A DNA stretch of 64,000 nucleotides from contig JABSPZ010000009.1 of the NCBI GenBank assembly GCA_013213785.1, positions 186,001-250,000 on the forward strand. Reading direction: 5' to 3'. A program made the position numbers and the translations under genes. The stretch comes from Henriciella sp. (GTDB taxonomy: Bacteria; Pseudomonadota; Alphaproteobacteria; Caulobacterales; Hyphomonadaceae). This document shows positions 1 through 64,000 of this stretch, piece after piece (the stretch's first letter is position 1; each line of letters opens with the position of its first letter). Below the pieces are notes generated by a model. That model did not search any database and was not told the DNA's origin. It saw only the letters and a list, made by a program, of their open reading frames with translations.

Positions 1-1169
1 AATGTTGAATCGTCCAGGAGAACAGCGGCGAGCGTTGCTTGTAAGTCGCCGCGTTGGCCGTTTCCAAACGTGCGTCCCCCCGCCGCGGTATAGCGGCCTG
101 TTTCAAAGGCATTTGAGACCCGTCCGACATAAGCCGGAGATGGATCTGATTGCGTAAACCGTTGGATCAGCTGACGCGACACGAATGGTGCAACATTTGG
201 ATGTTCGAAGATCGTATCAAGCGCGCGATCAATACTTTCCGTGCCCGACGTGCCCTCCGGAATCGTCGTCCCAAGGAATGATTTTGCGAGCTCGGAATGA
301 TGCTCGGGATACATTTCCATCGGATTGATGGGGCCGTCTTGTGGGTCATCCCAAAAATCACCGCCTGCGAAAGACAGACCTGTAAACACGCGGGCAAGAC
401 CCTCAATGTCGTCATTGGTATAGGTCTCGACTTGCTGCCCTTGAGCGTCGAGCTTGGGAGTCCCGTCCATGTTGAGCTCGATCAAGCCAATCGAGAACAG
501 CTGCAGGATTTCGCGCGCATAATTTTCGTCAGGCATACGCCCCGCGCCTGGATCGCCTTTGCGGTTTCTGAGATAAGTCAGCCACTGTCCCATAGCAGGC
601 GAATAGGTGACCTCTTCTAGCAGGTCGCGATAGTTCCCGAACGCGTTGCGGATCATGATGTCCTGATAGTAAGCGCGCGTTGGTTGGTCGTCGTCCGCAA
701 CGTCTGAGTAAACTAAGATTTGCGAGAGCGCGAAGGCCATACGCTGGCGCAATTGGTCATTCGCCGTCACGATGTGATCCCAATAGAGTTCGTCGATCCG
801 AAAGTAATCTAGTCGACCATCAGGGTTACGTGGCTGCGCCAATAGCTCTGGCATTGTGAGGGTTGTGCTCTTTGAGAATTCTGAAGCCAGCCAGTCCGCT
901 GCATCACCGCCATTCAGCGACGCAATCTCGCTTTTCGACCCGCCAAACGTGGCTCGAGCGAGGAAACGCGAGGCTTCCACTTCACTATCTATCTTAGAAG
1001 ACGGTTCGGCTGGCGGTGCACTGCCGCCTCCGCCGCTTCCACCACCACCCCCTGAAACAGGCGGGGTAGGGGGTACAGACGACCCACCGCCACCGCCACC
1101 GCCACACGCGGCAGCGAACAAACTTGCAGCAACAATTACGGATGCTTTTGGAAAGCGTAACGCACTCAT
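1..1169 (-). CDS. DUF1800 family lipoprotein, 3' end outside window
   Basis: The minus-strand frame is open from the window edge to an ATG at 1169, giving 389 codons before the cut. The N-terminus is a lipoprotein signal with lipobox LFAAC, followed by Gly-, Pro- and Ser-rich low-complexity linkers (about residues 23-55). The body shows DUF1800 signatures: the region after AFALSQILV, the segment PDENYAREILQLFSIGL, and DDIEGLARVFTGLSF. The start at 1169 has GAGGGA seven bases upstream; an in-frame ATG at 1184 lacks this. DUF1800 genes are commonly followed by a DUF1501 gene, which would lie outside the window. Function is not established for the family; the signal predicts a membrane-anchored envelope protein. 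Confidence 0.88.
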   Translation of the reverse strand, partial: MSALRFPKASVIVAASLFAAACGGGGGGGSSVPPTPPVSGGGGGSGGGGSAPPAEPSSKIDSEVEASRFLARATFGGSKSEIASLNGGDAADWLASEFSKSTTLTMPELLAQPRNPDGRLDYFRIDELYWDHIVTANDQLRQRMAFALSQILVYSDVADDDQPTRAYYQDIMIRNAFGNYRDLLEEVTYSPAMGQWLTYLRNRKGDPGAGRMPDENYAREILQLFSIGLIELNMDGTPKLDAQGQQVETYTNDDIEGLARVFTGLSFAGGDFWDDPQDGPINPMEMYPEHHSELAKSFLGTTIPEGTSGTESIDRALDTIFEHPNVAPFVSRQLIQRFTQSDPSPAYVGRVSNAFETGRYTAAGGRTFGNGQRGDLQATLAAVLLDDST

Positions 1170-1377
1170 AAAACCGTCCCTCATACTCACTTAATCGTTC
1201 GTACTACGGGTTTTAGTCGGCGTAAAAAGCTAAGTCTTTGTAACGCGGAGTAGTTGATTTCGATACGTGCCTCAAAGCCTTGTTAACCATAGAATTTTTC
1301 AGGTTTCTTTGAAACTTTTTTAATCTCCGAGACGACGGAAATGATTGGTAATCCTTGATTTAGAGCGACCGATTCCA

Positions 1378-2355
1378 TCAGGGCGTGATGATCAACTTGC
1401 CGACGACCTTACGGTTTTGTAGCTCTCGAAAGCCGTCCAGCGTCTGTTCTAAAGGCAGACTCGCATGGACATAAGGCCGAGTTTTTCCTTCGCGCGCCCA
1501 GTCCCAAATCTGTTTCACATTCTCTCGTCCGCGCTCTGGAAATTGGCGGCCATATTCACCCGCGCGAACCCCAACAACAGAGAAGCCTTTGATCAGAGGC
1601 ATATTCGTCGCGACATTCGCGATGCGCCCGGAGGTGAAGCCGATGACCAGTAAGCGACCATCAAAGGCGATGCATCGCACGCTCTCATCGAATATATCTC
1701 CGCCGACCGGATCATAAATCACATCTGCGCCGCGACCATCGGTCAGGTCTTTGACTTTAGTTCGGAACCCATCCGCTGTGTTAATGACATGATCGGCGCC
1801 ATAGGCTTTCACTTTTGTCAGTTTTTCATCGCTGCCGCCGGTTGCGATCACGGTTGCGCCCAGCAGTTTTCCCACATCGACAGCCGCCATGCCGACGCCG
1901 CCGCTTGCGCCATGCACGAGCAGCGTCTCGCCAGCTTGCAATCGGCCGCGCCGCACCAGAGACACATACGCGGTGAGGTAGGCAGCCGAATAAGAGGCCG
2001 CTTGCTCAAAGCTCATAGAGTCTGGCTTTTGTTGAAGTCCTTCGGCATTGACGATTGCATAGTCTGCGAAGCCGCCAAATCTGGCGCCACCGCAAACCTC
2101 ATCGCCTAGGCTGAATTGGTCGACCCCATCGCCGAGCGCATCAATTATGCCCGCAATGTCCATGCCTGGCGTAAACGGAGGCTCCAACTTCAGCTGATAC
2201 TTGCCTTGGCAGAGCAAAAGATCGGGAAAATTGATGCTCGTTGCACGCACCTTTATCCGGACTTGACCTGGGCCAGGTTCTGGAACGGCAACCTCTCGAA
2301 CTTCGACGCCTGAAAAGTCGTCAGATAGGGTGTGGCAAACGAGTGCGCGCATCAT
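1378..2355 (-). CDS. NADPH:quinone oxidoreductase-type MDR (zinc-free)
   Basis: A 325-residue medium-chain dehydrogenase/reductase of the quinone oxidoreductase branch. The GroES-like N-terminal domain (about 1-125) includes PGMDIAGII. The Rossmann domain has the nucleotide-binding glycine motif HGASGGVG at about 148-155. The structural zinc cysteine cluster of alcohol dehydrogenases is absent, as expected for NADPH-dependent quinone or enone reductases. The start overlaps the stop of the upstream esterase gene as ATGA, so the two are translationally coupled. With the esterase and the tetR gene upstream it forms a likely TetR-controlled catabolic or detoxification operon. The substrate cannot be read from sequence. 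Confidence 0.9.
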   Translation of the reverse strand: MMRALVCHTLSDDFSGVEVREVAVPEPGPGQVRIKVRATSINFPDLLLCQGKYQLKLEPPFTPGMDIAGIIDALGDGVDQFSLGDEVCGGARFGGFADYAIVNAEGLQQKPDSMSFEQAASYSAAYLTAYVSLVRRGRLQAGETLLVHGASGGVGMAAVDVGKLLGATVIATGGSDEKLTKVKAYGADHVINTADGFRTKVKDLTDGRGADVIYDPVGGDIFDESVRCIAFDGRLLVIGFTSGRIANVATNMPLIKGFSVVGVRAGEYGRQFPERGRENVKQIWDWAREGKTRPYVHASLPLEQTLDGFRELQNRKVVGKLIITP

Positions 2356-3386
2356 AGAGCTGCGTAGGCATCGCGCACCATGCCCGCGATTTCAAGGCAT
2401 GCCTCACGCGCTGCTGGCGCGACCGCGGTGAAGGCGGTGAAGCCATGCGCCAAGCTATCATAGCATTTGAAGGTGACATCGACGCCCGCGGCCTCAAGCT
2501 TCTTGGCATAAGCGGCGCCATCATCGACCAATGGATCAAAGCCTGCCGTGGCGATCACAGCTGGAGGTAGACCGTCCAGACGCGTTTCTTGCGCTGGCGA
2601 AAGTAATACGTTTGAGCGATCGAAATCGTCCGGCAGGTATTGCTGCATGAACCACTGCATCGTGTCCGTCGAAAGCGGGTAGGTTTCGCCATAGGTCGTC
2701 GCGGATTCGAATTCAGTCACCAAGTCTGTCGCCGGATAGAGGAGGAGCTGGAGGTCCGGTTTAGGCATGCCGCGGCGGGTCGATTCTTGCGCAATGATCG
2801 CGCTGAAATTGCCGCCCATGCTGTCGCCGCCAATTGCAGCACGTCCAGCAGGCGCGCCATACTTTTCAGCGTTCTTCAGCGTCCAATCATAAGCGGCGAT
2901 ACAGTCTTCTAAGCCAGCTGGGAATTTGTGCTGCGGCGCGAGGCGATAATCCACGGAAACGACCGGGCATTGCGCGATCTTTGACACCATGGTGCAGAAG
3001 GCGTGACAGGCTTCGATGTCTAGAATCACTCCGCCGCCCATATGCCAATAGGCGAGCATTGGAGCATCTGGATTTTGCTGCGCCGGGCGATAGATCCGCA
3101 CAGGGATTTGGTGGGTGCCCTGGCCAGGAATGGTGGTGTCTTCCCATGACACGCCCGGCTCAGGCTTCGCTGCAAACATGGCCAGGCCCTCGATCGCAGC
3201 GGCTTGAGCAACTTCTGGCTCGAGCGATGACATTGGCGGCTGGCTTGCCGCGCCATGGGCCAAGAATTGAAAGTTCGGATCGAGGGTTCGGCCACCAAGA
3301 ACGACCGGTTCACCGCCCGCCATTTTGACTTTCCATCTGGCTGGAAGCTTTAAGAGAAGTTTCGCAATTGTTGCCTGCAAGCTCAT
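2352..3386 (-). CDS. alpha/beta hydrolase, hormone-sensitive-lipase-type esterase
   Basis: A 344-residue esterase with the HSL-family layout. An oxyanion motif HMGGG sits at 115-119 (family form HGGG), the nucleophile elbow GDSMGG places Ser189, and Asp284 in GFDPLVDD and His314 in SLAHGF complete the triad. No signal peptide is seen, so it is probably cytoplasmic. It hydrolyses carboxylic esters; together with the nearby flavin monooxygenase it could cleave esters made by Baeyer-Villiger oxidation of ketones, but that is inference. It lies 47 bp downstream of the tetR gene on the same strand and overlaps the MDR gene by four bases. Confidence 0.92.
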   Translation of the reverse strand: MSLQATIAKLLLKLPARWKVKMAGGEPVVLGGRTLDPNFQFLAHGAASQPPMSSLEPEVAQAAAIEGLAMFAAKPEPGVSWEDTTIPGQGTHQIPVRIYRPAQQNPDAPMLAYWHMGGGVILDIEACHAFCTMVSKIAQCPVVSVDYRLAPQHKFPAGLEDCIAAYDWTLKNAEKYGAPAGRAAIGGDSMGGNFSAIIAQESTRRGMPKPDLQLLLYPATDLVTEFESATTYGETYPLSTDTMQWFMQQYLPDDFDRSNVLLSPAQETRLDGLPPAVIATAGFDPLVDDGAAYAKKLEAAGVDVTFKCYDSLAHGFTAFTAVAPAAREACLEIAGMVRDAYAAL

Positions 3387-3433
3387 GGCTGCGGCCCTCC
3401 CAAACTCATTTATTGTCTGGGGACTAATCTGAC

Positions 3434-4063
3434 CTAGTGGCTAGATTTGGCAAGCTCTTCGATCCCGGCGAGCGTGAATTTAGCGGCGAATTCAGTAGCT
3501 CCCTTCGGGTCAACTGGGCGGCGCTGAAGCATGTGGTCACCCATCTCGCGTGCCATGCCGATGGCAGCGGCCGTTATATAGTCGATGTCGAGCTTGCCGA
3601 GGCCGACCTTGTCCATGACGATTTCGAGGTCTGCAGCAATCTCTTCCGACACAGTTTGCATCTCTGGCGTGTCGACGCGCACGCCAATCAAACTCATATG
3701 CGGCGCCCCGCCTTGGATGGCATCGTCATTCTCTTCCGCCAGGAAGGTGAAGTAAGCGCTGAACGCGGCATAGAGATAGGATTCCAGGTCTTTTGCTTCT
3801 TCGCGCACCTTTTGGAGCAGCGGGCGGAAGCGGGCGACACTATCATTGGCCAGCGCTTCAAACACTTCCTCTTTTGATTTGAAGTAATTGTAGAACGTCC
3901 CGCTGGCGAGATCGGTTTCGCGAATGATGTCGCGAATATTGGTCGCTTCGTAGCCAATCCGAGCAAACACAACACGGGCCGCCTCTAGAATCGCTTTGCG
4001 ATTTGCTTCCTTCGCACGCGCGCGTTTGCCCATACGGACTTCGGGTTCGATCGTCGCCGTCAT
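3434..4063 (-). CDS. TetR/AcrR family transcriptional regulator
   Basis: A 209-residue protein with an N-terminal TetR helix-turn-helix (about 18-65): the segments ILEAARVVFARIGYEAT, NIRDI and GTFYNYFKSKEEVF are typical. The C-terminal helical ligand-binding domain is divergent, so the inducer is unknown. It heads an apparent operon with the esterase and MDR genes. A partly palindromic site, TTGACG-TTC-CGTCAC on this strand, lies about 45-58 bases upstream of the start, and related sites lie between the flavin monooxygenase and thioesterase genes. The likely role is autoregulation plus control of that cluster (inference from shared sites). Confidence 0.93.
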   Translation of the reverse strand: MTATIEPEVRMGKRARAKEANRKAILEAARVVFARIGYEATNIRDIIRETDLASGTFYNYFKSKEEVFEALANDSVARFRPLLQKVREEAKDLESYLYAAFSAYFTFLAEENDDAIQGGAPHMSLIGVRVDTPEMQTVSEEIAADLEIVMDKVGLGKLDIDYITAAAIGMAREMGDHMLQRRPVDPKGATEFAAKFTLAGIEELAKSSH

Positions 4064-4106
4064 AGATTCTCTTGTTCCCTCAACGCCCTACAGTCTGCTC
4101 AGATTG

Positions 4107-4121
4107 GTGACGGAACGTCAA
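4107..4121 (-). promoter_or_regulatory. putative TetR operator upstream of the tetR gene
   Basis: On the minus strand the bases read TTGACG-TTC-CGTCAC, an imperfect inverted repeat with six-base arms and a three-base spacer. It overlaps the stop codon of the DUF6498 gene and lies 44 bases upstream of the tetR start, a usual autoregulatory position. Two sites of the same design occur at 6922-6955. Confidence 0.55.
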
Positions 4122-4795
4122 CTTTTTGTTTGCAGTGCATCGTCGAGGCGCATCCGTCGCCGAACTGTAAGGAAAACGCCCCAAAGCGCGCGCAGCAGAA
4201 TGAGCGCGAGAATACCAAGCATCGGCTCGCCGAGCACTGCCATGGCGAAGGCTCCGGCAAATATTCCGAAATGCAGCACGATAATCCGTCCATACGGCGC
4301 CATCATTTCTTTATCTATGGAGCTCTCACGATACTCGCCGCGCGAGATATAGTCTTGAACGAATAGAATGATCTGCACGCCTATGATTGCCAGGATGAAG
4401 GTCTGCATGTTCGGGCCGGAGGTGAGCGCTTGATCTATCAGTCCGAACGGGGTCGGGAAGCCTGGCTCTCCGCCGCTCGATAGGTTTGCAAACAAGCTCA
4501 CGAAGACGCCATGAACGAAACAGAACATGCCATAATGGATGAAGAAGAAGGGGCCAAGGAAGGCCATGGCGGGCAATCCGCTTGGTCCGTTTTTCAGGCT
4601 TGTCGCTGTCATTTTCGCAAGCGTAGCAGCCCCGATAATCAGGTTCTCCAGCCAGTATAGAAAGACCAATGCCGCAGCGCCCCAACCCATGGTCAGCACG
4701 GCGATAATTGGGAATAGATCCACCGCCAGGATGAGCCAGGCAATTGGATCGCGATAGGTGCGCGCCAGTGTATTCAGATCTAAGAAAGCAAGCAC
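4118..4795 (-). CDS. DUF6498-type integral membrane protein
   Basis: A 225-residue, highly hydrophobic protein with about six predicted transmembrane segments. The N-terminal region containing WGAAALVFLYWLENLIIGA matches the DUF6498 family pattern. Function is unknown. It lies between the M23 lipoprotein gene (19 bp upstream) and the tetR gene on the same strand; the close spacing suggests co-transcription with the lipoprotein gene. Its 3' end holds the putative TetR operator. Confidence 0.75.
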   Translation of the reverse strand: MLAFLDLNTLARTYRDPIAWLILAVDLFPIIAVLTMGWGAAALVFLYWLENLIIGAATLAKMTATSLKNGPSGLPAMAFLGPFFFIHYGMFCFVHGVFVSLFANLSSGGEPGFPTPFGLIDQALTSGPNMQTFILAIIGVQIILFVQDYISRGEYRESSIDKEMMAPYGRIIVLHFGIFAGAFAMAVLGEPMLGILALILLRALWGVFLTVRRRMRLDDALQTKS

Positions 4796-4814
4796 GCGAC
4801 CGTCCCCTTGATGA

Positions 4815-5507
4815 TCAGCTTAGCCCATCCAATCCGCTCCAGCGCGGAAAGTCTAGCGGGTCATGTGCTTTCAAACCCCAAGACTTTTTGGGCGTGTTGT
4901 AATTGCCCGTAAGGATCTCGTAGTGGACATGCAGCCCCGTCGCGTTTCCTGTTTCGCCCATTAGGCCAAGCGGCTGCCCAAACCCGATTTGTTGTCCGGC
5001 TTTTAGCCCCTCGGTAAAATAAGCAAAGTGTGCGTAACGGGTGAAGACGCCATTGCCATGATCTATGAGCACCTGGAGTCCATAATCCCGATGCGTGCCA
5101 ACTTCGAGAATTCGGCCGGGCGCAGATGAGTAAATCGGCACCGCGGGACGTGCGTGCAGGTCGATCCCATTATGCATACGTCCAAACCGCGGACCAAAGC
5201 CAGACGTCATGCACGTGCCGTTTGTGGGCGCTGTTGCCAAGACAACATTGTTGACGACGATGAGTGCATCGTAGCTGAGTATCCGCCCAGACCGATCCGT
5301 CTCTGGTCGGTTTGAGAAGGACTCGGTGCAGGCATAAAGGTAGAAATCAGGTTGGAACGGCCCCTGCGCGGCGCGTGGTCCAGCCGGCGCGGGGCTTGGC
5401 GTAGAGACGACCGGTGCGGGTGGGGATTGTGGATAGTATACGACCGGAGGCGGCGAAGCACATGCGACCGCACCCGCAAAGGCCAGCCCCACAAATAGTC
5501 TCCGCAT
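4815..5507 (-). CDS. M23-family peptidase lipoprotein
   Basis: A 230-residue predicted lipoprotein: signal sequence with lipobox ending at Cys16 (AGAVAC), a Pro-rich linker (17-55), then an M23 (LytM/Gly-Gly endopeptidase) domain. The zinc ligand set is complete: H112-x3-D116 in RMHNGIDLH, His160 in YAHF and the HxH pair His193/His195 in GLHVHYE. An active peptidoglycan DD- or Gly-specific endopeptidase facing the periplasm is expected. It lies just downstream of the monooxygenase gene (17 bp) and upstream of the DUF6498 gene. Confidence 0.92.
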   Translation of the reverse strand: MRRLFVGLAFAGAVACASPPPVVYYPQSPPAPVVSTPSPAPAGPRAAQGPFQPDFYLYACTESFSNRPETDRSGRILSYDALIVVNNVVLATAPTNGTCMTSGFGPRFGRMHNGIDLHARPAVPIYSSAPGRILEVGTHRDYGLQVLIDHGNGVFTRYAHFAYFTEGLKAGQQIGFGQPLGLMGETGNATGLHVHYEILTGNYNTPKKSWGLKAHDPLDFPRWSGLDGLS

Positions 5508-5524
5508 GATCCGCTCCCGATAGG

Positions 5525-6865
5525 TTAGGCTGTCACCCGGGCCCGCTTTCGACCCTTTTCTATCTCTTGATGCAGGTCTCTTACATAAGTGTTGAAATCC
5601 ACCTGCATGGTGTGTCGCGCGGCTTGGTAGAAATGCCCGGTATGGGTTTTCTCATCCGCCGCTGTGACTCGGTCCATCTCAGCGTGATCAGGGAAGGCAT
5701 ATTCGCCTATGACCGCTGCGACAGCGAGTTTTGATTGCTGTTCCGCAAAGTTCACGAGCGTTGGCAGAGGCTGCGCCAAGGCGAGGAAGAACAGGTTTTC
5801 GTACCCTGGTTTCACCATACGCTTAAACAGCGGCAAGCTGTTTTCTTCTGGTGTCAGTTCCGGGGCGTCGAAAAACGGAAACGAGACATTGTATCCTGTG
5901 GCCCAAACGATCGCGTCAATTTCTTCGCGGCTGCCATCTTTAAAGACGACGGCACTCGGTTCGAATCGGTCAATGGCGCCCTTTGCGTTTATATCGCCGC
6001 AGCCGACACGGGTCAGGAATTCACCTGAAACGGAGGGGTGTGCGTCCAGAGGCTCGTGATCAGGCTTGGGCAGACCATAGTCCTCGGGATTACCGATTTC
6101 TTTTTTGATCTTTGATCGTGCCAGGGCTCGGCCGACGCTCATTGGCATCCAGCTCGGCAGCACGGCTTTGTCAGCAGGTTGTCCGCCGAGATACTTTGGC
6201 AAGACCCAAACCCCGCGGCGCATCGAGATGATTAGCTTCTCGGCGATCGGGCGCTGCGAAAGCTCCGAAGAAATATCCATTGCCGAATTGCCCGCGCCAA
6301 CGACCAAAACGCGTTTGCCGCGGAAGTCATACGGATCGAACGGATCTTCGTAATGGTGACTATGGATTTGGTAGCCTTCGAACGTCTCCTGACCTGGATA
6401 GTCATCTGGCGTACGCGGGTCCCAGTGGTGGCCATTTCCGACAAACAGCCATTGATAGGTTCGGGTCTCCCCGGTCGAGAGTGTGACATCCCAGTCGCCA
6501 TCTTCGCGGCGAACGGCCTTGTCGACAGACGTATTGAACGTGATCGTCTCGCGCAGGCCAAAATGATCCACATAGTCATGGAAGTATTGCAGCAACTGAC
6601 TGTGATGCGGGAAGTCTGGCCAGTCTTCAGGAACCGGGTAATCCTCGAACGCTAAGCGCCATTTCGATGTATCGATATGGAGGCTTTGATAGCAGGACGA
6701 CAGGCCATTTGGGTTTTTATAATACCAATTGCCACCGATATTGTCGGACTTTTCGAAACAGTCATACTCGACGCCGTAATCCTTGAGGCGTTTGGCCATT
6801 GTGAAACCACTGCAGCCCGCGCCAATAATACAGGCTTTTCCTGCTGTCGCTGCGTCGAATGCCAT
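5525..6865 (-). CDS. flavin-containing monooxygenase (FMO/BVMO family)
   Basis: 446 residues from the ATG at 6865, which has GGAGGA seven bases upstream; a longer frame start exists but lacks this site. The FAD Rossmann motif GAGCSG is at about 15-20. The family fingerprint FVGNGHHWDP matches FxGxxxHxxx, and the NADPH-binding motif is VVGAGNSAMD. It is likely to oxygenate soft nucleophiles or carry out Baeyer-Villiger oxidation of ketones using NADPH and O2. The gene is divergent from two thioesterases, with TetR-type operator repeats between them. Confidence 0.93.
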   Translation of the reverse strand: MAFDAATAGKACIIGAGCSGFTMAKRLKDYGVEYDCFEKSDNIGGNWYYKNPNGLSSCYQSLHIDTSKWRLAFEDYPVPEDWPDFPHHSQLLQYFHDYVDHFGLRETITFNTSVDKAVRREDGDWDVTLSTGETRTYQWLFVGNGHHWDPRTPDDYPGQETFEGYQIHSHHYEDPFDPYDFRGKRVLVVGAGNSAMDISSELSQRPIAEKLIISMRRGVWVLPKYLGGQPADKAVLPSWMPMSVGRALARSKIKKEIGNPEDYGLPKPDHEPLDAHPSVSGEFLTRVGCGDINAKGAIDRFEPSAVVFKDGSREEIDAIVWATGYNVSFPFFDAPELTPEENSLPLFKRMVKPGYENLFFLALAQPLPTLVNFAEQQSKLAVAAVIGEYAFPDHAEMDRVTAADEKTHTGHFYQAARHTMQVDFNTYVRDLHQEIEKGRKRARVTA

Positions 6866-6921
6866 GTCTGTTCCTCCCGTGAGGTTACCGGTTTTCTCAG
6901 GTGCAAAGGATGGTATAGCCG

Positions 6922-6955
6922 TTGACGTGGACGTCAATTTAGGACGGCGCGTCAA
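6922..6955. promoter_or_regulatory. tandem TetR-type operators in divergent promoter
   Basis: Bases 6922-6937 form a perfect inverted repeat, TTGACGT-GG-ACGTCAA. Bases 6941-6955, read on the minus strand, are TTGACG-CGC-CGTCCT, an imperfect copy with the arm spacing of the site near tetR. The centres are about 18-19 bp apart. The pair sits in the 104-bp gap between the monooxygenase and the first thioesterase, where a bound TetR dimer pair could repress both directions. Confidence 0.6.
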
Positions 6956-6969
6956 CTTAAGAGGACGTC

Positions 6970-7452
6970 ATGGACGAGAGCATTTCCAGTCTGGACAAAC
7001 GCATTGATCTGATGCGCCAGCACATGGATGGAATGACCCAGGTCGTTCCTTGGGCGCGAGAAACCGGATTTAAAGTCACACGCGTAGAGCGCGGCCAAGT
7101 CTGGGGCGTGCAGCCCTTCGCCGAACACTTGGTCGGCGATGTTGAAGCGCAAGTGATCCATGGCGGCGCAATCACAACCCTGCTGGACAATCTCAGCGGT
7201 ATGGCCTGCGCCGCATCGCTGGAAGAGTTTCGCTTTGTAGCGACTTTGGATCTGCGCATTGATTACATGCGCCCGGCTGACAGCGGCCGCGATATTATTG
7301 GTGAGGCGGAATGCTACCATGTCACCAAATCCGTCGCGTTTACACGCGCCTGGGCCTATCATGAGAGCCGAGACAAAGTGATCGCCACGGCGCAGGGCGC
7401 GTTCGCGATCAATAAGCCGCGTCCGAAAGCCAGCTTGGGAGTTCCAGAATGA
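6970..7452 (+). CDS. PaaI-type hotdog thioesterase (first of pair)
   Basis: A 160-residue hotdog-fold protein of the PaaI/YbgC-like thioesterase group. The central-helix motif VIHGGAITTLLDNLSG with the strand segment LDLRIDYMRPA is typical of acyl-CoA thioesterases. The start has AGAGGA upstream. The stop overlaps the next thioesterase start (ATGA), so the two paralogues may form a hetero-oligomer. It lies divergent from the flavin monooxygenase under shared operator repeats and may release CoA from products of the same pathway (inference). Confidence 0.9.
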   Translation: MDESISSLDKRIDLMRQHMDGMTQVVPWARETGFKVTRVERGQVWGVQPFAEHLVGDVEAQVIHGGAITTLLDNLSGMACAASLEEFRFVATLDLRIDYMRPADSGRDIIGEAECYHVTKSVAFTRAWAYHESRDKVIATAQGAFAINKPRPKASLGVPE

Positions 7453-7886
7453 GTGAGCCCCTCAGCCGCGGCGCCCAGTTGGAGGGCTTTCTCGCCAATG
7501 TCCCGATTGTGAAAACACTCGGCATGCGCTGCGATATAAAAGGCGATGACATGACTACGGTCTTGCCGTTCCAAGACAAGTTGATCGGGAATTTCACGAT
7601 CAAAGCACTGCATGGCGGCGCAATTGGGACTTTCTTGGAAATGACGGCGATGGCGCAGCTTTTTCTGGTCTCTGATGTCGAGCGCCCTGCGCGGACCATC
7701 AACATTACGGTCGACTATTTGAGGCAGGGCAAGGCGGAAGACCTCTATGGTCGGGCGCGCGTTATCAAACTCGGGCGGCGCATGGCCTCCGTGACGGCAG
7801 AGGCTTGGCAGAGCGAGCGCGACAAGCCTGTCGCAGCCTTGCATGGTCATTTCCTGTTAAACCGCACTGGCACGCCTCAAACTTAG
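7449..7886 (+). CDS. PaaI-type hotdog thioesterase (second of pair)
   Basis: A 145-residue hotdog-fold protein related to its upstream neighbour. The motif ALHGGAIGTFLEMTA corresponds to the thioesterase active-site helix, with Glu in place of the Asp seen in the first copy, and NITVDYLRQG is the following strand. The start overlaps the upstream stop by four bases. Thioesterase activity on acyl-CoA is likely but the substrate is unknown. Confidence 0.9.
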   Translation: MSEPLSRGAQLEGFLANVPIVKTLGMRCDIKGDDMTTVLPFQDKLIGNFTIKALHGGAIGTFLEMTAMAQLFLVSDVERPARTINITVDYLRQGKAEDLYGRARVIKLGRRMASVTAEAWQSERDKPVAALHGHFLLNRTGTPQT

Positions 7887-7902
7887 CGCCATATCTCAGG
7901 GC

Positions 7903-8793
7903 GTGCTGCCGATTATCCATCACCCAGACTATGATGCCGCGACCGTTGGAGACGATCACCGTTTCCCAATGCGGAAGTATTCGCTCGTTGCCGACCTTCT
8001 CGCGGAACGTGGCTACTCTTTCGAACAACCGCGCCATGCGACCCAGACGGCATTAGAGCGCGCGCATTCTGCATCCTATGTGCGCGCCGTTTTGACCAGC
8101 GCGCTGGATTCTAAGTCAGCCCGCCGGGTTGGATTTGAGATGACACCCGCGATTGCTGCCAGAACTTGCGCCTCTGTCGGCGGAACCGAGCTGGCGGCCC
8201 GGCGTGCATTGGAGGTGGGACGAGCGGTCAATCTCGCAGGTGGCAGTCATCATGCGGATTTCGAAGGCGGCGCAGGGTTTTGTGTCTTCAACGATGTCGC
8301 TGTCGCGGCGCTCTCCCTTTTGCAAGAAGGCGCCGTGAAACGCATCGCGGTCCTGGATCTGGATGTCCATCATGGCGATGGGACGGCGCGAATTTTCGCA
8401 GATGATCCGCGCGTGTTCACGGCCAGCTTGCATTGCGAACAAAACTGGCCGCGCGAAAAGCCGCCCTCAGATCTGGATGTAGGGTTGGAAAAGGGCGCTG
8501 GGGATGAGGTGTACTTGGATGTCGCCAAGACATTCGTCGCCGAGGCGCTTGAGGCGTCGAAACCGGACTTGGTTTTCTATAATGCTGGGGTCGATCCACA
8601 CGCCGAAGATCGGTTAGGATTGCTCTCGCTTTCCGATCAAGGATTGCGGGCTCGAGACGCTTTGGTTTCGAAGTCTTGTTGTGATTTGGGAGTTCCCATC
8701 GTCGGTGTGCTCGGCGGTGGATATAGCAAGGACGCAGCCGCAGTTGCGCGTCGCCACACGTTTCTGATCGAGGCGCTCCAAAAAACTGCATAA
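7903..8793 (+). CDS. histone deacetylase family protein (class II/HdaH-type amidohydrolase)
   Basis: A 296-residue arginase/deacetylase-fold enzyme. His116-His117 in GGSHHA are the charge-relay pair, zinc ligands are Asp154 and His156 in DLDVHHGDG, and the third is the Asp of [10 protein letters not shown]. Bacterial members deacetylate acetylated polyamines, acetoin-related compounds or proteins; the substrate here is not readable. The start is a GTG 16 bp after the upstream thioesterase stop, with only a weak ribosome site, so co-transcription with the thioesterases is plausible. Confidence 0.92.
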
Positions 8794-8845
8794 GACCCGT
8801 TCTGGTCGCTTGTTTTGTTGCCCGAGTCCTTTGAAGCTCTGGTGC

Positions 8846-10684
8846 ATGAATTCGCCTGATGACCTGACCCTGGAATCTGCCCGCGCGCTGCTACAGCGCG
8901 TTTACGGCTATGACGATTTTCGCGGGTTACAGGCGGATGTCATCAGCGATGTTTTAGCGGGTCGAGACGGCTTGGCAGTGTTGCCAACCGGCGGCGGGAA
9001 ATCGCTCTGCTATCAAATTCCATCGATGCTACGCGATGGCGTTGGGTTGATCGTCTCGCCGCTGATCGCGCTCATGGCCGACCAAGTCGACGCGTTGAAA
9101 GCCTTGGGCGTACGGGCAGAACGGCTTGATTCATCGCTAGAGTATGAAGATCGCGTCGCCGCGCTTCGAGCCGCGCGAAACGGAGATATGGATATGCTCT
9201 ATGTCTCACCAGAGGGGTTGTCTGGCGGTCTGTTCAATGCGCTACGAGAGCTCAATGTCTCGCTAATCGCTGTCGATGAAGCCCACTGCGTTAGCCAATG
9301 GGGACATGATTTTCGCCCGGACTATCGCGCGCTTGGTCGGTTGAAAGAGGCTTTTCCCGGTGTCCCGCGTTTGGCCGTGACAGCGACGGCCGATGCCAGG
9401 ACCCGGGCGGACATTCTTGAGCAACTCGACCTGACCGCCCCGACTTTGCATGTGGCGAGCTTTGATCGGCCCAATCTGACCCTCGGCGCAGAACCGAAAT
9501 CGGGTAACAAAACCGATCGACTGGTCAGTCTCATTCGCACCCATAAAGGCGAAAGCGGCATCGTCTATGCGGCGACGCGAAAAGGCACTGAACAACTTGC
9601 TGAAGCGCTTGAGCGTCATGGCATCTCAGCGCTTGCCTATCATGCCGGGCTCGAAGCAGGAGACCGCGCTGAGCGCCAGCGCCGCTTCTTGCTGGAAGAC
9701 GGCCTGGTCATGTGTGCGACGGTCGCTTTCGGAATGGGGGTCGACAAGCCGGATGTGCGCTTTGTCATCCATGCTGATCCCCCCAAGACGATCGAGGCAT
9801 ATTGGCAAGAGGTGGGCCGCGCAGGGAGAGATGGTGAGCCTGCGGAAGGCTATGCTTTGTTTGGTCCAGCGGATCTTCGCCGCAGCCTGATGTGGAGTCA
9901 TGAAAGCGACGCCCAGGAAGCGATCAAGCGGGTTCAGATCAACAAGACGCGACAGCTCTTCGCGTTCTTGAATGGGGAGAGCTGCCGACGCCAATCTGTC
10001 CGCCAATATTTCGGGGAAGAAGACGCAAAGCCTTGCGGGGTTTGTGACAATTGCGTCTCTGAAGCCGCCAATCATTATGATGCAACGCGCTGGGCCCAAA
10101 TGGCGCTGTCCGCGGTTCTACGGTGTGGTCAGAAGATCGGTCGTGGGCGTCTGATCATCCATTTGCTTGGCCAAGCTAAAGATGAGTTTGACGAGGATTT
10201 ATCCCGCCAGTCCACCTATGGCGTGGGGACAGACCTGCCCAAGTCGGGCTGGAATGCCGTATTTGATGAGCTGCTCTTCACCGGCCTTCTTGCAGAAGGT
10301 GGCGAGGTGACGCGACCCTTCATTTTCGTCCCCGACCATGATCAAGCAAAGGCCGTGTTCAAGGGTGAGCGATCGGTTCTATTGAAAGCCGATCCGACCG
10401 TGCGCCGCGCTAAATCTCGTGCGAGTAAGTCAGCAGCAGCGGCCTTTTCAGACCTGTCCACCAGAGACCGCGAACTGTTTGATCTTCTCCGTAACTGGCG
10501 GGTCGAAATCGCCAAATCCAAGGGCGTGCCGCCTTATGTTATCTTTCACGACAAAACGCTCGCCACGATCGCAACAGAGCGCCCCATGGATCGCGGTGAA
10601 CTCCTTCTGATTTCTGGTGTCGGTGAAAAGAAGGCTGGCCGCTACGGCGATGATATTGCCCGTATTGTCCAAGAAGCCGCCTAG
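8846..10684 (+). CDS. recQ: ATP-dependent DNA helicase RecQ
   Basis: 612 residues from the ATG at 8846 (family alignments start near here; the longer frame from 8810 adds an unlikely Cys/Trp-rich stretch). It has Walker [13 protein letters not shown] near 46-57, the DEAH-box segment [15 protein letters not shown], helicase motif VI in GRAGRDG, and the zinc-binding cysteines CRR...CGVCDNC of the RQC region. The HRDC domain ends the protein ([13 protein letters not shown]...). It unwinds DNA 3'-5' in RecF-pathway recombination and fork repair. It stands alone between the deacetylase and MATE genes. Confidence 0.96.
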
Positions 10685-10739
10685 AGAAAAGCAGGCGCGA
10701 CCGGCTGACATGACGGGCGCACCGAGTTAAGCGGCGGAC

Positions 10740-12065
10740 ATGTCTGAAACACTGCTCTCTCGTTCGCGCGTTATGCGTCTCGCTGTTCCGGTGATGCTCG
10801 CGCAAGCTGCTATCGCGGCGACCGGCGTCGTCGATACCGCCGTCATGGGGCTATATGGAGATAAGACGGATCTCGCTGCAGTGGCGATCGCAAGCGTCGC
10901 ATTCAGCTTCATTTACTGGGGGTTTGGCTTCCTGCGCATGTCGACTACAGGACTGGTGGCGCAGGCTTTGGGGCGCGGTGACCAGGCAGAAGCGCGCGCA
11001 ACTCTGCAGCGCGGCTTGCTGATTGGGGGCGCGCTAGGCCTCGCCATCTTTGTTGTTTCGCCGCTTCTCGGTCGGGTCGTGTTTGCTCCGTTTGGGGCCG
11101 AAGGTGATGTGGTTCAGCTAGCCGATGGATACTTCGCGGCCCGGGTGTGGGGCGCGCCGGCTTTGCTCACTCAATATGCAATTACGGGCTGGCTACTCGG
11201 CACAGGGCGAACGGGCGCGCTATTGGCGATGCAGGTCGTGATGAACGGCGTTAATATCGCCCTGGATATCTGGTTCGTGGCTGGGTTCGGTTGGGGGCCG
11301 GTTGGGATCGGTGCCGGGACGGCGATCGCAGAATGGGTCGCCCTCTTATTTGGCCTCGCCCTGATCTGGCGGAGTTTGAAGCGAGAGGCCGGGCTGTTTG
11401 ACCGAGCAGCCCTAATCGGATTGTTCAACGCCAATCGCGACATTCTTATCCGGACGTTGGCGATGCTGCTTTGCTTTGCCTGGTTTGTTCGCTCCGGTGC
11501 GCAACTGGGAACGGAGTATGTGGCTGGCAACGAAGTCTTACTGCAATTCATCACCGTGGCAGCTTTTGTCTTGGATGGGTTCGCCTTTGTTGCTGAGAAA
11601 GAGATTGGCGAAGCTTATGGCGCGAGGGATCGACGAAAACTGCTACGTGCGATGCGCATCACGACAGAGCTCGCTTTTGCCTTCGCGATCTTGATTAGCG
11701 CGCTTTATTGGTTCGGAGGCGGCTGGGTGATCTCCACCTTCATCAGTGACGCTGAAGCGAGATTGGTCGCGCTCGCCTTTCTGCCCTATTGCGCGCTTGT
11801 TCCGGTTATCGGTGTGCTTGCGTATCAATTAGATGGCTTCCTGCTCGGTGCAACGCGTGGGCAGGCGCTGCGAACAGCCGCGGCGATTGTAACGATTATC
11901 TACATTCCGCTCGATCTCTTCATGCGAGATCAGTTCGGCAATACGGGTGTTTGGCTCGCATTTTTAGGGATGTTTATCGTCCGCGTTGCGGCGCATGGCT
12001 GGTTTGTGCCAAGCCTTATGCGGGCGACTTCAGATCAGCCCCAACAGCCGCCTCAACCGAGTTAA
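10740..12065 (+). CDS. MATE family efflux transporter
   Basis: A 441-residue integral membrane protein with about twelve predicted transmembrane helices in two MatE repeats. The N-terminal MLAQAAIAATGVVDTAVMG and the motif following GFGFLRMSTTGLVAQALG match the DinF branch of MATE exporters, Na+ or H+ driven antiporters of drugs and metabolites. The start at 10740 follows recQ by 55 bp. Its last 50 bases overlap the 3' end of pyrD on the other strand. Confidence 0.93.
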   Translation: MSETLLSRSRVMRLAVPVMLAQAAIAATGVVDTAVMGLYGDKTDLAAVAIASVAFSFIYWGFGFLRMSTTGLVAQALGRGDQAEARATLQRGLLIGGALGLAIFVVSPLLGRVVFAPFGAEGDVVQLADGYFAARVWGAPALLTQYAITGWLLGTGRTGALLAMQVVMNGVNIALDIWFVAGFGWGPVGIGAGTAIAEWVALLFGLALIWRSLKREAGLFDRAALIGLFNANRDILIRTLAMLLCFAWFVRSGAQLGTEYVAGNEVLLQFITVAAFVLDGFAFVAEKEIGEAYGARDRRKLLRAMRITTELAFAFAILISALYWFGGGWVISTFISDAEARLVALAFLPYCALVPVIGVLAYQLDGFLLGATRGQALRTAAAIVTIIYIPLDLFMRDQFGNTGVWLAFLGMFIVRVAAHGWFVPSLMRATSDQPQQPPQPS

Positions 12066-13128
12066 ATCCGTCAGCCTTCAGACAGTCTGCCAGCTCAGCA
12101 TTGATCCGCGCCACGAGGCTGGCGCCGTGATAGACCAAAGCAGAATAGAGCTGGACGGCGTGCGCGCCGGCGCGGATTTTACGATAAGCGTCTTGGCCTG
12201 AACTGATTCCGCCACATCCGATCAGGTCGAACTCTCCGATCAATTCGGACGCGAATGCTTTCAAGACCTCAGTAGATTTTTCCATCAGCGGCGCGCCTGA
12301 GAGGCCACCAGCTTGATCTCTTTCGGCACTGCTGAGGGTGGCAGGGCGGTCCAAGGTCGTATTCGAGATGATCAAGCCCGACAGCCAAGATCCTGCACTT
12401 CGCACCGTATCGATGATGTCGCCGATTTCTTGGTCTTGCAGATCAGGCGCAACTTTGAGGAAGACAGGTTTCCAGCCGTCTTGATCGCCGCCTAAGTTGG
12501 CTTCATGGGCGCTTTGTGCACGCGACCGCGCTTCACCGCAGCGCCCTAGAAGAGCTTCAAGCGCCGCTTTGTCCTGCAGTCCGCGAAGCCCCGGGGTGTT
12601 GGGACTTGAGATGTTGATCGTGATGTAGCTGCAGACAGGATACACAGCGGCGATGCCCGCCTCGTAATCCGCGATAAAGTCTTCGCTCAATTTGTTGGCG
12701 CCAACATTTGCACCAACAGGGCAGGTGAGGGGCGGTGGCGCACGGCGCAAACGGCGCGCGAAATAGTCCAACCCATGATTATTGAAGCCCATTCGATTGA
12801 TGACGCCTTGATCATCAGTCAGGCGGAAGAGGCGTGGTTTTGGATTGCCGGGCTGCGGTTTTGGCGTGACCGTTCCACATTCAAGAAATCCAAAGCCAAA
12901 TCTCGCCATAGGCACATGCACGTCTGCGTTCTTATCGAACCCGGCGGCGAGCCCAACCGGGTTCCACAATTGCAGTCCAGATTGTGGGAGTTTTACCGGC
13001 GTGTTCCAGCGTGATGGCGGAATATTTGGAAGGCCAATGCCAAGTTTAAGACCTTTAATTGTCGCCGTGTGAGCTGCTTCCGGCGGGAGTTTTTTTACCA
13101 AAGGCAGGGCGAGGTCTGGCAGGCTCAT
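12016..13128 (-). CDS. pyrD: quinone-dependent dihydroorotate dehydrogenase (class 2)
   Basis: A 370-residue class 2 DHODH that oxidises dihydroorotate to orotate with FMN and passes electrons to membrane quinone, the fourth step of pyrimidine synthesis. An N-terminal amphipathic extension is present as in membrane-associated class 2 enzymes. Seen motifs: GLAAGFDKNADV (FMN and substrate site), NISSPNTPGLRGLQ with the catalytic serine region, and GCGGISSG (FMN phosphate). The start overlaps the DUF952 stop as ATGA. The 3' end overlaps the MATE gene by 50 bp on the opposite strand. Confidence 0.97.
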   Translation of the reverse strand: MSLPDLALPLVKKLPPEAAHTATIKGLKLGIGLPNIPPSRWNTPVKLPQSGLQLWNPVGLAAGFDKNADVHVPMARFGFGFLECGTVTPKPQPGNPKPRLFRLTDDQGVINRMGFNNHGLDYFARRLRRAPPPLTCPVGANVGANKLSEDFIADYEAGIAAVYPVCSYITINISSPNTPGLRGLQDKAALEALLGRCGEARSRAQSAHEANLGGDQDGWKPVFLKVAPDLQDQEIGDIIDTVRSAGSWLSGLIISNTTLDRPATLSSAERDQAGGLSGAPLMEKSTEVLKAFASELIGEFDLIGCGGISSGQDAYRKIRAGAHAVQLYSALVYHGASLVARINAELADCLKADGFNSVEAAVGADLKSPA

Positions 13129-13484
13129 TTGTCTATGTCTTGCGGCAGTTTAGGGACGCCATCCGCATCACTTTCTAAGATCCAGCTACGCTTTGCGGCG
13201 TCGATGCGCAATGCGGCGTAGAGATGCGGAAAGAGTTGCCCGCCGCGGCTCTCTTCCCAGCGAACAGGGCCAGCCATTTCTTCAGCTATGTATTCGAGAA
13301 GGCGAACATTGGTGTAGCCCGGATAATGCAGCGATAAAGTCTCAGCCACTTGCTGGCGCGTCGACAGATGAACGTATCCATCGCCCTCGTCTAAGGCCGT
13401 TTGAGTAAAGCCCAAGCGCTCCGCAACTTCCCAATCGGGCTCGCTTAAGATTTTATAGACTCGCGTTCGCTGTAACATAACCAT
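13125..13484 (-). CDS. DUF952 domain-containing protein
   Basis: About 119 residues from the ATG at 13484; an ATG six bases later and a longer frame to 13520 are alternatives. The pattern VYKILSEPDW, then DGYVHLSTRQQVAETL, and later SRGGQLFPHLYAAL is characteristic of DUF952, a small fold related to ADP-ribosyltransferase-like proteins and of unknown function. It is translationally coupled to pyrD. The longest start would run toward the promoter of the divergent S24-like gene, which favours the shorter start. Confidence 0.85.
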   Translation of the reverse strand: MVMLQRTRVYKILSEPDWEVAERLGFTQTALDEGDGYVHLSTRQQVAETLSLHYPGYTNVRLLEYIAEEMAGPVRWEESRGGQLFPHLYAALRIDAAKRSWILESDADGVPKLPQDIDK

Positions 13485-13548
13485 GGCGGCGTCTTCACTC
13501 TGTTTTGAGGAAAAAGGCAAGCTCCACCATTCCAGGTTGATAAGACAT

Positions 13549-13569
13549 TATTCCTATGATAGGAAAATA
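13549..13569 (+). promoter_or_regulatory. palindromic operator upstream of S24-like regulator
   Basis: Bases 13551-13565 read TTCCTA-TGA-TAGGAA, a perfect 15-bp palindrome 39 bases before the ATG at 13605 and within the divergent promoter gap with DUF952. Such sites before HTH regulator genes are usually autoregulatory. The flanking bases give TATTCCTA (13549-13556) and ATAGGAAAATA (13559-13569), both of which recur at 55382-55398. Confidence 0.6.
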
Positions 13570-13604
13570 GTCTTTTAAGCCAACAGGTGCCAGGACTCTT
13601 TGTC

Positions 13605-14225
13605 ATGCAACACGGGGACGTATGGCGCGCATTGGATGAGATCGCCACGCGCAAAGGGCTCACGCCATCGGGGCTTGCCAAGCTTGCTGGTTTAGACGCC
13701 ACCGCCTTTAACAAATCAAAACGTGTCTCAAAAGGGGGACGACCACGCTGGCCCTCAACAGAGAGCATTGCACGCGCCTTAGAGGCGGCGAACGTAGACT
13801 ATACAGAGTTCGCGAGCTTGGTGGCGGGGCCCTCCTGTCCGACGATCCCCTTCCTAGAATTGCCAGATGCGACTCGCAGTGGGTTGTTTAACGATCTCGG
13901 CTTGCCAGATGCTCCCGCCTGGGACGCCATCGAGTTTCCGGGCCCTAACCGAATTGAGGGATGTTTTGCGCTCGAGGTTACCGATCGTGATCTGGAGCCG
14001 ATTTATCGCGCAGGAGATCGGTTGATTTCATCCTGCCAAGCCGACATTCGATCCGGTGACCGCGTCGTCCTGAAAACGACGAAAGGGCAGATTTGTATCG
14101 GCGTTGTGGCGCGGCAAACCGCAAAGCGCTTAGATTTAAATTCGATCGCCGACGGGCGCGCACTGCCTGCTATCAACGTAGAAGAAATTGATTGGATGGC
14201 GCGAATAATTTGGGTGAGTCAGTAG
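13605..14225 (+). CDS. HTH regulator with peptidase-dead S24 (LexA/CI-like) domain
   Basis: 206 residues from the ATG at 13605, which has AGGA nine bases upstream; a GTG at 13587 is the longer option. The N-terminal HTH (about 8-65) includes TPSGLAKLAGLD and ESIARALEAANV. The C-terminal domain follows the S24 fold pattern (GCFALEV...DLEPIYRAGDRLI, then GDRVVLKTTKGQICIG). Where active S24 peptidases have G-D-S-M-E-P, this has D-R-D-L-E-P with Asp129 in the serine position, so autocleavage is unlikely. Probably a repressor that senses another signal. It has its own palindromic operator upstream. Confidence 0.85.
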   Translation: MQHGDVWRALDEIATRKGLTPSGLAKLAGLDATAFNKSKRVSKGGRPRWPSTESIARALEAANVDYTEFASLVAGPSCPTIPFLELPDATRSGLFNDLGLPDAPAWDAIEFPGPNRIEGCFALEVTDRDLEPIYRAGDRLISSCQADIRSGDRVVLKTTKGQICIGVVARQTAKRLDLNSIADGRALPAINVEEIDWMARIIWVSQ

Positions 14226-14310
14226 TTTTTGGGGGCAAACTGCCCGTTTTAAGGGTTTCGCAGCGGAATATGCTTGCACCGATCGCGGCTCTTGTGAGAG
14301 GACGGCGGAC

Positions 14311-15216
14311 ATGGATTGGGACAAATTGAAATCCTTTCACGCCGCCGCAGAGGCAGGCAGCCTCACCGCAGCCGGTGAGCGATTGGGTATTTCTCAATCT
14401 GCCGTGTCTCGTCAGATTGCGGCTTTGGAGGAGCACCTTGGTGTTTCTCTTTTCCAACGACATGCCCGTGGGTTGGTGCTGACGGATGCCGGGCACACGC
14501 TTCATCGCTCGACCGTCGACATGGCCACAGCGGCGCAGGGGGCAAGCGCTGCCCTCCGGGATCAGCAAGACGTTGCACAAGGCGAATTGATTGTGACGGC
14601 TCCCGTTGCGTTTGGCTCTACCTGGTTGGTCCCTCGCCTTGGGGAGTTTGTCGCGCAGAACCCGGAAATGCGCGTTGATCTTCGTCTGGACGATGGCGAA
14701 AGCTACGATCTGCTGAAACTGGAAGCTGAATGTGCAATCCGTTTGTGGGCCGCCGACAAGGCGGATCTAATCCAGCGCAAGCTGGCCACCGTCGCGACCA
14801 ATCTCTACGCGTCGCCCGAGTACATCAAAGCGCATGGAATGCCGCGAACGCCGCAGGATCTCGATAATCATCGGATCATCGCTTATGGCGCGATTGATAG
14901 CCCGATCACGGCGATGAGTTTTGCGGAACGCGTCGGCCGTGACGATGCAGGCCCTCGAAAAGCGGCTTTGACGGTCAACAATGTTCCGGCGATGCTGCGC
15001 GCGGTGGAGGCAGGCCTCGGGATTGCAGACCTACCGGATTATATGGTGAGTGCTGTGCCGCGTTTGGTGCGCGTGCTGGAAGACTTCACTGGACCAAGTT
15101 TTGATCTGTATTTCATCTATCCAAGTGATCTGAAAAGATCGAAGCGAATTGGGGCGTTTAGAGACTTCCTGACAGGCCAAGTAGAGGCCTTCAGGTCTTC
15201 ACCCTTGCGTCAATGA
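14311..15216 (+). CDS. LysR family transcriptional regulator
   Basis: A 301-residue LysR regulator. The winged HTH (1-60) shows LKSFHAAAEAGSLTAAGERL and SQSAVSRQIAALEEHLGVSL. The C-terminal periplasmic-binding-like co-inducer domain follows (about 90-295). Target genes cannot be read; the usual divergent target is absent because the upstream neighbour is on the same strand. It lies 85 bp after the S24-like regulator. Confidence 0.95.
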   Translation: MDWDKLKSFHAAAEAGSLTAAGERLGISQSAVSRQIAALEEHLGVSLFQRHARGLVLTDAGHTLHRSTVDMATAAQGASAALRDQQDVAQGELIVTAPVAFGSTWLVPRLGEFVAQNPEMRVDLRLDDGESYDLLKLEAECAIRLWAADKADLIQRKLATVATNLYASPEYIKAHGMPRTPQDLDNHRIIAYGAIDSPITAMSFAERVGRDDAGPRKAALTVNNVPAMLRAVEAGLGIADLPDYMVSAVPRLVRVLEDFTGPSFDLYFIYPSDLKRSKRIGAFRDFLTGQVEAFRSSPLRQ

Positions 15217-15272
15217 TTGTGACATTTCTGTAAAATATGCAGAAATGCATGATGAAGATGCACAGAAGCAGG

Positions 15273-15300
15273 TTGCATTCCCAACCAATAGTCCCATATA
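15273..15300 (+). promoter_or_regulatory. candidate sigma-70 promoter for the sRNA
   Basis: TTGCAT at 15273-15278 and CATATA at 15295-15300 are separated by 16 bases and resemble -35 and -10 elements. They sit just before the structured segment, predicting transcription from about 15307. Confidence 0.4.
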
Positions 15301-15306
15301 GCCCCC

Positions 15307-15415
15307 GTGTTGAGGTTCCGGACACATACCCAATCATTCCTCCGATTGGGCGTTTCCTCCCCCAGACGGAACCAAACTTCCAAGGCCTGGCTGCTTAGAG
15401 CGCCGGGCCTTTTTT
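15307..15415 (+). ncRNA. structured small RNA candidate with CCUCC loops
   Basis: A roughly 109-nt segment between the LysR gene and ttcA has a complete sRNA architecture. A closing stem pairs 15314-15320 (GGTTCCG) with 15367-15373 (CGGAACC). Inside it a seven-bp hairpin (15329-15335 with 15344-15350) carries the loop ATTCCTCC, and the single-stranded part 15351-15363 reads CGTTTCCTCCCCC. A terminator hairpin with a T-run follows. Exposed CCUCC motifs can pair with Shine-Dalgarno sequences, as in several alphaproteobacterial sRNAs (for example the cuckoo/CcsR and MmgR/suhB-type classes). No matching ORF is seen. Family membership was not tested. Confidence 0.6.
15384..15415 (+). terminator. 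rho-independent terminator of the sRNA
   Basis: GGCCTGGC (15384-15391) pairs with GCCGGGCC (15402-15409), allowing one G-U pair, with an inner GCT/AGC extension, and is followed by six T bases. Confidence 0.85.
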
Positions 15416-15430
15416 CTTGATTTTCAAGGC

Positions 15431-16306
15431 TTAAAACGGGACGCCATCGTCGCTTTCGCCGGGGCCGCCGGGTATCAAGCCAGCGAAATCGAACACGCGT
15501 GGATCATGGAGGTGGCTGGGGCGAACAGTCGCCAGCGCGTGCGCCATAACTTGCCGAACGCCTGGCTTCTTAGTCTCCCACTCATCCAACATTTGCTTCA
15601 TCGCAACGCGCTGCAATCCATCTTGCGATCCACAGAGATTGCAGGGAATGATTGGGAAGTTCATTGCCGCGGAGAACTTCTCTAGATCCGCTTCAGCCGA
15701 TGTGATGAGCGGACGCAGAACCATCACGTCGCCTTCATCATTTAGCAGCTTCGGAGGCATGGCCGCCAGCCGACCACCATGGACCAGGTTCATCATGAAG
15801 GTTTCAAGCGCGTCGTCGCGATGATGACCGAGGACGATTGCATCACAGCCTTCTTCACGCGCAATTCGGTACAATATCCCGCGCCGCAAACGAGAACACA
15901 TGGCGCAGAACGTGCGGTTCTCCGGGACTTTTTCGGTAACGATCGAATAGGTGTCTTCGGTCTCAATCCGATAATCGACGCCGACAGTGTCGAGCCAATC
16001 GGGCAGCACGTGTTTGGGAAAGCCCGGTTGACCTTGGTCGAGATTACAGGCGAGTAGATCGACGGGAAGGGCGCCCTGCCATTGCAAATCGAGCAATACG
16101 GTCAGCAAGCCGTAACTGTCTTTTCCGCCAGATAGACAGACCAGCCATTTCGGCCGTTTCTCTGACTGGCGATCGACCAAACCGTAATTGTCGATCACTT
16201 GAAGGGCATTGCGGGTCAACCGTTTGCGTAGCTTCTTAAAGCTCACGCTTTTCGGGACATTGGCCAGAATAGGTGGCACCGTTGGAATAGCAGCTGTATC
16301 AGGCAT
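15431..16306 (-). CDS. ttcA: tRNA 2-thiocytidine(32) synthetase TtcA
   Basis: A 291-residue ATP-dependent PP-loop enzyme that thiolates cytidine 32 of tRNAs. The PP-loop SGGKDS is at 59-64. The two CxxC pairs that hold the Fe-S cluster are C134/C137 (FCAMC) and C222/C225 (PCNLC). Length and the [17 protein letters not shown] context match TtcA rather than the related TilS or ThiI. The region between it and the plus-strand LysR gene holds the sRNA candidate. Confidence 0.96.
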
Positions 16307-16367
16307 AGCGCTGCCTATGCCATGAGGACGGGCGAAGGCTCAAGAGGCTGACAGTTATAGACGCGCG

Positions 16368-16883
16368 CTAAGCCGCTTTTCCGGCTTTCGCGTAATACTC
16401 GCGAGCACTCATGCCACGCTTTTCGGACTTTGCTTCGACAACAGATGTAACCTCGGCAGAGGGCTTCTTTGTGTCGTTCAAACCGTAATACTCTTTCGCG
16501 CTCATCCAGCCTTTCCGGAGACTTGCATGATTAGGAGCGTCCTCGGAGCTGCGCGGCTTCAGCATATTATTGAGTTTTGGCTTATAGCGGCGGATGAGAT
16601 CTTCTTCGATCTTCTGGCGCTTATTCTCGGATCGGATACAGAGATAATGGCGCTCGGAAGCGCCTTTCTTGCGCGCTTCTTCCCAGCGTTCATGGCCGTC
16701 TAGACGGCCCTGCAGGTTCGACGCCTTGCCGATATAGACCGGCTTCAAAAAGAAAAACGCGGTGCGACGGACCATGACATAAATCCCGCCAGCATCTGGC
16801 AAGGCTTCGATCGTCTTTGTGATCTTAAATCGATAGCGGCGGTTCGTTTCACCGCGCCAGACATGCCAACCATAAGGGATCAT
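16368..16883 (-). CDS. GIY-YIG domain protein with C-terminal MSAKEYY repeats
   Basis: 171 residues, with GGAGAT before the start. An N-terminal GIY-YIG nuclease fold (about 30-105): GIYVMV then KPVYIGKASNLQGRL, with Glu in the helix segment RQKIEEDLIRRYKP. The C-terminal third has two short repeats, WMSAKEYYGL and GMSAREYYAK, separated by a Lys/Glu-rich linker; their role is unknown. Single-domain GIY-YIG proteins may act on DNA, but activity is not shown by sequence alone. Confidence 0.85.
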   Translation of the reverse strand: MIPYGWHVWRGETNRRYRFKITKTIEALPDAGGIYVMVRRTAFFFLKPVYIGKASNLQGRLDGHERWEEARKKGASERHYLCIRSENKRQKIEEDLIRRYKPKLNNMLKPRSSEDAPNHASLRKGWMSAKEYYGLNDTKKPSAEVTSVVEAKSEKRGMSAREYYAKAGKAA

Positions 16884-16919
16884 GGACCATCTCCAACCAT
16901 TAAAGGTTAATAAAAGCGC

Positions 16920-17513
16920 CTAATTGGTTAAGGTTTCGCTAAGCATAGCGCGTCGTACCGGTGCGAAACTGGTGCGATGAATCGGGCAGGGGCCCAAGCG
17001 TTTAAGAGCGTCTGCATGTGCCGCCGTGCCATAGCCTTTGTGGCCTGCGAACCCGAATTCAGGATAGGCGGCGTCAAAGTCCACCATCAAACGGTCGCGT
17101 TCTGTTTTCGCAAGAATAGAGGCCGCTGAAATCGCCGGTTCTTTTAAGTCGCCCTTGATGATGGCCTCAGCCGGGGCAGGCAGATCTTCGGGAAGGGCGT
17201 TTCCATCGATCAGAATACGACTCGGCTTGATCCCCAAGCCGGCGATTGCCCGCTGCATCGCTAGAAATGTCGCCTCGCGAATGTTCAGCGTATCGATTTC
17301 CGTCGGCTCCGCGTGCGCGACGCACCAATATGCAGCTTTGTCCTTAATCTCCGGATCTAAAGCGAAGCGCTTCTTCTCGCTGATTTTTTTTGAGTCGGTG
17401 AGGCCTAAGATCGGCGCGTTTGGATCAAGAATAACGGCGGCGGCCGTGACCGGTCCGGCCCAAGGGCCACGTCCGGCCTCGTCTACGCCGCAGATCATGT
17501 CTATGTTTATCAT
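16920..17513 (-). CDS. rnhB: ribonuclease HII
   Basis: About 197 residues from the ATG at 17513; a longer frame starts at 17528. The catalytic Asp-Glu motif GVDEAGRGPWAGPV is at the N-terminus, DSKKIS follows, and DGNALP plus the SAASILAKTERD segment carry the remaining acidic residues. It removes ribonucleotides from DNA and RNA primers. It is divergent from the qor-type gene with about 35 bp between starts, so the promoters must overlap. Confidence 0.96.
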   Translation of the reverse strand: MINIDMICGVDEAGRGPWAGPVTAAAVILDPNAPILGLTDSKKISEKKRFALDPEIKDKAAYWCVAHAEPTEIDTLNIREATFLAMQRAIAGLGIKPSRILIDGNALPEDLPAPAEAIIKGDLKEPAISAASILAKTERDRLMVDFDAAYPEFGFAGHKGYGTAAHADALKRLGPCPIHRTSFAPVRRAMLSETLTN

Positions 17514-17548
17514 GAACGCTAACAACAATGATTCTAAGAAGGCGCGCT

Positions 17549-18520
17549 ATGACCGAACCCTATGTGATTGAAATGAGCGAAACCGGCGGTGTGGAGGTTT
17601 TAAAACAAGTCGCAAGGGCGCCGCGTTCGCCGGGGCCGGGACAGGCTCTGGTTCGCCAAACGGCATCTGGGCTGAACTTTATCGACACGTACCACCGCAC
17701 GGGTTTGTACCCGGTCAAACTGCCCTTCGTTCCCGGGTCCGAAGGGGCTGGTGTGGTCGAGGCGATCGGCGAGGGCGTGACCAATGTGGCTGTGGGGGAC
17801 CGCGTCGCTTATCTCGGCGCAGGGACGTATTCGACCCATTATACCGGCTCTGCGGCAACGATGGTGAAGCTTCCTGACGGCGTAAGCGAAGAAGACGCGG
17901 CAGCGGTGCTCTTAAAAGGTCTCACCGCCTGGATGTTGCTTTTTGAAGTACGCCGTGCGTCTCCGGGGGAGACCGCGCTTGTCTGGGCGCCCGTCGGCGG
18001 GGTCGGATCCCTGCTCGTGCCATGGGCAACGTCCATGGGCGTTAAGGTGATCGCTGTGACCTCAAGCGAGGAAAAAGCAGCGCGCGCACGAAGCCTTGGC
18101 GCGCAGGAAGTTGTCCTGTCGTCCGGCGATGTCGCGTCAGAAGTCCGGGCGCTTACGGGCGGCGCAGGCGTTGATGTTTCCTATGACAGTGTTGGGAAGA
18201 ATTCAGCGCAGGCGTCGATTGATAGTTTGAGACCGCGCGGCTGGTGGGTCAGCTATGGAAACGCTTCTGGTCCCGCAGATCCGGTCGCGCCAACCACATT
18301 AGGCGGGAAAGGCTCTCTGGTTCTCACGCGCCCTGGATTGTTTCACTTCATTGGTGACGGAGAGAGCATGCGCCGCGGCGCCGCTGCTCTGTTCGGTGCC
18401 CTGCGCGCCGGAACCATTAAGGCACAAGTCGGCCAGACATTCCCGCTTAATGAAGTCGCCAAAGCGCACCAAGCCATCGAAAGTGGAACAACTGTCGGGG
18501 CGACGCTCCTATTGCCTTAG
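17549..18520 (+). CDS. qor: quinone oxidoreductase (Qor-type MDR)
   Basis: 323 residues from the ATG at 17549, preceded by AAGAAGG; an upstream in-frame start at 17528 is less likely. A zinc-free MDR: N-terminal GroES-like domain with LNFIDTYHRTGLYP and PGSEGAGVVEAIGEGV, and the NADPH motif APVGGVGSLL with the family's AxGGVG pattern. It reduces quinones or enones with NADPH. The paralogue at 1378-2355 belongs to a different branch. Confidence 0.93.
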   Translation: MTEPYVIEMSETGGVEVLKQVARAPRSPGPGQALVRQTASGLNFIDTYHRTGLYPVKLPFVPGSEGAGVVEAIGEGVTNVAVGDRVAYLGAGTYSTHYTGSAATMVKLPDGVSEEDAAAVLLKGLTAWMLLFEVRRASPGETALVWAPVGGVGSLLVPWATSMGVKVIAVTSSEEKAARARSLGAQEVVLSSGDVASEVRALTGGAGVDVSYDSVGKNSAQASIDSLRPRGWWVSYGNASGPADPVAPTTLGGKGSLVLTRPGLFHFIGDGESMRRGAAALFGALRAGTIKAQVGQTFPLNEVAKAHQAIESGTTVGATLLLP

Positions 18521-18526
18521 TTGGAC

Positions 18527-19045
18527 CTATTCGGAAGCAGGTTCGGGCTCAGATTTCGAAATAAAGGTCGCAACGCGATTGGTTTTTAGCAGGAGGTAGC
18601 CACCGAATGCCATTTGCAAAACAAAGCTCGCGCAGGCGCCCGCATAGGTTATGTATCTAATTTGGGCTTTCAAAGAGTCCGGACGAAAAATGTCGAGAAG
18701 TATGAAGTTCGTTGTGCCGTAGACAAAGCTAGAGATCCCAGTCACGAGAATGAACAGCGCAAAAAGTGAGACACCGATTTTTGCGATCTCATAGCCGGTG
18801 ACCTGCCCGAATGAGAGGTCTTCATCATCTCGGCAAATGAAACGCGCAATTCTATCTGCATTAAATGCGACGAGGAGACTGACAAGAATCACAACCCCTG
18901 GCCCTAGGAGTAGGTGGATGTATTTCGACACATCTTGGTTTGGGACCATTCGCAGTGTGGATGTCAGACCTGCCGAAAAACCAAAATTGGTAAGGGCTAT
19001 TATTACCGCCGACATGCGCAGGAGTAATGCTGTTATTTTTCGCAT
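18527..19045 (-). CDS. hypothetical four-helix membrane protein
   Basis: A 172-residue protein I do not recognise. Four hydrophobic stretches are predicted (about 8-27, 44-62, 85-108 and 128-152). A charged cytoplasmic loop (FICRDDEDLSF) lies between the second and third and there is a short charged tail. It ends 6 bp from the convergent qor stop. Base composition appears lower in GC than its neighbours, which may signal acquisition. Confidence 0.65.
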   Translation of the reverse strand: MRKITALLLRMSAVIIALTNFGFSAGLTSTLRMVPNQDVSKYIHLLLGPGVVILVSLLVAFNADRIARFICRDDEDLSFGQVTGYEIAKIGVSLFALFILVTGISSFVYGTTNFILLDIFRPDSLKAQIRYITYAGACASFVLQMAFGGYLLLKTNRVATFISKSEPEPASE

Positions 19046-19138
19046 TAACTATAATTGTGATTTGCGCTTATAAAATTCAAGAACAGTGTCTTGCGATGTA
19101 TTTTCTACACTTCGATTTTTGATCTGGTCGAGCCGGCT

Positions 19139-20035
19139 TTATTGGTGCGGCTCCAGATCAAGCAGCAAAGCAGGATCGATGTAAAAGTCTTTGCCGCGAT
19201 CATCGCTCAATGTGTTCCGCCATTTGACGGCCCAATGTAGGTGTGGACCGCTTGTACGGCCCGTATTTCCGCTGGCGCCGAGGCGGTCGCCGGCTTGCAC
19301 AATATCGCCCGCTGAGACGCCAATCTCTGACATGTGCAGGAACACTGATACCAGGCCATCCCCGTGGTCTAGAAAGACGGTGCCGCCTTCGTAATAGAGG
19401 TCTGGGTCTCCGAGCGTTACGGTTCCGCCAGCGGGTGCGACGATGTCTGTTCCCACTGGAATAGCGATATCATAACCGCGATGCACCGATGTGCTCTCGC
19501 AAGGTTTGCCGTCTTTGCCGACGCCAACATATTTGCGGGCCGGACCGAAGGGAGAGGAGGGCGGACCATCGGACGGCCTGATAAAACCGGCGCGGGCACC
19601 TTGGCCGGTATGGAATGTTCCAAACGCATCCTGTTTTTTGACCCAACTCCGCCCAGCATGGGCTTTCTGTTCGGGGGTGCGCGCATCAACTTTATCGCAG
19701 TCTAGCCCGTTAATGGTTCGAAACGGATCAGTGCGCTTTTCCAAAGGAATGGTCAGGGGCGGCGCCCAACCTTCTTTGTCCGTGATGAGAAGCTCCAACG
19801 CTTCAGTGCGGCGTAACCCGATCGTCGCAAGCCCATCGTCAGCGACGGGAACCTCACGCAGAGCTTCACCCTTTGAGCCAGAAACCACCAGCGTTCCGCC
19901 GGGCGTCGCCGTGCAGAACAGGAGGCCGCCCTGTACGGGCTGTCCAGAGCATGAGATCGCTGTTTCAGTAGCACTGCTTGGTGCGGGCACGCCGAACCAG
20001 AGTAGCAGGCCCAACAATCCGTCCCGCAAGATCAT
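19139..20035 (-). CDS. secreted M23 family metallopeptidase
   Basis: A 298-residue protein with an N-terminal signal (LLGLLLWFGVPAPSSA) and a C-terminal M23 domain: VHRGYDIAIP gives the H-x3-D zinc ligands and GPHLHWAV gives HxH. The Rossmann-free N-terminal part (25-120) is beta-rich. It probably trims peptidoglycan in the periplasm. The ATG follows directly on the DUF2093 stop (TAAATG), so translation is coupled. A second, lipoprotein-type M23 protein lies at 4815-5507. Confidence 0.92.
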   Translation of the reverse strand: MILRDGLLGLLLWFGVPAPSSATETAISCSGQPVQGGLLFCTATPGGTLVVSGSKGEALREVPVADDGLATIGLRRTEALELLITDKEGWAPPLTIPLEKRTDPFRTINGLDCDKVDARTPEQKAHAGRSWVKKQDAFGTFHTGQGARAGFIRPSDGPPSSPFGPARKYVGVGKDGKPCESTSVHRGYDIAIPVGTDIVAPAGGTVTLGDPDLYYEGGTVFLDHGDGLVSVFLHMSEIGVSAGDIVQAGDRLGASGNTGRTSGPHLHWAVKWRNTLSDDRGKDFYIDPALLLDLEPHQ

Positions 20036-20245
20036 TTAATCGGCATCCACCATGCGCGTCGCCGCTGCAGCCGCATCGATATAGGCTTCTTGGCGATCCA
20101 CACTCCAATAGCGCAAGGCGGCGAGCGGGATTTTTCGGCCCGTCACAGCGCAAATTACGTAATCCCCAGGACTTAGCAGTTCCAAGTCTGCGTCCAGGTA
20201 TCGAATTCTTGCCTCGCCGGGCTGTCGGTCGGTCTTTTTCAACAT
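20036..20245 (-). CDS. DUF2093 domain-containing protein
   Basis: 69 residues from the ATG at 20245; a 10-residue longer frame exists. The segments ARIRYLDADLELLSPGDYVICAVTG and IPLAALRYWSVDRQEAYIDA match the small alphaproteobacterial DUF2093 family. Function is unknown. It ends in the base next to the start of the M23 gene, so they form a two-gene operon. Confidence 0.88.
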   Translation of the reverse strand: MLKKTDRQPGEARIRYLDADLELLSPGDYVICAVTGRKIPLAALRYWSVDRQEAYIDAAAAATRMVDAD

Positions 20246-20308
20246 GACGCCTAATATGCCTGACCTTTGCCGCAAAAGGAAGTCTACAAATCCGCAAGAA
20301 GTTTTTGC

Positions 20309-20334
20309 TTTGTTCTCGTGAACAAATGTGGTAC
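20309..20334 (+). promoter_or_regulatory. possible SOS (LexA) site upstream of recA
   Basis: Bases 20320-20334 read GAAC-N7-GTAC, one mismatch from the reverse form (GAAC-N7-GAAC) of the alphaproteobacterial LexA box GTTC-N7-GTTC. An overlapping inverted repeat TTTGTTC-TCGT-GAACAAA spans 20309-20326. It lies 69 bases upstream of the recA start. The assignment is tentative because of the mismatch. Confidence 0.4.
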
Positions 20335-20402
20335 ATGAGGGTCAGCTGGCGGGCTCGGGGCCATTCTTCGCCGAGTATGATATAGACGAAAAGGAACGAC
20401 TC

Positions 20403-21482
20403 ATGTCCAAACCCAACTTGCAACTTGTGGATAAGGATTCCGGCGTGGATAAGCAGAAAGCTCTCGAAACGGCACTTGCCAATATTGACCGTGCTTTTGG
20501 TAAAGGCTCGGTGATGCGCCTTGGCGAACAAAAGGCAATGGACATCGAATCGATTCCAACTGGCTCTTTGGGCCTGGACATCGCGCTCGGTATTGGCGGC
20601 CTGCCAAAAGGCCGTGTGATTGAAATTTATGGTCCGGAAAGTTCCGGTAAGACGACTTTGTCTTTGCACATTGCGGCTGAGGCTCAGAAAAATGGCGGCG
20701 TTTGTGCCTTTGTTGATGCCGAACACGCGCTGGACCCTGTTTATGCAGGTAAGCTTGGCGTGGACTTGGATGACCTCTTGGTCTCGCAGCCAGATACAGG
20801 TGAGCAGGCTCTAGAGATTGCTGACACATTGGTACGCTCCGGAGCGATTGATGTGCTCGTGATCGACTCTGTTGCGGCTCTGACCCCTCGTGCTGAAATC
20901 GAAGGTGAGATGGGCGACAGTCTTCCGGGTCTGCAAGCTCGCTTGATGAGCCAGGCTTTGCGTAAACTGACCGGCTCGATTTCGAAATCAAACTGTATGG
21001 TGATTTTCATCAACCAGATCCGTATGAAGATCGGTGTGATGTTTGGCAGCCCTGAAACGACGACAGGCGGGAATGCGCTGAAATTCTATTCTTCTGTGCG
21101 CCTCGACATTCGCCGTATCGGTGCTCTGAAAGACCGTGATGAAATTATCGGTAACCAAACCCGCGTGAAAGTCGTCAAGAATAAAGTCGCGCCGCCTTTC
21201 CGGCAGGTTGAGTTTGATATCATTTATGGTGAAGGCATTTCCAAAACCGGCGAGATCATTGACCTCGGCGTGAAGTGTGAAGTGATCGAAAAGTCTGGAT
21301 CCTGGTATTCTTACGGGCCTGAGCGGATCGGTCAGGGGCGCGAAAAGACTCGCCAATTCCTGAAAGATAACCCGGATATTCGAGACGAGATCGAACTTGA
21401 AATTCGCAAGCGGTCTGGCCTCTTGTCTGACGTTATGTTGAACGAAGGCGGCGGCCCTGGCGAAGAGGCAGAAGCCGGCTAA
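20403..21482 (+). CDS. recA: recombinase RecA
   Basis: 359 residues from the ATG at 20403, which has AAGGA upstream; the longer frame from 20328 begins in the regulatory region. Walker [11 protein letters not shown] is at 77-86, followed by the conserved [28 protein letters not shown] and [14 protein letters not shown] segments. It promotes homologous pairing and LexA cleavage. alaS follows, the usual alphaproteobacterial order, with a terminator-like hairpin between them. Confidence 0.98.
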
Positions 21483-21507
21483 ACACCCCCAAAAATTCTT
21501 TCATCTG

Positions 21508-21543
21508 CAACGCGCCATCGGAAACGCTTGGCGCGTTGCTTTT
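21508..21543 (+). terminator. terminator hairpin after recA
   Basis: GCAACGCGCCA (21508-21518) pairs perfectly with TGGCGCGTTGC (21530-21540) around an 11-base loop and is followed by TTT. The short T-run may allow read-through to alaS. Confidence 0.75.
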
Positions 21544-21604
21544 ATGGTCATATATCCACCGGCAAGAGCGTTCATGATGGGGCGCACGGGCAAAAGGAAA
21601 TTCT

Positions 21605-24253
21605 ATGACGAGTGTCAACGATCTGCGCGAAGCATTTCTGTCCTATTTCGAAAGCAAGGGACATGTCCGCAAACCGTCCGCACCCCTGGTGCCGGAGAAC
21701 GATCCCACCTTGCTCTTTGTCAATGCCGGCATGGTGCCGTTCAAGAACATATTCACCGGCGCGGAAACACCGTTTGCGCCGCGCGCTGTCACGTCGCAAA
21801 AGTGCGTACGCGCTGGCGGTAAGCACAATGATCTCGACAATGTCGGCTATACCGCTCGCCACCACACCTTCTTTGAAATGCTCGGGAACTTTTCGTTCGG
21901 GGACTATTTTAAAGATGACGCAATTGCGTTCGGGTGGGAGCTTGCCACGAAAGAGCTCGGCCTGCCGAAAGACAAATTGCTCGTCACTGTCTATGCTGAT
22001 GATGATGAAGCTGCTGCGATTTGGAAGAAAGTCGCGGGCCTGTCTGATGACCGAATCATTCGTATCGCGACGTCTGACAATTTCTGGTCCATGGGCGATA
22101 CCGGTCCATGTGGCCCATGCTCTGAGATCTTTTTTGATCATGGTGCAGACATTTGGGGCGGCCCTCCCGGAACACCGGAAGAAGACGGCGATCGCTTCAT
22201 CGAGATTTGGAACTTAGTTTTCATGCAATTCGACCAGCAGGCGAGTGGCGATCGGGTCAATCTTCCGAAGCCCTCCATCGACACCGGCATGGGATTGGAG
22301 CGGATCGCGGCGGTGCTGCAAGGTGTGCACAACAATTACGAGATCGATCTGTTTCAGAACCTGATTTCTGCGGAAGAAGAGGTCTACAAACAAAAGGCTG
22401 AGGGCGATCAGCTCGGCTCTTTTCGGGTTATCGCTGATCATTTACGGACCTCTGCCTTCTTGGTTGCAGATGGGGTAACGCCATCGAATGAAGGCCGCGG
22501 ATATGTGCTGCGCCGGATCATGCGCCGCGCCATGCGCCATGCGCACATTTTGGGCGCGCGGGAGCCTGGCATGCATAAACTCGTGCCGGCTCTGATCACA
22601 GAGATGGGTAAAGCCTATCCGGAGCTCGGCCGCGCACAGGCGGCGATTGAAAGTGCGCTTGAGCAAGAAGAAAGCCGGTTCCAGCGGACCCTGGGCCGCG
22701 GGCTTGCGCTTCTGGATGAGGCGAGTACCGATCTTTCCGAAGGCGACACGCTGCCAGGTGAGACTGCATTTAAACTCTACGACACTTACGGCTTCCCGCT
22801 GGACCTGACCCAAGATATTCTAAGGGGCCGCGGCATGAGCGTCGATGAAGCTGGTTTCGATGCCGCGATGACGCGTCAGAAAGAAGGCTCAAAGGCAGCA
22901 GGCTTTGCTTCAGGCGATGCTGCCTCTGGCGAAGTTTGGTTCCGCGTGCGAGATGCGGTCGGCGCGACAGAGTTTCTCGGCTATTCGGATCTAAAAGCCA
23001 ATGCTGCTTTGAAAGCGATCGTTGCGGACGGCGCTCAGGTGGATGCTCTGAAAGCAGGTGACCAAGCCGAACTGATCCTCGACCGCACCCCGTTCTACGC
23101 CGAAAGCGGTGGTCAGGCCGGAGATCATGGCGTGATCGAAACAAAATCTGCACGGTTTATTGTGCGCGACGTTCAAAAGCGCGCTGGCGATTTGCACGCG
23201 CATATTGGTGAACTTGTTGAAGGTGAGCTGACCCTGAATGATGCGGTTGCTTCCAGCGTGAACGGCGAACGCCGCACACGGATCATGGCCAACCACTCAG
23301 CGACGCACCTCATGCACGCCGCCCTGCGGGATATCTTAGGTGAGCATGTCACGCAAAAAGGCTCGCTCGTCGAAGAGGAGCGGATGCGGTTCGACTTTTC
23401 CCACGGCGCACCGGTGACGCCCGCTGAGATTGAAGCGATCGAAGACCAAGTGAACACGGTCATTCGCCAGAACAACCCAGTTGGTGTGGCTGTCACGACC
23501 CCTGAAAAAGCGATCGAGGCGGGTGCTCTGGCCCTGTTCGGCGAGAAATATGGTGATGAGGTGCGCGTGCTCAGCATGGGCGCCGATTTGAGAGAAGCCG
23601 ATAAGAGCTACTCTGTTGAGCTCTGCGGTGGCACACATGTCGAGCGTACCGGTGATATCGGAACGTTCGTGATCCTGTCTGAAAGCGGTGTCTCCGCGGG
23701 CGTCCGCCGAATTGAAGTGGCAACGGGCGCAGAAGCGATCGCCTTCTTGCGGAGCCGCGCACAAGTGGCGGTGGATCTTTCTGAGCAGCTGAAAGTGCCG
23801 CTGAAGGACGTCGCGAAGAAGGTCTCTGGCCTGACAGAAGAACGCAAAACACTGGAACGCCAATTGGCGGACACAAAGCGCGCTCTCGCTATGGCCGGCG
23901 AGAGCGGCGCGCCGTCTGGCCCGGAAGAGATCAATGGTGTGAACCTGATCGCCCGGGTTGCGGAAGGCGTCGGCGGCAAAGATTTGCGCGCACTGATTGA
24001 TGAGGCCAAGGCGCAAATGAAATCCGGCATCGCCGTGTTTATTGGCGTGAACGACGGCAAAGCGGCTGTGGCCGTGGGCGTGACCGAAGATTTGGTCGGC
24101 ACCCATTCTGCGGTAGATCTTGTCCGGGTCGCGTCGGCAGAAGTCGGCGGCAAAGGGGGCGGCGGTCGCCCAGACATGGCGCAAGCTGGTGGACCAGACG
24201 GGTCAAAAGCTGAAGCCGCGCTTGATGCGGTGCGCGCGGCCCTGAAAGGGTAG
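21605..24253 (+). CDS. alaS: alanine-tRNA ligase
   Basis: 882 residues, the standard length. Class II catalytic core at the N-terminus ([10 protein letters not shown], then [14 protein letters not shown] and the [12 protein letters not shown] segment). The editing domain has [11 protein letters not shown] and [13 protein letters not shown], which carry the four metal ligands. The C-Ala domain ends with the glycine-rich [16 protein letters not shown]. It charges tRNA-Ala and edits mischarged Ser and Gly. AAAGGAAA precedes the start. Confidence 0.98.
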
Positions 24254-24272
24254 GCAGCGATTACGAGTAGAA

Positions 24273-24312
24273 GCCTCAACTAAGCCCCTGAACTTAGGCG
24301 CTTAATTGAGGC
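24273..24312. repeat. stem-loop after alaS
   Basis: GCCTCAACTAAGC (24273-24285) pairs with GCTTAATTGAGGC (24300-24312) at 12 of 13 positions plus one wobble pair. There is no T-run. It lies between the convergent alaS and DUF4345 genes and may end transcription or protect the 3' end. Confidence 0.5.
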
Positions 24313-24327
24313 TCGGTTGCTACCTAC

Positions 24328-24720
24328 CTATTTGCTCTGTTGAAGCTTCAAACTCAAGAAGATCGCGACGCCACATAGAACGAGCTCTATCGCCAAGGCG
24401 ATAAGAAGCGCGGTTGAAGGGACGCCGTCTAGTATTAGGCTGAGCAGTCTTGAGATGCCGTACATTCCGAAGACGACAATAGATGTCTGCAAGGCTATGA
24501 GACGATCGCGTCTTGAGACAACGCCCCAGAGCATTACCAATCCTGCCGCCAGCAGCAATCCGCCTGGGGCTCTGATCTCTGACATCAGGTTCGGATCAGA
24601 CCCCAAGACGATATGGTTGGAGGCAAAGAAGGCGTGCGGGATAACCAGAACGGAAAGCCCGATCGCGAGTGAGAGGGCGCCGGACAGCGCCAAGAATAGT
24701 TGAGTGACGGGCTGGCTCAT
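24328..24720 (-). CDS. DUF4345-type membrane protein
   Basis: 130 residues from the ATG at 24720, which has GGGAGG upstream; the longer frame to 24801 lacks a ribosome site. Four hydrophobic helices with the motif SEIRAPGGLLLAAGLVM typical of DUF4345 proteins. Function is unknown; it is convergent with alaS. Confidence 0.75.
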   Translation of the reverse strand: MSQPVTQLFLALSGALSLAIGLSVLVIPHAFFASNHIVLGSDPNLMSEIRAPGGLLLAAGLVMLWGVVSRRDRLIALQTSIVVFGMYGISRLLSLILDGVPSTALLIALAIELVLCGVAIFLSLKLQQSK

Positions 24721-24902
24721 GCTTCGCCTCCCGGTGCTTCGGGGTGCGTGATGTGCTGCGGGAAGTGTGTCATCGACAGGCTCCATGATAGGTTTCGACA
24801 ACCCTGGGAGTACTGGATGGTTTGATTTCGATCTTGCCGAACGGCGCCTGTTTTTTGACCTATCGCGCCAAAGAGAGAGGGGCGCTTCTTGCAGGTTCCG
24901 GT

Positions 24903-25580
24903 TTACGCGCCTGTCGGGACACCCTCAGGAAAAATGGGTTCCTCATCACCTGTCTTCCATTGCGCGAATTTCGGCATGATTTGTTTGAAGCGGGCGCTCT
25001 CTAAGTGGCCTTCGAGCCAGTTTTGAAGGTGCGGGAGGTCGAGGGCGTCGAACCAAGTGCGGTCTGTGTTTGCGAATTGGCGAATGAAGGGAAAGATCGC
25101 GATGTCTGCGTGACTGGCCCGATTGCCAAACAATTGACCGTGTTCCGCGAGCTGGGCGTTGAGTTTTTCCAGAAACGCCAGGCCGAGCGCGCGTTGCTCC
25201 TCGCGGTCCACGCCTTCGGCTTCGTAGCGGTTGGGGTATTTGTATCGATCGAGCGCGCGTTTGAACGGGCCATCGCTCTCTGCGATCAGGGCGTCCATAT
25301 CAGCGCGCGTGCCTTGCTCAGGCGCGAGCCAATTTTCAGGATCATTCTGCGCCAGCGCCCACGCCATCACGTCCAGGCTTTCCTCGATCACGGTACCATC
25401 GGCTTCCACAATCACAGGCACTGTCGCTTTTGGTGAGGCTTCGAGCATCTCAGAGGGCTTGTCGCGCAGGACGACTTCGCGGAGGCGGCATTCGACGCCA
25501 GCGGCGGCAATCGCCATACGGGCGCGCATCGCATAGGGGCAGCGGCGGAAGGAATAAAGAATGGGCCGGTTTGCGCTCAC
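24903..25580 (-). CDS. glutathione S-transferase family protein
   Basis: A 225-residue two-domain GST. The N-terminal thioredoxin-like domain has YSFRRCPYAMRARMA (the CPYA active-site-like cysteine) and ATVPVIVEADGTVIEES, the cis-Pro and glutathione-binding segment. The alpha-helical C-domain follows. The start is a GTG overlapping the trhO stop (GTGA), so the two are translationally coupled. A Cys-type active site suggests thiol-transferase (omega/DHAR-like) chemistry rather than classical conjugation. Confidence 0.9.
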   Translation of the reverse strand: MSANRPILYSFRRCPYAMRARMAIAAAGVECRLREVVLRDKPSEMLEASPKATVPVIVEADGTVIEESLDVMAWALAQNDPENWLAPEQGTRADMDALIAESDGPFKRALDRYKYPNRYEAEGVDREEQRALGLAFLEKLNAQLAEHGQLFGNRASHADIAIFPFIRQFANTDRTWFDALDLPHLQNWLEGHLESARFKQIMPKFAQWKTGDEEPIFPEGVPTGA

Positions 25581-26533
25581 GCAGAGACTTTCTTTCTTGG
25601 CGTCATGACAACTTCATCGCCAATATGGGTCTCGCCACGCTCTTTGGCGAGCCGAACTTGTTTTTGCCGCTCGCGCAGGGCGGCCATTTTCTCGTCTGTG
25701 AACGTCCCATAGCAGCGCGGGCAGGACACGCCGTCTTCGAAATGTGGGTGGGCGCGATCTTCGGCGCTGACCGGATGGCGGCAAGCGTGGCAAAGTTGAT
25801 AATCGCCGACTTCAAGGCCGTGCCCGACGCTGACCCGCTCATCAAAGACAAAGCATTCGCCTTCCCAGAGGCTTTCATCACGCGGCACGGTTTCGAGATA
25901 TTTCAAGATGCCGCCTTGCAGGTGGAAGACGTCTTCAATGCCGAGTGATTTGACGTATGAGGTCGATTTTTCGCAGCGGATGCCACCGGTGCAGAACATC
26001 GCGATCTTCGGCGTACGGCCTTTTTCAGCGAGCTCGGCGCGGAATGTTTCGAACCATTCTGGAAACTGGCGGAAGGTTTCGGTCTCTGGATCAATGGCGC
26101 CTTGGAACGTGCCGAGGGCGACCTCGTAATCATTGCGCGTATCGATGACGACCGTGTCCGGATCGCTGATCAGAGCGTTCCAGTCTTGCGGCTTCACATA
26201 AGAGCCGACGAGACACGTCGGATCCGTGCCGGGCACGCCCATGGTGACGATTTCATTCTTCAGGCGCACTTTCAGGCGGAGGAATGGAATGGCCTCCGCG
26301 TGGCTGTCTTTCCACTCGAGCTCAGCGCATCCAGGTAGGGCGCAAATCGCTTTCAGAGCCTCGTCCATGGCGTCGGGCGAGGCCGCGATGGTTCCGTTCA
26401 CGCCCTCGGTCGCGAGCAGGATTGTGCCTTTCACGCCAAGCTCTGACAGGCGCTCAAACAAAGGCTCACGCAGCGCTTCGGGGTTATCGAAGCGGACGAA
26501 TTTATACAGGGCGGTGACGCGGATCTCTGACAT
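25577..26533 (-). CDS. trhO: tRNA uridine(34) hydroxylase TrhO (rhodanese-like)
   Basis: 318 residues. An N-terminal acylphosphatase-like domain is followed by a rhodanese domain with the active-site loop FCTGGIRCEKSTSYVK, and a C-terminal zinc-like Cys set (CHACRHPVSAED...CPRCYG). TrhO forms 5-hydroxyuridine at the wobble position of tRNAs with O2. Formerly annotated as YceA. The gene leads the GST gene in an overlapping pair. Confidence 0.95.
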   Translation of the reverse strand: MSEIRVTALYKFVRFDNPEALREPLFERLSELGVKGTILLATEGVNGTIAASPDAMDEALKAICALPGCAELEWKDSHAEAIPFLRLKVRLKNEIVTMGVPGTDPTCLVGSYVKPQDWNALISDPDTVVIDTRNDYEVALGTFQGAIDPETETFRQFPEWFETFRAELAEKGRTPKIAMFCTGGIRCEKSTSYVKSLGIEDVFHLQGGILKYLETVPRDESLWEGECFVFDERVSVGHGLEVGDYQLCHACRHPVSAEDRAHPHFEDGVSCPRCYGTFTDEKMAALRERQKQVRLAKERGETHIGDEVVMTPRKKVSA

Positions 26534-26662
26534 GGCTGCGGCTTATGCCAGAAGCGGGCCGGACAGAAAAGTAAGGGTTTCACCTAGGTTCGCCTTGCCT
26601 TCGTCAAATTCGGCGCCTAAAGACGCGTCCTCTGCCAACCTGATCAACAAGAGGAGGGGTGC

Positions 26663-26707
26663 ATGCAGACCATAATCGCAAACCGTAACCCCGTTTCTTT
26701 CACTTAG
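26663..26707 (+). CDS. 14-codon leader-like ORF upstream of MREDM gene
   Basis: ATG at 26663 follows an exceptionally strong ribosome site, GAGGAGGGG at 26651-26659, and encodes MQTIIANRNPVSFT before TAG. No homology is claimed. Such a site before a tiny ORF suggests a translated leader peptide or a remnant start region of the downstream locus. Confidence 0.35.
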   Translation: MQTIIANRNPVSFT

Positions 26708-26725
26708 GATCAGGACCCTTTTCCA

Positions 26726-26833
26726 ATGGGCAATTCTAATGCGGGCCGCCGCGGTGGCCTATTGCGCGCGCGTATTCGCGCTCCGTTTATTTTAATTCAG
26801 CCGGAAAGGCTGGCAGGAGGTCTTCATGCGTGA
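26726..26833 (+). CDS. 35-residue basic small ORF overlapping MREDM gene
   Basis: ATG at 26726 has AGGA ten bases upstream. The product is Gly- and Arg-rich at the start (NAGRRGGLLRARIR), then hydrophobic (APFILI), ending LAGGLHA. Its stop lies eight bases inside the next gene in another frame, so translation would be coupled. It could equally be a chance ORF; comparison with relatives is needed to decide. Confidence 0.35.
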   Translation: MGNSNAGRRGGLLRARIRAPFILIQPERLAGGLHA

Positions 26834-27575
26834 GGACATGTTTAAAGTCATTGTTGAGCGTCCGCGCTGGGGCAGTCGTCATGCGGCGCGCTCGAAGCTG
26901 CGCCATGACAAAGTTCCAGACCGCAAACACGCGACCGGGCGCCGGATGGTGCTCGAGAGCGAAGGCTGGACGAAATGTTTGAATGAGAACCTGGCGCCGC
27001 TGAAGCGCTATCTCAACAAACAAGTCGGTCGGCCTTGGGACAAAGTCTATAGCGAGATCAGCGAGCAGCTCGACACGAGCAGCACCGTGAAACAGCACGT
27101 GCGCGATCATCTGACCGACTTTATTTTGGTCAAGGTGACCGTCGAGGGCGATGGCAGCTTCATGGCGAGCAATCACTGGGGGCGTCCAATGGCGCCGAAC
27201 CAGTGGTGGGCGAAGCTCTACGTCGATCCGAATGATGGTTTGATCAAGCGGACCGATAAGCTCTGCCGGAAACTCGGCCTGCAGCACTATCGCGACAAGC
27301 TACGAGACGACCGGAAGCGCCGGGTACGCGGGGAGCGAGTGCACAATCTGCGCTGCCTCACCGACACGCGGGCTTTGGTGAAACTCAAAGGCTGCTGGTT
27401 TCAGGTGGATACCGATTATCCGCCGGTGGACCGGTATGGGTATCGGCTAAGCGGCCGAGCGCTGTTTGAAGCTCTATCTGTCCGCGAGGCTGAGCCAAAC
27501 CCGCACTGGCGGATCATCGCGAAGCATCAGCTCGATAAGAAAGAGCTGAAGACGCAAAAGCTGAGCAATGATTGA
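26826..27575 (+). CDS. conserved basic protein of unknown function (MREDM family)
   Basis: 249 residues with AGGAGG nicely placed before the ATG. The N-terminus MREDMFKVIVERPRWG and the stretch LNENLAPLKRYLNKQVGRPW-DKVYSEI resemble, from memory, an uncharacterised protein family scattered through several phyla, including planctomycetes. It is rich in Arg, Lys and Trp, with no signal peptide or membrane helix, and its C-terminus is strongly charged. The basic character suggests nucleic-acid or ribosome contact, but no catalytic motif is visible. It is flanked by trhO (divergent) and a secreted protein (convergent). Confidence 0.8.
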   Translation: MREDMFKVIVERPRWGSRHAARSKLRHDKVPDRKHATGRRMVLESEGWTKCLNENLAPLKRYLNKQVGRPWDKVYSEISEQLDTSSTVKQHVRDHLTDFILVKVTVEGDGSFMASNHWGRPMAPNQWWAKLYVDPNDGLIKRTDKLCRKLGLQHYRDKLRDDRKRRVRGERVHNLRCLTDTRALVKLKGCWFQVDTDYPPVDRYGYRLSGRALFEALSVREAEPNPHWRIIAKHQLDKKELKTQKLSND

Positions 27576-27661
27576 GGAAAAGGGCGCGCGTTTTCGTGCG
27601 CTCTTTTTTGGTTTCTTGTGTGGTGGGGAATGTCTGCGTGAGAGCATTCGCTATCTGGGGC

Positions 27662-28756
27662 TCAATCCCACGACAGTGTAAATGGCAACAGCAAGTCGCC
27701 GCCGTTTCGACAATCAGGATCGTCAGACTTGAAACTGACGCGCATGCTGTTTGCCCATTTTCTCAGGTAACTGTGCATGAATTTTTCTTTGAGCCGGCCG
27801 GGCTGCGCATCTACTGTTTCAACAAATTTGACGCGCCCTTGGTTATCCACACGAAGCTCCACCATCATTCCCCCTGTCCCGAACTCTCGTCTTGGACGGA
27901 ACCTCTTTTTGGAGCGGTTGATTTCAGAGACACACTCGATTTGAAAACTGGGATGAAACTCTCGGATGAATGGTAAGGACTCGGTCGGGCCGGAAAGCTT
28001 CTTGCTTTTGCGGCGGCTGTAGATCACGCCGAAGGTGGTGTGCAATCGCAGGTACAGCATCTCTAGGAGTTCAATTACATCTTCATCGTCGGCTTTTGAA
28101 ACAAGGTGCCCAACTAAGCGGTTCCCATCGAACAAAAATGAGAATGGATCTACTGTATCCGAGTCATGCTGCGATGCTGTGTACGCCGCTTTCAAATTTG
28201 AGTTTACGAGCCAGATGCCGCTTTCTGCGTCCTGTCTATCGCCGAGGGTTTCGCTCATTTCCGCGACAACATCCCGGCTCAACTCTGGGTGTCCATGGTT
28301 GTAGGCGTAGTCGAGCAATAACGTTGCTGCGGTCCCCATTAACCAGTCGGCTTGAACCCCGGCTGCATTGTAAGCCGACATACCGTCGATAAGTCGAACA
28401 CTCGCTGATCCACGTTCCGTTTCCGGACCTAAGTAAAATTCCACAAAGTGTCCAAGCAATTGTGCCCGGGTACGATCCTCGAGAGAGTAAGCCGTCTCGA
28501 ATAGAAGCTGGCTGTGGGATTGAGCCAGATCGTTCGCGCCCATTCGCAGCGCTACGATTGCCGCAACATAAACATCCGTTGCGTTCGCATCTTCATCGAG
28601 CGCGCGAGAGTGCAACTCGACCAAGTCCAGGTCAGCAGACGACGTCGGAAATGCCTTTATGAGTGTTTGTTCCTCAACAGAGAACACTTCCGCAAACGCT
28701 GCTTCGCTTAGATAAAATACAATGAAAAAGATCAGAGAAGCGAAGAAGCGAAACAT
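27662..28756 (-). CDS. secreted protein with TonB-C-like terminal domain
   Basis: 364 residues, signal peptide ending near AFA (residue 22). The middle (about 30-250) is helical and tetratricopeptide-like in composition. The C-terminal 90 residues contain GGMMVELRVDNQGRVKFVE then KWANSMRVSFK, the beta-strand pattern of TonB C-terminal domains, which would bind outer-membrane partners or peptidoglycan. No proton-motive N-terminal anchor typical of TonB is present beyond the signal. I do not recognise the whole protein. Its codon use looks lower in GC than its neighbours. Confidence 0.65.
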   Translation of the reverse strand: MFRFFASLIFFIVFYLSEAAFAEVFSVEEQTLIKAFPTSSADLDLVELHSRALDEDANATDVYVAAIVALRMGANDLAQSHSQLLFETAYSLEDRTRAQLLGHFVEFYLGPETERGSASVRLIDGMSAYNAAGVQADWLMGTAATLLLDYAYNHGHPELSRDVVAEMSETLGDRQDAESGIWLVNSNLKAAYTASQHDSDTVDPFSFLFDGNRLVGHLVSKADDEDVIELLEMLYLRLHTTFGVIYSRRKSKKLSGPTESLPFIREFHPSFQIECVSEINRSKKRFRPRREFGTGGMMVELRVDNQGRVKFVETVDAQPGRLKEKFMHSYLRKWANSMRVSFKSDDPDCRNGGDLLLPFTLSWD

Positions 28757-28858
28757 TGTTTACGATACCATTGAGCCTATACTTGGGATAGCCAAATTGG
28801 TAGATGTGTCCAGTTAATTGAGTGTCTCTGCTGATGCTGGTCGTTGGCATCCCAGCCT

Positions 28859-30034
28859 TTACAACCCCAAACTCGCCAGCACCGTCTCCGTATCCGCGCC
28901 CAATCGCGGCGGATCGATCGCGACATCCGCTGGTGTAGCGCTGAACTGGACCGGGTGTTTCATGCTGCGATAGGCGCCTGCATCTGGGTGCTCGCGGGTC
29001 TCGAAGAAGCCGACGGCTTGTAAATGCTCGTCGGTCAGCACGTCGCCCATTTCATTATAGCGCATGGCTGGAATATTCGCTTCATCGAGCAGGGCGAGCC
29101 ACTCATCGGTCGTCTTGAGTAGGGCCACTTCGCCGATAATGGCGTAGAGCTCGGTGATGTTCTCGGTGCGCGCGGAATAGGTTGAGAAACGCGGGTCTTC
29201 GAACACGCCGCTTCGTCCGCCCATGTCGAAGAAGAGTTCCCACTGTTTATCAGAGTAAGGGACGAGGCCGATATAGCCATCCTTCGTCTTGTACGGCTTG
29301 CGATTGGCATTGATTGAGCGCGTATAAGCGAGCTTGCCATTGCCGGGCAGGAAGGTCTCTCCGTAAAGGTTCTCGACCATGTTGAAGAAGGTAAAGCTTT
29401 CCAGCATTGGCACGGAAACAAACTGGCCTTCGCCGGTTCTTTCTTTGTGGTAGAGCGCGGCCAGTGTCGCATAGGTGGCGAACAGACCGACCGTCTTATC
29501 GGCGACAAGGCTTGGCGCATATTCTGGGTCGGCGCCGGAGCGCATGGCGTTCAATGCGGCAAAGCCAGACGCGCCTTGGATCAGGTCGTCATAGGCTTGG
29601 CGTTTCTCATACGGGCCGCCTGCGCCAAACCCGGCGCAATGCACGTAGATGATTCCAGGATTGATCGCTTTGACGCTCTCATAATCAAGGCCAAGCCGTC
29701 CCATCCCGGCGAGGCGAACATTGTGGAAGAAGACGTCCGCATCCTTCAGCATGGCCAGGATCGCGGCTTTGCCCTCAGGCTCTTTGGCGTCGAGCTGTAC
29801 CGACTTTTTATTGCGGTTGAGGCTCGTATAGATCGGGCCCAGATCGCCCGTGGGTGAGGCGCCCGCATAGCGCATCATATCGCCCGCTTTGCCTTTTTGG
29901 CCGGCTTCGATCTTTATCACATCTGCGCCGAGGTCGCCGAAAATGAGCGTCGCGAACGGTCCGAGGACGACCGAAGACATATCGATGATTTTGACGCCCG
30001 CTAAAGGGCCTGATCGCTTTGCCGTGTCGCTCAT
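28859..30034 (-). CDS. CaiB/BaiF CoA-transferase family III
   Basis: 391 residues from the ATG at 30034 with GGAGGA upstream; the longer frame starts 33 bases earlier. Family III motif: GPLAGVKIIDMSSVVLGPFATLIFGDLGADVIKIE at the N-terminus (given here by its first and last parts), with catalytic Asp expected in the DDLIQGASGFA segment. It moves CoA between carboxylic acids, often for steroid, carnitine or bile-acid-like substrates. It lies downstream of the PEPC-like gene on the same strand, 70 bp apart. Confidence 0.93.
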   Translation of the reverse strand: MSDTAKRSGPLAGVKIIDMSSVVLGPFATLIFGDLGADVIKIEAGQKGKAGDMMRYAGASPTGDLGPIYTSLNRNKKSVQLDAKEPEGKAAILAMLKDADVFFHNVRLAGMGRLGLDYESVKAINPGIIYVHCAGFGAGGPYEKRQAYDDLIQGASGFAALNAMRSGADPEYAPSLVADKTVGLFATYATLAALYHKERTGEGQFVSVPMLESFTFFNMVENLYGETFLPGNGKLAYTRSINANRKPYKTKDGYIGLVPYSDKQWELFFDMGGRSGVFEDPRFSTYSARTENITELYAIIGEVALLKTTDEWLALLDEANIPAMRYNEMGDVLTDEHLQAVGFFETREHPDAGAYRSMKHPVQFSATPADVAIDPPRLGADTETVLASLGL

Positions 30035-30103
30035 ACTTTCCTCCGAACAATTCCATTCGGATTTCAAGAGCTTCCCGCTGCGACAGGCAAGCGGTTTTTT
30101 GGC

Positions 30104-32923
30104 TTAACCGTACGCCCCGTAGGCTTGGCAAATGGAGAGCGTCAGCTGGTGCATCATGCGATCGATTTCTTCGAGCGGTTTGATGACATCCATATGCAGT
30201 TGGTCATAGCCGTTTGCGGGGTTCCCGGTCATGTGCCCAGGCTCGTTCAAATCGGCCAGAGTGACCTCTTCTTCACGCGAAGCCGGGAAGATTTCGCACA
30301 GCAGGGCGACTGCTTCTCCAATCTGCATGGTCTGGATCAGGGTCATGATATCGACCACGGAGGACTCATGGCGGCGAGACACGGTTGGGAGCTGACCCGC
30401 GAGGGCCAGCGCCTTCATCATCAGCGCTTGGCGAATGGCGTGGAGGACATGCACTTCGAGGCGGGCTTCGCGACGATCCTCTGAGCTTGGCGCCTGATCC
30501 ATGTTTGAGAGCATGGGATCGAACTTGCTGAAATCGATGCTGAACGTGTTGGCGATGAGCTCGATCGAATTGTTCGTCTGGCTCGACTGGAGAAGGTAGT
30601 AGATCCGGCGATAAGCGAGGGCTTGGTCGGGCGACTGCGCATATTTCGACAAGGCCACCCAATAAGTCGGATCATAGACGCTCGCATACGCGCGGAGCAC
30701 CGGCACGCTGGTCGCAGAACGGGCCATTGAGGCGAGCTTCATCAGCCCGCGCATACGCGGCGACTCTTTGATCAGATCGTTAACTTGGTCCTGCTCACGG
30801 CGAAGCGCGGAGCCGATGCCCGCGGCCGTGTTCACTGGTACGCCGAGTTGCTGAAGCGTCGCATTGTGTGAAATCGCACGCAGCGAACGTGGTCCTGCAG
30901 GTCCGGAGGTGCGGCGACGCTGCCGCGACCCGGCTTTGACCAGAAAGTTAGTCGCAAAATCGTTCAGTAAGTGGCCATAGTCTGGATTTGCAAACAGGCG
31001 CTCATGCCAGCGGCGTAGGGCGCGGTAAAAGTCCCAGACGAGATCTGTGCGCTGATAGAACGGGTCGTCTGATGTATCGTTAGGTTCTGATAGTAGGTGG
31101 TCCGCAAACGCGTCATAGGTCGCGGCGGCGAGCTCTGTATTGGCAAAGTGTAGATAACCGTCCCCGCCCTGGAAGCTGACTTCATGGCGCAGCGGAACAC
31201 CGCGCTCGCGGGATTGCTGGCGGGTCCAATGGCTGAGGAGGTGATCAAAGCGCTGATCAAAGCTGCCAGGCCAGGCCCCGCGGCCCATGGATTCCCCATG
31301 CGTGTTGAAGATCAGCAGAGACAGGCCCGCATCCGCTTTGGCGACGGCGCGGCTGATCAGATTGTGGATCCGTTCAATCGCCATATCGGCAGAGACTTGC
31401 CCGATGAAACGGCCCGCATCGGAGAATCCGAGTTGTACGCTGAGATATCCGCGTCGGTTTAGATATTTCATGTACTCCGGTTCATCGAGCAGCTGCTCGA
31501 TAAAGCGGCCACCCGTTTCCAAAGCTTCCGGTGTCTCAAAAAGCGGTGAAATGTCGAGCTGATGATCGACGCCATATTGGCGCGCGAGATACAGCGCGCC
31601 CATCACTGTGGCCGGGTTCTCGCTCTCGGCGATCAGGAAGCGGATCGTGGAGTCTGCATCGATATGTTTGAGCAATTGTGCGCACATCATGAATTGGCGG
31701 CGCGCGGTGGATTGCTCCAGGAATAGGTCCGCGAAGTTCACGTTGAGTGGCGCTTCGACGGAGGCAAACTCCGAGAGCTTTTTCAGCGCACTGCGTCCGA
31801 GATCACGATTTTCGGTTTCCAAGCTAAGGTCGCGGCTGATCACGGTGCGGATCTGTTCGGCGTTGAGGCGCAAGTGGATGCGCGCCGTGCCGAGCTTCAG
31901 CGCGTCGACTCTTGCGGCGAGGGCTAACAGATCGCGCGCCAATGCGTCATCGCTTTCGCTTGCAGCGAGGGCCGTAAGCTCATCAATAATCGGCTGGGCG
32001 TGAACAATCCGGTCAGCTTGTTCGGTCGTGAGCTGGTTCGCGGCGCGGACGAGATTGTCGGGCTGGGTCAAGTCCTCGCTGAAGATCTCAGCTTCTGCTT
32101 CCGTTAGCGCGGCAGCGGCCTCTAGCTTTTCGCCAAGCGCACTCAGAGCTTGCTTCGTCTCTCCGCTCGCAGTCTCTGCGAGCTCGCGAATTTCAGTGAC
32201 ATAGCGGCTGAGCTGCACCGCCTTTTCTTGCAGCCGGAGCGCGAAGGATTGCGACCAGTGAATATCGGTGCGCCCATCTAGATCGTAGCCAACCCAGCTC
32301 GCGAGGGTCGGGACGCTGAGCTTCAGTGTTCGCCATTGGTCTGGAAAAGCTTGCCGCGCCACATCCAGCACACGTTTCGCATAGCCGGTAAGGGCGTTCT
32401 GCGCATTGGTGATCGTGTCTTGCGCTTCTTCATGCTCGCCAAGCAGCGAGATTGATTTCGACCAGGCGCGCCCATCCTCTTCCACGGCGTCACGGAGGGC
32501 TTGTGCACTTGCCGCGGTATTCGCTGAAACGTGTGCTGCAAAGCATGACCGAACGTTTGGGGAGAGCGCAAAGGTTGGGTGCGCTGTAAACACGACGCCG
32601 CCAAGCGGTGTCTCGAGAACGGTTTTGAAATGGTCCCAGCCACGATCTGCGAGCGCGGCGAGTCGATCTTGAAGAACGGTTCCGGCCTCATGCTGTTTTT
32701 GGAAGCGTTCAGCGCGCGCAAGGATCAAATTTCCATACACTGACTGACTGGTTTGCCGAAGATCCGCGAGCGTTAGCTGCTCCGTTTCCAGCGCGCGGAA
32801 TAGATCCTGCGCATAGGCGAAAACAGAATTGGTCCGCGGATCAGCGGCAATTCGCTCTGCATGAGTCCGCAAGGCGGTTTTGGCATTTTCAACGGTCGGG
32901 GCGTGGGTGTCTAGCGCTGTCAT
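30104..32923 (-). CDS. phosphoenolpyruvate carboxylase-like protein, altered active site
   Basis: 939 residues, the length of PEPC. Family landmarks are clear: VFTAHPT at 112-117 with the first catalytic His115, PLFETPEAL near 460-468 and the loop GRG at 547-549 with Arg548. But key residues differ from E. coli PEPC: HPTE has Phe118 for Glu; the lysine of the SDSxKD motif is Arg505 (LGFSDAGRFIG); the FHGRGG loop is FNTHGE, losing His579 and Arg581 equivalents. The C-terminus lacks the usual RNTG. It may be inactive for carboxylation or have a different role. Confidence 0.85.
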   Translation of the reverse strand: MTALDTHAPTVENAKTALRTHAERIAADPRTNSVFAYAQDLFRALETEQLTLADLRQTSQSVYGNLILARAERFQKQHEAGTVLQDRLAALADRGWDHFKTVLETPLGGVVFTAHPTFALSPNVRSCFAAHVSANTAASAQALRDAVEEDGRAWSKSISLLGEHEEAQDTITNAQNALTGYAKRVLDVARQAFPDQWRTLKLSVPTLASWVGYDLDGRTDIHWSQSFALRLQEKAVQLSRYVTEIRELAETASGETKQALSALGEKLEAAAALTEAEAEIFSEDLTQPDNLVRAANQLTTEQADRIVHAQPIIDELTALAASESDDALARDLLALAARVDALKLGTARIHLRLNAEQIRTVISRDLSLETENRDLGRSALKKLSEFASVEAPLNVNFADLFLEQSTARRQFMMCAQLLKHIDADSTIRFLIAESENPATVMGALYLARQYGVDHQLDISPLFETPEALETGGRFIEQLLDEPEYMKYLNRRGYLSVQLGFSDAGRFIGQVSADMAIERIHNLISRAVAKADAGLSLLIFNTHGESMGRGAWPGSFDQRFDHLLSHWTRQQSRERGVPLRHEVSFQGGDGYLHFANTELAAATYDAFADHLLSEPNDTSDDPFYQRTDLVWDFYRALRRWHERLFANPDYGHLLNDFATNFLVKAGSRQRRRTSGPAGPRSLRAISHNATLQQLGVPVNTAAGIGSALRREQDQVNDLIKESPRMRGLMKLASMARSATSVPVLRAYASVYDPTYWVALSKYAQSPDQALAYRRIYYLLQSSQTNNSIELIANTFSIDFSKFDPMLSNMDQAPSSEDRREARLEVHVLHAIRQALMMKALALAGQLPTVSRRHESSVVDIMTLIQTMQIGEAVALLCEIFPASREEEVTLADLNEPGHMTGNPANGYDQLHMDVIKPLEEIDRMMHQLTLSICQAYGAYG

Positions 32924-32978
32924 TCTGGTCGTCTAGCGAGAATGTGCGCACGTTTCCAGTCCCCTGAACGGGCGTCCG

Positions 32979-34490
32979 CTATGCAAACATGAATGTATTG
33001 CGCTCATCGGCGTGGGTCACGGAGACTTTCAAGCCGACGGGGCTTTCCTCGTCCAGCAGGCGCGGCATGGCGTCTGGCGATGCGGCTGCGATGAAACGTT
33101 CACCGCTTTCAGTGCGTGCGAAGATGATCCCACTCATCGGCCCGTCTTTGCCATAAGTGACGGTGTAGGTTTCGATTACACCCGCTTCGGCAGCCTCGAC
33201 GAGTGGTGTTTTCTCACTTGGTTTCGCCATCGGTTCGACCGGACTAAAGGCATCGGGTTTTTCGGTTGACCAAATGCCAACCGCCTCTTTGGTCATCCAG
33301 CCGCCATTGGCCAGCACCAAGCCTTGCTCGCCAGGATTGTTCCGCACCCAGTCCGTCATGCTAACAATCCCGTGCATGGAGTAGTTGTTTCCTGGGCCGC
33401 CGAAGAACGGCAACCCGCCGGTGAGAGTCAGAGGTCGCTTCTCGATCTTATGATCAATGCCAAGTACCGCCATTGAGCTGAACACGGCGCATGGGAAACA
33501 TGAGTACAGGTCGAAAGCGCCAATCGCGTCCGGCGTGGTTCTCGCTTGCGTAAGCGCGCGATTGATCGCGGTCTCCATCGCCCAGGATCCATCCAGGACC
33601 GGGCGCTCAGAAATGAAATCATCAGAGGCCTCGCCGCTACCATGCAAGTAGACGCGTTTGTCGGCACCAATGCCGAGCGCGTCGGCTTTGTCTTCTGACA
33701 TGATGATAAAGGCGCCGCTTTGGTTCACCGCATCTTGCGCGATATGCCACTTTAAGAAGGGATCTGCGAACGGGTAATTGGCTTTGCTCGGAGTCGCCAA
33801 GAAGGCGGCATCGAAGCTTGTTGTATCGAATTGCGATTTTGGATTGCTCGCCGCAACCGCTGCAAACTTGGCGAACAGGTCCGACATTTCAGCCCGGCGC
33901 TCAGACCGGGTTTGACCGTCACGCGCGGCCATGGCGTTTTCGAACAAAGCGTAGAAATAGGCTGGCGCGATAATGCCATGCTTGATTTCTGGACGAGAGA
34001 GCAGCATCTCGCCCATCCCGCGATCCTCGATCTCAAGATCAGCGCTATCCGCCCAGTTGATTTCAACCCCATGTTTGCGCGCCGCTTTCGAAGCTTTGTT
34101 CGCTTCGGACCCTGTGACGAGCGCGCACTCAATCTCTCCGGCATGGATGCGGGCCGCCATTTCATTGGCGAGCTGTTGCGGGCTCTGTCCACCAACGGCG
34201 GCATAGATGGCGCGGTCTGGTTTCGCGCTGATATCGCGGGCAATCGTGCCGGGCAAATTAGTATTGTGTCCGTGCGGATGGCGATCGCCTGGAACACTAT
34301 CTTCAAAGATGCGAACGACGGCGAGCGTATCAATCTCGGAGGCCGCTATACCGGCGTCGTCGAGGGCGATCTGACTGGCGCTAACGCATAGGCTGTTTGG
34401 GGAAGGCGCGCCGTGTGGGCCCGCTGTGCCGTCCCAATGGTCGGTGACTTGTCCAACCCCAACCAATACTGGCATCGCACCTTTAGGCAT
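32979..34490 (-). CDS. thiolase-like acetyl-CoA acetyltransferase homologue
   Basis: 503 residues from the ATG at 34490 with GGGAG upstream; a longer frame to 34547 lacks one. The thiolase fold is shown by LVGVGQVTDHWDG, AALVTGSE-type segments and the C-terminal GGLPFFGGPGNNYSMHGI. The acylated cysteine expected in the N-terminal SGxxA segment is missing: the position reads VGGQSPQQLAN. The C-terminal GHP histidine motif is also absent. This branch is annotated as acetyl-CoA acetyltransferase but cannot use the standard mechanism; role unknown, perhaps in acyl-CoA binding. Confidence 0.85.
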   Translation of the reverse strand: MPKGAMPVLVGVGQVTDHWDGTAGPHGAPSPNSLCVSASQIALDDAGIAASEIDTLAVVRIFEDSVPGDRHPHGHNTNLPGTIARDISAKPDRAIYAAVGGQSPQQLANEMAARIHAGEIECALVTGSEANKASKAARKHGVEINWADSADLEIEDRGMGEMLLSRPEIKHGIIAPAYFYALFENAMAARDGQTRSERRAEMSDLFAKFAAVAASNPKSQFDTTSFDAAFLATPSKANYPFADPFLKWHIAQDAVNQSGAFIIMSEDKADALGIGADKRVYLHGSGEASDDFISERPVLDGSWAMETAINRALTQARTTPDAIGAFDLYSCFPCAVFSSMAVLGIDHKIEKRPLTLTGGLPFFGGPGNNYSMHGIVSMTDWVRNNPGEQGLVLANGGWMTKEAVGIWSTEKPDAFSPVEPMAKPSEKTPLVEAAEAGVIETYTVTYGKDGPMSGIIFARTESGERFIAAASPDAMPRLLDEESPVGLKVSVTHADERNTFMFA

Positions 34491-34594
34491 CGCTCTACTC
34501 CCATTCAATGTCAGAGCGAGGGATAGCCCGATGCCGCGCAGGTTCAATCCGTGCCGTGGGGAAAACCTGTTGGGCGATCAACGAGCAGAAGTGT

Positions 34595-35326
34595 TTATTG
34601 AAGTTGATAGACTGACACGTGCATGTCGCTGTCCGCTGTAAAGGGCTCGCGTTGCCAGCCGCCCCATCGATTAATCAGCTTTAGTCCAGCGAGCTCGGCC
34701 ATAAGGTCCATCTCAGACGGCCAAATATAGCGCATTGGGAGAGGCGATAGAGACACCCCTTCAGCCGTGATATGGATCCGTTGGTAAGCGAGGTTTTGCG
34801 TTACGGGGTCATGCTGGACGGCTTCGATCCAAACCTGATCAAAGCTTACATGTTTGGTGCGCACCGCTTGGTGACGTTCGAACGTTTCCTTGCTTGGCAC
34901 AAAGGTTTCGACCAGAAACTTCCCGCGCGGGTTCAGATGTTTTGCCACGTTTTGAAAACAGCTGACCTGATCCTCTTGTCGGGTCAGGTTGTAAATTGTG
35001 TTGAAGATCAAAAACGCAAAATCAAATCGTTCTTCAAGATCAAAGCTCGCCATATCCGCAACGGAAGTTGGGATGCGATTGCCCCCTGGCTTTTGCTTGA
35101 GCTTTTCCAGCATTTCCGGCGATGCATCGAACCCGGTAATGTCCACGCCTTGCTCTGCCAGAGGCAAAGCAACGCGGCCTGTTCCAATTGCGAGTTCTAG
35201 CGTGTGTCCGTTGCCCGCAAGCTCCGCGAGTAGAGAAACGGCCTGATCCGTAGTGCCTGGATTGTGCAAGGCGTCATATGTTTCCGCATGCAGTTTTCCA
35301 AAGGTTCCAGGGCCGAACTTCTTCAT
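34595..35326 (-). CDS. class I SAM-dependent methyltransferase
   Basis: 243 residues. The SAM-binding motif I is LELAIGTGRVALPLAEQG and motif II is GFDASPEML. The substrate is not readable. Its ATG overlaps the stop of CoA-transferase subunit B by one base (TAATG), making it the last gene of a tight four-gene operon. Confidence 0.9.
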   Translation of the reverse strand: MKKFGPGTFGKLHAETYDALHNPGTTDQAVSLLAELAGNGHTLELAIGTGRVALPLAEQGVDITGFDASPEMLEKLKQKPGGNRIPTSVADMASFDLEERFDFAFLIFNTIYNLTRQEDQVSCFQNVAKHLNPRGKFLVETFVPSKETFERHQAVRTKHVSFDQVWIEAVQHDPVTQNLAYQRIHITAEGVSLSPLPMRYIWPSEMDLMAELAGLKLINRWGGWQREPFTADSDMHVSVYQLQ

Positions 35327-35952
35327 TAAACGATCGCGGCGGCCGTGCGTTCTTTGACTTGATCGAGCGTCACTTCCGGCGCGAGCTCAACCACTTTCAA
35401 GCCACCCTCGACGACATCGAACACGCCAAGGTCAGAGATGATACGATCTACGACACCTTTGCCGGTGAGTGGGAGTGTGCATTCTTTGAGTAGTTTCGGA
35501 TCGCCTTTCTTGTTGTTGTGATCTGTGATCACCACGACACGGCCGACGCCGGCAACGAGATCCATTGCGCCGCCCATGCCCTTGACCAGTTTACCTGGGA
35601 TCATCCAATTGGCGAGGTCCCCGTTCTCCGCCACTTCCATCGCGCCGAGGATCGCCATAGCGATCTTGCCGCCGCGGATCATGCCGAAGCTGGTGGCGCT
35701 ATCGAAATAGGCGGTATGTGGCAGCTCTGTGATCGTCTGCTTACCCGCATTGATGAGGTCTGCGTCTTCATCGCCCTCGAACGGGAAGGGGCCCATGCCG
35801 AGCATGCCGTTTTCTGATTGCAGGGTGACGGTCATCCCGTCCGGAATGTGGTTGGCGACCAAAGTCGGAATGCCTATGCCAAGATTGACATACATACCGT
35901 CTTCCAACTCTTGCGCCGCGCGAGCGGCCATATCATCGCGTGTCCAAGGCAT
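35326..35952 (-). CDS. 3-oxoacid CoA-transferase subunit B
   Basis: 208 residues. The family II B-subunit motifs are present: [19 protein letters not shown] near the N-terminus and [18 protein letters not shown], whose Glu forms the acyl-CoA thioester intermediate. It transfers CoA from succinyl-CoA to acetoacetate or 3-oxoadipate. It pairs with the A subunit at 36350-37054; the CMD-family gene is inserted between them. Two bases separate it from that gene. Confidence 0.95.
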
Positions 35953-35954
35953 GG

Positions 35955-36353
35955 TTACGGCGTCTCCTGAGGGTGTGCGTCTAAGTCTGCGAAAACGTCT
36001 TTCGCGGTGAGCGCTGCGTTCACGGCGGCTGGGAAGCCCGCATACAGCGCCATATGGGTAATCGTTTCAACAATTTCTTCGCGGTCGAGCCCGACATTTA
36101 AGCCGCCGCGAATATGTGAGGCGAGTTGCTGCTGCGGGTAACCAAGTGCGGTCAGACCTGCAATCGTCACCAAAGACCGGTCGCGAAGGTTCAAGGTTTC
36201 GCGGGCATAAGTGTCGCCATAAGCATGCTCATAGATTTGCCGGGCGAGGTCCGGGGCAACGGGATCCAGCGCCGCCACGGCGTTTTCACCGTGCTCACCG
36301 AAAATTGCCTTCAGTTTCTGTTTTCCGTCTGTGTATTTATCGGGCGCCTTCAT
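35955..36353 (-). CDS. carboxymuconolactone decarboxylase family protein
   Basis: 132 residues. The AhpD-like helical pattern is seen in [19 protein letters not shown] and [20 protein letters not shown]. The CxxC of alkyl-hydroperoxide reductases is absent, favouring the decarboxylase branch (PcaC-like). It overlaps the A-subunit stop by four bases (ATGA). Beside CoA-transferase subunits it suggests protocatechuate/3-oxoadipate metabolism, but the other pca genes are not in this window. Confidence 0.9.
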
Positions 36354-37054
36354 GCGGTCTCCTTCGTTCGGACCGTACGCTGTTCGATCCGTTTTTCGAA
36401 AGTCCCCTGTACCAATCGGTGCACATAGATGCCGGGAATGTGGATCGCATCTGGATCCAACTCGCCTGGCTCAACAATCTCTTCAACTTCCATGACGCAG
36501 ACCTTGCCGCAGGTCGCGGCGGGTAGATTGAAGTTGCGCGCGGTCTTGCGGAAAATCGCATTGCCGGTTGTGTCTGCTTTCCAGGCTTTGACGATGGCGA
36601 GATCGGCGAAGATACCTTCTTCAAGGATATAGTCTTCGCCGTTGAAGGACTTCACCTCCTTGCCTTCGGCGATCACGGTGCCGACGCCCGTCTTCGTATA
36701 GAATCCTGGGATGCCGGCGCCACCTGCGCGCATGCGTTCAGCGAGGGTGCCTTGCGGGTTGAATTCAAGTTCCAACTCACCCGACAAATATTGCTGCATA
36801 AACAGATCGTTTTCGCCAACATAGGACGAGCACATTTTGGCGATCTGTTTGGTTTGAAGCAGCAGGCCAAGGCCGAAATCATCAACGCCAGCGTTGTTCG
36901 AATAGATGGTCAGGTCTTTCGTCCCGGCCTCACGAATAGCGGCGATGGAAAGTTCGGGGATCCCGCATAGGCCAAATCCGCCGGCGGCAATCGTCATGCC
37001 GTCAAACAGAACGCCCTCGAGCGCAGCGGCAGCGCTTTCATAGACTTTGTTCAT
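36350..37054 (-). CDS. 3-oxoacid CoA-transferase subunit A
   Basis: 234 residues. The A-subunit signature [16 protein letters not shown] is at the N-terminus, and [21 protein letters not shown] matches succinyl-CoA:3-ketoacid CoA-transferases of the ScoA branch. It leads an operon with the CMD gene, the B subunit and the methyltransferase. The regulator of the operon is not visible; the nearest is the WYL protein, which is on the same strand upstream. Confidence 0.95.
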
Positions 37055-37142
37055 GGCCCCTCGTTACGTCGCGATACTTGCAAATGCAAGAGACCCGAGC
37101 GCTCATTTCGAGTGAACATATTCGCTCACGGCAAACCGCGTC

Positions 37143-37838
37143 TCAATCCCCGGGATGGGACTGTTCCAGACGGTCCAAATACTCTCTCAGCATCGAGACG
37201 CGTCTTGGACGGAAAGAGCGGTCCGTGACGGTCATTTCGACGATCCGATCGATCCGGAAAGAGCGATAGGCTGTCCGAAGCTCGCACCAGGCGAGAACGA
37301 CTAAAGAGCGATCAAAGAAAACAATGGCGAGCGGCTGGATGGCCCGCCGGGTTTTGTTCTCATCAACGTCGGAATAATCGATTTCGATCACTTGCTCGTT
37401 GCGGGTCGCGTGCCGCAGGGTTTCAATATCAATCGAGATTTCCGGACGGCAGTAAAACCTTTTGGCGTATAGGACGGCGTGCTCAAACTCCGCCCGCATG
37501 CGCTCCGGCAATGAGGCTTTGAGTTTTGAGAGGGCATTCTCTGCCGCCTTCGCGAGGACCGGGTCGGCGACTTCAACCACTTCGCGCAGACCCAGGACCA
37601 GGGCTTCCATTTCGTCTCGGCTGAACATCATCGGCGGTAGGGCAGGGTCTTCCTGCAGCGTATAGCCATACCCTGCCTCGCCATCGATCAGCGCGCCAGA
37701 CCGGCGGAGCGAGTCAATGTCGCGGTAGATGGTGCGCTGGGACACCCCTAACTCTTTCGATAGCGCATGCGCTTTCACGGGTGCCGGAAAGGTTCTCAAG
37801 CACTGCATTAATTGAAGAAGGCGGTCACTTTTAGCCAT
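37143..37838 (-). CDS. YafY/DeoR-type WYL-domain transcriptional regulator
   Basis: 231 residues from the ATG at 37838; the longer frame adds five residues. An N-terminal winged HTH (DRLLQLMQCLR, then SQRTIYRDIDSLRRSG) precedes a WYL-type sensor domain (about 130-231) and a C-terminal WCX extension. It is divergent from a GST-like gene, which is its probable target; TGACA/TGTCA repeats lie between them. Confidence 0.93.
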   Translation of the reverse strand: MAKSDRLLQLMQCLRTFPAPVKAHALSKELGVSQRTIYRDIDSLRRSGALIDGEAGYGYTLQEDPALPPMMFSRDEMEALVLGLREVVEVADPVLAKAAENALSKLKASLPERMRAEFEHAVLYAKRFYCRPEISIDIETLRHATRNEQVIEIDYSDVDENKTRRAIQPLAIVFFDRSLVVLAWCELRTAYRSFRIDRIVEMTVTDRSFRPRRVSMLREYLDRLEQSHPGD

Positions 37839-37859
37839 GCTTGACCATACCAAACACTG

Positions 37860-37901
37860 CTGACAGAAAGTGACAAGAGGGACGTGCTAGCCAGCTGTCA
37901 G
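37860..37901. promoter_or_regulatory. TGACA/TGTCA repeats between WYL regulator and GST
   Basis: CTGACAG at 37860-37866 and CTGTCAG at 37895-37901 are an inverted repeat with 28 bases between. A third TGACA at 37871-37875 repeats directly after ten bases. They occupy the 81-bp divergent gap and are plausible operators for the WYL regulator. Confidence 0.4.
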
Positions 37902-37919
37902 TAGCAAGGATGTCCCACC

Positions 37920-38591
37920 ATGATCAAATTCACCGTCTATCCTGCAGCCTTTGAAGAACCTACTGCCAGCCCGTTTTGCATGAAGTCTTTGTGCATGCTG
38001 CAGGCCGCTGGCGTGCCCTTCGAGATCATCGAGACTGGCGATCCTCGCAAAGCCCCGAAGGGCAAGCTCCTCTTCATTCAAGTTGATGACATGGAAGTGC
38101 CCGACAGCGAGCAGATCCGTTCGTTTATTGAGACCATCACGGACGTAGATTTCGATGAAGGGCTGTCAGAGCGCGACCGCGGGATCTCTCGCGCGCTGAT
38201 TCGTATGGTGGAAGAGCATATCTATTTCTCGATTGTGGCGGACCGCTGGGGCGAGGATGACAATTGGGAATATGTGAAGGCGGCCTTCTTCAATGAGATT
38301 CCGGGCTTCATTCGCGGCTTTGTCAAGGGTCACATTCGCAAACAAGCGCTCGCGCAAGTCAGAGGGCAGGGGACAGGCTTGCACTCACCGGAAGAGCGTT
38401 TTGATCGCGTCCGAAGAGATCTGATCGCGATCCGCGAAGTGCTCGGCGACAAACCCTTCTTGTTCGGGGACAAAGCCACAGCGGCTGACTTCAGCGTGGT
38501 TCCAATGCTGCGGGCCGCCATCGTCACGCCGGTGGAGAAAGCAACGGGACGTTTCATCAAGCAAGACAAGGTCCTGATGGCCTATGTCTAG
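37920..38591 (+). CDS. GST-like protein of the Tom37/metaxin type
   Basis: 223 residues. A thioredoxin-like N-domain begins FTVYPAAFEEPTASPFC, with cysteines at SPFCMKSLCM, and a helical C-domain contains FLFGDKATAADFSVVPML. This is the GST C-terminal motif for folding. The branch (metaxin/failed-axon-connections-like) has uncertain substrates. The divergent WYL regulator probably controls it. Confidence 0.85.
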   Translation: MIKFTVYPAAFEEPTASPFCMKSLCMLQAAGVPFEIIETGDPRKAPKGKLLFIQVDDMEVPDSEQIRSFIETITDVDFDEGLSERDRGISRALIRMVEEHIYFSIVADRWGEDDNWEYVKAAFFNEIPGFIRGFVKGHIRKQALAQVRGQGTGLHSPEERFDRVRRDLIAIREVLGDKPFLFGDKATAADFSVVPMLRAAIVTPVEKATGRFIKQDKVLMAYV

Positions 38592-38650
38592 CGGTTTATG
38601 GATCAATATTACCCGAAACCAGTTGCGGCTTAAGCGCAGCGGATTCGCAC

Positions 38651-38681
38651 AAAAAAGGGCGGCTCGTGGGAGCCGCCCTTT
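38651..38681. terminator. bidirectional terminator between GST and groEL
   Basis: GGGCGGCT (38657-38664) pairs perfectly with AGCCGCCC (38671-38678), with A6 on one side and T3 on the other. It can terminate both convergent transcripts; the A6 serves as the T-run for the groEL direction. Confidence 0.85.
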
Positions 38682-38706
38682 CGTGTTTTCGCAATGAGGG
38701 TGTGGA

Positions 38707-40359
<1,653 letters not shown>

Positions 40360-40395
40360 TCAAATTGAATGATTGGAAAAAATGGGAGACGAGGC

Positions 40396-40686
40396 TTAGC
40401 CCTCGATCACACCCATGATGTCGCTTTCTTTCATGATCAGCAGGTCTTCACCGTCGATTTTCACCTCGGTGCCACCCCATTTGCCGAACAGGATCTTGTC
40501 GCCAGCTTTGACGTCGAGCGGAACGCGCTCATTGTCATCACCGATTGCGCCATTGCCGACAGCAAGGACTTCGCCTTCTTGTGGCTTTTCAGTAGCGGTG
40601 TCTGGAATAATGATGCCGCCAGCAGTTTTGGTGGCTTCTTCAACGCGGCGGACCAGGACACGGTCGCCAAGTGGACGGAACTTCAT
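40396..40686 (-). CDS. groES: co-chaperonin GroES
   Basis: 96 residues from the ATG at 40686 with AGAGG upstream; an in-frame TTG two codons earlier is not needed. [25 protein letters not shown] contains the conserved cap domain and mobile-loop start. It caps GroEL. The promoter region holds CIRCE, so HrcA heat-shock repression is expected. Confidence 0.98.
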
Positions 40687-40743
40687 GAGCAAACCTCTTG
40701 TTCGTCAGTTCATTGTGTTTGTTTCGTTAGCCCGATGCGAGAA

Positions 40744-40770
40744 TTAGCACTCACACCCCTCGACTGCTAA
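40744..40770 (-). promoter_or_regulatory. CIRCE element (HrcA operator)
   Basis: TTAGCACTC-N9-GACTGCTAA matches the CIRCE consensus TTAGCACTC-N9-GAGTGCTAA with a single mismatch. It lies 58 bases upstream of the groES start on the correct strand. Confidence 0.93.
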
Positions 40771-40850
40771 CGATGCGGTGCAGTTAGGTCCGGCCGCCCT
40801 GCACGTCAACACTTTGATAAGAGATTTTTTGAGGTCTTCTGCGTTTCGCC

Positions 40851-41462
40851 TCAGCGCCCGAGTTCCTGTTTCAAGAAGGCGTTCTCTTGGCGTAGGAGTT
40901 GTAACTCTTCGACCATTGGAGTCAGGCTTGATGATAATTCGGCCTCGGTGAAGCGCGGCGTGATGAATTGCGGGCAATTCCAATCGAACGCCTCGACCTC
41001 AATCGTGAAGAGCCGCTCAACCTTGCCTTGTCCCTCCATGGCAAGCTCCGCAGCGAGGTTGGGATCCGCATCTGCCTCTTGAACTGTTGCACGGCCAAGA
41101 ATCTTTAGCCGTGCACGGTTTGGGTAATCCATTAGAAACAGCGACACGCGCTGCTCGGTCTGCAGATTGCCGACTGAGACATATTGGCGATTGCCTCGAT
41201 AGTCTGCGAAGCCGATTTTCTTATCGGATAGAATTTTCAGAAACCCGCGAGGTCCGCCGCGGTGCTGAATGTACGGCCAGCCATCTTCGGAAACCGTCGC
41301 CATATAGAAGCTGTCGCGCATCGAAATGAAGGCTGCTTCACGATCGCCAATGCCGCTTGGGGCAGGTCGTGCTGTCATCCCGGCATACATTTCGCGAGAT
41401 CCGCGTGCTTCTTGCTCAGCCTTAACATGGTCTGTGAAGGCAATGTCTCCGAAGTGTTTCAT
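40851..41462 (-). CDS. pyridoxamine 5'-phosphate oxidase-fold flavoprotein
   Basis: 203 residues from the ATG at 41462, with AAGGAG upstream; the longer frame lacks a ribosome site. The split-barrel FMN fold is indicated by FYMATVSEDGWPYIQHRGGP and ISLFLMDY-type strands (here RVSLFLMDYPNRARLKI). The C-terminus is a coiled-coil-like helix LQLLRQENAFLKQELGR. Substrate unknown; possibly an F420- or FMN-dependent oxidoreductase. A long inverted repeat lies upstream. Confidence 0.88.
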   Translation of the reverse strand: MKHFGDIAFTDHVKAEQEARGSREMYAGMTARPAPSGIGDREAAFISMRDSFYMATVSEDGWPYIQHRGGPRGFLKILSDKKIGFADYRGNRQYVSVGNLQTEQRVSLFLMDYPNRARLKILGRATVQEADADPNLAAELAMEGQGKVERLFTIEVEAFDWNCPQFITPRFTEAELSSSLTPMVEELQLLRQENAFLKQELGR

Positions 41463-41532
41463 GACGGGCTCCTTGATTGGCTCGCATGTAATTACGCCAC
41501 CGCCAAATGGAACGCTTGGGCGCTTCATAAGT

Positions 41533-41560
41533 CCTATGACATTTGCGTGAGCGTCATAGG
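41533..41560. promoter_or_regulatory. long inverted repeat upstream of PNPOx-fold gene
   Basis: CCTATGAC (41533-41540) and GTCATAGG (41553-41560) are perfect inverted repeats with 12 bases between. The site is 71-98 bases upstream of the PNPOx start and 8 bases past the hydrolase stop. It may be an operator for an unlinked regulator, or the end of the upstream transcript. Confidence 0.5.
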
Positions 41561-41567
41561 TTGCGAC

Positions 41568-42761
41568 CTAGTTAGGGTCTTCGGCGTCAATGGCTGCGGT
41601 GACGATTTGGTAGAACTCTTCTCGTTTCGCGCCTTCACCATCGACGTCACCGAGAGCGGTTCTCCAATTGCTGTTGCTGGCGATCACCAGGTTGCGGCTC
41701 GGGTCGATATAGATCCCTTGGCCGAAGATCCCTTGTGCAGCGAAAGCGCCGGTATCGTAGGTCCACCATTGATAGCCATAGCCGACCCCGTCTTCGCCAT
41801 ATCCAATGCGTTTCGTCGTGGCGCGGTCCAACCAATCGTCTGGTACAATACGTTCGCCGTCGATCATAGCGCCGTCTAGGATGAACTGTCCGAAGCGCGC
41901 AAAGTCACGCGTCGCAGCCTGGATGCAGCAGCCGCTAATTTCGGTGCCATCATCGTTAAGGAGCCAGCTCGCGTCTTGTTGCATGCCGTACGGCTTCCAG
42001 ATTTTCTCGGAGAGATATTCAGACAGCGTTCTGCCAGTCGCTTGGCTGACCAGCACGCCAATCAAATTGGTCTCGCCGGTTGAATAGTTCCAAACTTCCC
42101 CGGCCGGATGTGCGCGCGGCAGCTTGGCCATGTAACTCACAAGGTTGGAGCCACCATCCTCGGCAACGTGTGTGTTAAATCTGGCGACGTCCGAATTGGG
42201 GTCGGTATAGGTCTCGTCCCAGGCCATGCCTGATGACATGGTGAGGAGCTGCTCCACGGTGACATCGTCATAAGCAGAGTTCTCAAGGCCCGAGATATAT
42301 TTCGAAACAGGGTCATCCAGGCTTTCAATGTCGCCATCTTTCAGCGCGATCCCGACCAAAGTTGAGGTCAGCGACTTCGCAACCGAAAAGCTTGTCCAAC
42401 GTCCATCGTCTTCAAACTCAAGACCATACCGCTCCAGGCGAACCACACCGTCTTGCACAACAACCAGTGACGCATGGCGCTGCTCTTCCATATAGGCGTC
42501 GACATCGATTGGGAGGGACAATTCAGAACCGGTTTCGAGCGGACGTACCGTACCTGATGCCGGAATGTCTCGAGATGCGACGAGGATCGGTACCTCATCC
42601 AGCATGCGAAAGCCTGCATCGCGCTGTCCCTCGGTCCAGAACAAGACTTCGGCATCGGTGGGAAGATTGGTGATCAATCGCCGCCAGTCAGATCCGATCA
42701 TCCACCAGAAGATGGCGCCAATCAGTGCAACAATTCCGAGCCCAATCGCGAGTTTTCTCAT
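41568..42761 (-). CDS. serine hydrolase, class C beta-lactamase fold
   Basis: 397 residues with an N-terminal hydrophobic anchor (5-23). The S-x-x-K motif is Ser126-V-A-Lys129, and a Tyr at 226 in WNYSTGETN fills the YxN position with YST. The WDETYTDPNSD segment resembles the 6-aminohexanoate-dimer hydrolase/esterase branch. It probably hydrolyses esters or amides in the periplasm. The MFS gene is 21 bp upstream on the same strand. Confidence 0.88.
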   Translation of the reverse strand: MRKLAIGLGIVALIGAIFWWMIGSDWRRLITNLPTDAEVLFWTEGQRDAGFRMLDEVPILVASRDIPASGTVRPLETGSELSLPIDVDAYMEEQRHASLVVVQDGVVRLERYGLEFEDDGRWTSFSVAKSLTSTLVGIALKDGDIESLDDPVSKYISGLENSAYDDVTVEQLLTMSSGMAWDETYTDPNSDVARFNTHVAEDGGSNLVSYMAKLPRAHPAGEVWNYSTGETNLIGVLVSQATGRTLSEYLSEKIWKPYGMQQDASWLLNDDGTEISGCCIQAATRDFARFGQFILDGAMIDGERIVPDDWLDRATTKRIGYGEDGVGYGYQWWTYDTGAFAAQGIFGQGIYIDPSRNLVIASNSNWRTALGDVDGEGAKREEFYQIVTAAIDAEDPN

Positions 42762-42782
42762 CCGTGCTGCTCCAAGTCTCGA

Positions 42783-44219
42783 TTATGATTTTGGTTTATA
42801 GTCTTCGTTTTTGAGATTCCAGATCGGGGTGCGAACCACCATCCAGATGATCAATAGCGTCATGCCACCAGCTGGAACCACCGCGATCTTATAAGGTCCG
42901 AACGCATCCACGAGCCAGCCCATAATCGCCGCGCCGAAGGGCGCCCCGGCCATGAAGCCGAGTTGATAGATCGATAGCACCCTTGCCAATTGGTCTTTCG
43001 GTGCTGCGTCCTGAACAATCGATCGGCTCATCGCGATCGACACGCCCGCGGATAGGCCCCAAGCGAATACGATGGCGAGGAACCCTTCGTGCGGGATTTT
43101 GGTCATCATTGGCAAGATTGCCAGCGACCCTAAGAGCTGCGCCGTTAGCAGCAACCGGCCTTGGCGCTTGATGTTTTTGAAAAGTGAGAGCGCTACCGAG
43201 GAGACGAATGCGCCGAGCCAGAATGTAACAAACATATCGCGGATGCCGTCGCCGGAGAGACCGTAAACATCGCGGTTGATAATCGGTAGAACGACCAGGA
43301 ACGCGCCGATGACAAATATTCCGACACCGAACATCAAGACGGTCATGGCCCAAAGCTTTGCGTCTCCTGCGACCACTTTGAAGCCCTCGCCAATGTCTCC
43401 AAAGGCGGCGCCAAAGCCGGATCGGCCGGTATTCACTTTGCGGCCCTTGGCAAGCATGAAGGCGAGGACAGCGCCCGCTGCAACGACAGCGCCTTGCAGC
43501 GCCATCAGGAACCAGCTGTCGATCGGCCCAACTCCGAAGCCGCCGAGCCAGTCGGGCATCTTTGTCATTTTGTCGGCATAGCCGCCAAGCACGAGGCCTG
43601 TAATCTGAGCGGCAAACTGCGCCAGCGTCGCAAAGGCGACCCCTTGCTGCAGGGTCACACCAGAGCCAACGCGGCCGCGTCGCTCCACAACTTCGTTCAG
43701 AATGGAGTCTCGCGCCGGCATCATAAACGCGCCAACAGTCCCGAGCGCGAGCCCGTAAGCGATCATGAGAGGATAAGAGAGATTGTCTGTCGCGAGCGCG
43801 AAGGCCAGCGCGAAGGCTGGTAGCGAGGCAAACACGTGTAGGATCATCAAAAGGGATTTTCCTGAAGCGCGTTCTGCAATGACTCCGCCGAGCAGCAAAA
43901 AGATCACGGAGGGACCTGATAATGCGAGGTTGGCGATGCCGAGTTCCGTACCGCCCAACCCCAATTTATTGGTGATCAAATAGGGAAACAGAACCATTTG
44001 CAGGCCGAAAGCGATGAACCAGGTCGCCTGCACCGAAAGGTAAGCCGGCAGTTCCACTTTCACGCCGCGCCTGGCTTTTTGGGCCATCATGGACTGCGCC
44101 GTCTCAAGCAAAGATGCGCCCGCACTCATGGCGGATCCCATCCCACTCAAGGGAGAACGCGCTTCTTCCAGGAGATCTGGTTCGTCGAGGTCTTCAGCCG
44201 TTTCTGGCTTTTCACTCAT
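42783..44219 (-). CDS. MFS transporter
   Basis: 478 residues with about twelve transmembrane helices after a 60-residue charged N-terminal extension. The loop GVIAERASGKSLLM fits MFS motif A position, and ARDSILNEVVERRGRVGSG is the second-half loop. The substrate is not readable; it may export a product handled by the adjacent hydrolase. It is divergent from the DoxX-like gene. Confidence 0.88.
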   Translation of the reverse strand: MSEKPETAEDLDEPDLLEEARSPLSGMGSAMSAGASLLETAQSMMAQKARRGVKVELPAYLSVQATWFIAFGLQMVLFPYLITNKLGLGGTELGIANLALSGPSVIFLLLGGVIAERASGKSLLMILHVFASLPAFALAFALATDNLSYPLMIAYGLALGTVGAFMMPARDSILNEVVERRGRVGSGVTLQQGVAFATLAQFAAQITGLVLGGYADKMTKMPDWLGGFGVGPIDSWFLMALQGAVVAAGAVLAFMLAKGRKVNTGRSGFGAAFGDIGEGFKVVAGDAKLWAMTVLMFGVGIFVIGAFLVVLPIINRDVYGLSGDGIRDMFVTFWLGAFVSSVALSLFKNIKRQGRLLLTAQLLGSLAILPMMTKIPHEGFLAIVFAWGLSAGVSIAMSRSIVQDAAPKDQLARVLSIYQLGFMAGAPFGAAIMGWLVDAFGPYKIAVVPAGGMTLLIIWMVVRTPIWNLKNEDYKPKS

Positions 44220-44364
44220 ATTTTTAGCCCTTGCTCCCAGCCGAATAAATTGTCGTGGGATTTGCGATCAGGCAACAGGAAATATCCGCTGATAGCAAGC
44301 CTTTGTCTTGGAGCTGCCTCATCAGCGTGTTAGGTCTCAATCAACAAACCAAGGAGAGACATCC

Positions 44365-44823
44365 ATGCGAGCCATGCGTCAGTTGGGGAGTTGGGGGCTG
44401 GCTCTATTTTTGATCGCCATGTTTGTGCAGGCGACCATTCATCCGCTGCCAAACCCGCCCGAGGGCAGCGTAAAGCTGTTTGATCCGCCAGGGCAGAACA
44501 TCGTCTTCGCGACGATTGCAGCGAACACTCAAATTCCATTGTTTGAACCGACGGGGCGAATTCTGGTTGCGATCGGAGAGCTTCTCGCGGCACTCTTGCT
44601 CCTCTTGCCGTTCACTCGCCGCCTCGGCGCGATTCTGTCCTTTCTTATCTTATCGGGCGCCGTTGCATTTCACTTGATGCCAAGTGTTCTAGGGCGCGAA
44701 GTTCCGGTTTCATTGGAAGCAGGCGCCGCCACGGACGGCGGTCAGCTGTTCGCGCTGGCGATCGCAATGCTGGCAGCGAGCATGCTTTTGTTTGTCATAC
44801 ATCCAAAAAGAAACACCGGATAA
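44365..44823 (+). CDS. DoxX-like four-helix membrane protein
   Basis: 152 residues from the ATG at 44365 with AGGAGA upstream; the longer frame has no ribosome site. Four hydrophobic segments with the motif LVAIGELLAALLLLLPFTRRLGA characteristic of the DoxX-like group (given here in part). Function unknown. Confidence 0.75.
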   Translation: MRAMRQLGSWGLALFLIAMFVQATIHPLPNPPEGSVKLFDPPGQNIVFATIAANTQIPLFEPTGRILVAIGELLAALLLLLPFTRRLGAILSFLILSGAVAFHLMPSVLGREVPVSLEAGAATDGGQLFALAIAMLAASMLLFVIHPKRNTG

Positions 44824-44885
44824 TCTCATCGGAAAATTAACGACTTCACGGCAAAGTTGTATGGATTCACAGCCGGAGTGGGGCG

Positions 44886-46091
44886 ATGAGCGAAGCAAAT
44901 CCAGTCGAAGAGACGCCGAACGAGACGGGTCATGCGCGCAAGATATTGCTGCGCCGTCTGATCGATTACATCGCACTACCAGGCTCTCAAGTTGCGCCGC
45001 AGGACCGCTCTATGGGTGGAGATATCCTGCTCGACATGCTGTTCCACGCGACCGAAGAGGAGCGCTTTTTGTGCTCCAGTCGTTTGTCCGTCATGAGCGA
45101 AGCACCACGCCGTGTGCTGCGCTATCTGGCACAATGTAATCTCGAAATCGCGCAACCTCTTCTGGAGGTGAGTGAAGCCTTCGATAGTTCCGACTTGCTG
45201 GAGATTGTTGATCATGTCTCTGTCGAGCACCGGATTATGATCGCAAAGAGAAAGCGCGTTCCGGTCGCAGTCTCTGACCAACTTGCGCGCCGCGGAGAGA
45301 TTTCTGTCGTCAAAGCGCTGCTTGGCAATAAAGGCGCGGATCTCTCTGAGACAGCCGTCGACGTTCTGGTCGGGCGTTCTCGTAGTGAAGAGGGTCTCGT
45401 CGAATTACTAATTACGCGGCTTGAACTGAAGCCCGCACAAGCAATGGCGATGTTCTGGTGGTCGGACCGCGAAACCCGCCGGATCATTCTTCAGCGCCAC
45501 GCGGCAGATCGATCAGAAATGGTTGGCATGTGCGGGGACGTGTTCGCGATTGCGGCCAAAGAAGGCTGGGCTGACCCGGTCGCCCGCAAAACGCTGCAAC
45601 TGATCGAGCGACGACAAAGAAACCGCGCCGCTATTGAACGGAGTCCGTTTGACAGCTTGGAGCATGCGATTGAAGCCGCAGCTCAATCGGGAATGACGCC
45701 GGAACTCGTGCAAGAAATCGGCTATTTGGCCGGCATTAAGCCTGTCACCAGCGCGAAAATTTTGAGCGATACAGGCGCGGATGGCATTGCAGTTCTGTGC
45801 AAAGCAACGGGGCTGAAAAAGCCTTCTCTCAGAAATTTCTGGCTCGCACTTAAGCGTCCTTTGGAAGCCGAAGATGGCTCCGTCGATAGAATATTCGCTC
45901 ACCTTGAAGAGACTTATGATTTGCTCAGTGTCGCAAAAGCTCAAACGACTTTGCGCTATTGGAACTGGTCTCTATCCTCGGCCTTCTCGCCAAGCAGTTC
46001 AAAAGACTCCAACCTCGCGTCTGAGCAGGCAAACGACGAATCTACCTTCTCAACAGCACGCCGAACGGCAAGCCTGGTTTTCGGGAAGTAA
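44886..46091 (+). CDS. DUF2336 domain-containing protein
   Basis: 401 residues with an alpha-helical HEAT-like pattern: LLDMLFHATEEERFLCSSRL, then LARRGEISVVKALLGNKGADLSETA and later repeats. DUF2336 proteins are typical of Alphaproteobacteria and of unknown function. The GGDE-type catalytic motifs are absent. It stands just before the Mrp operon but 98 bp apart. Confidence 0.85.
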   Translation: MSEANPVEETPNETGHARKILLRRLIDYIALPGSQVAPQDRSMGGDILLDMLFHATEEERFLCSSRLSVMSEAPRRVLRYLAQCNLEIAQPLLEVSEAFDSSDLLEIVDHVSVEHRIMIAKRKRVPVAVSDQLARRGEISVVKALLGNKGADLSETAVDVLVGRSRSEEGLVELLITRLELKPAQAMAMFWWSDRETRRIILQRHAADRSEMVGMCGDVFAIAAKEGWADPVARKTLQLIERRQRNRAAIERSPFDSLEHAIEAAAQSGMTPELVQEIGYLAGIKPVTSAKILSDTGADGIAVLCKATGLKKPSLRNFWLALKRPLEAEDGSVDRIFAHLEETYDLLSVAKAQTTLRYWNWSLSSAFSPSSSKDSNLASEQANDESTFSTARRTASLVFGK

Positions 46092-46189
46092 GCAATTTTT
46101 CTCACATGACTGGTCGGTTTTGACTGGCCAAAAGTAGATTCCAGCTCTAATTGCGCCCTGATTGAATAAGATTTGGGAGCGCAGGGCGC

Positions 46190-46684
46190 GTGGGCTACTT
46201 TCTTGGGTTGATTGTTGTTCTGGTTGCGCTTTGGACCGGTTTGTCAGGCGAATACACGCTGACCAAGCCGCTGATCGCGACCCTTGGTGCGATTTCTATT
46301 CTGCTTTCTGGATTGCTCGCTTACCGGTTTGATATCCTTGATCGTGAGGGCTCACCATATGCGCGACTGCCGCAATTTCTGGCCTATTGGGCTTGGTTGG
46401 TAGTTGAGATTTTCAAAGCCAATTGGGTCGTCATCAAAGCCTGTTTGCGCTCAACGCTCGATATCAATCCCGCTTTGGTGAAGGTGAAGACGGGCTGTGA
46501 GAGTGATCTCGCTCGGACCGTTTTTGCAAACTCCATCACACTCACGCCGGGCACAGTCAGTGTTGAGGTTGAGGGGAATAAGATCCTGGTGCACGCGCTT
46601 TACGAAGACTCTGCAGGTCCTGGCGCATTTGACGATATGGATCGCCGGTCACGCGAAGCTTGTGATGGGAAGGCTAAGTCATGA
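46190..46684 (+). CDS. mnhE: Mrp-type antiporter subunit E
   Basis: 164 residues from a GTG. Two or three membrane helices then a cytosolic domain with LARTVFANSITLTPGTVSVE, the MnhE/MrpE signature. It opens the ten-gene antiporter operon. The stop overlaps the next start (ATGA). Confidence 0.92.
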   Translation: MGYFLGLIVVLVALWTGLSGEYTLTKPLIATLGAISILLSGLLAYRFDILDREGSPYARLPQFLAYWAWLVVEIFKANWVVIKACLRSTLDINPALVKVKTGCESDLARTVFANSITLTPGTVSVEVEGNKILVHALYEDSAGPGAFDDMDRRSREACDGKAKS

Positions 46685-46971
46685 TAGGGGCCGCTGCGAT
46701 TGCGCTCGTTGTAGCGATAGCGTTGATGCTGATCCGCGCCCTGAGTGGGCCAACATTGTATGACCGCGTATTGGCGGTAAACTCCATCGGCACCAAGATT
46801 ATCCTATTGCTCGGCGTCATCGGATTTCTCACCGGACGGCCAGATTTCCTAGATATTTCAATCCTTTATGCCTTGATTAATTTCGTGGCGACGATCGCGA
46901 TCCTGAAATTCTTCCGCTACCGGTCATTCCAAGTGTCGTTGACCCGTCGCGGCAAAGGAGGGACGAAATGA
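46681..46971 (+). CDS. mnhF: Mrp-type antiporter subunit F
   Basis: 96 residues with three helices. SGPTLYDRVLAVNSIGTKIILLLG is the MrpF family segment. Both ends overlap neighbours by ATGA. Confidence 0.92.
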   Translation: MIGAAAIALVVAIALMLIRALSGPTLYDRVLAVNSIGTKIILLLGVIGFLTGRPDFLDISILYALINFVATIAILKFFRYRSFQVSLTRRGKGGTK

Positions 46972-47321
46972 CGGCAATTCTCGACCTCTGGGCGGCCTTC
47001 CGGCCTGCACTCGGATCTGCGCTCTTGCTTGTCGGCGCCGTTCTCGCCGTCATCGGTACCGTGGGCGTGTTGCGGTTCCCCGATTTCTATTCACGCCTCC
47101 ACGCGGCCAGTATCACCGACACGGCGGCGGCAACGCTTGCTCTAGTGGGCATGGCTTTGCTCGCGCCGAGCTTCGCCGTGGTGTTCAAACTGGCCGTCGT
47201 CTGGCTGTTTCTGTTCCTCACAGGTCCAACATCGTCTCATGCATTGGCCAACGCGGCGCATACCGCAGGATTGCAGCCATTGATCGGTCGGGTCGGCAGT
47301 GAAAATGGAGGCGAAGGATGA
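46968..47321 (+). CDS. mnhG: Mrp-type antiporter subunit G
   Basis: 117 residues with three helices. GTVGVLRFPDFYSRLHAASITDT is the MnhG signature (here reported in part as RFPDFYSRLHAA). It overlaps both neighbours as ATGA. Confidence 0.93.
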   Translation: MTAILDLWAAFRPALGSALLLVGAVLAVIGTVGVLRFPDFYSRLHAASITDTAAATLALVGMALLAPSFAVVFKLAVVWLFLFLTGPTSSHALANAAHTAGLQPLIGRVGSENGGEG

Positions 47322-47938
47322 CCGGGTTTGAAGGGGCGACTCTCGCCATCGATCTGCTCAACATTACGCTGCTCACGATCCTGTTTGTAGTCGCGATAGC
47401 GATTGCGCGTCTGCGCAGCCTATTCGCGATTGTCATGCTTTCCGGGATTTACTCTCTCGTTTCTGCAACTTGGTTTGTCGCGCTCGATGCCGTCGACGTC
47501 GCCTTTACAGAAGCTGCTGTCGGCGCCGGCATTTCGACGGCGCTCTTCCTGGGCGCGATGGTTTTGACCTCACGTACGGCAAAAGCCGAAAAGGGCGCGG
47601 CGCGGATTGTTCCGCTTCTGGTTGTCATCGCAACGGGCGCGATCCTGATCTATGCGACTATAGACCTTCCAGGATTTGGTGACCCAACATCACCCGCCAA
47701 TACTGGCGTTGGCGTAGAATTCATTGAGCGGACTTATCCAGAAATTGCGATCCCGAACATCGTGACCGCCGTGCTCGCGAGCTATCGAGGCTTCGATACG
47801 CTTGGCGAAGTCGGCGTAGTGTTCGCGGCGGGCCTTGCCGTTTCTCTATTGCTTGGCTTTGGCGAACGCTCACTTGGCGCAAGTGTGCGCGAGGAAGATC
47901 GTTTGAACGCGCTTAAGAAAGACGAGGAGAAGTCATGA
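47318..47938 (+). CDS. DUF4040/MrpA C-terminal-like subunit (MbhD-MbhE fusion)
   Basis: 206 residues, about six helices. The first part (1-90) is DUF4040/MbhD-like, with AVDVAFTEAAVGAGISTALFL; the second (about 125-190) contains NIVTAVLASYRGFDTLGE, the end of MrpA and MbhE. Together they equal the C-terminal part of MrpA without the NuoL-like domain. In MBH hydrogenases this is two genes, here fused. Overlaps as ATGA at both ends. Confidence 0.9.
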   Translation: MTGFEGATLAIDLLNITLLTILFVVAIAIARLRSLFAIVMLSGIYSLVSATWFVALDAVDVAFTEAAVGAGISTALFLGAMVLTSRTAKAEKGAARIVPLLVVIATGAILIYATIDLPGFGDPTSPANTGVGVEFIERTYPEIAIPNIVTAVLASYRGFDTLGEVGVVFAAGLAVSLLLGFGERSLGASVREEDRLNALKKDEEKS

Positions 47939-48387
47939 AGGGTGACCATCACGTCATTCTCCGCGTTGTCGCGAAAGCCTTGATTCCGATCATCGCTTTG
48001 TACGGTTTCTATGTTCACTTTCACGGTGAATACAGCCCAGGTGGTGGCTTCCAAGCTGGTGTCATCTTGGCGGTTTGTGTGATCCTGTATTCCCTCATTT
48101 TCGGTATCGCGCCGACCATGCGCGCGATCACACCCGGCTTTGCGCGTTTCATCGCAGGCCTTGGGTTTATCATTTATGTTGGCGTTGGTTTTTGGGCGCT
48201 CGCCATGGGCGGGAACTTCCTGGACTATGATGCCTTGTTCCGGGAGGAGCCCGGCGGGCATTTGGGGCAGCATACCGGTATCATCGTGATCGAAATCGGC
48301 GTTCTTTTCGCCGTTGCAGGTTCCATGGTGACCATCTTTTACGCCTTTGCTGGACGTGTCAGCGAAATCCGAGATGAGGACTGGTAG
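47935..48387 (+). CDS. mnhB: Mrp-type antiporter subunit B
   Basis: 150 residues, four helices. FYVHFHGEYSPGGGFQAGVI is the MnhB signature. It follows the DUF4040 gene with an ATGA overlap and precedes the NuoK-like gene by two bases. Confidence 0.94.
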   Translation: MKGDHHVILRVVAKALIPIIALYGFYVHFHGEYSPGGGFQAGVILAVCVILYSLIFGIAPTMRAITPGFARFIAGLGFIIYVGVGFWALAMGGNFLDYDALFREEPGGHLGQHTGIIVIEIGVLFAVAGSMVTIFYAFAGRVSEIRDEDW

Positions 48388-48389
48388 AC

Positions 48390-48941
48390 ATGCTGGAATT
48401 CATTCTCGAACGCGGAAACTACTGGGCGATTATTGGCTTGATGATGATCGGCCTCTACATCGCATTTGCCTCAACAAACCTGATTAAACGATTGATTGGA
48501 TTGGGTCTTTTTCAAACTTCAATCATTCTGTTCTATATCTCTCTGTCCCGGATTGATGGCGGCACTGCGCCGATCCTCTTTGGGAAGGATTACAAGAAAG
48601 ACAAAGGCCACGGCGATGGCGATGGCTATGGCGACGCCGGAGAGCATGCAGGCGACGCCGCTGAACATGGTGCGCACGCAGCTGATGCCGCTTATGGCGC
48701 GGCCAAGGCCTATGGCGAGGCCGGCATGGCAAACGTTTACTCCAATCCATTGCCGCACGTCTTGATGCTTACAGCGATCGTGGTTGGCGTTGCGACTTTG
48801 GCCGTCGGATTGGCGATTATTGTTCGAATTCGCGAAGCTTATGGCACGGTCGAGGCTGATGAAATTCGCGCGATGGATCTAGAAGTCGCGATTGCTGAAG
48901 CTGCGGCGGATGCTGAGCAACGTAAGGCAGGGGCGGCATGA
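48390..48941 (+). CDS. mnhC: Mrp-type subunit C (NuoK-like) with His/Asp-rich insert
   Basis: 183 residues, longer than the usual 100-120. Three helices as in NuoK: TM1 about 11-28, TM2 about 37-53 and TM3 about 120-147, with the family segment NPLPHVLMLTAIVVGVA. Between TM2 and TM3 an insert of about 45 residues (66-112) is rich in His, Asp, Gly and Ala. The C-terminal tail is charged. The insert might bind metal or interact with neighbours (inference). Confidence 0.9.
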   Translation: MLEFILERGNYWAIIGLMMIGLYIAFASTNLIKRLIGLGLFQTSIILFYISLSRIDGGTAPILFGKDYKKDKGHGDGDGYGDAGEHAGDAAEHGAHAADAAYGAAKAYGEAGMANVYSNPLPHVLMLTAIVVGVATLAVGLAIIVRIREAYGTVEADEIRAMDLEVAIAEAAADAEQRKAGAA

Positions 48942-50470
48942 TCGAGCTCATTTCCTCTATGGTGCCCGACGCGCTTGCGGCACATGCGCCAGCATTGCTG
49001 ATCGCAATTCCAATGTTGATGGCACCGATTGCGGCCTTCATGCCAAGCGGACGGATCGCTTGGATTTTGAGCATCTTGGCCACCGGGTTCTCGCTGGTCA
49101 TGGCGATCGTGCTCGTATCGCAAGTCCAATCGATTGAAGGCGGCGCTGTGATTTCGTACGCCATGGGTGGTTGGCGTCCGGATGCTGGGATTGAATTCCG
49201 CATTGATGCGTTGAACTCCATGATCTTGCTGCTCGTCAGCACGATTGGCTTCTTAGCTGCGATCTTTAGCTGGCCAACCGTGCTCGCAGAGATCCGCGAA
49301 GCGAAAACAGCGATGTTTTACTCTGCCTATCTCGTTTGCTTCACCGGTTTGGCTGGCGTGGCATCTACGGGCGATGCGTTTAACTTATTCGTCTTCCTCG
49401 AGATCAGTTCTATCGCAACTTACGTGCTCGTCGCCCTCGGTGCGTCACGTGATCGACGCGCTTTGCCGGCTGCGGGCAACTACTTGCTGCTCGGCACGAT
49501 TGGCGCGTCTTTCTTTGTCGTCGGGGTGGGCTTCCTGTACGCGGCCACCGGCACGCTGAACATGGCAGAACTCGCGATCCGTCTGGAGGCGGTTCAAGAC
49601 AACAAAGCTGTGCTTGCAGGCTATGCTTTCATTGTTGTCGGGCTCGGCATCAAGGCGGCGATGTTCCCGCTGCACCAATGGCTGCCAAACGCTTATGCTT
49701 ACAGCCCGAGCTTCGTCACCATGTTCTTGGCGGCGACCGCCACCAAAGTGGCGCTTTACGCGCTGGTGCGCTTCTTGTTCACGGTCTTCGGGCTAGAGTT
49801 CGCATTCGAAGGCTCAACGCTGATATGGATCCTGATGCCCATGGGCATCGCGGCAATGATCGCTTGTTCCTTCCAGGCTGTTTTCCAAACCGATGTGCGT
49901 CGCACCTTGGCATATTCGTCGGTCGCTCAAGTCGGCTACATGCTGCTTGGCATTTCGATCGGAACGGCAGCCGGCGTCTCTGCAGGTCTGTTCCATTTGG
50001 TCAATCACGCGCTGATCAAAGGTGCTCTGTTTATGGCGCTCGCGGGTGTCGTACTGACTTATCAAGGAACATCGCTGCAAGACATGCGCGGCCTCGGGCG
50101 TAGTTCGCCTTGGACCATGACGGCGTTTGCAATTGGCGCAGTCTCGCTGATCGGTGTGCCTCTGACGGCGGGCTTCCAGTCTAAATATGTCCTGGTCACC
50201 GCTTTGTTCGAACATGGTTGGTGGTGGGCTGTCGCTGTTGTGATGTTCTCGAGCTTGCTTGCCGTTGTTTACATGGGGCGGATTTTGGAGGCGGTCTTCT
50301 TCCGAGCGCCAACCAATCCGAACAAACGGCACAAAGAAGCGCCGCTCCTTATTTTGATCCCGCTTTGGATTCTCGCATTGGCCAATATTTGGGTTGGTGT
50401 GCAGGGCGGGTTTGTCGCTGGGCTCGCTGATGGTGCTGCAGCTTCTCTGTTTATTGGAGGCGCATCATGA
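48938..50470 (+). CDS. MrpD/NuoN-like proton-translocating subunit, first copy
   Basis: 510 residues, about fourteen helices. Proton-antiporter fold markers include KAAMFPLHQWLPNAYAYSP with the TM7-type lysine, and LFHLVNHALIKGALFM with the TM12-type lysine/histidine. The product belongs to the MrpD/NuoL/M/N group. Overlaps with both neighbours as ATGA. Confidence 0.93.
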   Translation: MIELISSMVPDALAAHAPALLIAIPMLMAPIAAFMPSGRIAWILSILATGFSLVMAIVLVSQVQSIEGGAVISYAMGGWRPDAGIEFRIDALNSMILLLVSTIGFLAAIFSWPTVLAEIREAKTAMFYSAYLVCFTGLAGVASTGDAFNLFVFLEISSIATYVLVALGASRDRRALPAAGNYLLLGTIGASFFVVGVGFLYAATGTLNMAELAIRLEAVQDNKAVLAGYAFIVVGLGIKAAMFPLHQWLPNAYAYSPSFVTMFLAATATKVALYALVRFLFTVFGLEFAFEGSTLIWILMPMGIAAMIACSFQAVFQTDVRRTLAYSSVAQVGYMLLGISIGTAAGVSAGLFHLVNHALIKGALFMALAGVVLTYQGTSLQDMRGLGRSSPWTMTAFAIGAVSLIGVPLTAGFQSKYVLVTALFEHGWWWAVAVVMFSSLLAVVYMGRILEAVFFRAPTNPNKRHKEAPLLILIPLWILALANIWVGVQGGFVAGLADGAAASLFIGGAS

Positions 50471-51984
50471 GCGGTGAATTCGCTATTGCAGCTGCCCTCA
50501 TTCTCCCGCTGCTGATTGCTGCGGGGATTTGGCTCGTCGGTCGCATCCCAGATTTACGCGAAGGGGTCACGCTGGTCGGGGCCGGGGCGCTGTTCTTTGT
50601 CGCCATCACTATTGCTTTAAGAGTAAGCGCTGGCGAAGCGACTGAGCTCAGCCTTGGTGAAGCTGTTCCGGGACTAGAGTTTGCCTTCCGCGCCGAGCCA
50701 CTCGGCGCCCTCTTTGCGGTGGTTGCGAGCGGGCTCTGGATCGTCAACAGCTTCTATTCAATCGGCTACATGCGCGGAAACCGCGAGCGCAATCAAACGC
50801 GGTTCTATATGTGCTTCGCGATCGCGTTGTTTGGCGCGATGGGTGTTGCCCTGTCGGCGAACTTGTTCACGCTGTTCGTCTTCTATGAAATCCTAACGCT
50901 GTCGACTTATCCATTGGTGGCGCACAAGGGCGATGCGAACGCCCAGCGCGGTGCGCGCATCTATTTGATGACCCTGCTTGGAACTTCGATCGGTTTTCTA
51001 CTGGTCGCGGTCATTTGGACCGGCGCCTTGGCCGGAAGCTTGGACTTTGTGCCAGGCGGATTGCTCCAGCAGGCAGAAGGACTCACTCCTGTGGTTGCGA
51101 GCGCCTTGCTGATCTTGTTTGCCTTCGGGGTTGGTAAAGCGGCACTGATGCCATTCCACTTCTGGCTTCCCAACGCGATGGTTGCGCCGACCCCCGTGTC
51201 TGCGTTGTTGCACGCGGTTGCGGTTGTTAAGGCGGGTGTGTTCACCATTCTCAAAGTCGCGATTTACGTCTTCGGGGAAGAGATTCTCAATGCGACCGCA
51301 TCGCGTGAGTTTATTCTTGGCGTCGCGTGTTTCACAATCGTGGTCGCGTCCTTGGTCGCGATGACTAAAGATAACCTGAAAGCGCGATTGGCCTATTCCA
51401 CGGTGGCCCAGCTAGCCTATGTGACCTGCGGCGCGATGCTCGCAGATCCTGCGGGGTTCATGGGTGGATCGCTGCAGATCGCGGCCCACGCCGTCGGCAA
51501 AATCACCCTCTTCATGTGCGCGGGCGCGATCTATGTCGCAACTGGGAAGCAGAACATCTCCGAGATGAGGGGGCTCGGCAAACGAATGCCGCTCATCTTC
51601 ATCGCTTTCTTGATCGCATCGCTATCGATTATCGGGATACCGCCACTCGCCGGGGATTGGCCGAAATATGAACTGATGCAAGGCGCGGCAGATGCAGGCC
51701 TGGATTATGTTCCATACATCCTGATCATTTCATCGCTGCTCAACATCGCGTACCTGCTGCCGATCCCGATTTTGGCGCTTATGCCACCACCTGGAAGCGG
51801 CGAGCCGGCCCCCTATAAACGCCCAGGCGGCGCGCCAATGCTGACCGTTGCCGCTCCGTGTTTCACGGCACTCTTATGCTTCATCATGTTCTTTACGGTC
51901 GGGCCGATCTCGGACTTCCTTGAACCTGCGACCGGTGAGCGCGTGCCGTCGGCCTATATGACAACAGCAGGGGGTCAGCCATGA
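50467..51984 (+). CDS. MrpD/NuoM-like proton-translocating subunit, second copy
   Basis: 505 residues. The key segment is GKAALMPFHFWLPNAMVA with AVAVVKAGVF nearby, and IAAHAVGKITLFM near the second channel. It is a paralogue of its neighbours, not a duplicate. Overlaps as ATGA. Confidence 0.93.
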   Translation: MSGEFAIAAALILPLLIAAGIWLVGRIPDLREGVTLVGAGALFFVAITIALRVSAGEATELSLGEAVPGLEFAFRAEPLGALFAVVASGLWIVNSFYSIGYMRGNRERNQTRFYMCFAIALFGAMGVALSANLFTLFVFYEILTLSTYPLVAHKGDANAQRGARIYLMTLLGTSIGFLLVAVIWTGALAGSLDFVPGGLLQQAEGLTPVVASALLILFAFGVGKAALMPFHFWLPNAMVAPTPVSALLHAVAVVKAGVFTILKVAIYVFGEEILNATASREFILGVACFTIVVASLVAMTKDNLKARLAYSTVAQLAYVTCGAMLADPAGFMGGSLQIAAHAVGKITLFMCAGAIYVATGKQNISEMRGLGKRMPLIFIAFLIASLSIIGIPPLAGDWPKYELMQGAADAGLDYVPYILIISSLLNIAYLLPIPILALMPPPGSGEPAPYKRPGGAPMLTVAAPCFTALLCFIMFFTVGPISDFLEPATGERVPSAYMTTAGGQP

Positions 51985-52355
51985 ACCTTCCTCCCGAACG
52001 CGACTCTAGTGGACGTTTCGTCAAGCCTGAGCAGGACATGCCGCAGCCAAGCGATCACGACATGCATCCCATGTCGCGTCTACTTTTTGGTTGGGTGAGT
52101 TCACCTCGAACGCCCATGGTTTTGCTCGTGCTGACGCTTGTGATAGCGCTTGGCCTTGTGCTGATCGATTTTGCGGTCAATCGCCACGAGTATCTAGACT
52201 TCGCCAATGCCAATGGTTTCTACGCGATTTGGGGGTTTGTAGCCTTCGCATTGGCCGTGCTCTCGGGCTGGCCGCTTGGAAAGCTCCTTCGCCGCGATGA
52301 AGATTATTATGGTGAAGCAGACACCACCCTACAGGACGTGGAGCAAGACTCATGA
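51981..52355 (+). CDS. two-helix membrane protein in the Mrp operon
   Basis: 124 residues. An N-terminal hydrophilic region (1-45) precedes two helices (about 46-65 and 80-98), then an acidic tail rich in Glu and Asp. I do not recognise a family. Its overlap on both sides (ATGA) marks it as a genuine operon member between two MrpD-like genes. Confidence 0.75.
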   Translation: MNLPPERDSSGRFVKPEQDMPQPSDHDMHPMSRLLFGWVSSPRTPMVLLVLTLVIALGLVLIDFAVNRHEYLDFANANGFYAIWGFVAFALAVLSGWPLGKLLRRDEDYYGEADTTLQDVEQDS

Positions 52356-54130
52356 GCGGCTTGATTGGACAGATCAACCCGGGGCTATTGCTGATCCTGG
52401 TTGGCTTCGCTGGATGCTTGATCCCGGTTCAACGCGTCCGCCAGGCCCTTATGGTGGCGACTCCGGTCGTTGCGATCTTGATGCTCGCCATGGCCGATCG
52501 CGGAACCGATCTCGCGACCGCGTCGGTCATTGGCTTGGATTTGGTGCTCTATAAAGTTGATAGCTTATCCTTTATTTTCGGGCTCGCATTTCTGATTGCG
52601 TCGCTATTGAACGCGATCTACGCGCTCCACACAGACGATAGATTACAGGATGGCATGGCCCTCGCTTATGCTGGCGCCGCGGTCGCTGCGACCTTTGCAG
52701 GCGACTTGATGACCCTGTTCATCTTCTGGGAGATCACCGCGGTTAGCTCCGTCTTCTTGATCCTGCGGGCGGGAACCAAGGCGGCCTACCAGGCGGCCAT
52801 GCGCTATCTCGGCGTGCAGATCTTCTCAGGCGTCCTCCTGTTGGACGGTCTCGCCTATGTCTATAAATCGACGGGCAGCCTGTCGCTCGAGGCCTTTACG
52901 TCCTTCGATCAGCCTGGGGCGAAGCTCATCTTTGCAGCGTTTGCGATCAAAGCGGCCTTCCCATTCCTGCACAATTGGCTTCAGGATGCGTATCCAAAGG
53001 CGACCGTTGTCGGCGCAGTCGTGCTGTCCGCCTTCACCACAAAGCTCGCCGTCTATGCGTTTGCGCGGATGTTCCCAGGCTTTGAAATGCTGATCTGGAT
53101 CGGTGCTGTGATGACAGTCTTCCCGGTCTTCTTCGCGGTCATCGAAAACGATCTGCGCAAAGTTCTGTCTTACTCGCTGAACAACCAGCTTGGCTTCATG
53201 ATTTGCGCAATCGGCATCGGAACGCCGCTCGCGATTAATGGCGCCGCGGCGCACGCCTTTGCGCACATCATCTATAAAGGCCTCTTGTTCATGAGCATGG
53301 GTGCTGTGCTCTACCGGGTCGGAACTGCGAAAGCGAGCGAGCTTGGCGGACTTTACAAGTCGATGCCTTGGACCACGATCTTCTGTATCATTGGCGCCGT
53401 ATCGATCTCTGCCTTCCCGCTCTTCTCTGGTTTTGTGGCAAAGGCCATGACGATGAGCGCCGTCGCAACAGAAGGGTATGTGATCGTCTGGTTGATGCTG
53501 CTGTTTGCGTCTGCCGGTGTGCTGGAGCATTCAGGGATCAAAATCCCGTACTTCACCTTCTTCGGTCATGATAGCGGCATACGCGTCAAAGAGGCGCCGT
53601 TTAATATGCTTCTCGCCATGGGTATGGCGGCGTTTATCTGCATTGCCATTGGCTTGCCGACGATTGGTGGGTTTGGGTATGGCTGGCTCTACAACATGCT
53701 CCCCTGCACTGTCACCGCCCCTGCGGACGTCTGTATGATCTCCGGGAAAGAGATCAAACCATATGCGCCATATACCGTTGATCACGTTCTGACACAGCTG
53801 CAGCTCTTAATGTTCGCTGTACTCGCCTTCATACTGCTCAAACGCTTTGGCCTCTATCCGCCGGAGAAGCCAGGAACCATCCTCGATACCGATTGGGTGC
53901 TCCGCAAACCTGGATACAGCATGGTGAAGTGGGCCGGGACGGTCTGGGGCAAAGCGGGGCCTGCTCTGACGGCGTTCTTTGGACGTATGGGGGCGCGCAC
54001 ATTCGAGAAGATCGAGACGACGTTCAGCCCTCGAGGTGCCTTGGCGCGCGGCCCGCTCACATTGAGCATGGCCATGTGGTCTGCGGTCTTGCTGGGCGTT
54101 GTGATGCTCGTCGTCTTGCTTGCGTCCTAA
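52352..54130 (+). CDS. MrpD/NuoL-like proton-translocating subunit, third copy
   Basis: 592 residues with extra C-terminal helices and a soluble linker, as in NuoL-like members. Key segments are IKAAFPFLHNWLQDAYPKAT and AHAFAHIIYKGLLFMSMG. It ends the operon. The C-terminal part from about 530 carries a helix and a final hydrophobic stretch. Confidence 0.93.
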   Translation: MSGLIGQINPGLLLILVGFAGCLIPVQRVRQALMVATPVVAILMLAMADRGTDLATASVIGLDLVLYKVDSLSFIFGLAFLIASLLNAIYALHTDDRLQDGMALAYAGAAVAATFAGDLMTLFIFWEITAVSSVFLILRAGTKAAYQAAMRYLGVQIFSGVLLLDGLAYVYKSTGSLSLEAFTSFDQPGAKLIFAAFAIKAAFPFLHNWLQDAYPKATVVGAVVLSAFTTKLAVYAFARMFPGFEMLIWIGAVMTVFPVFFAVIENDLRKVLSYSLNNQLGFMICAIGIGTPLAINGAAAHAFAHIIYKGLLFMSMGAVLYRVGTAKASELGGLYKSMPWTTIFCIIGAVSISAFPLFSGFVAKAMTMSAVATEGYVIVWLMLLFASAGVLEHSGIKIPYFTFFGHDSGIRVKEAPFNMLLAMGMAAFICIAIGLPTIGGFGYGWLYNMLPCTVTAPADVCMISGKEIKPYAPYTVDHVLTQLQLLMFAVLAFILLKRFGLYPPEKPGTILDTDWVLRKPGYSMVKWAGTVWGKAGPALTAFFGRMGARTFEKIETTFSPRGALARGPLTLSMAMWSAVLLGVVMLVVLLAS

Positions 54131-54298
54131 TCAGTTTAATCGAGTTACGAACCAAGCAAGTCTTGATGCTTAATTCTGCATCGCGTTCGGTTAATAACTG
54201 AAACAAAGTAGATCTGAATTCTGAATAGTTCTGCAATTTCTCATTTACTACCCTCGTACACAGATCATATATATTTGTCGTTAAAAAGGGGTACGTTA

Positions 54299-54715
54299 AT
54301 GAGTGATAATCTAGACCGCGATGACGTGGCGCCTGCAGCTATACTAGAATATGCGTCAGATATTGTGTCGGCATATGTGAGCAATAACCCAATTCAAAGT
54401 GAAGAACTCCCGAACTTAATTCGAGATGTTCATTCTACGCTTAAAGGACTAAAATCTGCGGGAGGTGCAGTCGCTGCACCAGAGCCAGCCATTCCGATTA
54501 AGAAGTCGATCACCGACGATTTCTTGATTTGTCTAGAAGACGGCAAAAAGTTTAAGTCGTTGAAACGCCACCTTCGGTCCAAGTATGGCATGAGCCCAGA
54601 AGAGTATCGGGAGAAGTGGGGTCTTCCATATGACTATCCAATGGTCGCGCCGAGCTATGCGCGTAAGCGTTCAGCCTTGGCGAAAGAGATGGGCCTCGGA
54701 AAAATTGAGAAATAG
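54299..54715 (+). CDS. MucR/Ros-family transcriptional regulator
   Basis: 138 residues from the ATG at 54299 with AAGGGG upstream; the longer frame adds eight residues. The Ros/MucR domain is ICLEDGKKFKSLKRHL then SPEEYREKWGLP. Of the usual zinc ligands, Cys78 and His91 remain, but the second Cys is Asp81 and the second His is missing (RSKYG), so zinc binding is doubtful, as in some Mesorhizobium homologues. MucR proteins bind AT-rich promoters and bend DNA; the gap upstream is AT-rich, fitting autoregulation. Confidence 0.93.
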   Translation: MSDNLDRDDVAPAAILEYASDIVSAYVSNNPIQSEELPNLIRDVHSTLKGLKSAGGAVAAPEPAIPIKKSITDDFLICLEDGKKFKSLKRHLRSKYGMSPEEYREKWGLPYDYPMVAPSYARKRSALAKEMGLGKIEK

Positions 54716-54804
54716 TTCGTTTTCGAAACAAAAATATTGATTCGAAATCGAAATAAAATTATTTGGTAATATAGATTAAAAAATTATTACATCTGCTCTT
54801 GCCT

Positions 54805-54844
54805 GGTGATTCGAACTGATTCATTCATGACGAATCGAATCACC
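54805..54844. repeat. ten-bp inverted repeat before PAS_5 gene
   Basis: GGTGATTCGA (54805-54814) and TCGAATCACC (54835-54844) are perfect inverted repeats around a 20-base spacer. It sits just before the likely start at 54857 and may be an operator or a 5'-leader hairpin. Confidence 0.5.
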
Positions 54845-54856
54845 ACGGGGGTGGCA

Positions 54857-55357
54857 ATGGTCTACATGTCAACGGATTTTCCGGGACTTACTTTGGCGCA
54901 GGCTGAGCTGATTGAGCATTGGCGCACCTGTTGTCATGGCGGGGCGTTGCCATTCCGAGAGCAGCTTGATCCAGGTCAGATCCGCGCGCATCTATCGGAA
55001 GTCTCGATCGTCGAAATTCATGAGAATCGAGAAGCCCGTTTTCGCCTAGTTGGATCAGGGCTTAGAAAAGTCTTTGGCTGCGATATGCGCGGTCGCAAGA
55101 TTGCAGACTTGGACCAGGGTGTGCTGGAAATGCTATCTCTTGGGCTTGAGCGTTCTTGTGAAGAACAGCGCCCTGTCGTAGGTCTGATTGAGCGCTCATA
55201 TGACACGCATGCTTGGTTACGTTTGCCTCTGCAAGGATCAGAGCATGTGGTTCAAGTCTTATGTCATGATGTGCTGATCCCAAACGCGCGTTTAAAGGGT
55301 GAGTATGACAGTGAGTTCGACATTCACTCCAGTTCCAACCGTAATCTAGCCGCCTGA
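54857..55357 (+). CDS. PAS_5 domain protein
   Basis: 166 residues from the ATG at 54857, with GGGGG five bases upstream; in-frame starts at 54806, 54827 and 54866 are also possible. The domain pattern HWRTCCHGGALPFREQLDP, then VSIVEIHENREARFRLVGSG with FGCDMRGRKIADL, matches PAS_5. These alphaproteobacterial proteins are sensors or adaptors of unknown ligand. It follows the mucR gene on the same strand. Confidence 0.85.
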   Translation: MVYMSTDFPGLTLAQAELIEHWRTCCHGGALPFREQLDPGQIRAHLSEVSIVEIHENREARFRLVGSGLRKVFGCDMRGRKIADLDQGVLEMLSLGLERSCEEQRPVVGLIERSYDTHAWLRLPLQGSEHVVQVLCHDVLIPNARLKGEYDSEFDIHSSSNRNLAA

Positions 55358-55378
55358 TTTTATTGAAGTAAGTGGTCT

Positions 55379-55398
55379 GGAATAGGAAAATATTCCTA
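55379..55398 (+). promoter_or_regulatory. overlapping palindromes before DnaA-like gene
   Basis: GGAATA-N6-TATTCC (55379-55396) and TAGGAA-N4-TTCCTA (55383-55398) overlap. They share TATTCCTA and ATAGGAAAATA with the operator at 13549-13569. The site is 55-74 bases before the GTG at 55453. Confidence 0.45.
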
Positions 55399-55452
55399 CA
55401 CTCAATTCCTGCATGGTAATGTCTCTCCTCCGTGTGGTGAAGGAGTAATGGT

Positions 55453-55788
55453 GTGGGTAGTCAGCAAAGAATCGACAAGAATAATGCGCGGCTGGCGGCA
55501 AGCCTCGTTGGGTATGCTTTAGAAGTAAAAGCCGAAGATATTCTGTTGCCAGAGCGAGGGCGCCGCGAACTCGTACGCGCTCGGCAGATTGCAATGTACT
55601 TAGCGCATGTTGGCATGAGCATGAGCCTTTCGCGGGTTGCATTCGCGTTTGAGCGAGACCGTTCAACCGTCGCGCATGCGTGTCATCGCATCGAGGAAAT
55701 GCGTGACGATGCGAGTTTTGATTCCTGGTTGGAGGCGCTCGAAGAGGGCGTAACGACCTTCGTGCTTATGATGGTTGAGCTGGCATGA
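55453..55788 (+). CDS. small DnaA domain IV-like HTH protein
   Basis: 111 residues from a GTG with AGGAG upstream. The segment ARQIAMYLAHVGMSMSLSRV with RDRSTVAHACHRIEEMRDD matches the DnaA C-terminal DNA-binding domain; the AAA+ ATPase is absent. It probably binds DNA boxes as a regulator or replication modulator. It overlaps the DUF6456 gene by ATGA. Confidence 0.85.
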   Translation: MGSQQRIDKNNARLAASLVGYALEVKAEDILLPERGRRELVRARQIAMYLAHVGMSMSLSRVAFAFERDRSTVAHACHRIEEMRDDASFDSWLEALEEGVTTFVLMMVELA

Positions 55789-56453
55789 AGCCGCGACTGT
55801 TAAGGGCATTGCAAAGAGGCGGTGTAGCCGCCTCGTCCGGCGCGGACACATGGCACATTTGGCGGTCGCAAGACCGCTGCGGTCGCATCATAGGGTCTCT
55901 AAGTGGCGCTGAGATCGATATTCTCCGACTTCGTCATGACCTCAAGCCGCTTGGTGATGATAAGGACCAAGTGCTCATATGGACGGGACGATTGGTGGAG
56001 CGAGATCGCGCAAGTTTGGCTGCGCCAGATATCGGCCACCCCGGTTCTGAGCCGCAAAATCGATCCTTGCTAGAAATGCTGATCGCAAACTGTGCGTCTC
56101 CAGCCTTGCGCACGCGTATTCGCTACGCCTGTCAGGTCTATCGGCAAGACTTGGAGGACGTCTCCCGCGGAACCTCAACGACGATGAATTGGGATGGGCT
56201 CGCCAGAGGGCGGCTGGCTAAAGGACAAGGCCAGCGCTCAGGTTTCGAGTCCCGGACAGGGAAGCGAGCGGAACAATGCCTGGCGAGGGTCGCAGACCTA
56301 ATGGGACAGGGTGATCATGAGTTTTTGTTGAAGCTGGTTGTGCGAGAGGCGTCGCGGTCCTCGATTGCAAAGGCTTACGCAACGAGGCCCGCCTTAGCTG
56401 AGCAAAAGGGCATGTCCATTTTGCGGAAACTGTTAGCTGCTTATGGACTTTAA
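55785..56453 (+). CDS. DUF6456 domain protein
   Basis: 222 residues. The C-terminal pattern SGFESRTGKRAEQCLARVADLMG and REASRSSIAKAYATRPALAEQKGM is that of DUF6456. The N-terminal part (20-110) is a variable region. In related genomes DUF6456 is often next to, or fused with, a DnaA-like HTH, as the overlap here shows. Its 3' end overlaps sufE by four bases, tail-to-tail. Confidence 0.82.
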   Translation: MKPRLLRALQRGGVAASSGADTWHIWRSQDRCGRIIGSLSGAEIDILRLRHDLKPLGDDKDQVLIWTGRLVERDRASLAAPDIGHPGSEPQNRSLLEMLIANCASPALRTRIRYACQVYRQDLEDVSRGTSTTMNWDGLARGRLAKGQGQRSGFESRTGKRAEQCLARVADLMGQGDHEFLLKLVVREASRSSIAKAYATRPALAEQKGMSILRKLLAAYGL

Positions 56454-56866
56454 ACTGCGAACGACTGAATGCGGGCAAGCATGGATGCGAGGCCGTTTGA
56501 GCGCTGAGCGCTCAACGCTCCCTTCACACCAATTTTGGTGAGGAAGGCATCTGCATTGAAGCCACGGATCTCTTCAAGGGTCGCGCCTGAGTAGAGGCGA
56601 ATGAGAAGCGAGATTAGGCCTGACACGATCATTGCATCGCTTTCTGCGCGAACCTCAACTCGGTCTTCGTCTTGCGGAGTCAGGACGATCCAAACTTGCG
56701 ATGCACAGCCACGAACTTTGGTGTCTTCGGAGCGCTCTGCGGCATCCAGAGGTGGGTTCGCTTTGCCGAGATCTATGATGTGTGCGTATCGGTCTTCCCA
56801 ATCATCGAGAAAACCAAACTCGTCTTCAATCTCTGCGGCGCGATCAGCAATAGTCATGGTCGGCAT
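56450..56866 (-). CDS. SufE family sulfur acceptor protein
   Basis: 138 residues (129-135 if started at the next ATG at 56857). The essential cysteine is in VRGCASQVW near residue 54. It accepts sulfur from SufS-type cysteine desulfurase for Fe-S cluster assembly. It stands alone here; the suf operon is not in the window. Confidence 0.93.
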   Translation of the reverse strand: MPTMTIADRAAEIEDEFGFLDDWEDRYAHIIDLGKANPPLDAAERSEDTKVRGCASQVWIVLTPQDEDRVEVRAESDAMIVSGLISLLIRLYSGATLEEIRGFNADAFLTKIGVKGALSAQRSNGLASMLARIQSFAV

Positions 56867-56925
56867 TTGGGGTGGGTGACTTGAAAAGGAAAGCCCTTAA
56901 CTGCGCGGCATTTGGCGCGTTTGGC

Positions 56926-57330
56926 TTACTCCCAGCTCCCGCCCAAAGCGAGATTGAGAGCGATCCATTCATCCAGTTGCGCGCGTTCGATGCTGACGAC
57001 ATCGCCTTCGTTCGACAAAACGCGCTGTTGAATGGTCAGCACGTCCAGCAAGTCGGTTTCACCTTCCTCATACCGCAAATTGGCAATTCGAAGGGCATTG
57101 TTGGCTTCCCTTGCCGCTTCTTCCAGAGAGACCGCACGGTCTCGCAGGACGACAGTTTGATCGAGCGAGCCTTCGACTTCCTGGAACGCATTTAGGACGG
57201 TGTCCGCATAACCTGCGATCGCTTGGCTTTGCTCCGCCGTGGCTTGTTCAACTTGCGACTCTCGAAGGCCGCCATCGATCAGAGGCGCCACCAGGCTTGT
57301 CGCAGCTTGCCAAGCGATATTGGTTGGGTT
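56926..57330 (-). pseudogene. TolC/NodT outer-membrane factor, 3' fragment
   Basis: About 135 codons encode the C-terminal end of an RND-type outer membrane efflux factor: AWQAATSLVAPLIDGGLRES, then NALRIANLRYEEGETDLLDV and a proper stop after GGSWE. The N-terminal two thirds and start are missing; upstream of about 57322-57331 the sequence becomes integrase on the other strand. No function is expected. Confidence 0.82.
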
Positions 57331-57765
57331 GATGGATATCAGATCAAGTTTCGCGATAAGCGCGTTGCGAGCATCAAGAATGCATGGCGTAAGCAACGAG
57401 CAAGATGCCATTTTGATGAGAAGGTGAACCCTTATTCTCTGCGCCATACTATCGCGCGGCACTTGAGAGCTTCAGGCGTTCCGGCGTGGGAAGTTTCAGC
57501 TCAGTTGGGGCACAAAAAGAAAGAGAGATCCATTACGGAGATTTATGCGCCCATGGATCCGACCTACCTCGGGCAATCCCTTGAAGCTATTGAAGAATTT
57601 CTCGAAGAATTGCTGGTAGACCCCAACCTAAACCCGTTGTGTTCGTTGCCAGATCGTTGCCAGTCTGAAAACGAAAAATCGGGACAAAGTCTTGATTTTA
57701 TTGGAGCGGGCGATGAGATTCGAACTCACGACCCCAACCTTGGCAAGGTTGTGCTCTACCCCTGA
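57331..57765 (+). pseudogene. tyrosine integrase, 3' fragment ending in tRNA-Gly
   Basis: Only the C-terminal catalytic part remains: GYQIKFRDKRVASIKNAW, then the box R-H-x-x-R region NPYSLRHTIARHL, LGHKK and the catalytic Tyr in ITEIYAPMD. The N-terminal half is absent and the frame continues into foreign TolC sequence. The end reads antisense through the tRNA-Gly gene (GAGDEIRTHDPNLGKV), as is usual for island integrases sitting at this tRNA. No active integrase is expected. Confidence 0.85.
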
Positions 57766-57776
57766 GCTACGCCCGC
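57702..57776 (-). tRNA. tRNA-Gly (GCC)
   Basis: The minus strand reads GCGGGCG at the 5' end and CGCCCGC near the 3' end, which pair, with an encoded CCA. The anticodon loop TTGCCAA holds GCC, and the T-arm has GTTCGAAT. 75 nt including CCA. An integrase fragment abuts its 3' end, so this tRNA was an island attachment site. Confidence 0.95.
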
Positions 57777-57880
57777 GTCCTATGGGTATGTCGGACGCTG
57801 TCTCGCGACCGAAGCCGCCATAAACCGCAAAACAGGTGGCCGCGCAAGGGGAAAAAGCGGGGCTTTTCGGGGTTTTTACA

Positions 57881-58324
57881 TCAGGTGGCGATCAGTTGCT
57901 CGAATAGGGTTTCCATCCGCGCGGTGATGAGGTCGAGAACGTGGTCAAACCCATCTAAACCACCATAATATGGGTCTGGCACCTCAGCGTTACCGAGAAA
58001 CAAGTCTAAGCTCGCTGGCGCATTGCTCGGGCGGATGGCGGACAAGTTGGTAAAGTTGCTGCGGTCCATGGCATAGACGTGATCAAACAGCATGAAGTCC
58101 CTCGAAACGGCTTGCCGCGCCCGCAAGGGCGAGAGGTCGATCCCGCGCCGGCTGGCCGCCTCGACCATTCTGGGGTCCGGCGGATCTCCAGCATGCCACC
58201 CACCTGTGCCAGCGCTATCGATTTGCCAATCAAGGCCTCGCGTTTTGACCAAGTCCCTCGCAATACCGTCTGCAGCTGGGGAACGGCATATGTTTCCCAG
58301 GCAAACGAAGAGTAAGCGTTTCAT
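57881..58324 (-). CDS. low-molecular-weight protein-tyrosine phosphatase
   Basis: 147 residues. The P-loop CLGNICR gives Cys8 and Arg14 (C-x5-R), and DPYYGG carries the general-acid Asp. It is a small cytosolic phosphatase, possibly for arginine- or tyrosine-phosphate. It follows asd on the same strand, 11 bp away. Confidence 0.93.
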   Translation of the reverse strand: MKRLLFVCLGNICRSPAADGIARDLVKTRGLDWQIDSAGTGGWHAGDPPDPRMVEAASRRGIDLSPLRARQAVSRDFMLFDHVYAMDRSNFTNLSAIRPSNAPASLDLFLGNAEVPDPYYGGLDGFDHVLDLITARMETLFEQLIAT

Positions 58325-58335
58325 GCTTTCGGCGC

Positions 58336-59370
58336 TTAAGCGGAGACAGCTTCTGGGCGCAGAACACCGCGTTTGATCAGCTCTTCGCCAATTTGCACCG
58401 CGTTCAGCGCAGCACCTTTGCGAAGATTGTCCGACACATTCCAGAAAATGAGGCCGTTCTCAACGGTTGGGTCTTTGCGAACACGGCTGACATAGCTTGC
58501 CCATTCGCCGACACAGTCGACCGGCGTGATGAACTGGTCTTCCTCGATATTGTCGATCAGCTGCACGCCGTCTGCATTGCGGAATAGTTCGCGGGCATCT
58601 TCGACGCTGAGCGGATCTTCCAGTTCGACATTCACAGCTTCTGAGTGGCCGACAAAGACGGGGACACGGACGCAAGTGGCGACAAGCTCGATCGACTCGT
58701 CGACGATCTTCTTGGTCTCCATGCGCATCTTCCACTCCTCTTTAAAGGAGCCGTCTTCCATCGGAACGTCGATTTGCGGGATGACGTTAAAGGCAATCTG
58801 CTTTGAGAAGACGTCTGGCGTCGGCGAGTCGTTCACGAACATGCCTTTGGTTTGTGTCCAAAGCTCATCCATACCGGCTTTGCCTGCACCGGACGCAGAC
58901 TGATAGGTCGAGACGACGACACGCTTGATACCAGCGGCTTGGTGCAGTGGCTTAAGCGCGACAACCAGTTGCGCTGTCGAACAATTTGGGTTCGCGATAA
59001 TATTCTTGGTTCCGTAATCGAGAACGGCCTCACCATTCACTTCCGGCACGACCAGTGGAACATCAGGGTCCATGCGCCAAGCGCTTGAATTGTCGATCAC
59101 AATGGCGCCGGCCGCCGCAATCTTCGGCGCCCACTCTTTCGAAACGCTCCCGCCAGCAGACATCAGAACCATATCGACTTGGCTGAAATCGAACGAGTCC
59201 AGGTCTTCGCAGCGCAAGGTCTTATCGCCATAAGAGCACTTGCGCCCCACGGATCGGCGAGACGCAACAGCATGCACCTTATCGGCAGGGAAGTTGCGCT
59301 CATCCATAATGTTGAAGAGCTCTCGCCCAACATTACCGGTTGCCCCTACAACTGCCACGCGCAAAGCCAT
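58336..59370 (-). CDS. asd: aspartate-semialdehyde dehydrogenase
   Basis: 344 residues. VGATGNVGRELFN is the NADP-binding site and NPNCSTAQLVVALKPL holds the catalytic cysteine. It makes aspartate semialdehyde for lysine, threonine, methionine and diaminopimelate. It is divergent from the NTF2-like gene, with a CtrA-type box in the gap. Confidence 0.97.
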   Translation of the reverse strand: MALRVAVVGATGNVGRELFNIMDERNFPADKVHAVASRRSVGRKCSYGDKTLRCEDLDSFDFSQVDMVLMSAGGSVSKEWAPKIAAAGAIVIDNSSAWRMDPDVPLVVPEVNGEAVLDYGTKNIIANPNCSTAQLVVALKPLHQAAGIKRVVVSTYQSASGAGKAGMDELWTQTKGMFVNDSPTPDVFSKQIAFNVIPQIDVPMEDGSFKEEWKMRMETKKIVDESIELVATCVRVPVFVGHSEAVNVELEDPLSVEDARELFRNADGVQLIDNIEEDQFITPVDCVGEWASYVSRVRKDPTVENGLIFWNVSDNLRKGAALNAVQIGEELIKRGVLRPEAVSA

Positions 59371-59456
59371 TTGCTCGTCTCCTTCAAAAATTCGTCCGCC
59401 CCTATGTCACGGCTTTTATTGCAGTGCAACTAAACGGACCTGTTGAAAAGAATCTG

Positions 59457-59471
59457 TTAAGCACGATTTAA
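59457..59471. promoter_or_regulatory. perfect CtrA-type box
   Basis: TTAA-GCACGAT-TTAA is an exact TTAA-N7-TTAA. It is in the gap between asd and the NTF2-like gene, 20 bases before the latter's ATG and about 87-101 bases from asd's start. If active it may regulate either gene in the cell cycle. Confidence 0.6.
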
Positions 59472-59490
59472 TGGCAAAGAGGTGGCGGCA

Positions 59491-59862
59491 ATGCACGAAG
59501 ACATCATCAACCGTTATATTCAAAGCTATAATGACCGCGACATCGAGGGCATGCTCGATTGCGTGACCGAGGATGTGATCTTCGAGAACATCTCAAATGC
59601 GAGCCAGTCTATGCGATTGGAAGGACGCGATCAGATGGGCGAGGTGGCCCGCCTCTCTGGAAATGCGTTCTCTTATCGCCGCCAGCGCTTGATCAGCATT
59701 GTCGTCGGTGAAGGCAAAGCGGCCGCAGAGATTGAGTTCGAAGGCAAAGCTGCCGTTGATCTTCCGAATGGCGTTAGAGCAGGGGAAACCGTTAAGATTC
59801 GCGGCGCGAGTTTTTTCGAGTTTCGAGGACGTTTGCTTAGCCGGATCGCGGATTATAGCTAA
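59491..59862 (+). CDS. NTF2-like/SnoaL-fold protein
   Basis: 123 residues from the ATG at 59491, GAGG eight bases upstream; a GTG at 59482 is alternative. IINRYIQSYNDRDIEGMLDCV and DVIFEN... then IRGASFFEFRGRLLSRIADY match the nuclear transport factor 2-like fold. Substrate or role unknown. A CtrA-type box lies upstream. Confidence 0.85.
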   Translation: MHEDIINRYIQSYNDRDIEGMLDCVTEDVIFENISNASQSMRLEGRDQMGEVARLSGNAFSYRRQRLISIVVGEGKAAAEIEFEGKAAVDLPNGVRAGETVKIRGASFFEFRGRLLSRIADYS

Positions 59863-59997
59863 GAACGCGCTGTGATGGCGCTCCGAAAAAACCAATACGA
59901 TCCGTCGCTTTTTGTCTTAACAAAAGCCTACCAGCGCGATCATATTTAGTATTTCTACTCAAAATAGATGTTCACTTTGTTTTTGTAGTGTGTCTGC

Positions 59998-61851
59998 ATG
60001 AAGGTGGTACACTTCCATACATCGAGCGCGGAGCAGGGCGTCTCTGATCGTGCACGCTTGATTGCCTTGTGCACGGGCGCATTGGGGCTGTTTATAAACT
60101 TCTTTGTCTGCGGCGTTTACATCCTATCCGGTGAGTCGAACGCGCTGGTATTGAGTGAGGTCGCAGTCTACGCACTCATTTTAGCGGTGATTACGACGTG
60201 TGCCTTTCGGCGTTATCGCATCAAGCAGACATTTACCGCGGGCTTACTTGCCATTTTCGTTGTGTTTTGGGTGGGAACCCTCATCGAGGGCATCACAGAG
60301 CAAACGGCGCCGTTTGATTTTCCGCTTGTCCTATTTGTCCCGCTTTTCCTCGTCATAATCCTGCACCACCGCGTGTTGTTTGCGACAGCACCGATTCAGG
60401 CCGCGTGCGTATATTTTTATACGTGCGAGTTCGCCATTCTCGACATTGGACCGAACTGGCTACCGTCCGACCAGAACGCCTATGCGCTCATGATGTCGGC
60501 CTTTTCTGGCTTCTCTTTCTGTGCTCTGGGGATCGTCGCTTTTGCACGAGAGCGCGCCGATGCAAAAATGATCGAGGTGATCGCGGAGAAAGAGACATTG
60601 GCATCGACCGATGGCCTGACAGGATTACTCAATCGCCGCGCCTTCATGGACGAGCTTCGTCATCTCTGGAGCGTCCACAAGACCGTGCGTATCGCCTTTA
60701 TCGACCTTGATCATTTCAAACCCCTCAATGATCAGTACGGGCACTCAGTCGGAGACCAAATACTCTGCAAAGTCGCTGATCGTATTCGTTCGGTTCCTTT
60801 CGTGGCAGCAGCAGCGCGCCTCGGCGGTGATGAGTTTGCAGTTGTCTTGGAAAAAGATCTTGGCTCGCAATCGATTGATGATGTTCTGTCGCTGCTACAT
60901 CAGACGATCGTCTCGGACATTCGCTGGGAATCTGGCGTGATCACAATCGGAACGTCCATCGGCTATGCGGAAGGTAAAACGGTTCGTCAGTCGCTCTCTG
61001 GTCTGCTCCGCTCCGCCGATACAGCGATGCGCCGGGCAAAAGGCAGTCGCTCAGACTGGGCCGTGTTCAATCCGCGTATCGATAACGCCGCATTGGCGAC
61101 GTCGACGCTCGAGGTCGAGTTGAAATCTGCGATCCAAAATGGGCAGATCAAAGCCGCCATCCAGCCAATCGCGGATGCGAAGTCTCGTAAAGTGGTTGCG
61201 CATGAATTGCTGACGCGTTGGACTGATAGCGGGTTCGAACGCGACCCAAGTCCGAAAGACTTTATTCCGATTGCTGAGAAACTCGGTCTGCTGAACGAAA
61301 TTCTTTGGGTGACCCTCGACGAAGCGCTCGCTCATCTTGATCTGCGGGAGCAAAAGCTCGCGATCAATGCCTCGCCTGCGCAGTTACTGGCGTCTGATTT
61401 CTTAGAGACTTTGCTTAGCGTACTGGGGCGCCACGATGTAAGGCCAAGTGCAATCACGATTGAGATCACTGAGGAGGTGGCGTTCCGGAACGTGGAGCGC
61501 AATGTCGCGATCTTGGAAGAGGCCAGAAGCCTCGGCATGACGATCGCGCTGGATGATTTTGGGACCGGTTACTCTTCGCTCTCAATGCTGGATACTTTGC
61601 CTCTGGATAAGCTGAAAATCGACCAGAGTTTTGTGCGCAAGTCGGATCAAAGCGCTCAGAGTAAGAGCATCCTTCTGGCCGCAATCCGTTTGGCAAAGCA
61701 GCTTGGGCTCGAGTCGTGTGTCGAAGGGATCGAGACACAGAAGTTCGCGGCGCGGGTGGCTGTGCTTGGGGCGGATACCATCCAAGGCTATTGGCTCGGT
61801 CGGCCGCAGCTCGTCAAAGATGCGCATCAGCAGTTGCAGATCGCATCCTAG
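59998..61851 (+). CDS. membrane GGDEF/EAL-domain protein
   Basis: 617 residues. Six or so N-terminal helices (22-185) form the sensor. The GGDEF domain has GGDEF at 276-280 and no RxxD I-site just before. The EAL domain has ELL at 403-405 instead of EAL, but keeps its Glu; DDFGTGYSSL (519-528), Lys540, Glu576 (VEGIET) and QGY are present. It probably makes and degrades c-di-GMP, with the EAL domain likely active. Confidence 0.92.
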   Translation: MKVVHFHTSSAEQGVSDRARLIALCTGALGLFINFFVCGVYILSGESNALVLSEVAVYALILAVITTCAFRRYRIKQTFTAGLLAIFVVFWVGTLIEGITEQTAPFDFPLVLFVPLFLVIILHHRVLFATAPIQAACVYFYTCEFAILDIGPNWLPSDQNAYALMMSAFSGFSFCALGIVAFARERADAKMIEVIAEKETLASTDGLTGLLNRRAFMDELRHLWSVHKTVRIAFIDLDHFKPLNDQYGHSVGDQILCKVADRIRSVPFVAAAARLGGDEFAVVLEKDLGSQSIDDVLSLLHQTIVSDIRWESGVITIGTSIGYAEGKTVRQSLSGLLRSADTAMRRAKGSRSDWAVFNPRIDNAALATSTLEVELKSAIQNGQIKAAIQPIADAKSRKVVAHELLTRWTDSGFERDPSPKDFIPIAEKLGLLNEILWVTLDEALAHLDLREQKLAINASPAQLLASDFLETLLSVLGRHDVRPSAITIEITEEVAFRNVERNVAILEEARSLGMTIALDDFGTGYSSLSMLDTLPLDKLKIDQSFVRKSDQSAQSKSILLAAIRLAKQLGLESCVEGIETQKFAARVAVLGADTIQGYWLGRPQLVKDAHQQLQIAS

Positions 61852-61852
61852 C

Positions 61853-62746
61853 TTAAGCCTGCGGTTTATCCCGCTCGGCCTCAAGTTCTTCACCTTCATT
61901 CTCGAGCTCATCGACCTCGGACTCGACCTCGTCGACGCGCTCTTTCAGCTTTTTGATTTCCCGTTCGCGCAATTCGTCAGAGAAGGCGCTGGCGAACACA
62001 CCTGCAGGAAGCGCCACAACGCCAATCCCCGCGAGTGAAATGATCGCTGCGAACACACGTCCGAGGGCTGTGACCGGATACACGTCTCCATAGCCAACCG
62101 TCGTTAGCGTCACGATCGCCCACCAGAGCGCTCTCGGGATCGAGGAGAAGCCTTCTTGTTGCTGCCCGCCAACCCCTTCGATGAAATAAAGCGCAACTGC
62201 TGAGACATAGACAAGGGCGAGCGCCATCGCGAGGGTCGTCAAAAGCTGTGTCCCTGCGCGGGCGACTGTCGCGCCCAGAACATCAAAGGCGGGCACGAAG
62301 CGCGCCAGTTTGACGAGCCGCGCCAAGCGTAGGACTCGCAAGACGATCAAGACGTCATCCCCGACGCCAGCCGGGGTTAGGATGATCCATAAGAGCTCAG
62401 GCAAGAACGCGATCAGGTCGGTAATCGCGTACGGCGTCATCATGTACCGGATCCGACCACCGAACCCGCGGTAACGAGGATCTTCGCCCGCCACCCAAAG
62501 CCGCACCGCATACTCAATCGCGAAGATGACCACGATAACGAGGTTGAGATAATCGATGCCCTGCCGCCAGGCCGGGCCAATTGTCTCTTCAGTTTCAAGC
62601 GCAAGCGCCAGAAAGCTGACAAGAACCAAGGCAATGATGAAGCTGTTCAAAACCGATAACCCGGTTTTGCTCCGCGCATCAGGCTCCAATTGGCTGTACA
62701 GTTTGCTGCGAAGGCCGACGCCTGTAACGACGTGTTGCGTGACCAT
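61853..62746 (-). CDS. voltage-gated-type potassium channel
   Basis: 297 residues with six predicted transmembrane helices. The S4-like segment (about 130-150, VLRVLRLARLVKLARF) has regularly spaced arginines and the filter is TVGYGD at 216-221. The C-terminal tail (about 255-293) is a Glu-rich coiled coil likely to assemble the tetramer. It allows K+ flow set by voltage. It is tail-to-tail with the c-di-GMP gene, one base apart. Confidence 0.93.
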   Translation of the reverse strand: MVTQHVVTGVGLRSKLYSQLEPDARSKTGLSVLNSFIIALVLVSFLALALETEETIGPAWRQGIDYLNLVIVVIFAIEYAVRLWVAGEDPRYRGFGGRIRYMMTPYAITDLIAFLPELLWIILTPAGVGDDVLIVLRVLRLARLVKLARFVPAFDVLGATVARAGTQLLTTLAMALALVYVSAVALYFIEGVGGQQQEGFSSIPRALWWAIVTLTTVGYGDVYPVTALGRVFAAIISLAGIGVVALPAGVFASAFSDELREREIKKLKERVDEVESEVDELENEGEELEAERDKPQA

Positions 62747-62769
62747 GCTCGTCCTTCCCTGCTAGCCTT

Positions 62770-64000
62770 CTAGCCTCGTAGCACACCACCAGTTGATTTG
62801 GCGACGGCGGCAACAATTTTCTGAGAGATCGCCTCAATATCTTGATCTTTGAGAGTCTCGCCGCGTGGCTGCAACGTAACTTCAATCGCAATCGATTTCT
62901 GGCCAAGCTCAATGCCTTGACCTTGATAGACATCGAAAACGTCGACCGCAGCGACGAGCGCTTTGTCCGCGCCTTGTGCTGCTTTGACGATGGCGCCAGC
63001 AGCTGTGTCATCGCTGACAACAAATGCGAAGTCGCGGCGCACCGGTGTAAGGTCCGCCTTTTCAAGAACGGGCTTGGTCTTTGTGACTTTCGCCTTCATT
63101 TGCGGCAACGCATTGAGGTTCAGCTCGAAGCCATAGATTGGCCCGTCGACTTTCAGCGCTCTCAAGACACGCGGATGCAGCGCGCCGAAATGCGCCACTG
63201 TGACCTTTGGCCCAAGCTTGAGGCTCGCGGCTTGTCCAGGGTGCCAATGGGGTTGGCGGACCTCGCCGATTTGGAAACGGGCAGGGGGCTGACCAATGGC
63301 CTCCAAAATCGCGTAGAGATCGGCCTTGGCGGCATAAACATCATACTCGCCCGCTACGCTCCAATGGCGCGCTTTCACGGGGCGAACCAGTCCGGCAACG
63401 ACTGATCGCTGATCTTTTGGTCCATCTCCAAGATAGACCGGACCTGCTTCGAACAGACGCAAGTCGCGTTCGCCATAATCGGCGCCGCGTTGAGCGGCGA
63501 GGGCGAGGTTGCCGAGGATGCTCGGGCGCATCTGGTTGAGCTCACTTGCGACCGGGTTTGCGACTGTGAGTGTATCATCACCGCCGCCAAACAGTTCGGA
63601 GAAGGCTTTAGGCATAAAGCTCCACGTCACGGTTTCTAGGAAACCACGAGACGCAAGCGTACGACGCGCTGTTCTGATCCGGTCTTGGATCGGGGTGGTG
63701 ACGACCTTTTTGCCGCCGCTCAGCGCTGGGAGCGATTCCGTAGGTAGGGCATCAAGCCCTTCAAGCCGGGCAATCTCTTCGACCAAGTCGGCGCTCTGTT
63801 CGACATCAAAGCGCCAGCTCGGCACGGTCAGCAGCCAAGTTTCGCCGGTATCTTCAATAGAGAAGCCGAGAGACTTAATCATCTTCTTCATGTTTGCCGG
63901 TTTCACATCGAGACCGGTTAAGCGCGCAACATCGCGTTTGAAGAATTCCACGGGTTCAGTCCGCCGCGGGGCTTCGCCGGCGACCGAGATTTTAGAGGCC
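62770..64000 (-). CDS. pheT: phenylalanine-tRNA ligase beta subunit, 5' end outside
   Basis: The frame is open to the window edge, about 410 residues of the roughly 800 expected. Seen are the B5 domain (FFKRDVARLTGLDV, PSWRFDV and DLVEEIARLEGLD), the catalytic-like core and the C-terminal FDX-ACB domain (PVRRDFAFVVSDDT to the end). It charges tRNA-Phe with PheS. The start lies outside the window. Confidence 0.96.
   Translation of the reverse strand, partial: ASKISVAGEAPRRTEPVEFFKRDVARLTGLDVKPANMKKMIKSLGFSIEDTGETWLLTVPSWRFDVEQSADLVEEIARLEGLDALPTESLPALSGGKKVVTTPIQDRIRTARRTLASRGFLETVTWSFMPKAFSELFGGGDDTLTVANPVASELNQMRPSILGNLALAAQRGADYGERDLRLFEAGPVYLGDGPKDQRSVVAGLVRPVKARHWSVAGEYDVYAAKADLYAILEAIGQPPARFQIGEVRQPHWHPGQAASLKLGPKVTVAHFGALHPRVLRALKVDGPIYGFELNLNALPQMKAKVTKTKPVLEKADLTPVRRDFAFVVSDDTAAGAIVKAAQGADKALVAAVDVFDVYQGQGIELGQKSIAIEVTLQPRGETLKDQDIEAISQKIVAAVAKSTGGVLRG

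Follow-up and report, generated by a model that had tools for sequence, protein, structure and literature searches.

Comparative evidence for a small RNA gene behind an LsrB/VtlR-type regulator in Henriciella, a probable counterpart of the LsrB-AbcR module

In a genome of Henriciella (family Hyphomonadaceae), a LysR-type regulator gene and a convergent ttcA gene are separated by 214 bp, which raises the question of what is encoded there and how it would be controlled. The window, by which we mean the whole stretch of 64,000 nucleotides that was analysed, carries the LysR gene at 14311-15216 on the plus strand (301 aa, Pfam HTH_1 and LysR_substrate domains) and the ttcA reading frame at 15431-16306 on the minus strand (NCBIfam TtcA, 404 bits), leaving the gap from 15217 to 15430. 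Just upstream of the LysR gene, the plus-strand gene at 13587-14222 specifies a protein that matches a Peptidase S24-like (LexA/CI-type) domain (Pfam 26.2 bits, cut-off 23.3). The right half of the gap is occupied by the gene of a small RNA (sRNA) of about 109 nt, at 15307-15415 on the plus strand with an inferred 5' end. We consider it probable that this gene specifies an LsrB-controlled, AbcR-like, trans-acting sRNA that blocks ribosome sites, and that, judged by where it lies, by its control element and by its layout with two motifs, it corresponds in Hyphomonadaceae to the LsrB-AbcR module of rhizobia.

Folding predicts that the sequence at 15307-15415 can encode a compact RNA comprising a closing stem, an inner hairpin, a UUUCCUCCC stretch and a terminator. 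Its minimum free energy (MFE) is -43.9 kcal/mol, compared with -29.6 +/- 3.2 kcal/mol for 200 shuffled sequences, none of which folded as low (z -4.51). The outer stem, at 15314-15373, pairs GGTTCCG (15314-15320) with CGGAACC (15367-15373) over 7 pairs, and within it the inner hairpin at 15329-15350 (15329-15335 with 15344-15350) presents the loop AUUCCUCC (15336-15343), which includes the first anti-Shine-Dalgarno (aSD) motif with its CCTCC at 15339-15343. The second aSD motif, GCGUUUCCUCCC, lies at 15350-15361, contains CCTCC at 15356-15360 and is likely the main seed. An intrinsic terminator follows at 15382-15415, with its stem at 15382-15411 and a T-run at 15410-15415. All of these elements, like the gap itself, had been proposed in the first-pass annotation and are borne out by sequence and fold, except that the second CCTCC, described there as single-stranded, is only partly exposed, its first two C being paired in the MFE fold. 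Finding two CCTCC within these 109 nt has a p of about 0.025 by base shuffling, which is weak alone.

Comparison with relatives argues that this is a real sRNA gene. By DNA similarity, homologues of the RNA are present in 44 of 101 genomes, its own included, and 43 of these 44 belong to the same family. The LysR gene is upstream of the RNA in every one of the 44 homologous loci, GTTTCCTCCC is found no more than 520 nt downstream of LysR in each, and each has a run of four or more T at the terminator; ttcA was found within a flank of about 1.5 kb at 8 of 30 RNA loci tested. Of the 52 contigs of named genomes in which the exact core pattern occurs, 46 bear the name Henriciella, Hyphomonas or Hyphomonadaceae, and the other six are labelled Alphaproteobacteria (4), Rhodobacterales (1) and Sulfopaludibacter (1). 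The contig with the Candidatus Sulfopaludibacter label (L115, CAMEDD010000005.1), which has the exact core, is perhaps mislabelled or part of a mixed assembly. Two copies of the RNA are found near the LysR gene in G033 (L149, in tandem) and in G042 (G042:C1:501213-502708).

Compensatory base changes, whose absence had been named beforehand as a refuting observation, are present in these relatives. We counted them in a sequence-only alignment (A1) of 34 of the 43 distinct homologues, in which the stated structure is paired in 89.1% of cells. Changes on both sides were found in 15 of 24 pairs, covering all three helices, compared with 6.1 +/- 1.4 for shuffled controls (500 shuffles, all below 15) and with 3-6 for slid partners, a comparison in which the count favours the stated structure since this structure was derived from the window sequence. 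All 7 pairs of the outer stem change on both sides (85.8% of cells paired), as do 6 of the 10 terminator pairs (95.3% of cells paired). Run unaided on A1, RNAalifold recovered only the terminator and neither the outer nor the inner stem; for the count, both stems were specified in advance from the window sequence. The count on a model-fitted alignment (A3) was stronger, and we set it aside because A3 includes suhB copies and antisense matches.

In single folds, the inner hairpin forms in 43 of the 44 homologues and six or more outer pairs form in 36, among which L018 uses another partner. Of the homologues, 33 have the CCUCC in the loop and 11 lack it. The second motif, C or T followed by GTTTCCTCCC (as RNA, C or U followed by GUUUCCUCCC), occurs in 44 of 44, a figure biased by the extraction of homologues, which required TTTCCTCC. 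The equal weight first given to the two CCUCC motifs is thus not supported, only the second being constant, while the proposal of a CCUCC-bearing, terminator-ended alphaproteobacterial sRNA is supported. A small protein gene, with a frame opened by the GTG at 15307, is highly improbable: the GTT TCC TCC frame does have a start and an open run in 32 of 44 homologues, but it is interrupted by a stop within the tested stretch in 18 of 44, and the changes preserve pairing. The RNA would moreover not be coding, because the distances from stem to motif occupy all three reading phases (13, 12 and 9 of 34).

Upstream of the RNA, a candidate -35 hexamer TTGCAT (15273-15278) and a candidate -10 hexamer ATATAG (15296-15301), separated by a spacer of 17, can be read by eye on the plus strand, and a similar A/T-rich hexamer occupies the same place in the listed relatives. 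A simple consensus scan of 15180-15480 returned 0 sigma-70 promoters and 0 terminators. The promoter that the first-pass annotation called plausible is therefore a candidate resting on the reading by eye and on the relatives, and the terminator that it called strong is carried by fold, covariation and the conserved T-run and not by the scan. With the promoter scan negative and the RNA on the same strand, about 90 nt past the LysR stop codon, the element could belong to the LysR mRNA as a 3' UTR element or attenuator, with no free sRNA. We regard this as quite unlikely, since the gap has a conserved palindrome and the A/T-rich hexamer at fixed distance, and since box and RNA share class loci.

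This palindrome, ATGCAGAAATGCAT at 15237-15250 (ATGC-N6-GCAT), is a candidate LsrB operator that spans roughly -70 to -57 relative to the inferred start. The ATGC-N6-GCAT form is found in 41 of the 44 homologous loci, compared with a shuffled mean of 0.25, and the N7 form in none of the 44. In those 41 loci, the distance from the palindrome to GTTTCCTCC stays within 97-103 nt despite diverged sequence between them. At 68 class loci from other families, ATGC-N7-GCAT occurs in 33 (shuffled 0.15) and the N6 form in 0; there, the distance from the box to the RNA motif varies from 135 to 223 nt (23 loci). The published LsrB box is given as GCAT-N3-TG-N3-T (PMC7486931, PMC8844928). By inspection, the minus strand of the window reads GCAT-TTC-TG-CAT-A, missing the strict published box by one base, and N3-TG follows 9 of 23 right arms of the dyad. 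The published half-site box may thus correspond to one arm of the palindrome plus its flank.

Is the neighbouring regulator of the LsrB type? The best solved relative of the LysR protein is 9hh1 (251.6 bits; next 104.2), the LsrB of Agrobacterium tumefaciens (PMC11975290). In the reciprocal direction, the LsrB-type protein of an aSD-RNA locus of the class (L187) matches the window LysR better than any other protein of this genome (290.2 bits; next 120.7), and its own best solved relative is again 9hh1 (329.5 bits; next 125). Among NCBIfam models, GcvA gives the window LysR the highest score, 145 bits, below its cut-off of 288. Judged by best matches, the window LysR is an LsrB/VtlR ortholog. 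Its Cys141 aligns with Cys144 of Agrobacterium LsrB, and the place of LsrB Cys273 is taken by Ile; Cys occupies the Cys141 position at all 44 homologous loci, at 23 of the 24 additional loci from the order and at 2 of the 28 from the class. The first-pass annotation, which read the locus as an sRNA, had missed both this LsrB/VtlR-type neighbour and the palindrome, the two features that indicate what kind of system this is.

Relatives of this LysR match at E 1e-50 in 164 of 289 class genomes, at least five of which give multiple matches; outside the family, the matches listed have identities of 38-52%. At E 1e-60, 15 of 40 genomes searched gave no LysR match. LsrB has been called unique to Rhizobiales (PMC11975290), a description that these apparent relatives in class genomes do not fit. 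In Agrobacterium and Sinorhizobium, the gene of LsrB (= VtlR) immediately precedes abcR1 and abcR2 (PMC7486931). Activation of abcR1 by LsrB is reported for Agrobacterium (PMC7486931) and for S. meliloti (PMC8844928), whereas in PMC7486931, under the conditions used there, the AbcR RNAs of S. meliloti did not respond to LsrB.

At gathering score, Rfam identified only a tRNA in the whole window and nothing at the RNA site, and 10 homologous loci gave 0 gathering matches. As far as these models reach, the sRNA is new to Rfam, and literature searches, in which subscription journals were thinly covered, returned no prior report naming an lsrB-linked sRNA in Hyphomonadaceae. The best sub-threshold match of the window RNA is to suhB/MmgR (RF00519), with 27.5 bits against a cut-off of 41 and the common core GGGCGUUUCCUCCC, a score that does not discriminate because LsrB-linked RNAs of other families also reach 24-34 bits with this model. 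Its own genome holds a true suhB elsewhere (G000:C2:6821-6895, 47.5 bits, above the cut-off) and a suhB-like RNA (G000:C50:32674-32752, 32.1 bits). Both carry GCGTTTCCTCCC before the terminator, identical to the window RNA, making three siblings. A larger aSD sibling set in the genome was dropped: among the 7 GGGAGGAAACGC sites, 3 can be read as an RNA in which a terminator follows the motif.

The window RNA might accordingly be a divergent further copy of suhB/MmgR behind the LysR gene, with the same action, another ancestry and perhaps no LsrB control. Besides the shared GGGCGUUUCCUCCC core and terminator, this unlikely though not negligible reading can draw on R1, our model of the window RNA family, with which true suhB loci reach 18-31 bits; but the window RNA has an outer stem, stands at the LsrB locus and scores below the suhB cut-off in a genome that retains a separate true suhB, and the synteny and the palindrome would be left unexplained. 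The initial guess of suhB/MmgR thus picked the nearest Rfam family but, on the same score and the same separate gene, not the family itself. R1 matches at E 0.01 were obtained in 152 of 299 order genomes, of which only strong or syntenic ones were counted because of the 18-31 bits of true suhB loci. Matches of 38-44 bits in G103, G150, G160, G173, G211 and G216 were rejected, not being behind a LysR gene; the stretch downstream of LysR in these six genomes has no such RNA.

The preferred reading, an LsrB-controlled counterpart of AbcR, was compared with known systems. Like AbcR1/AbcR2 (alpha-r15, RF02345 ar15), the window RNA lies on the same strand behind an LsrB gene and has a GCA-N4-TG-type element before its candidate promoter (PMC8844928, PMC7486931, PMC5461406), and, as described for AbcR, aSD motifs are placed both in the loop of the first hairpin and between the hairpins (PMC8844928, PMC5461406). 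The S. meliloti AbcR RNAs measure 114-121 nt (PMC8844928, PMC7486931, PMC5461406). Unlike them, the window RNA has the seed UUUCCUCCC instead of GUUCCC or UUCCCCUC, an outer closing stem, a dyad spacing of N6 and no match to the ar15 model, which was absent from 16 Rfam matches up to E 10 at 15217-15430. An ar15 search of 142 class genomes was empty, with controls equally silent, and hence gives no proof of absence. Another trait by which AbcR RNAs are defined is repression of ABC-transporter mRNAs. The likeness of the window RNA to AbcR is one of layout, place and proposed action rather than of proven descent. SorX (RF02784, Rhodobacter) is likewise an aSD-bearing RNA, but its model gives the window RNA only 10.6 bits (cut-off 46.6). 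The NfeR1/ar14 RNAs (RF02344) share repeated aSD motifs (PMC8844928), but score 18.8 bits here against a cut-off of 58.8.

In the GcvA-GcvB pair, a LysR-type regulator is encoded beside an sRNA under its control. The window locus resembles this pair in that a LysR-type gene adjoins an sRNA, but in GcvA-GcvB the genes are divergent and the RNA is unrelated.

We investigated whether the place behind LsrB is occupied by such RNAs more widely. At least half of the aSD signature UCUCCCAGACGU...AGCCUCCCUGU is present behind LsrB relatives in 40 of 68 class loci, and both halves in 30. A relaxed form of the box occurs in 30 of the 40 class loci with the signature vs 8 of the 28 without (p 2e-4, a guide only, as are all such p values, because the loci are related); 20 of 68 have neither. 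In the order, 24 further loci were chosen by the LysR gene alone, of which L144 was dropped, its contig ending there. Among the others, 11 have an aSD RNA, 8 by model or motif and three (L159, L165, L166) by eye. Counting these three, the box is found in 7 of 11 loci with RNA vs 0 of 12 without (p 0.0013); without them, the figures are 4 of 8 vs 3 of 15 (p 0.18), so that the association at order level is suggestive only, depending as it does on three RNAs called by eye.

No sequence relationship between the window RNA and the class RNAs could be demonstrated, and membership of ar15 is not claimed. R2, a model built from class RNAs, gave 10.5 bits (E 0.85) at the window RNA, below two other places of the window, and R1 reached at most 19.9 bits at the 17 class loci tested. 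The alignment of class RNAs (A4) overstates their conservation, because its rows were chosen for a clear signature. The SorX model gave 47.0 bits at L175:1173-1242 and 43.2 bits at L181:1169-1240 (cut-off 46.6), both LsrB-linked RNAs of other families, which hints at a relationship of SorX-type with LsrB-linked RNAs. Tentatively, and with the balance close to even, LsrB and a downstream aSD sRNA may form an ancient module of all Alphaproteobacteria rather than of Rhizobiales alone, in which the regulator, the dyad (N7, or N6 in the lineage of Hyphomonadaceae) and the gene position have been kept and the RNA has been rebuilt or replaced (AbcR, SorX-like, suhB-like). If so, the founding output of LsrB would be the blocking of ribosome sites by whichever aSD RNA fills the slot. 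With these comparisons, the LsrB-sRNA pair would reach beyond Rhizobiales into Hyphomonadaceae and further families of Alphaproteobacteria, and they offer a case of an sRNA slot persisting while its RNA changes.

From the covarying RNA, the fixed synteny, the LsrB orthology and the palindrome at fixed distance we infer how the module would work, its transcription, control by LsrB, use of Hfq, translational repression and targets included. An RNA of about 109 nt would be transcribed from its own promoter just behind the LsrB/VtlR-type LysR gene, whose product would bind the palindrome at about -64 and control, probably activate, this transcription. The protein may sense oxidation via Cys141, opposite LsrB Cys144, a reading not extended to the class proteins because most have no Cys there. 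The RNA would present its aSD UUUCCUCCC between the first hairpin and the terminator, with the second CCUCC in the loop in most relatives, and would pair, probably with Hfq, with GGAGG-bearing ribosome sites of target mRNAs, blocking initiation and lowering target translation. Binding of SuhB together with Hfq to the thnR 5' UTR is reported in Sphingopyxis (PMC6563040). The proposed module would supply an sRNA outside Rfam with a likely regulator and operator and with a likely way of acting.

Sites of this kind are present in the genome, where GGGAGGAAA-N1-10-ATG occurs 11 times compared with 0 for the reversed control, and 6 of the 10 listed GGGAGGAAA sites lead into frames of at least 269 codons. 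The 12-nt complement of GCGUUUCCUCCC, GGGAGGAAACGC, coincides with the ribosome site of the ilvB leader peptide (G000:C4:209039-209056, L239), which we regard as a candidate target of the window RNA; suhB, with the same motif, would pair with it equally well. The leader peptide, MRPTVVLVIRHLR, is rich in Val, Leu and Ile, and the ilvB frame starts 169 nt past the ribosome site; the peptide is likely that of an attenuator leader. The same arrangement of leader and ilvB was found in 6 of 36 such sites read, one per genome.
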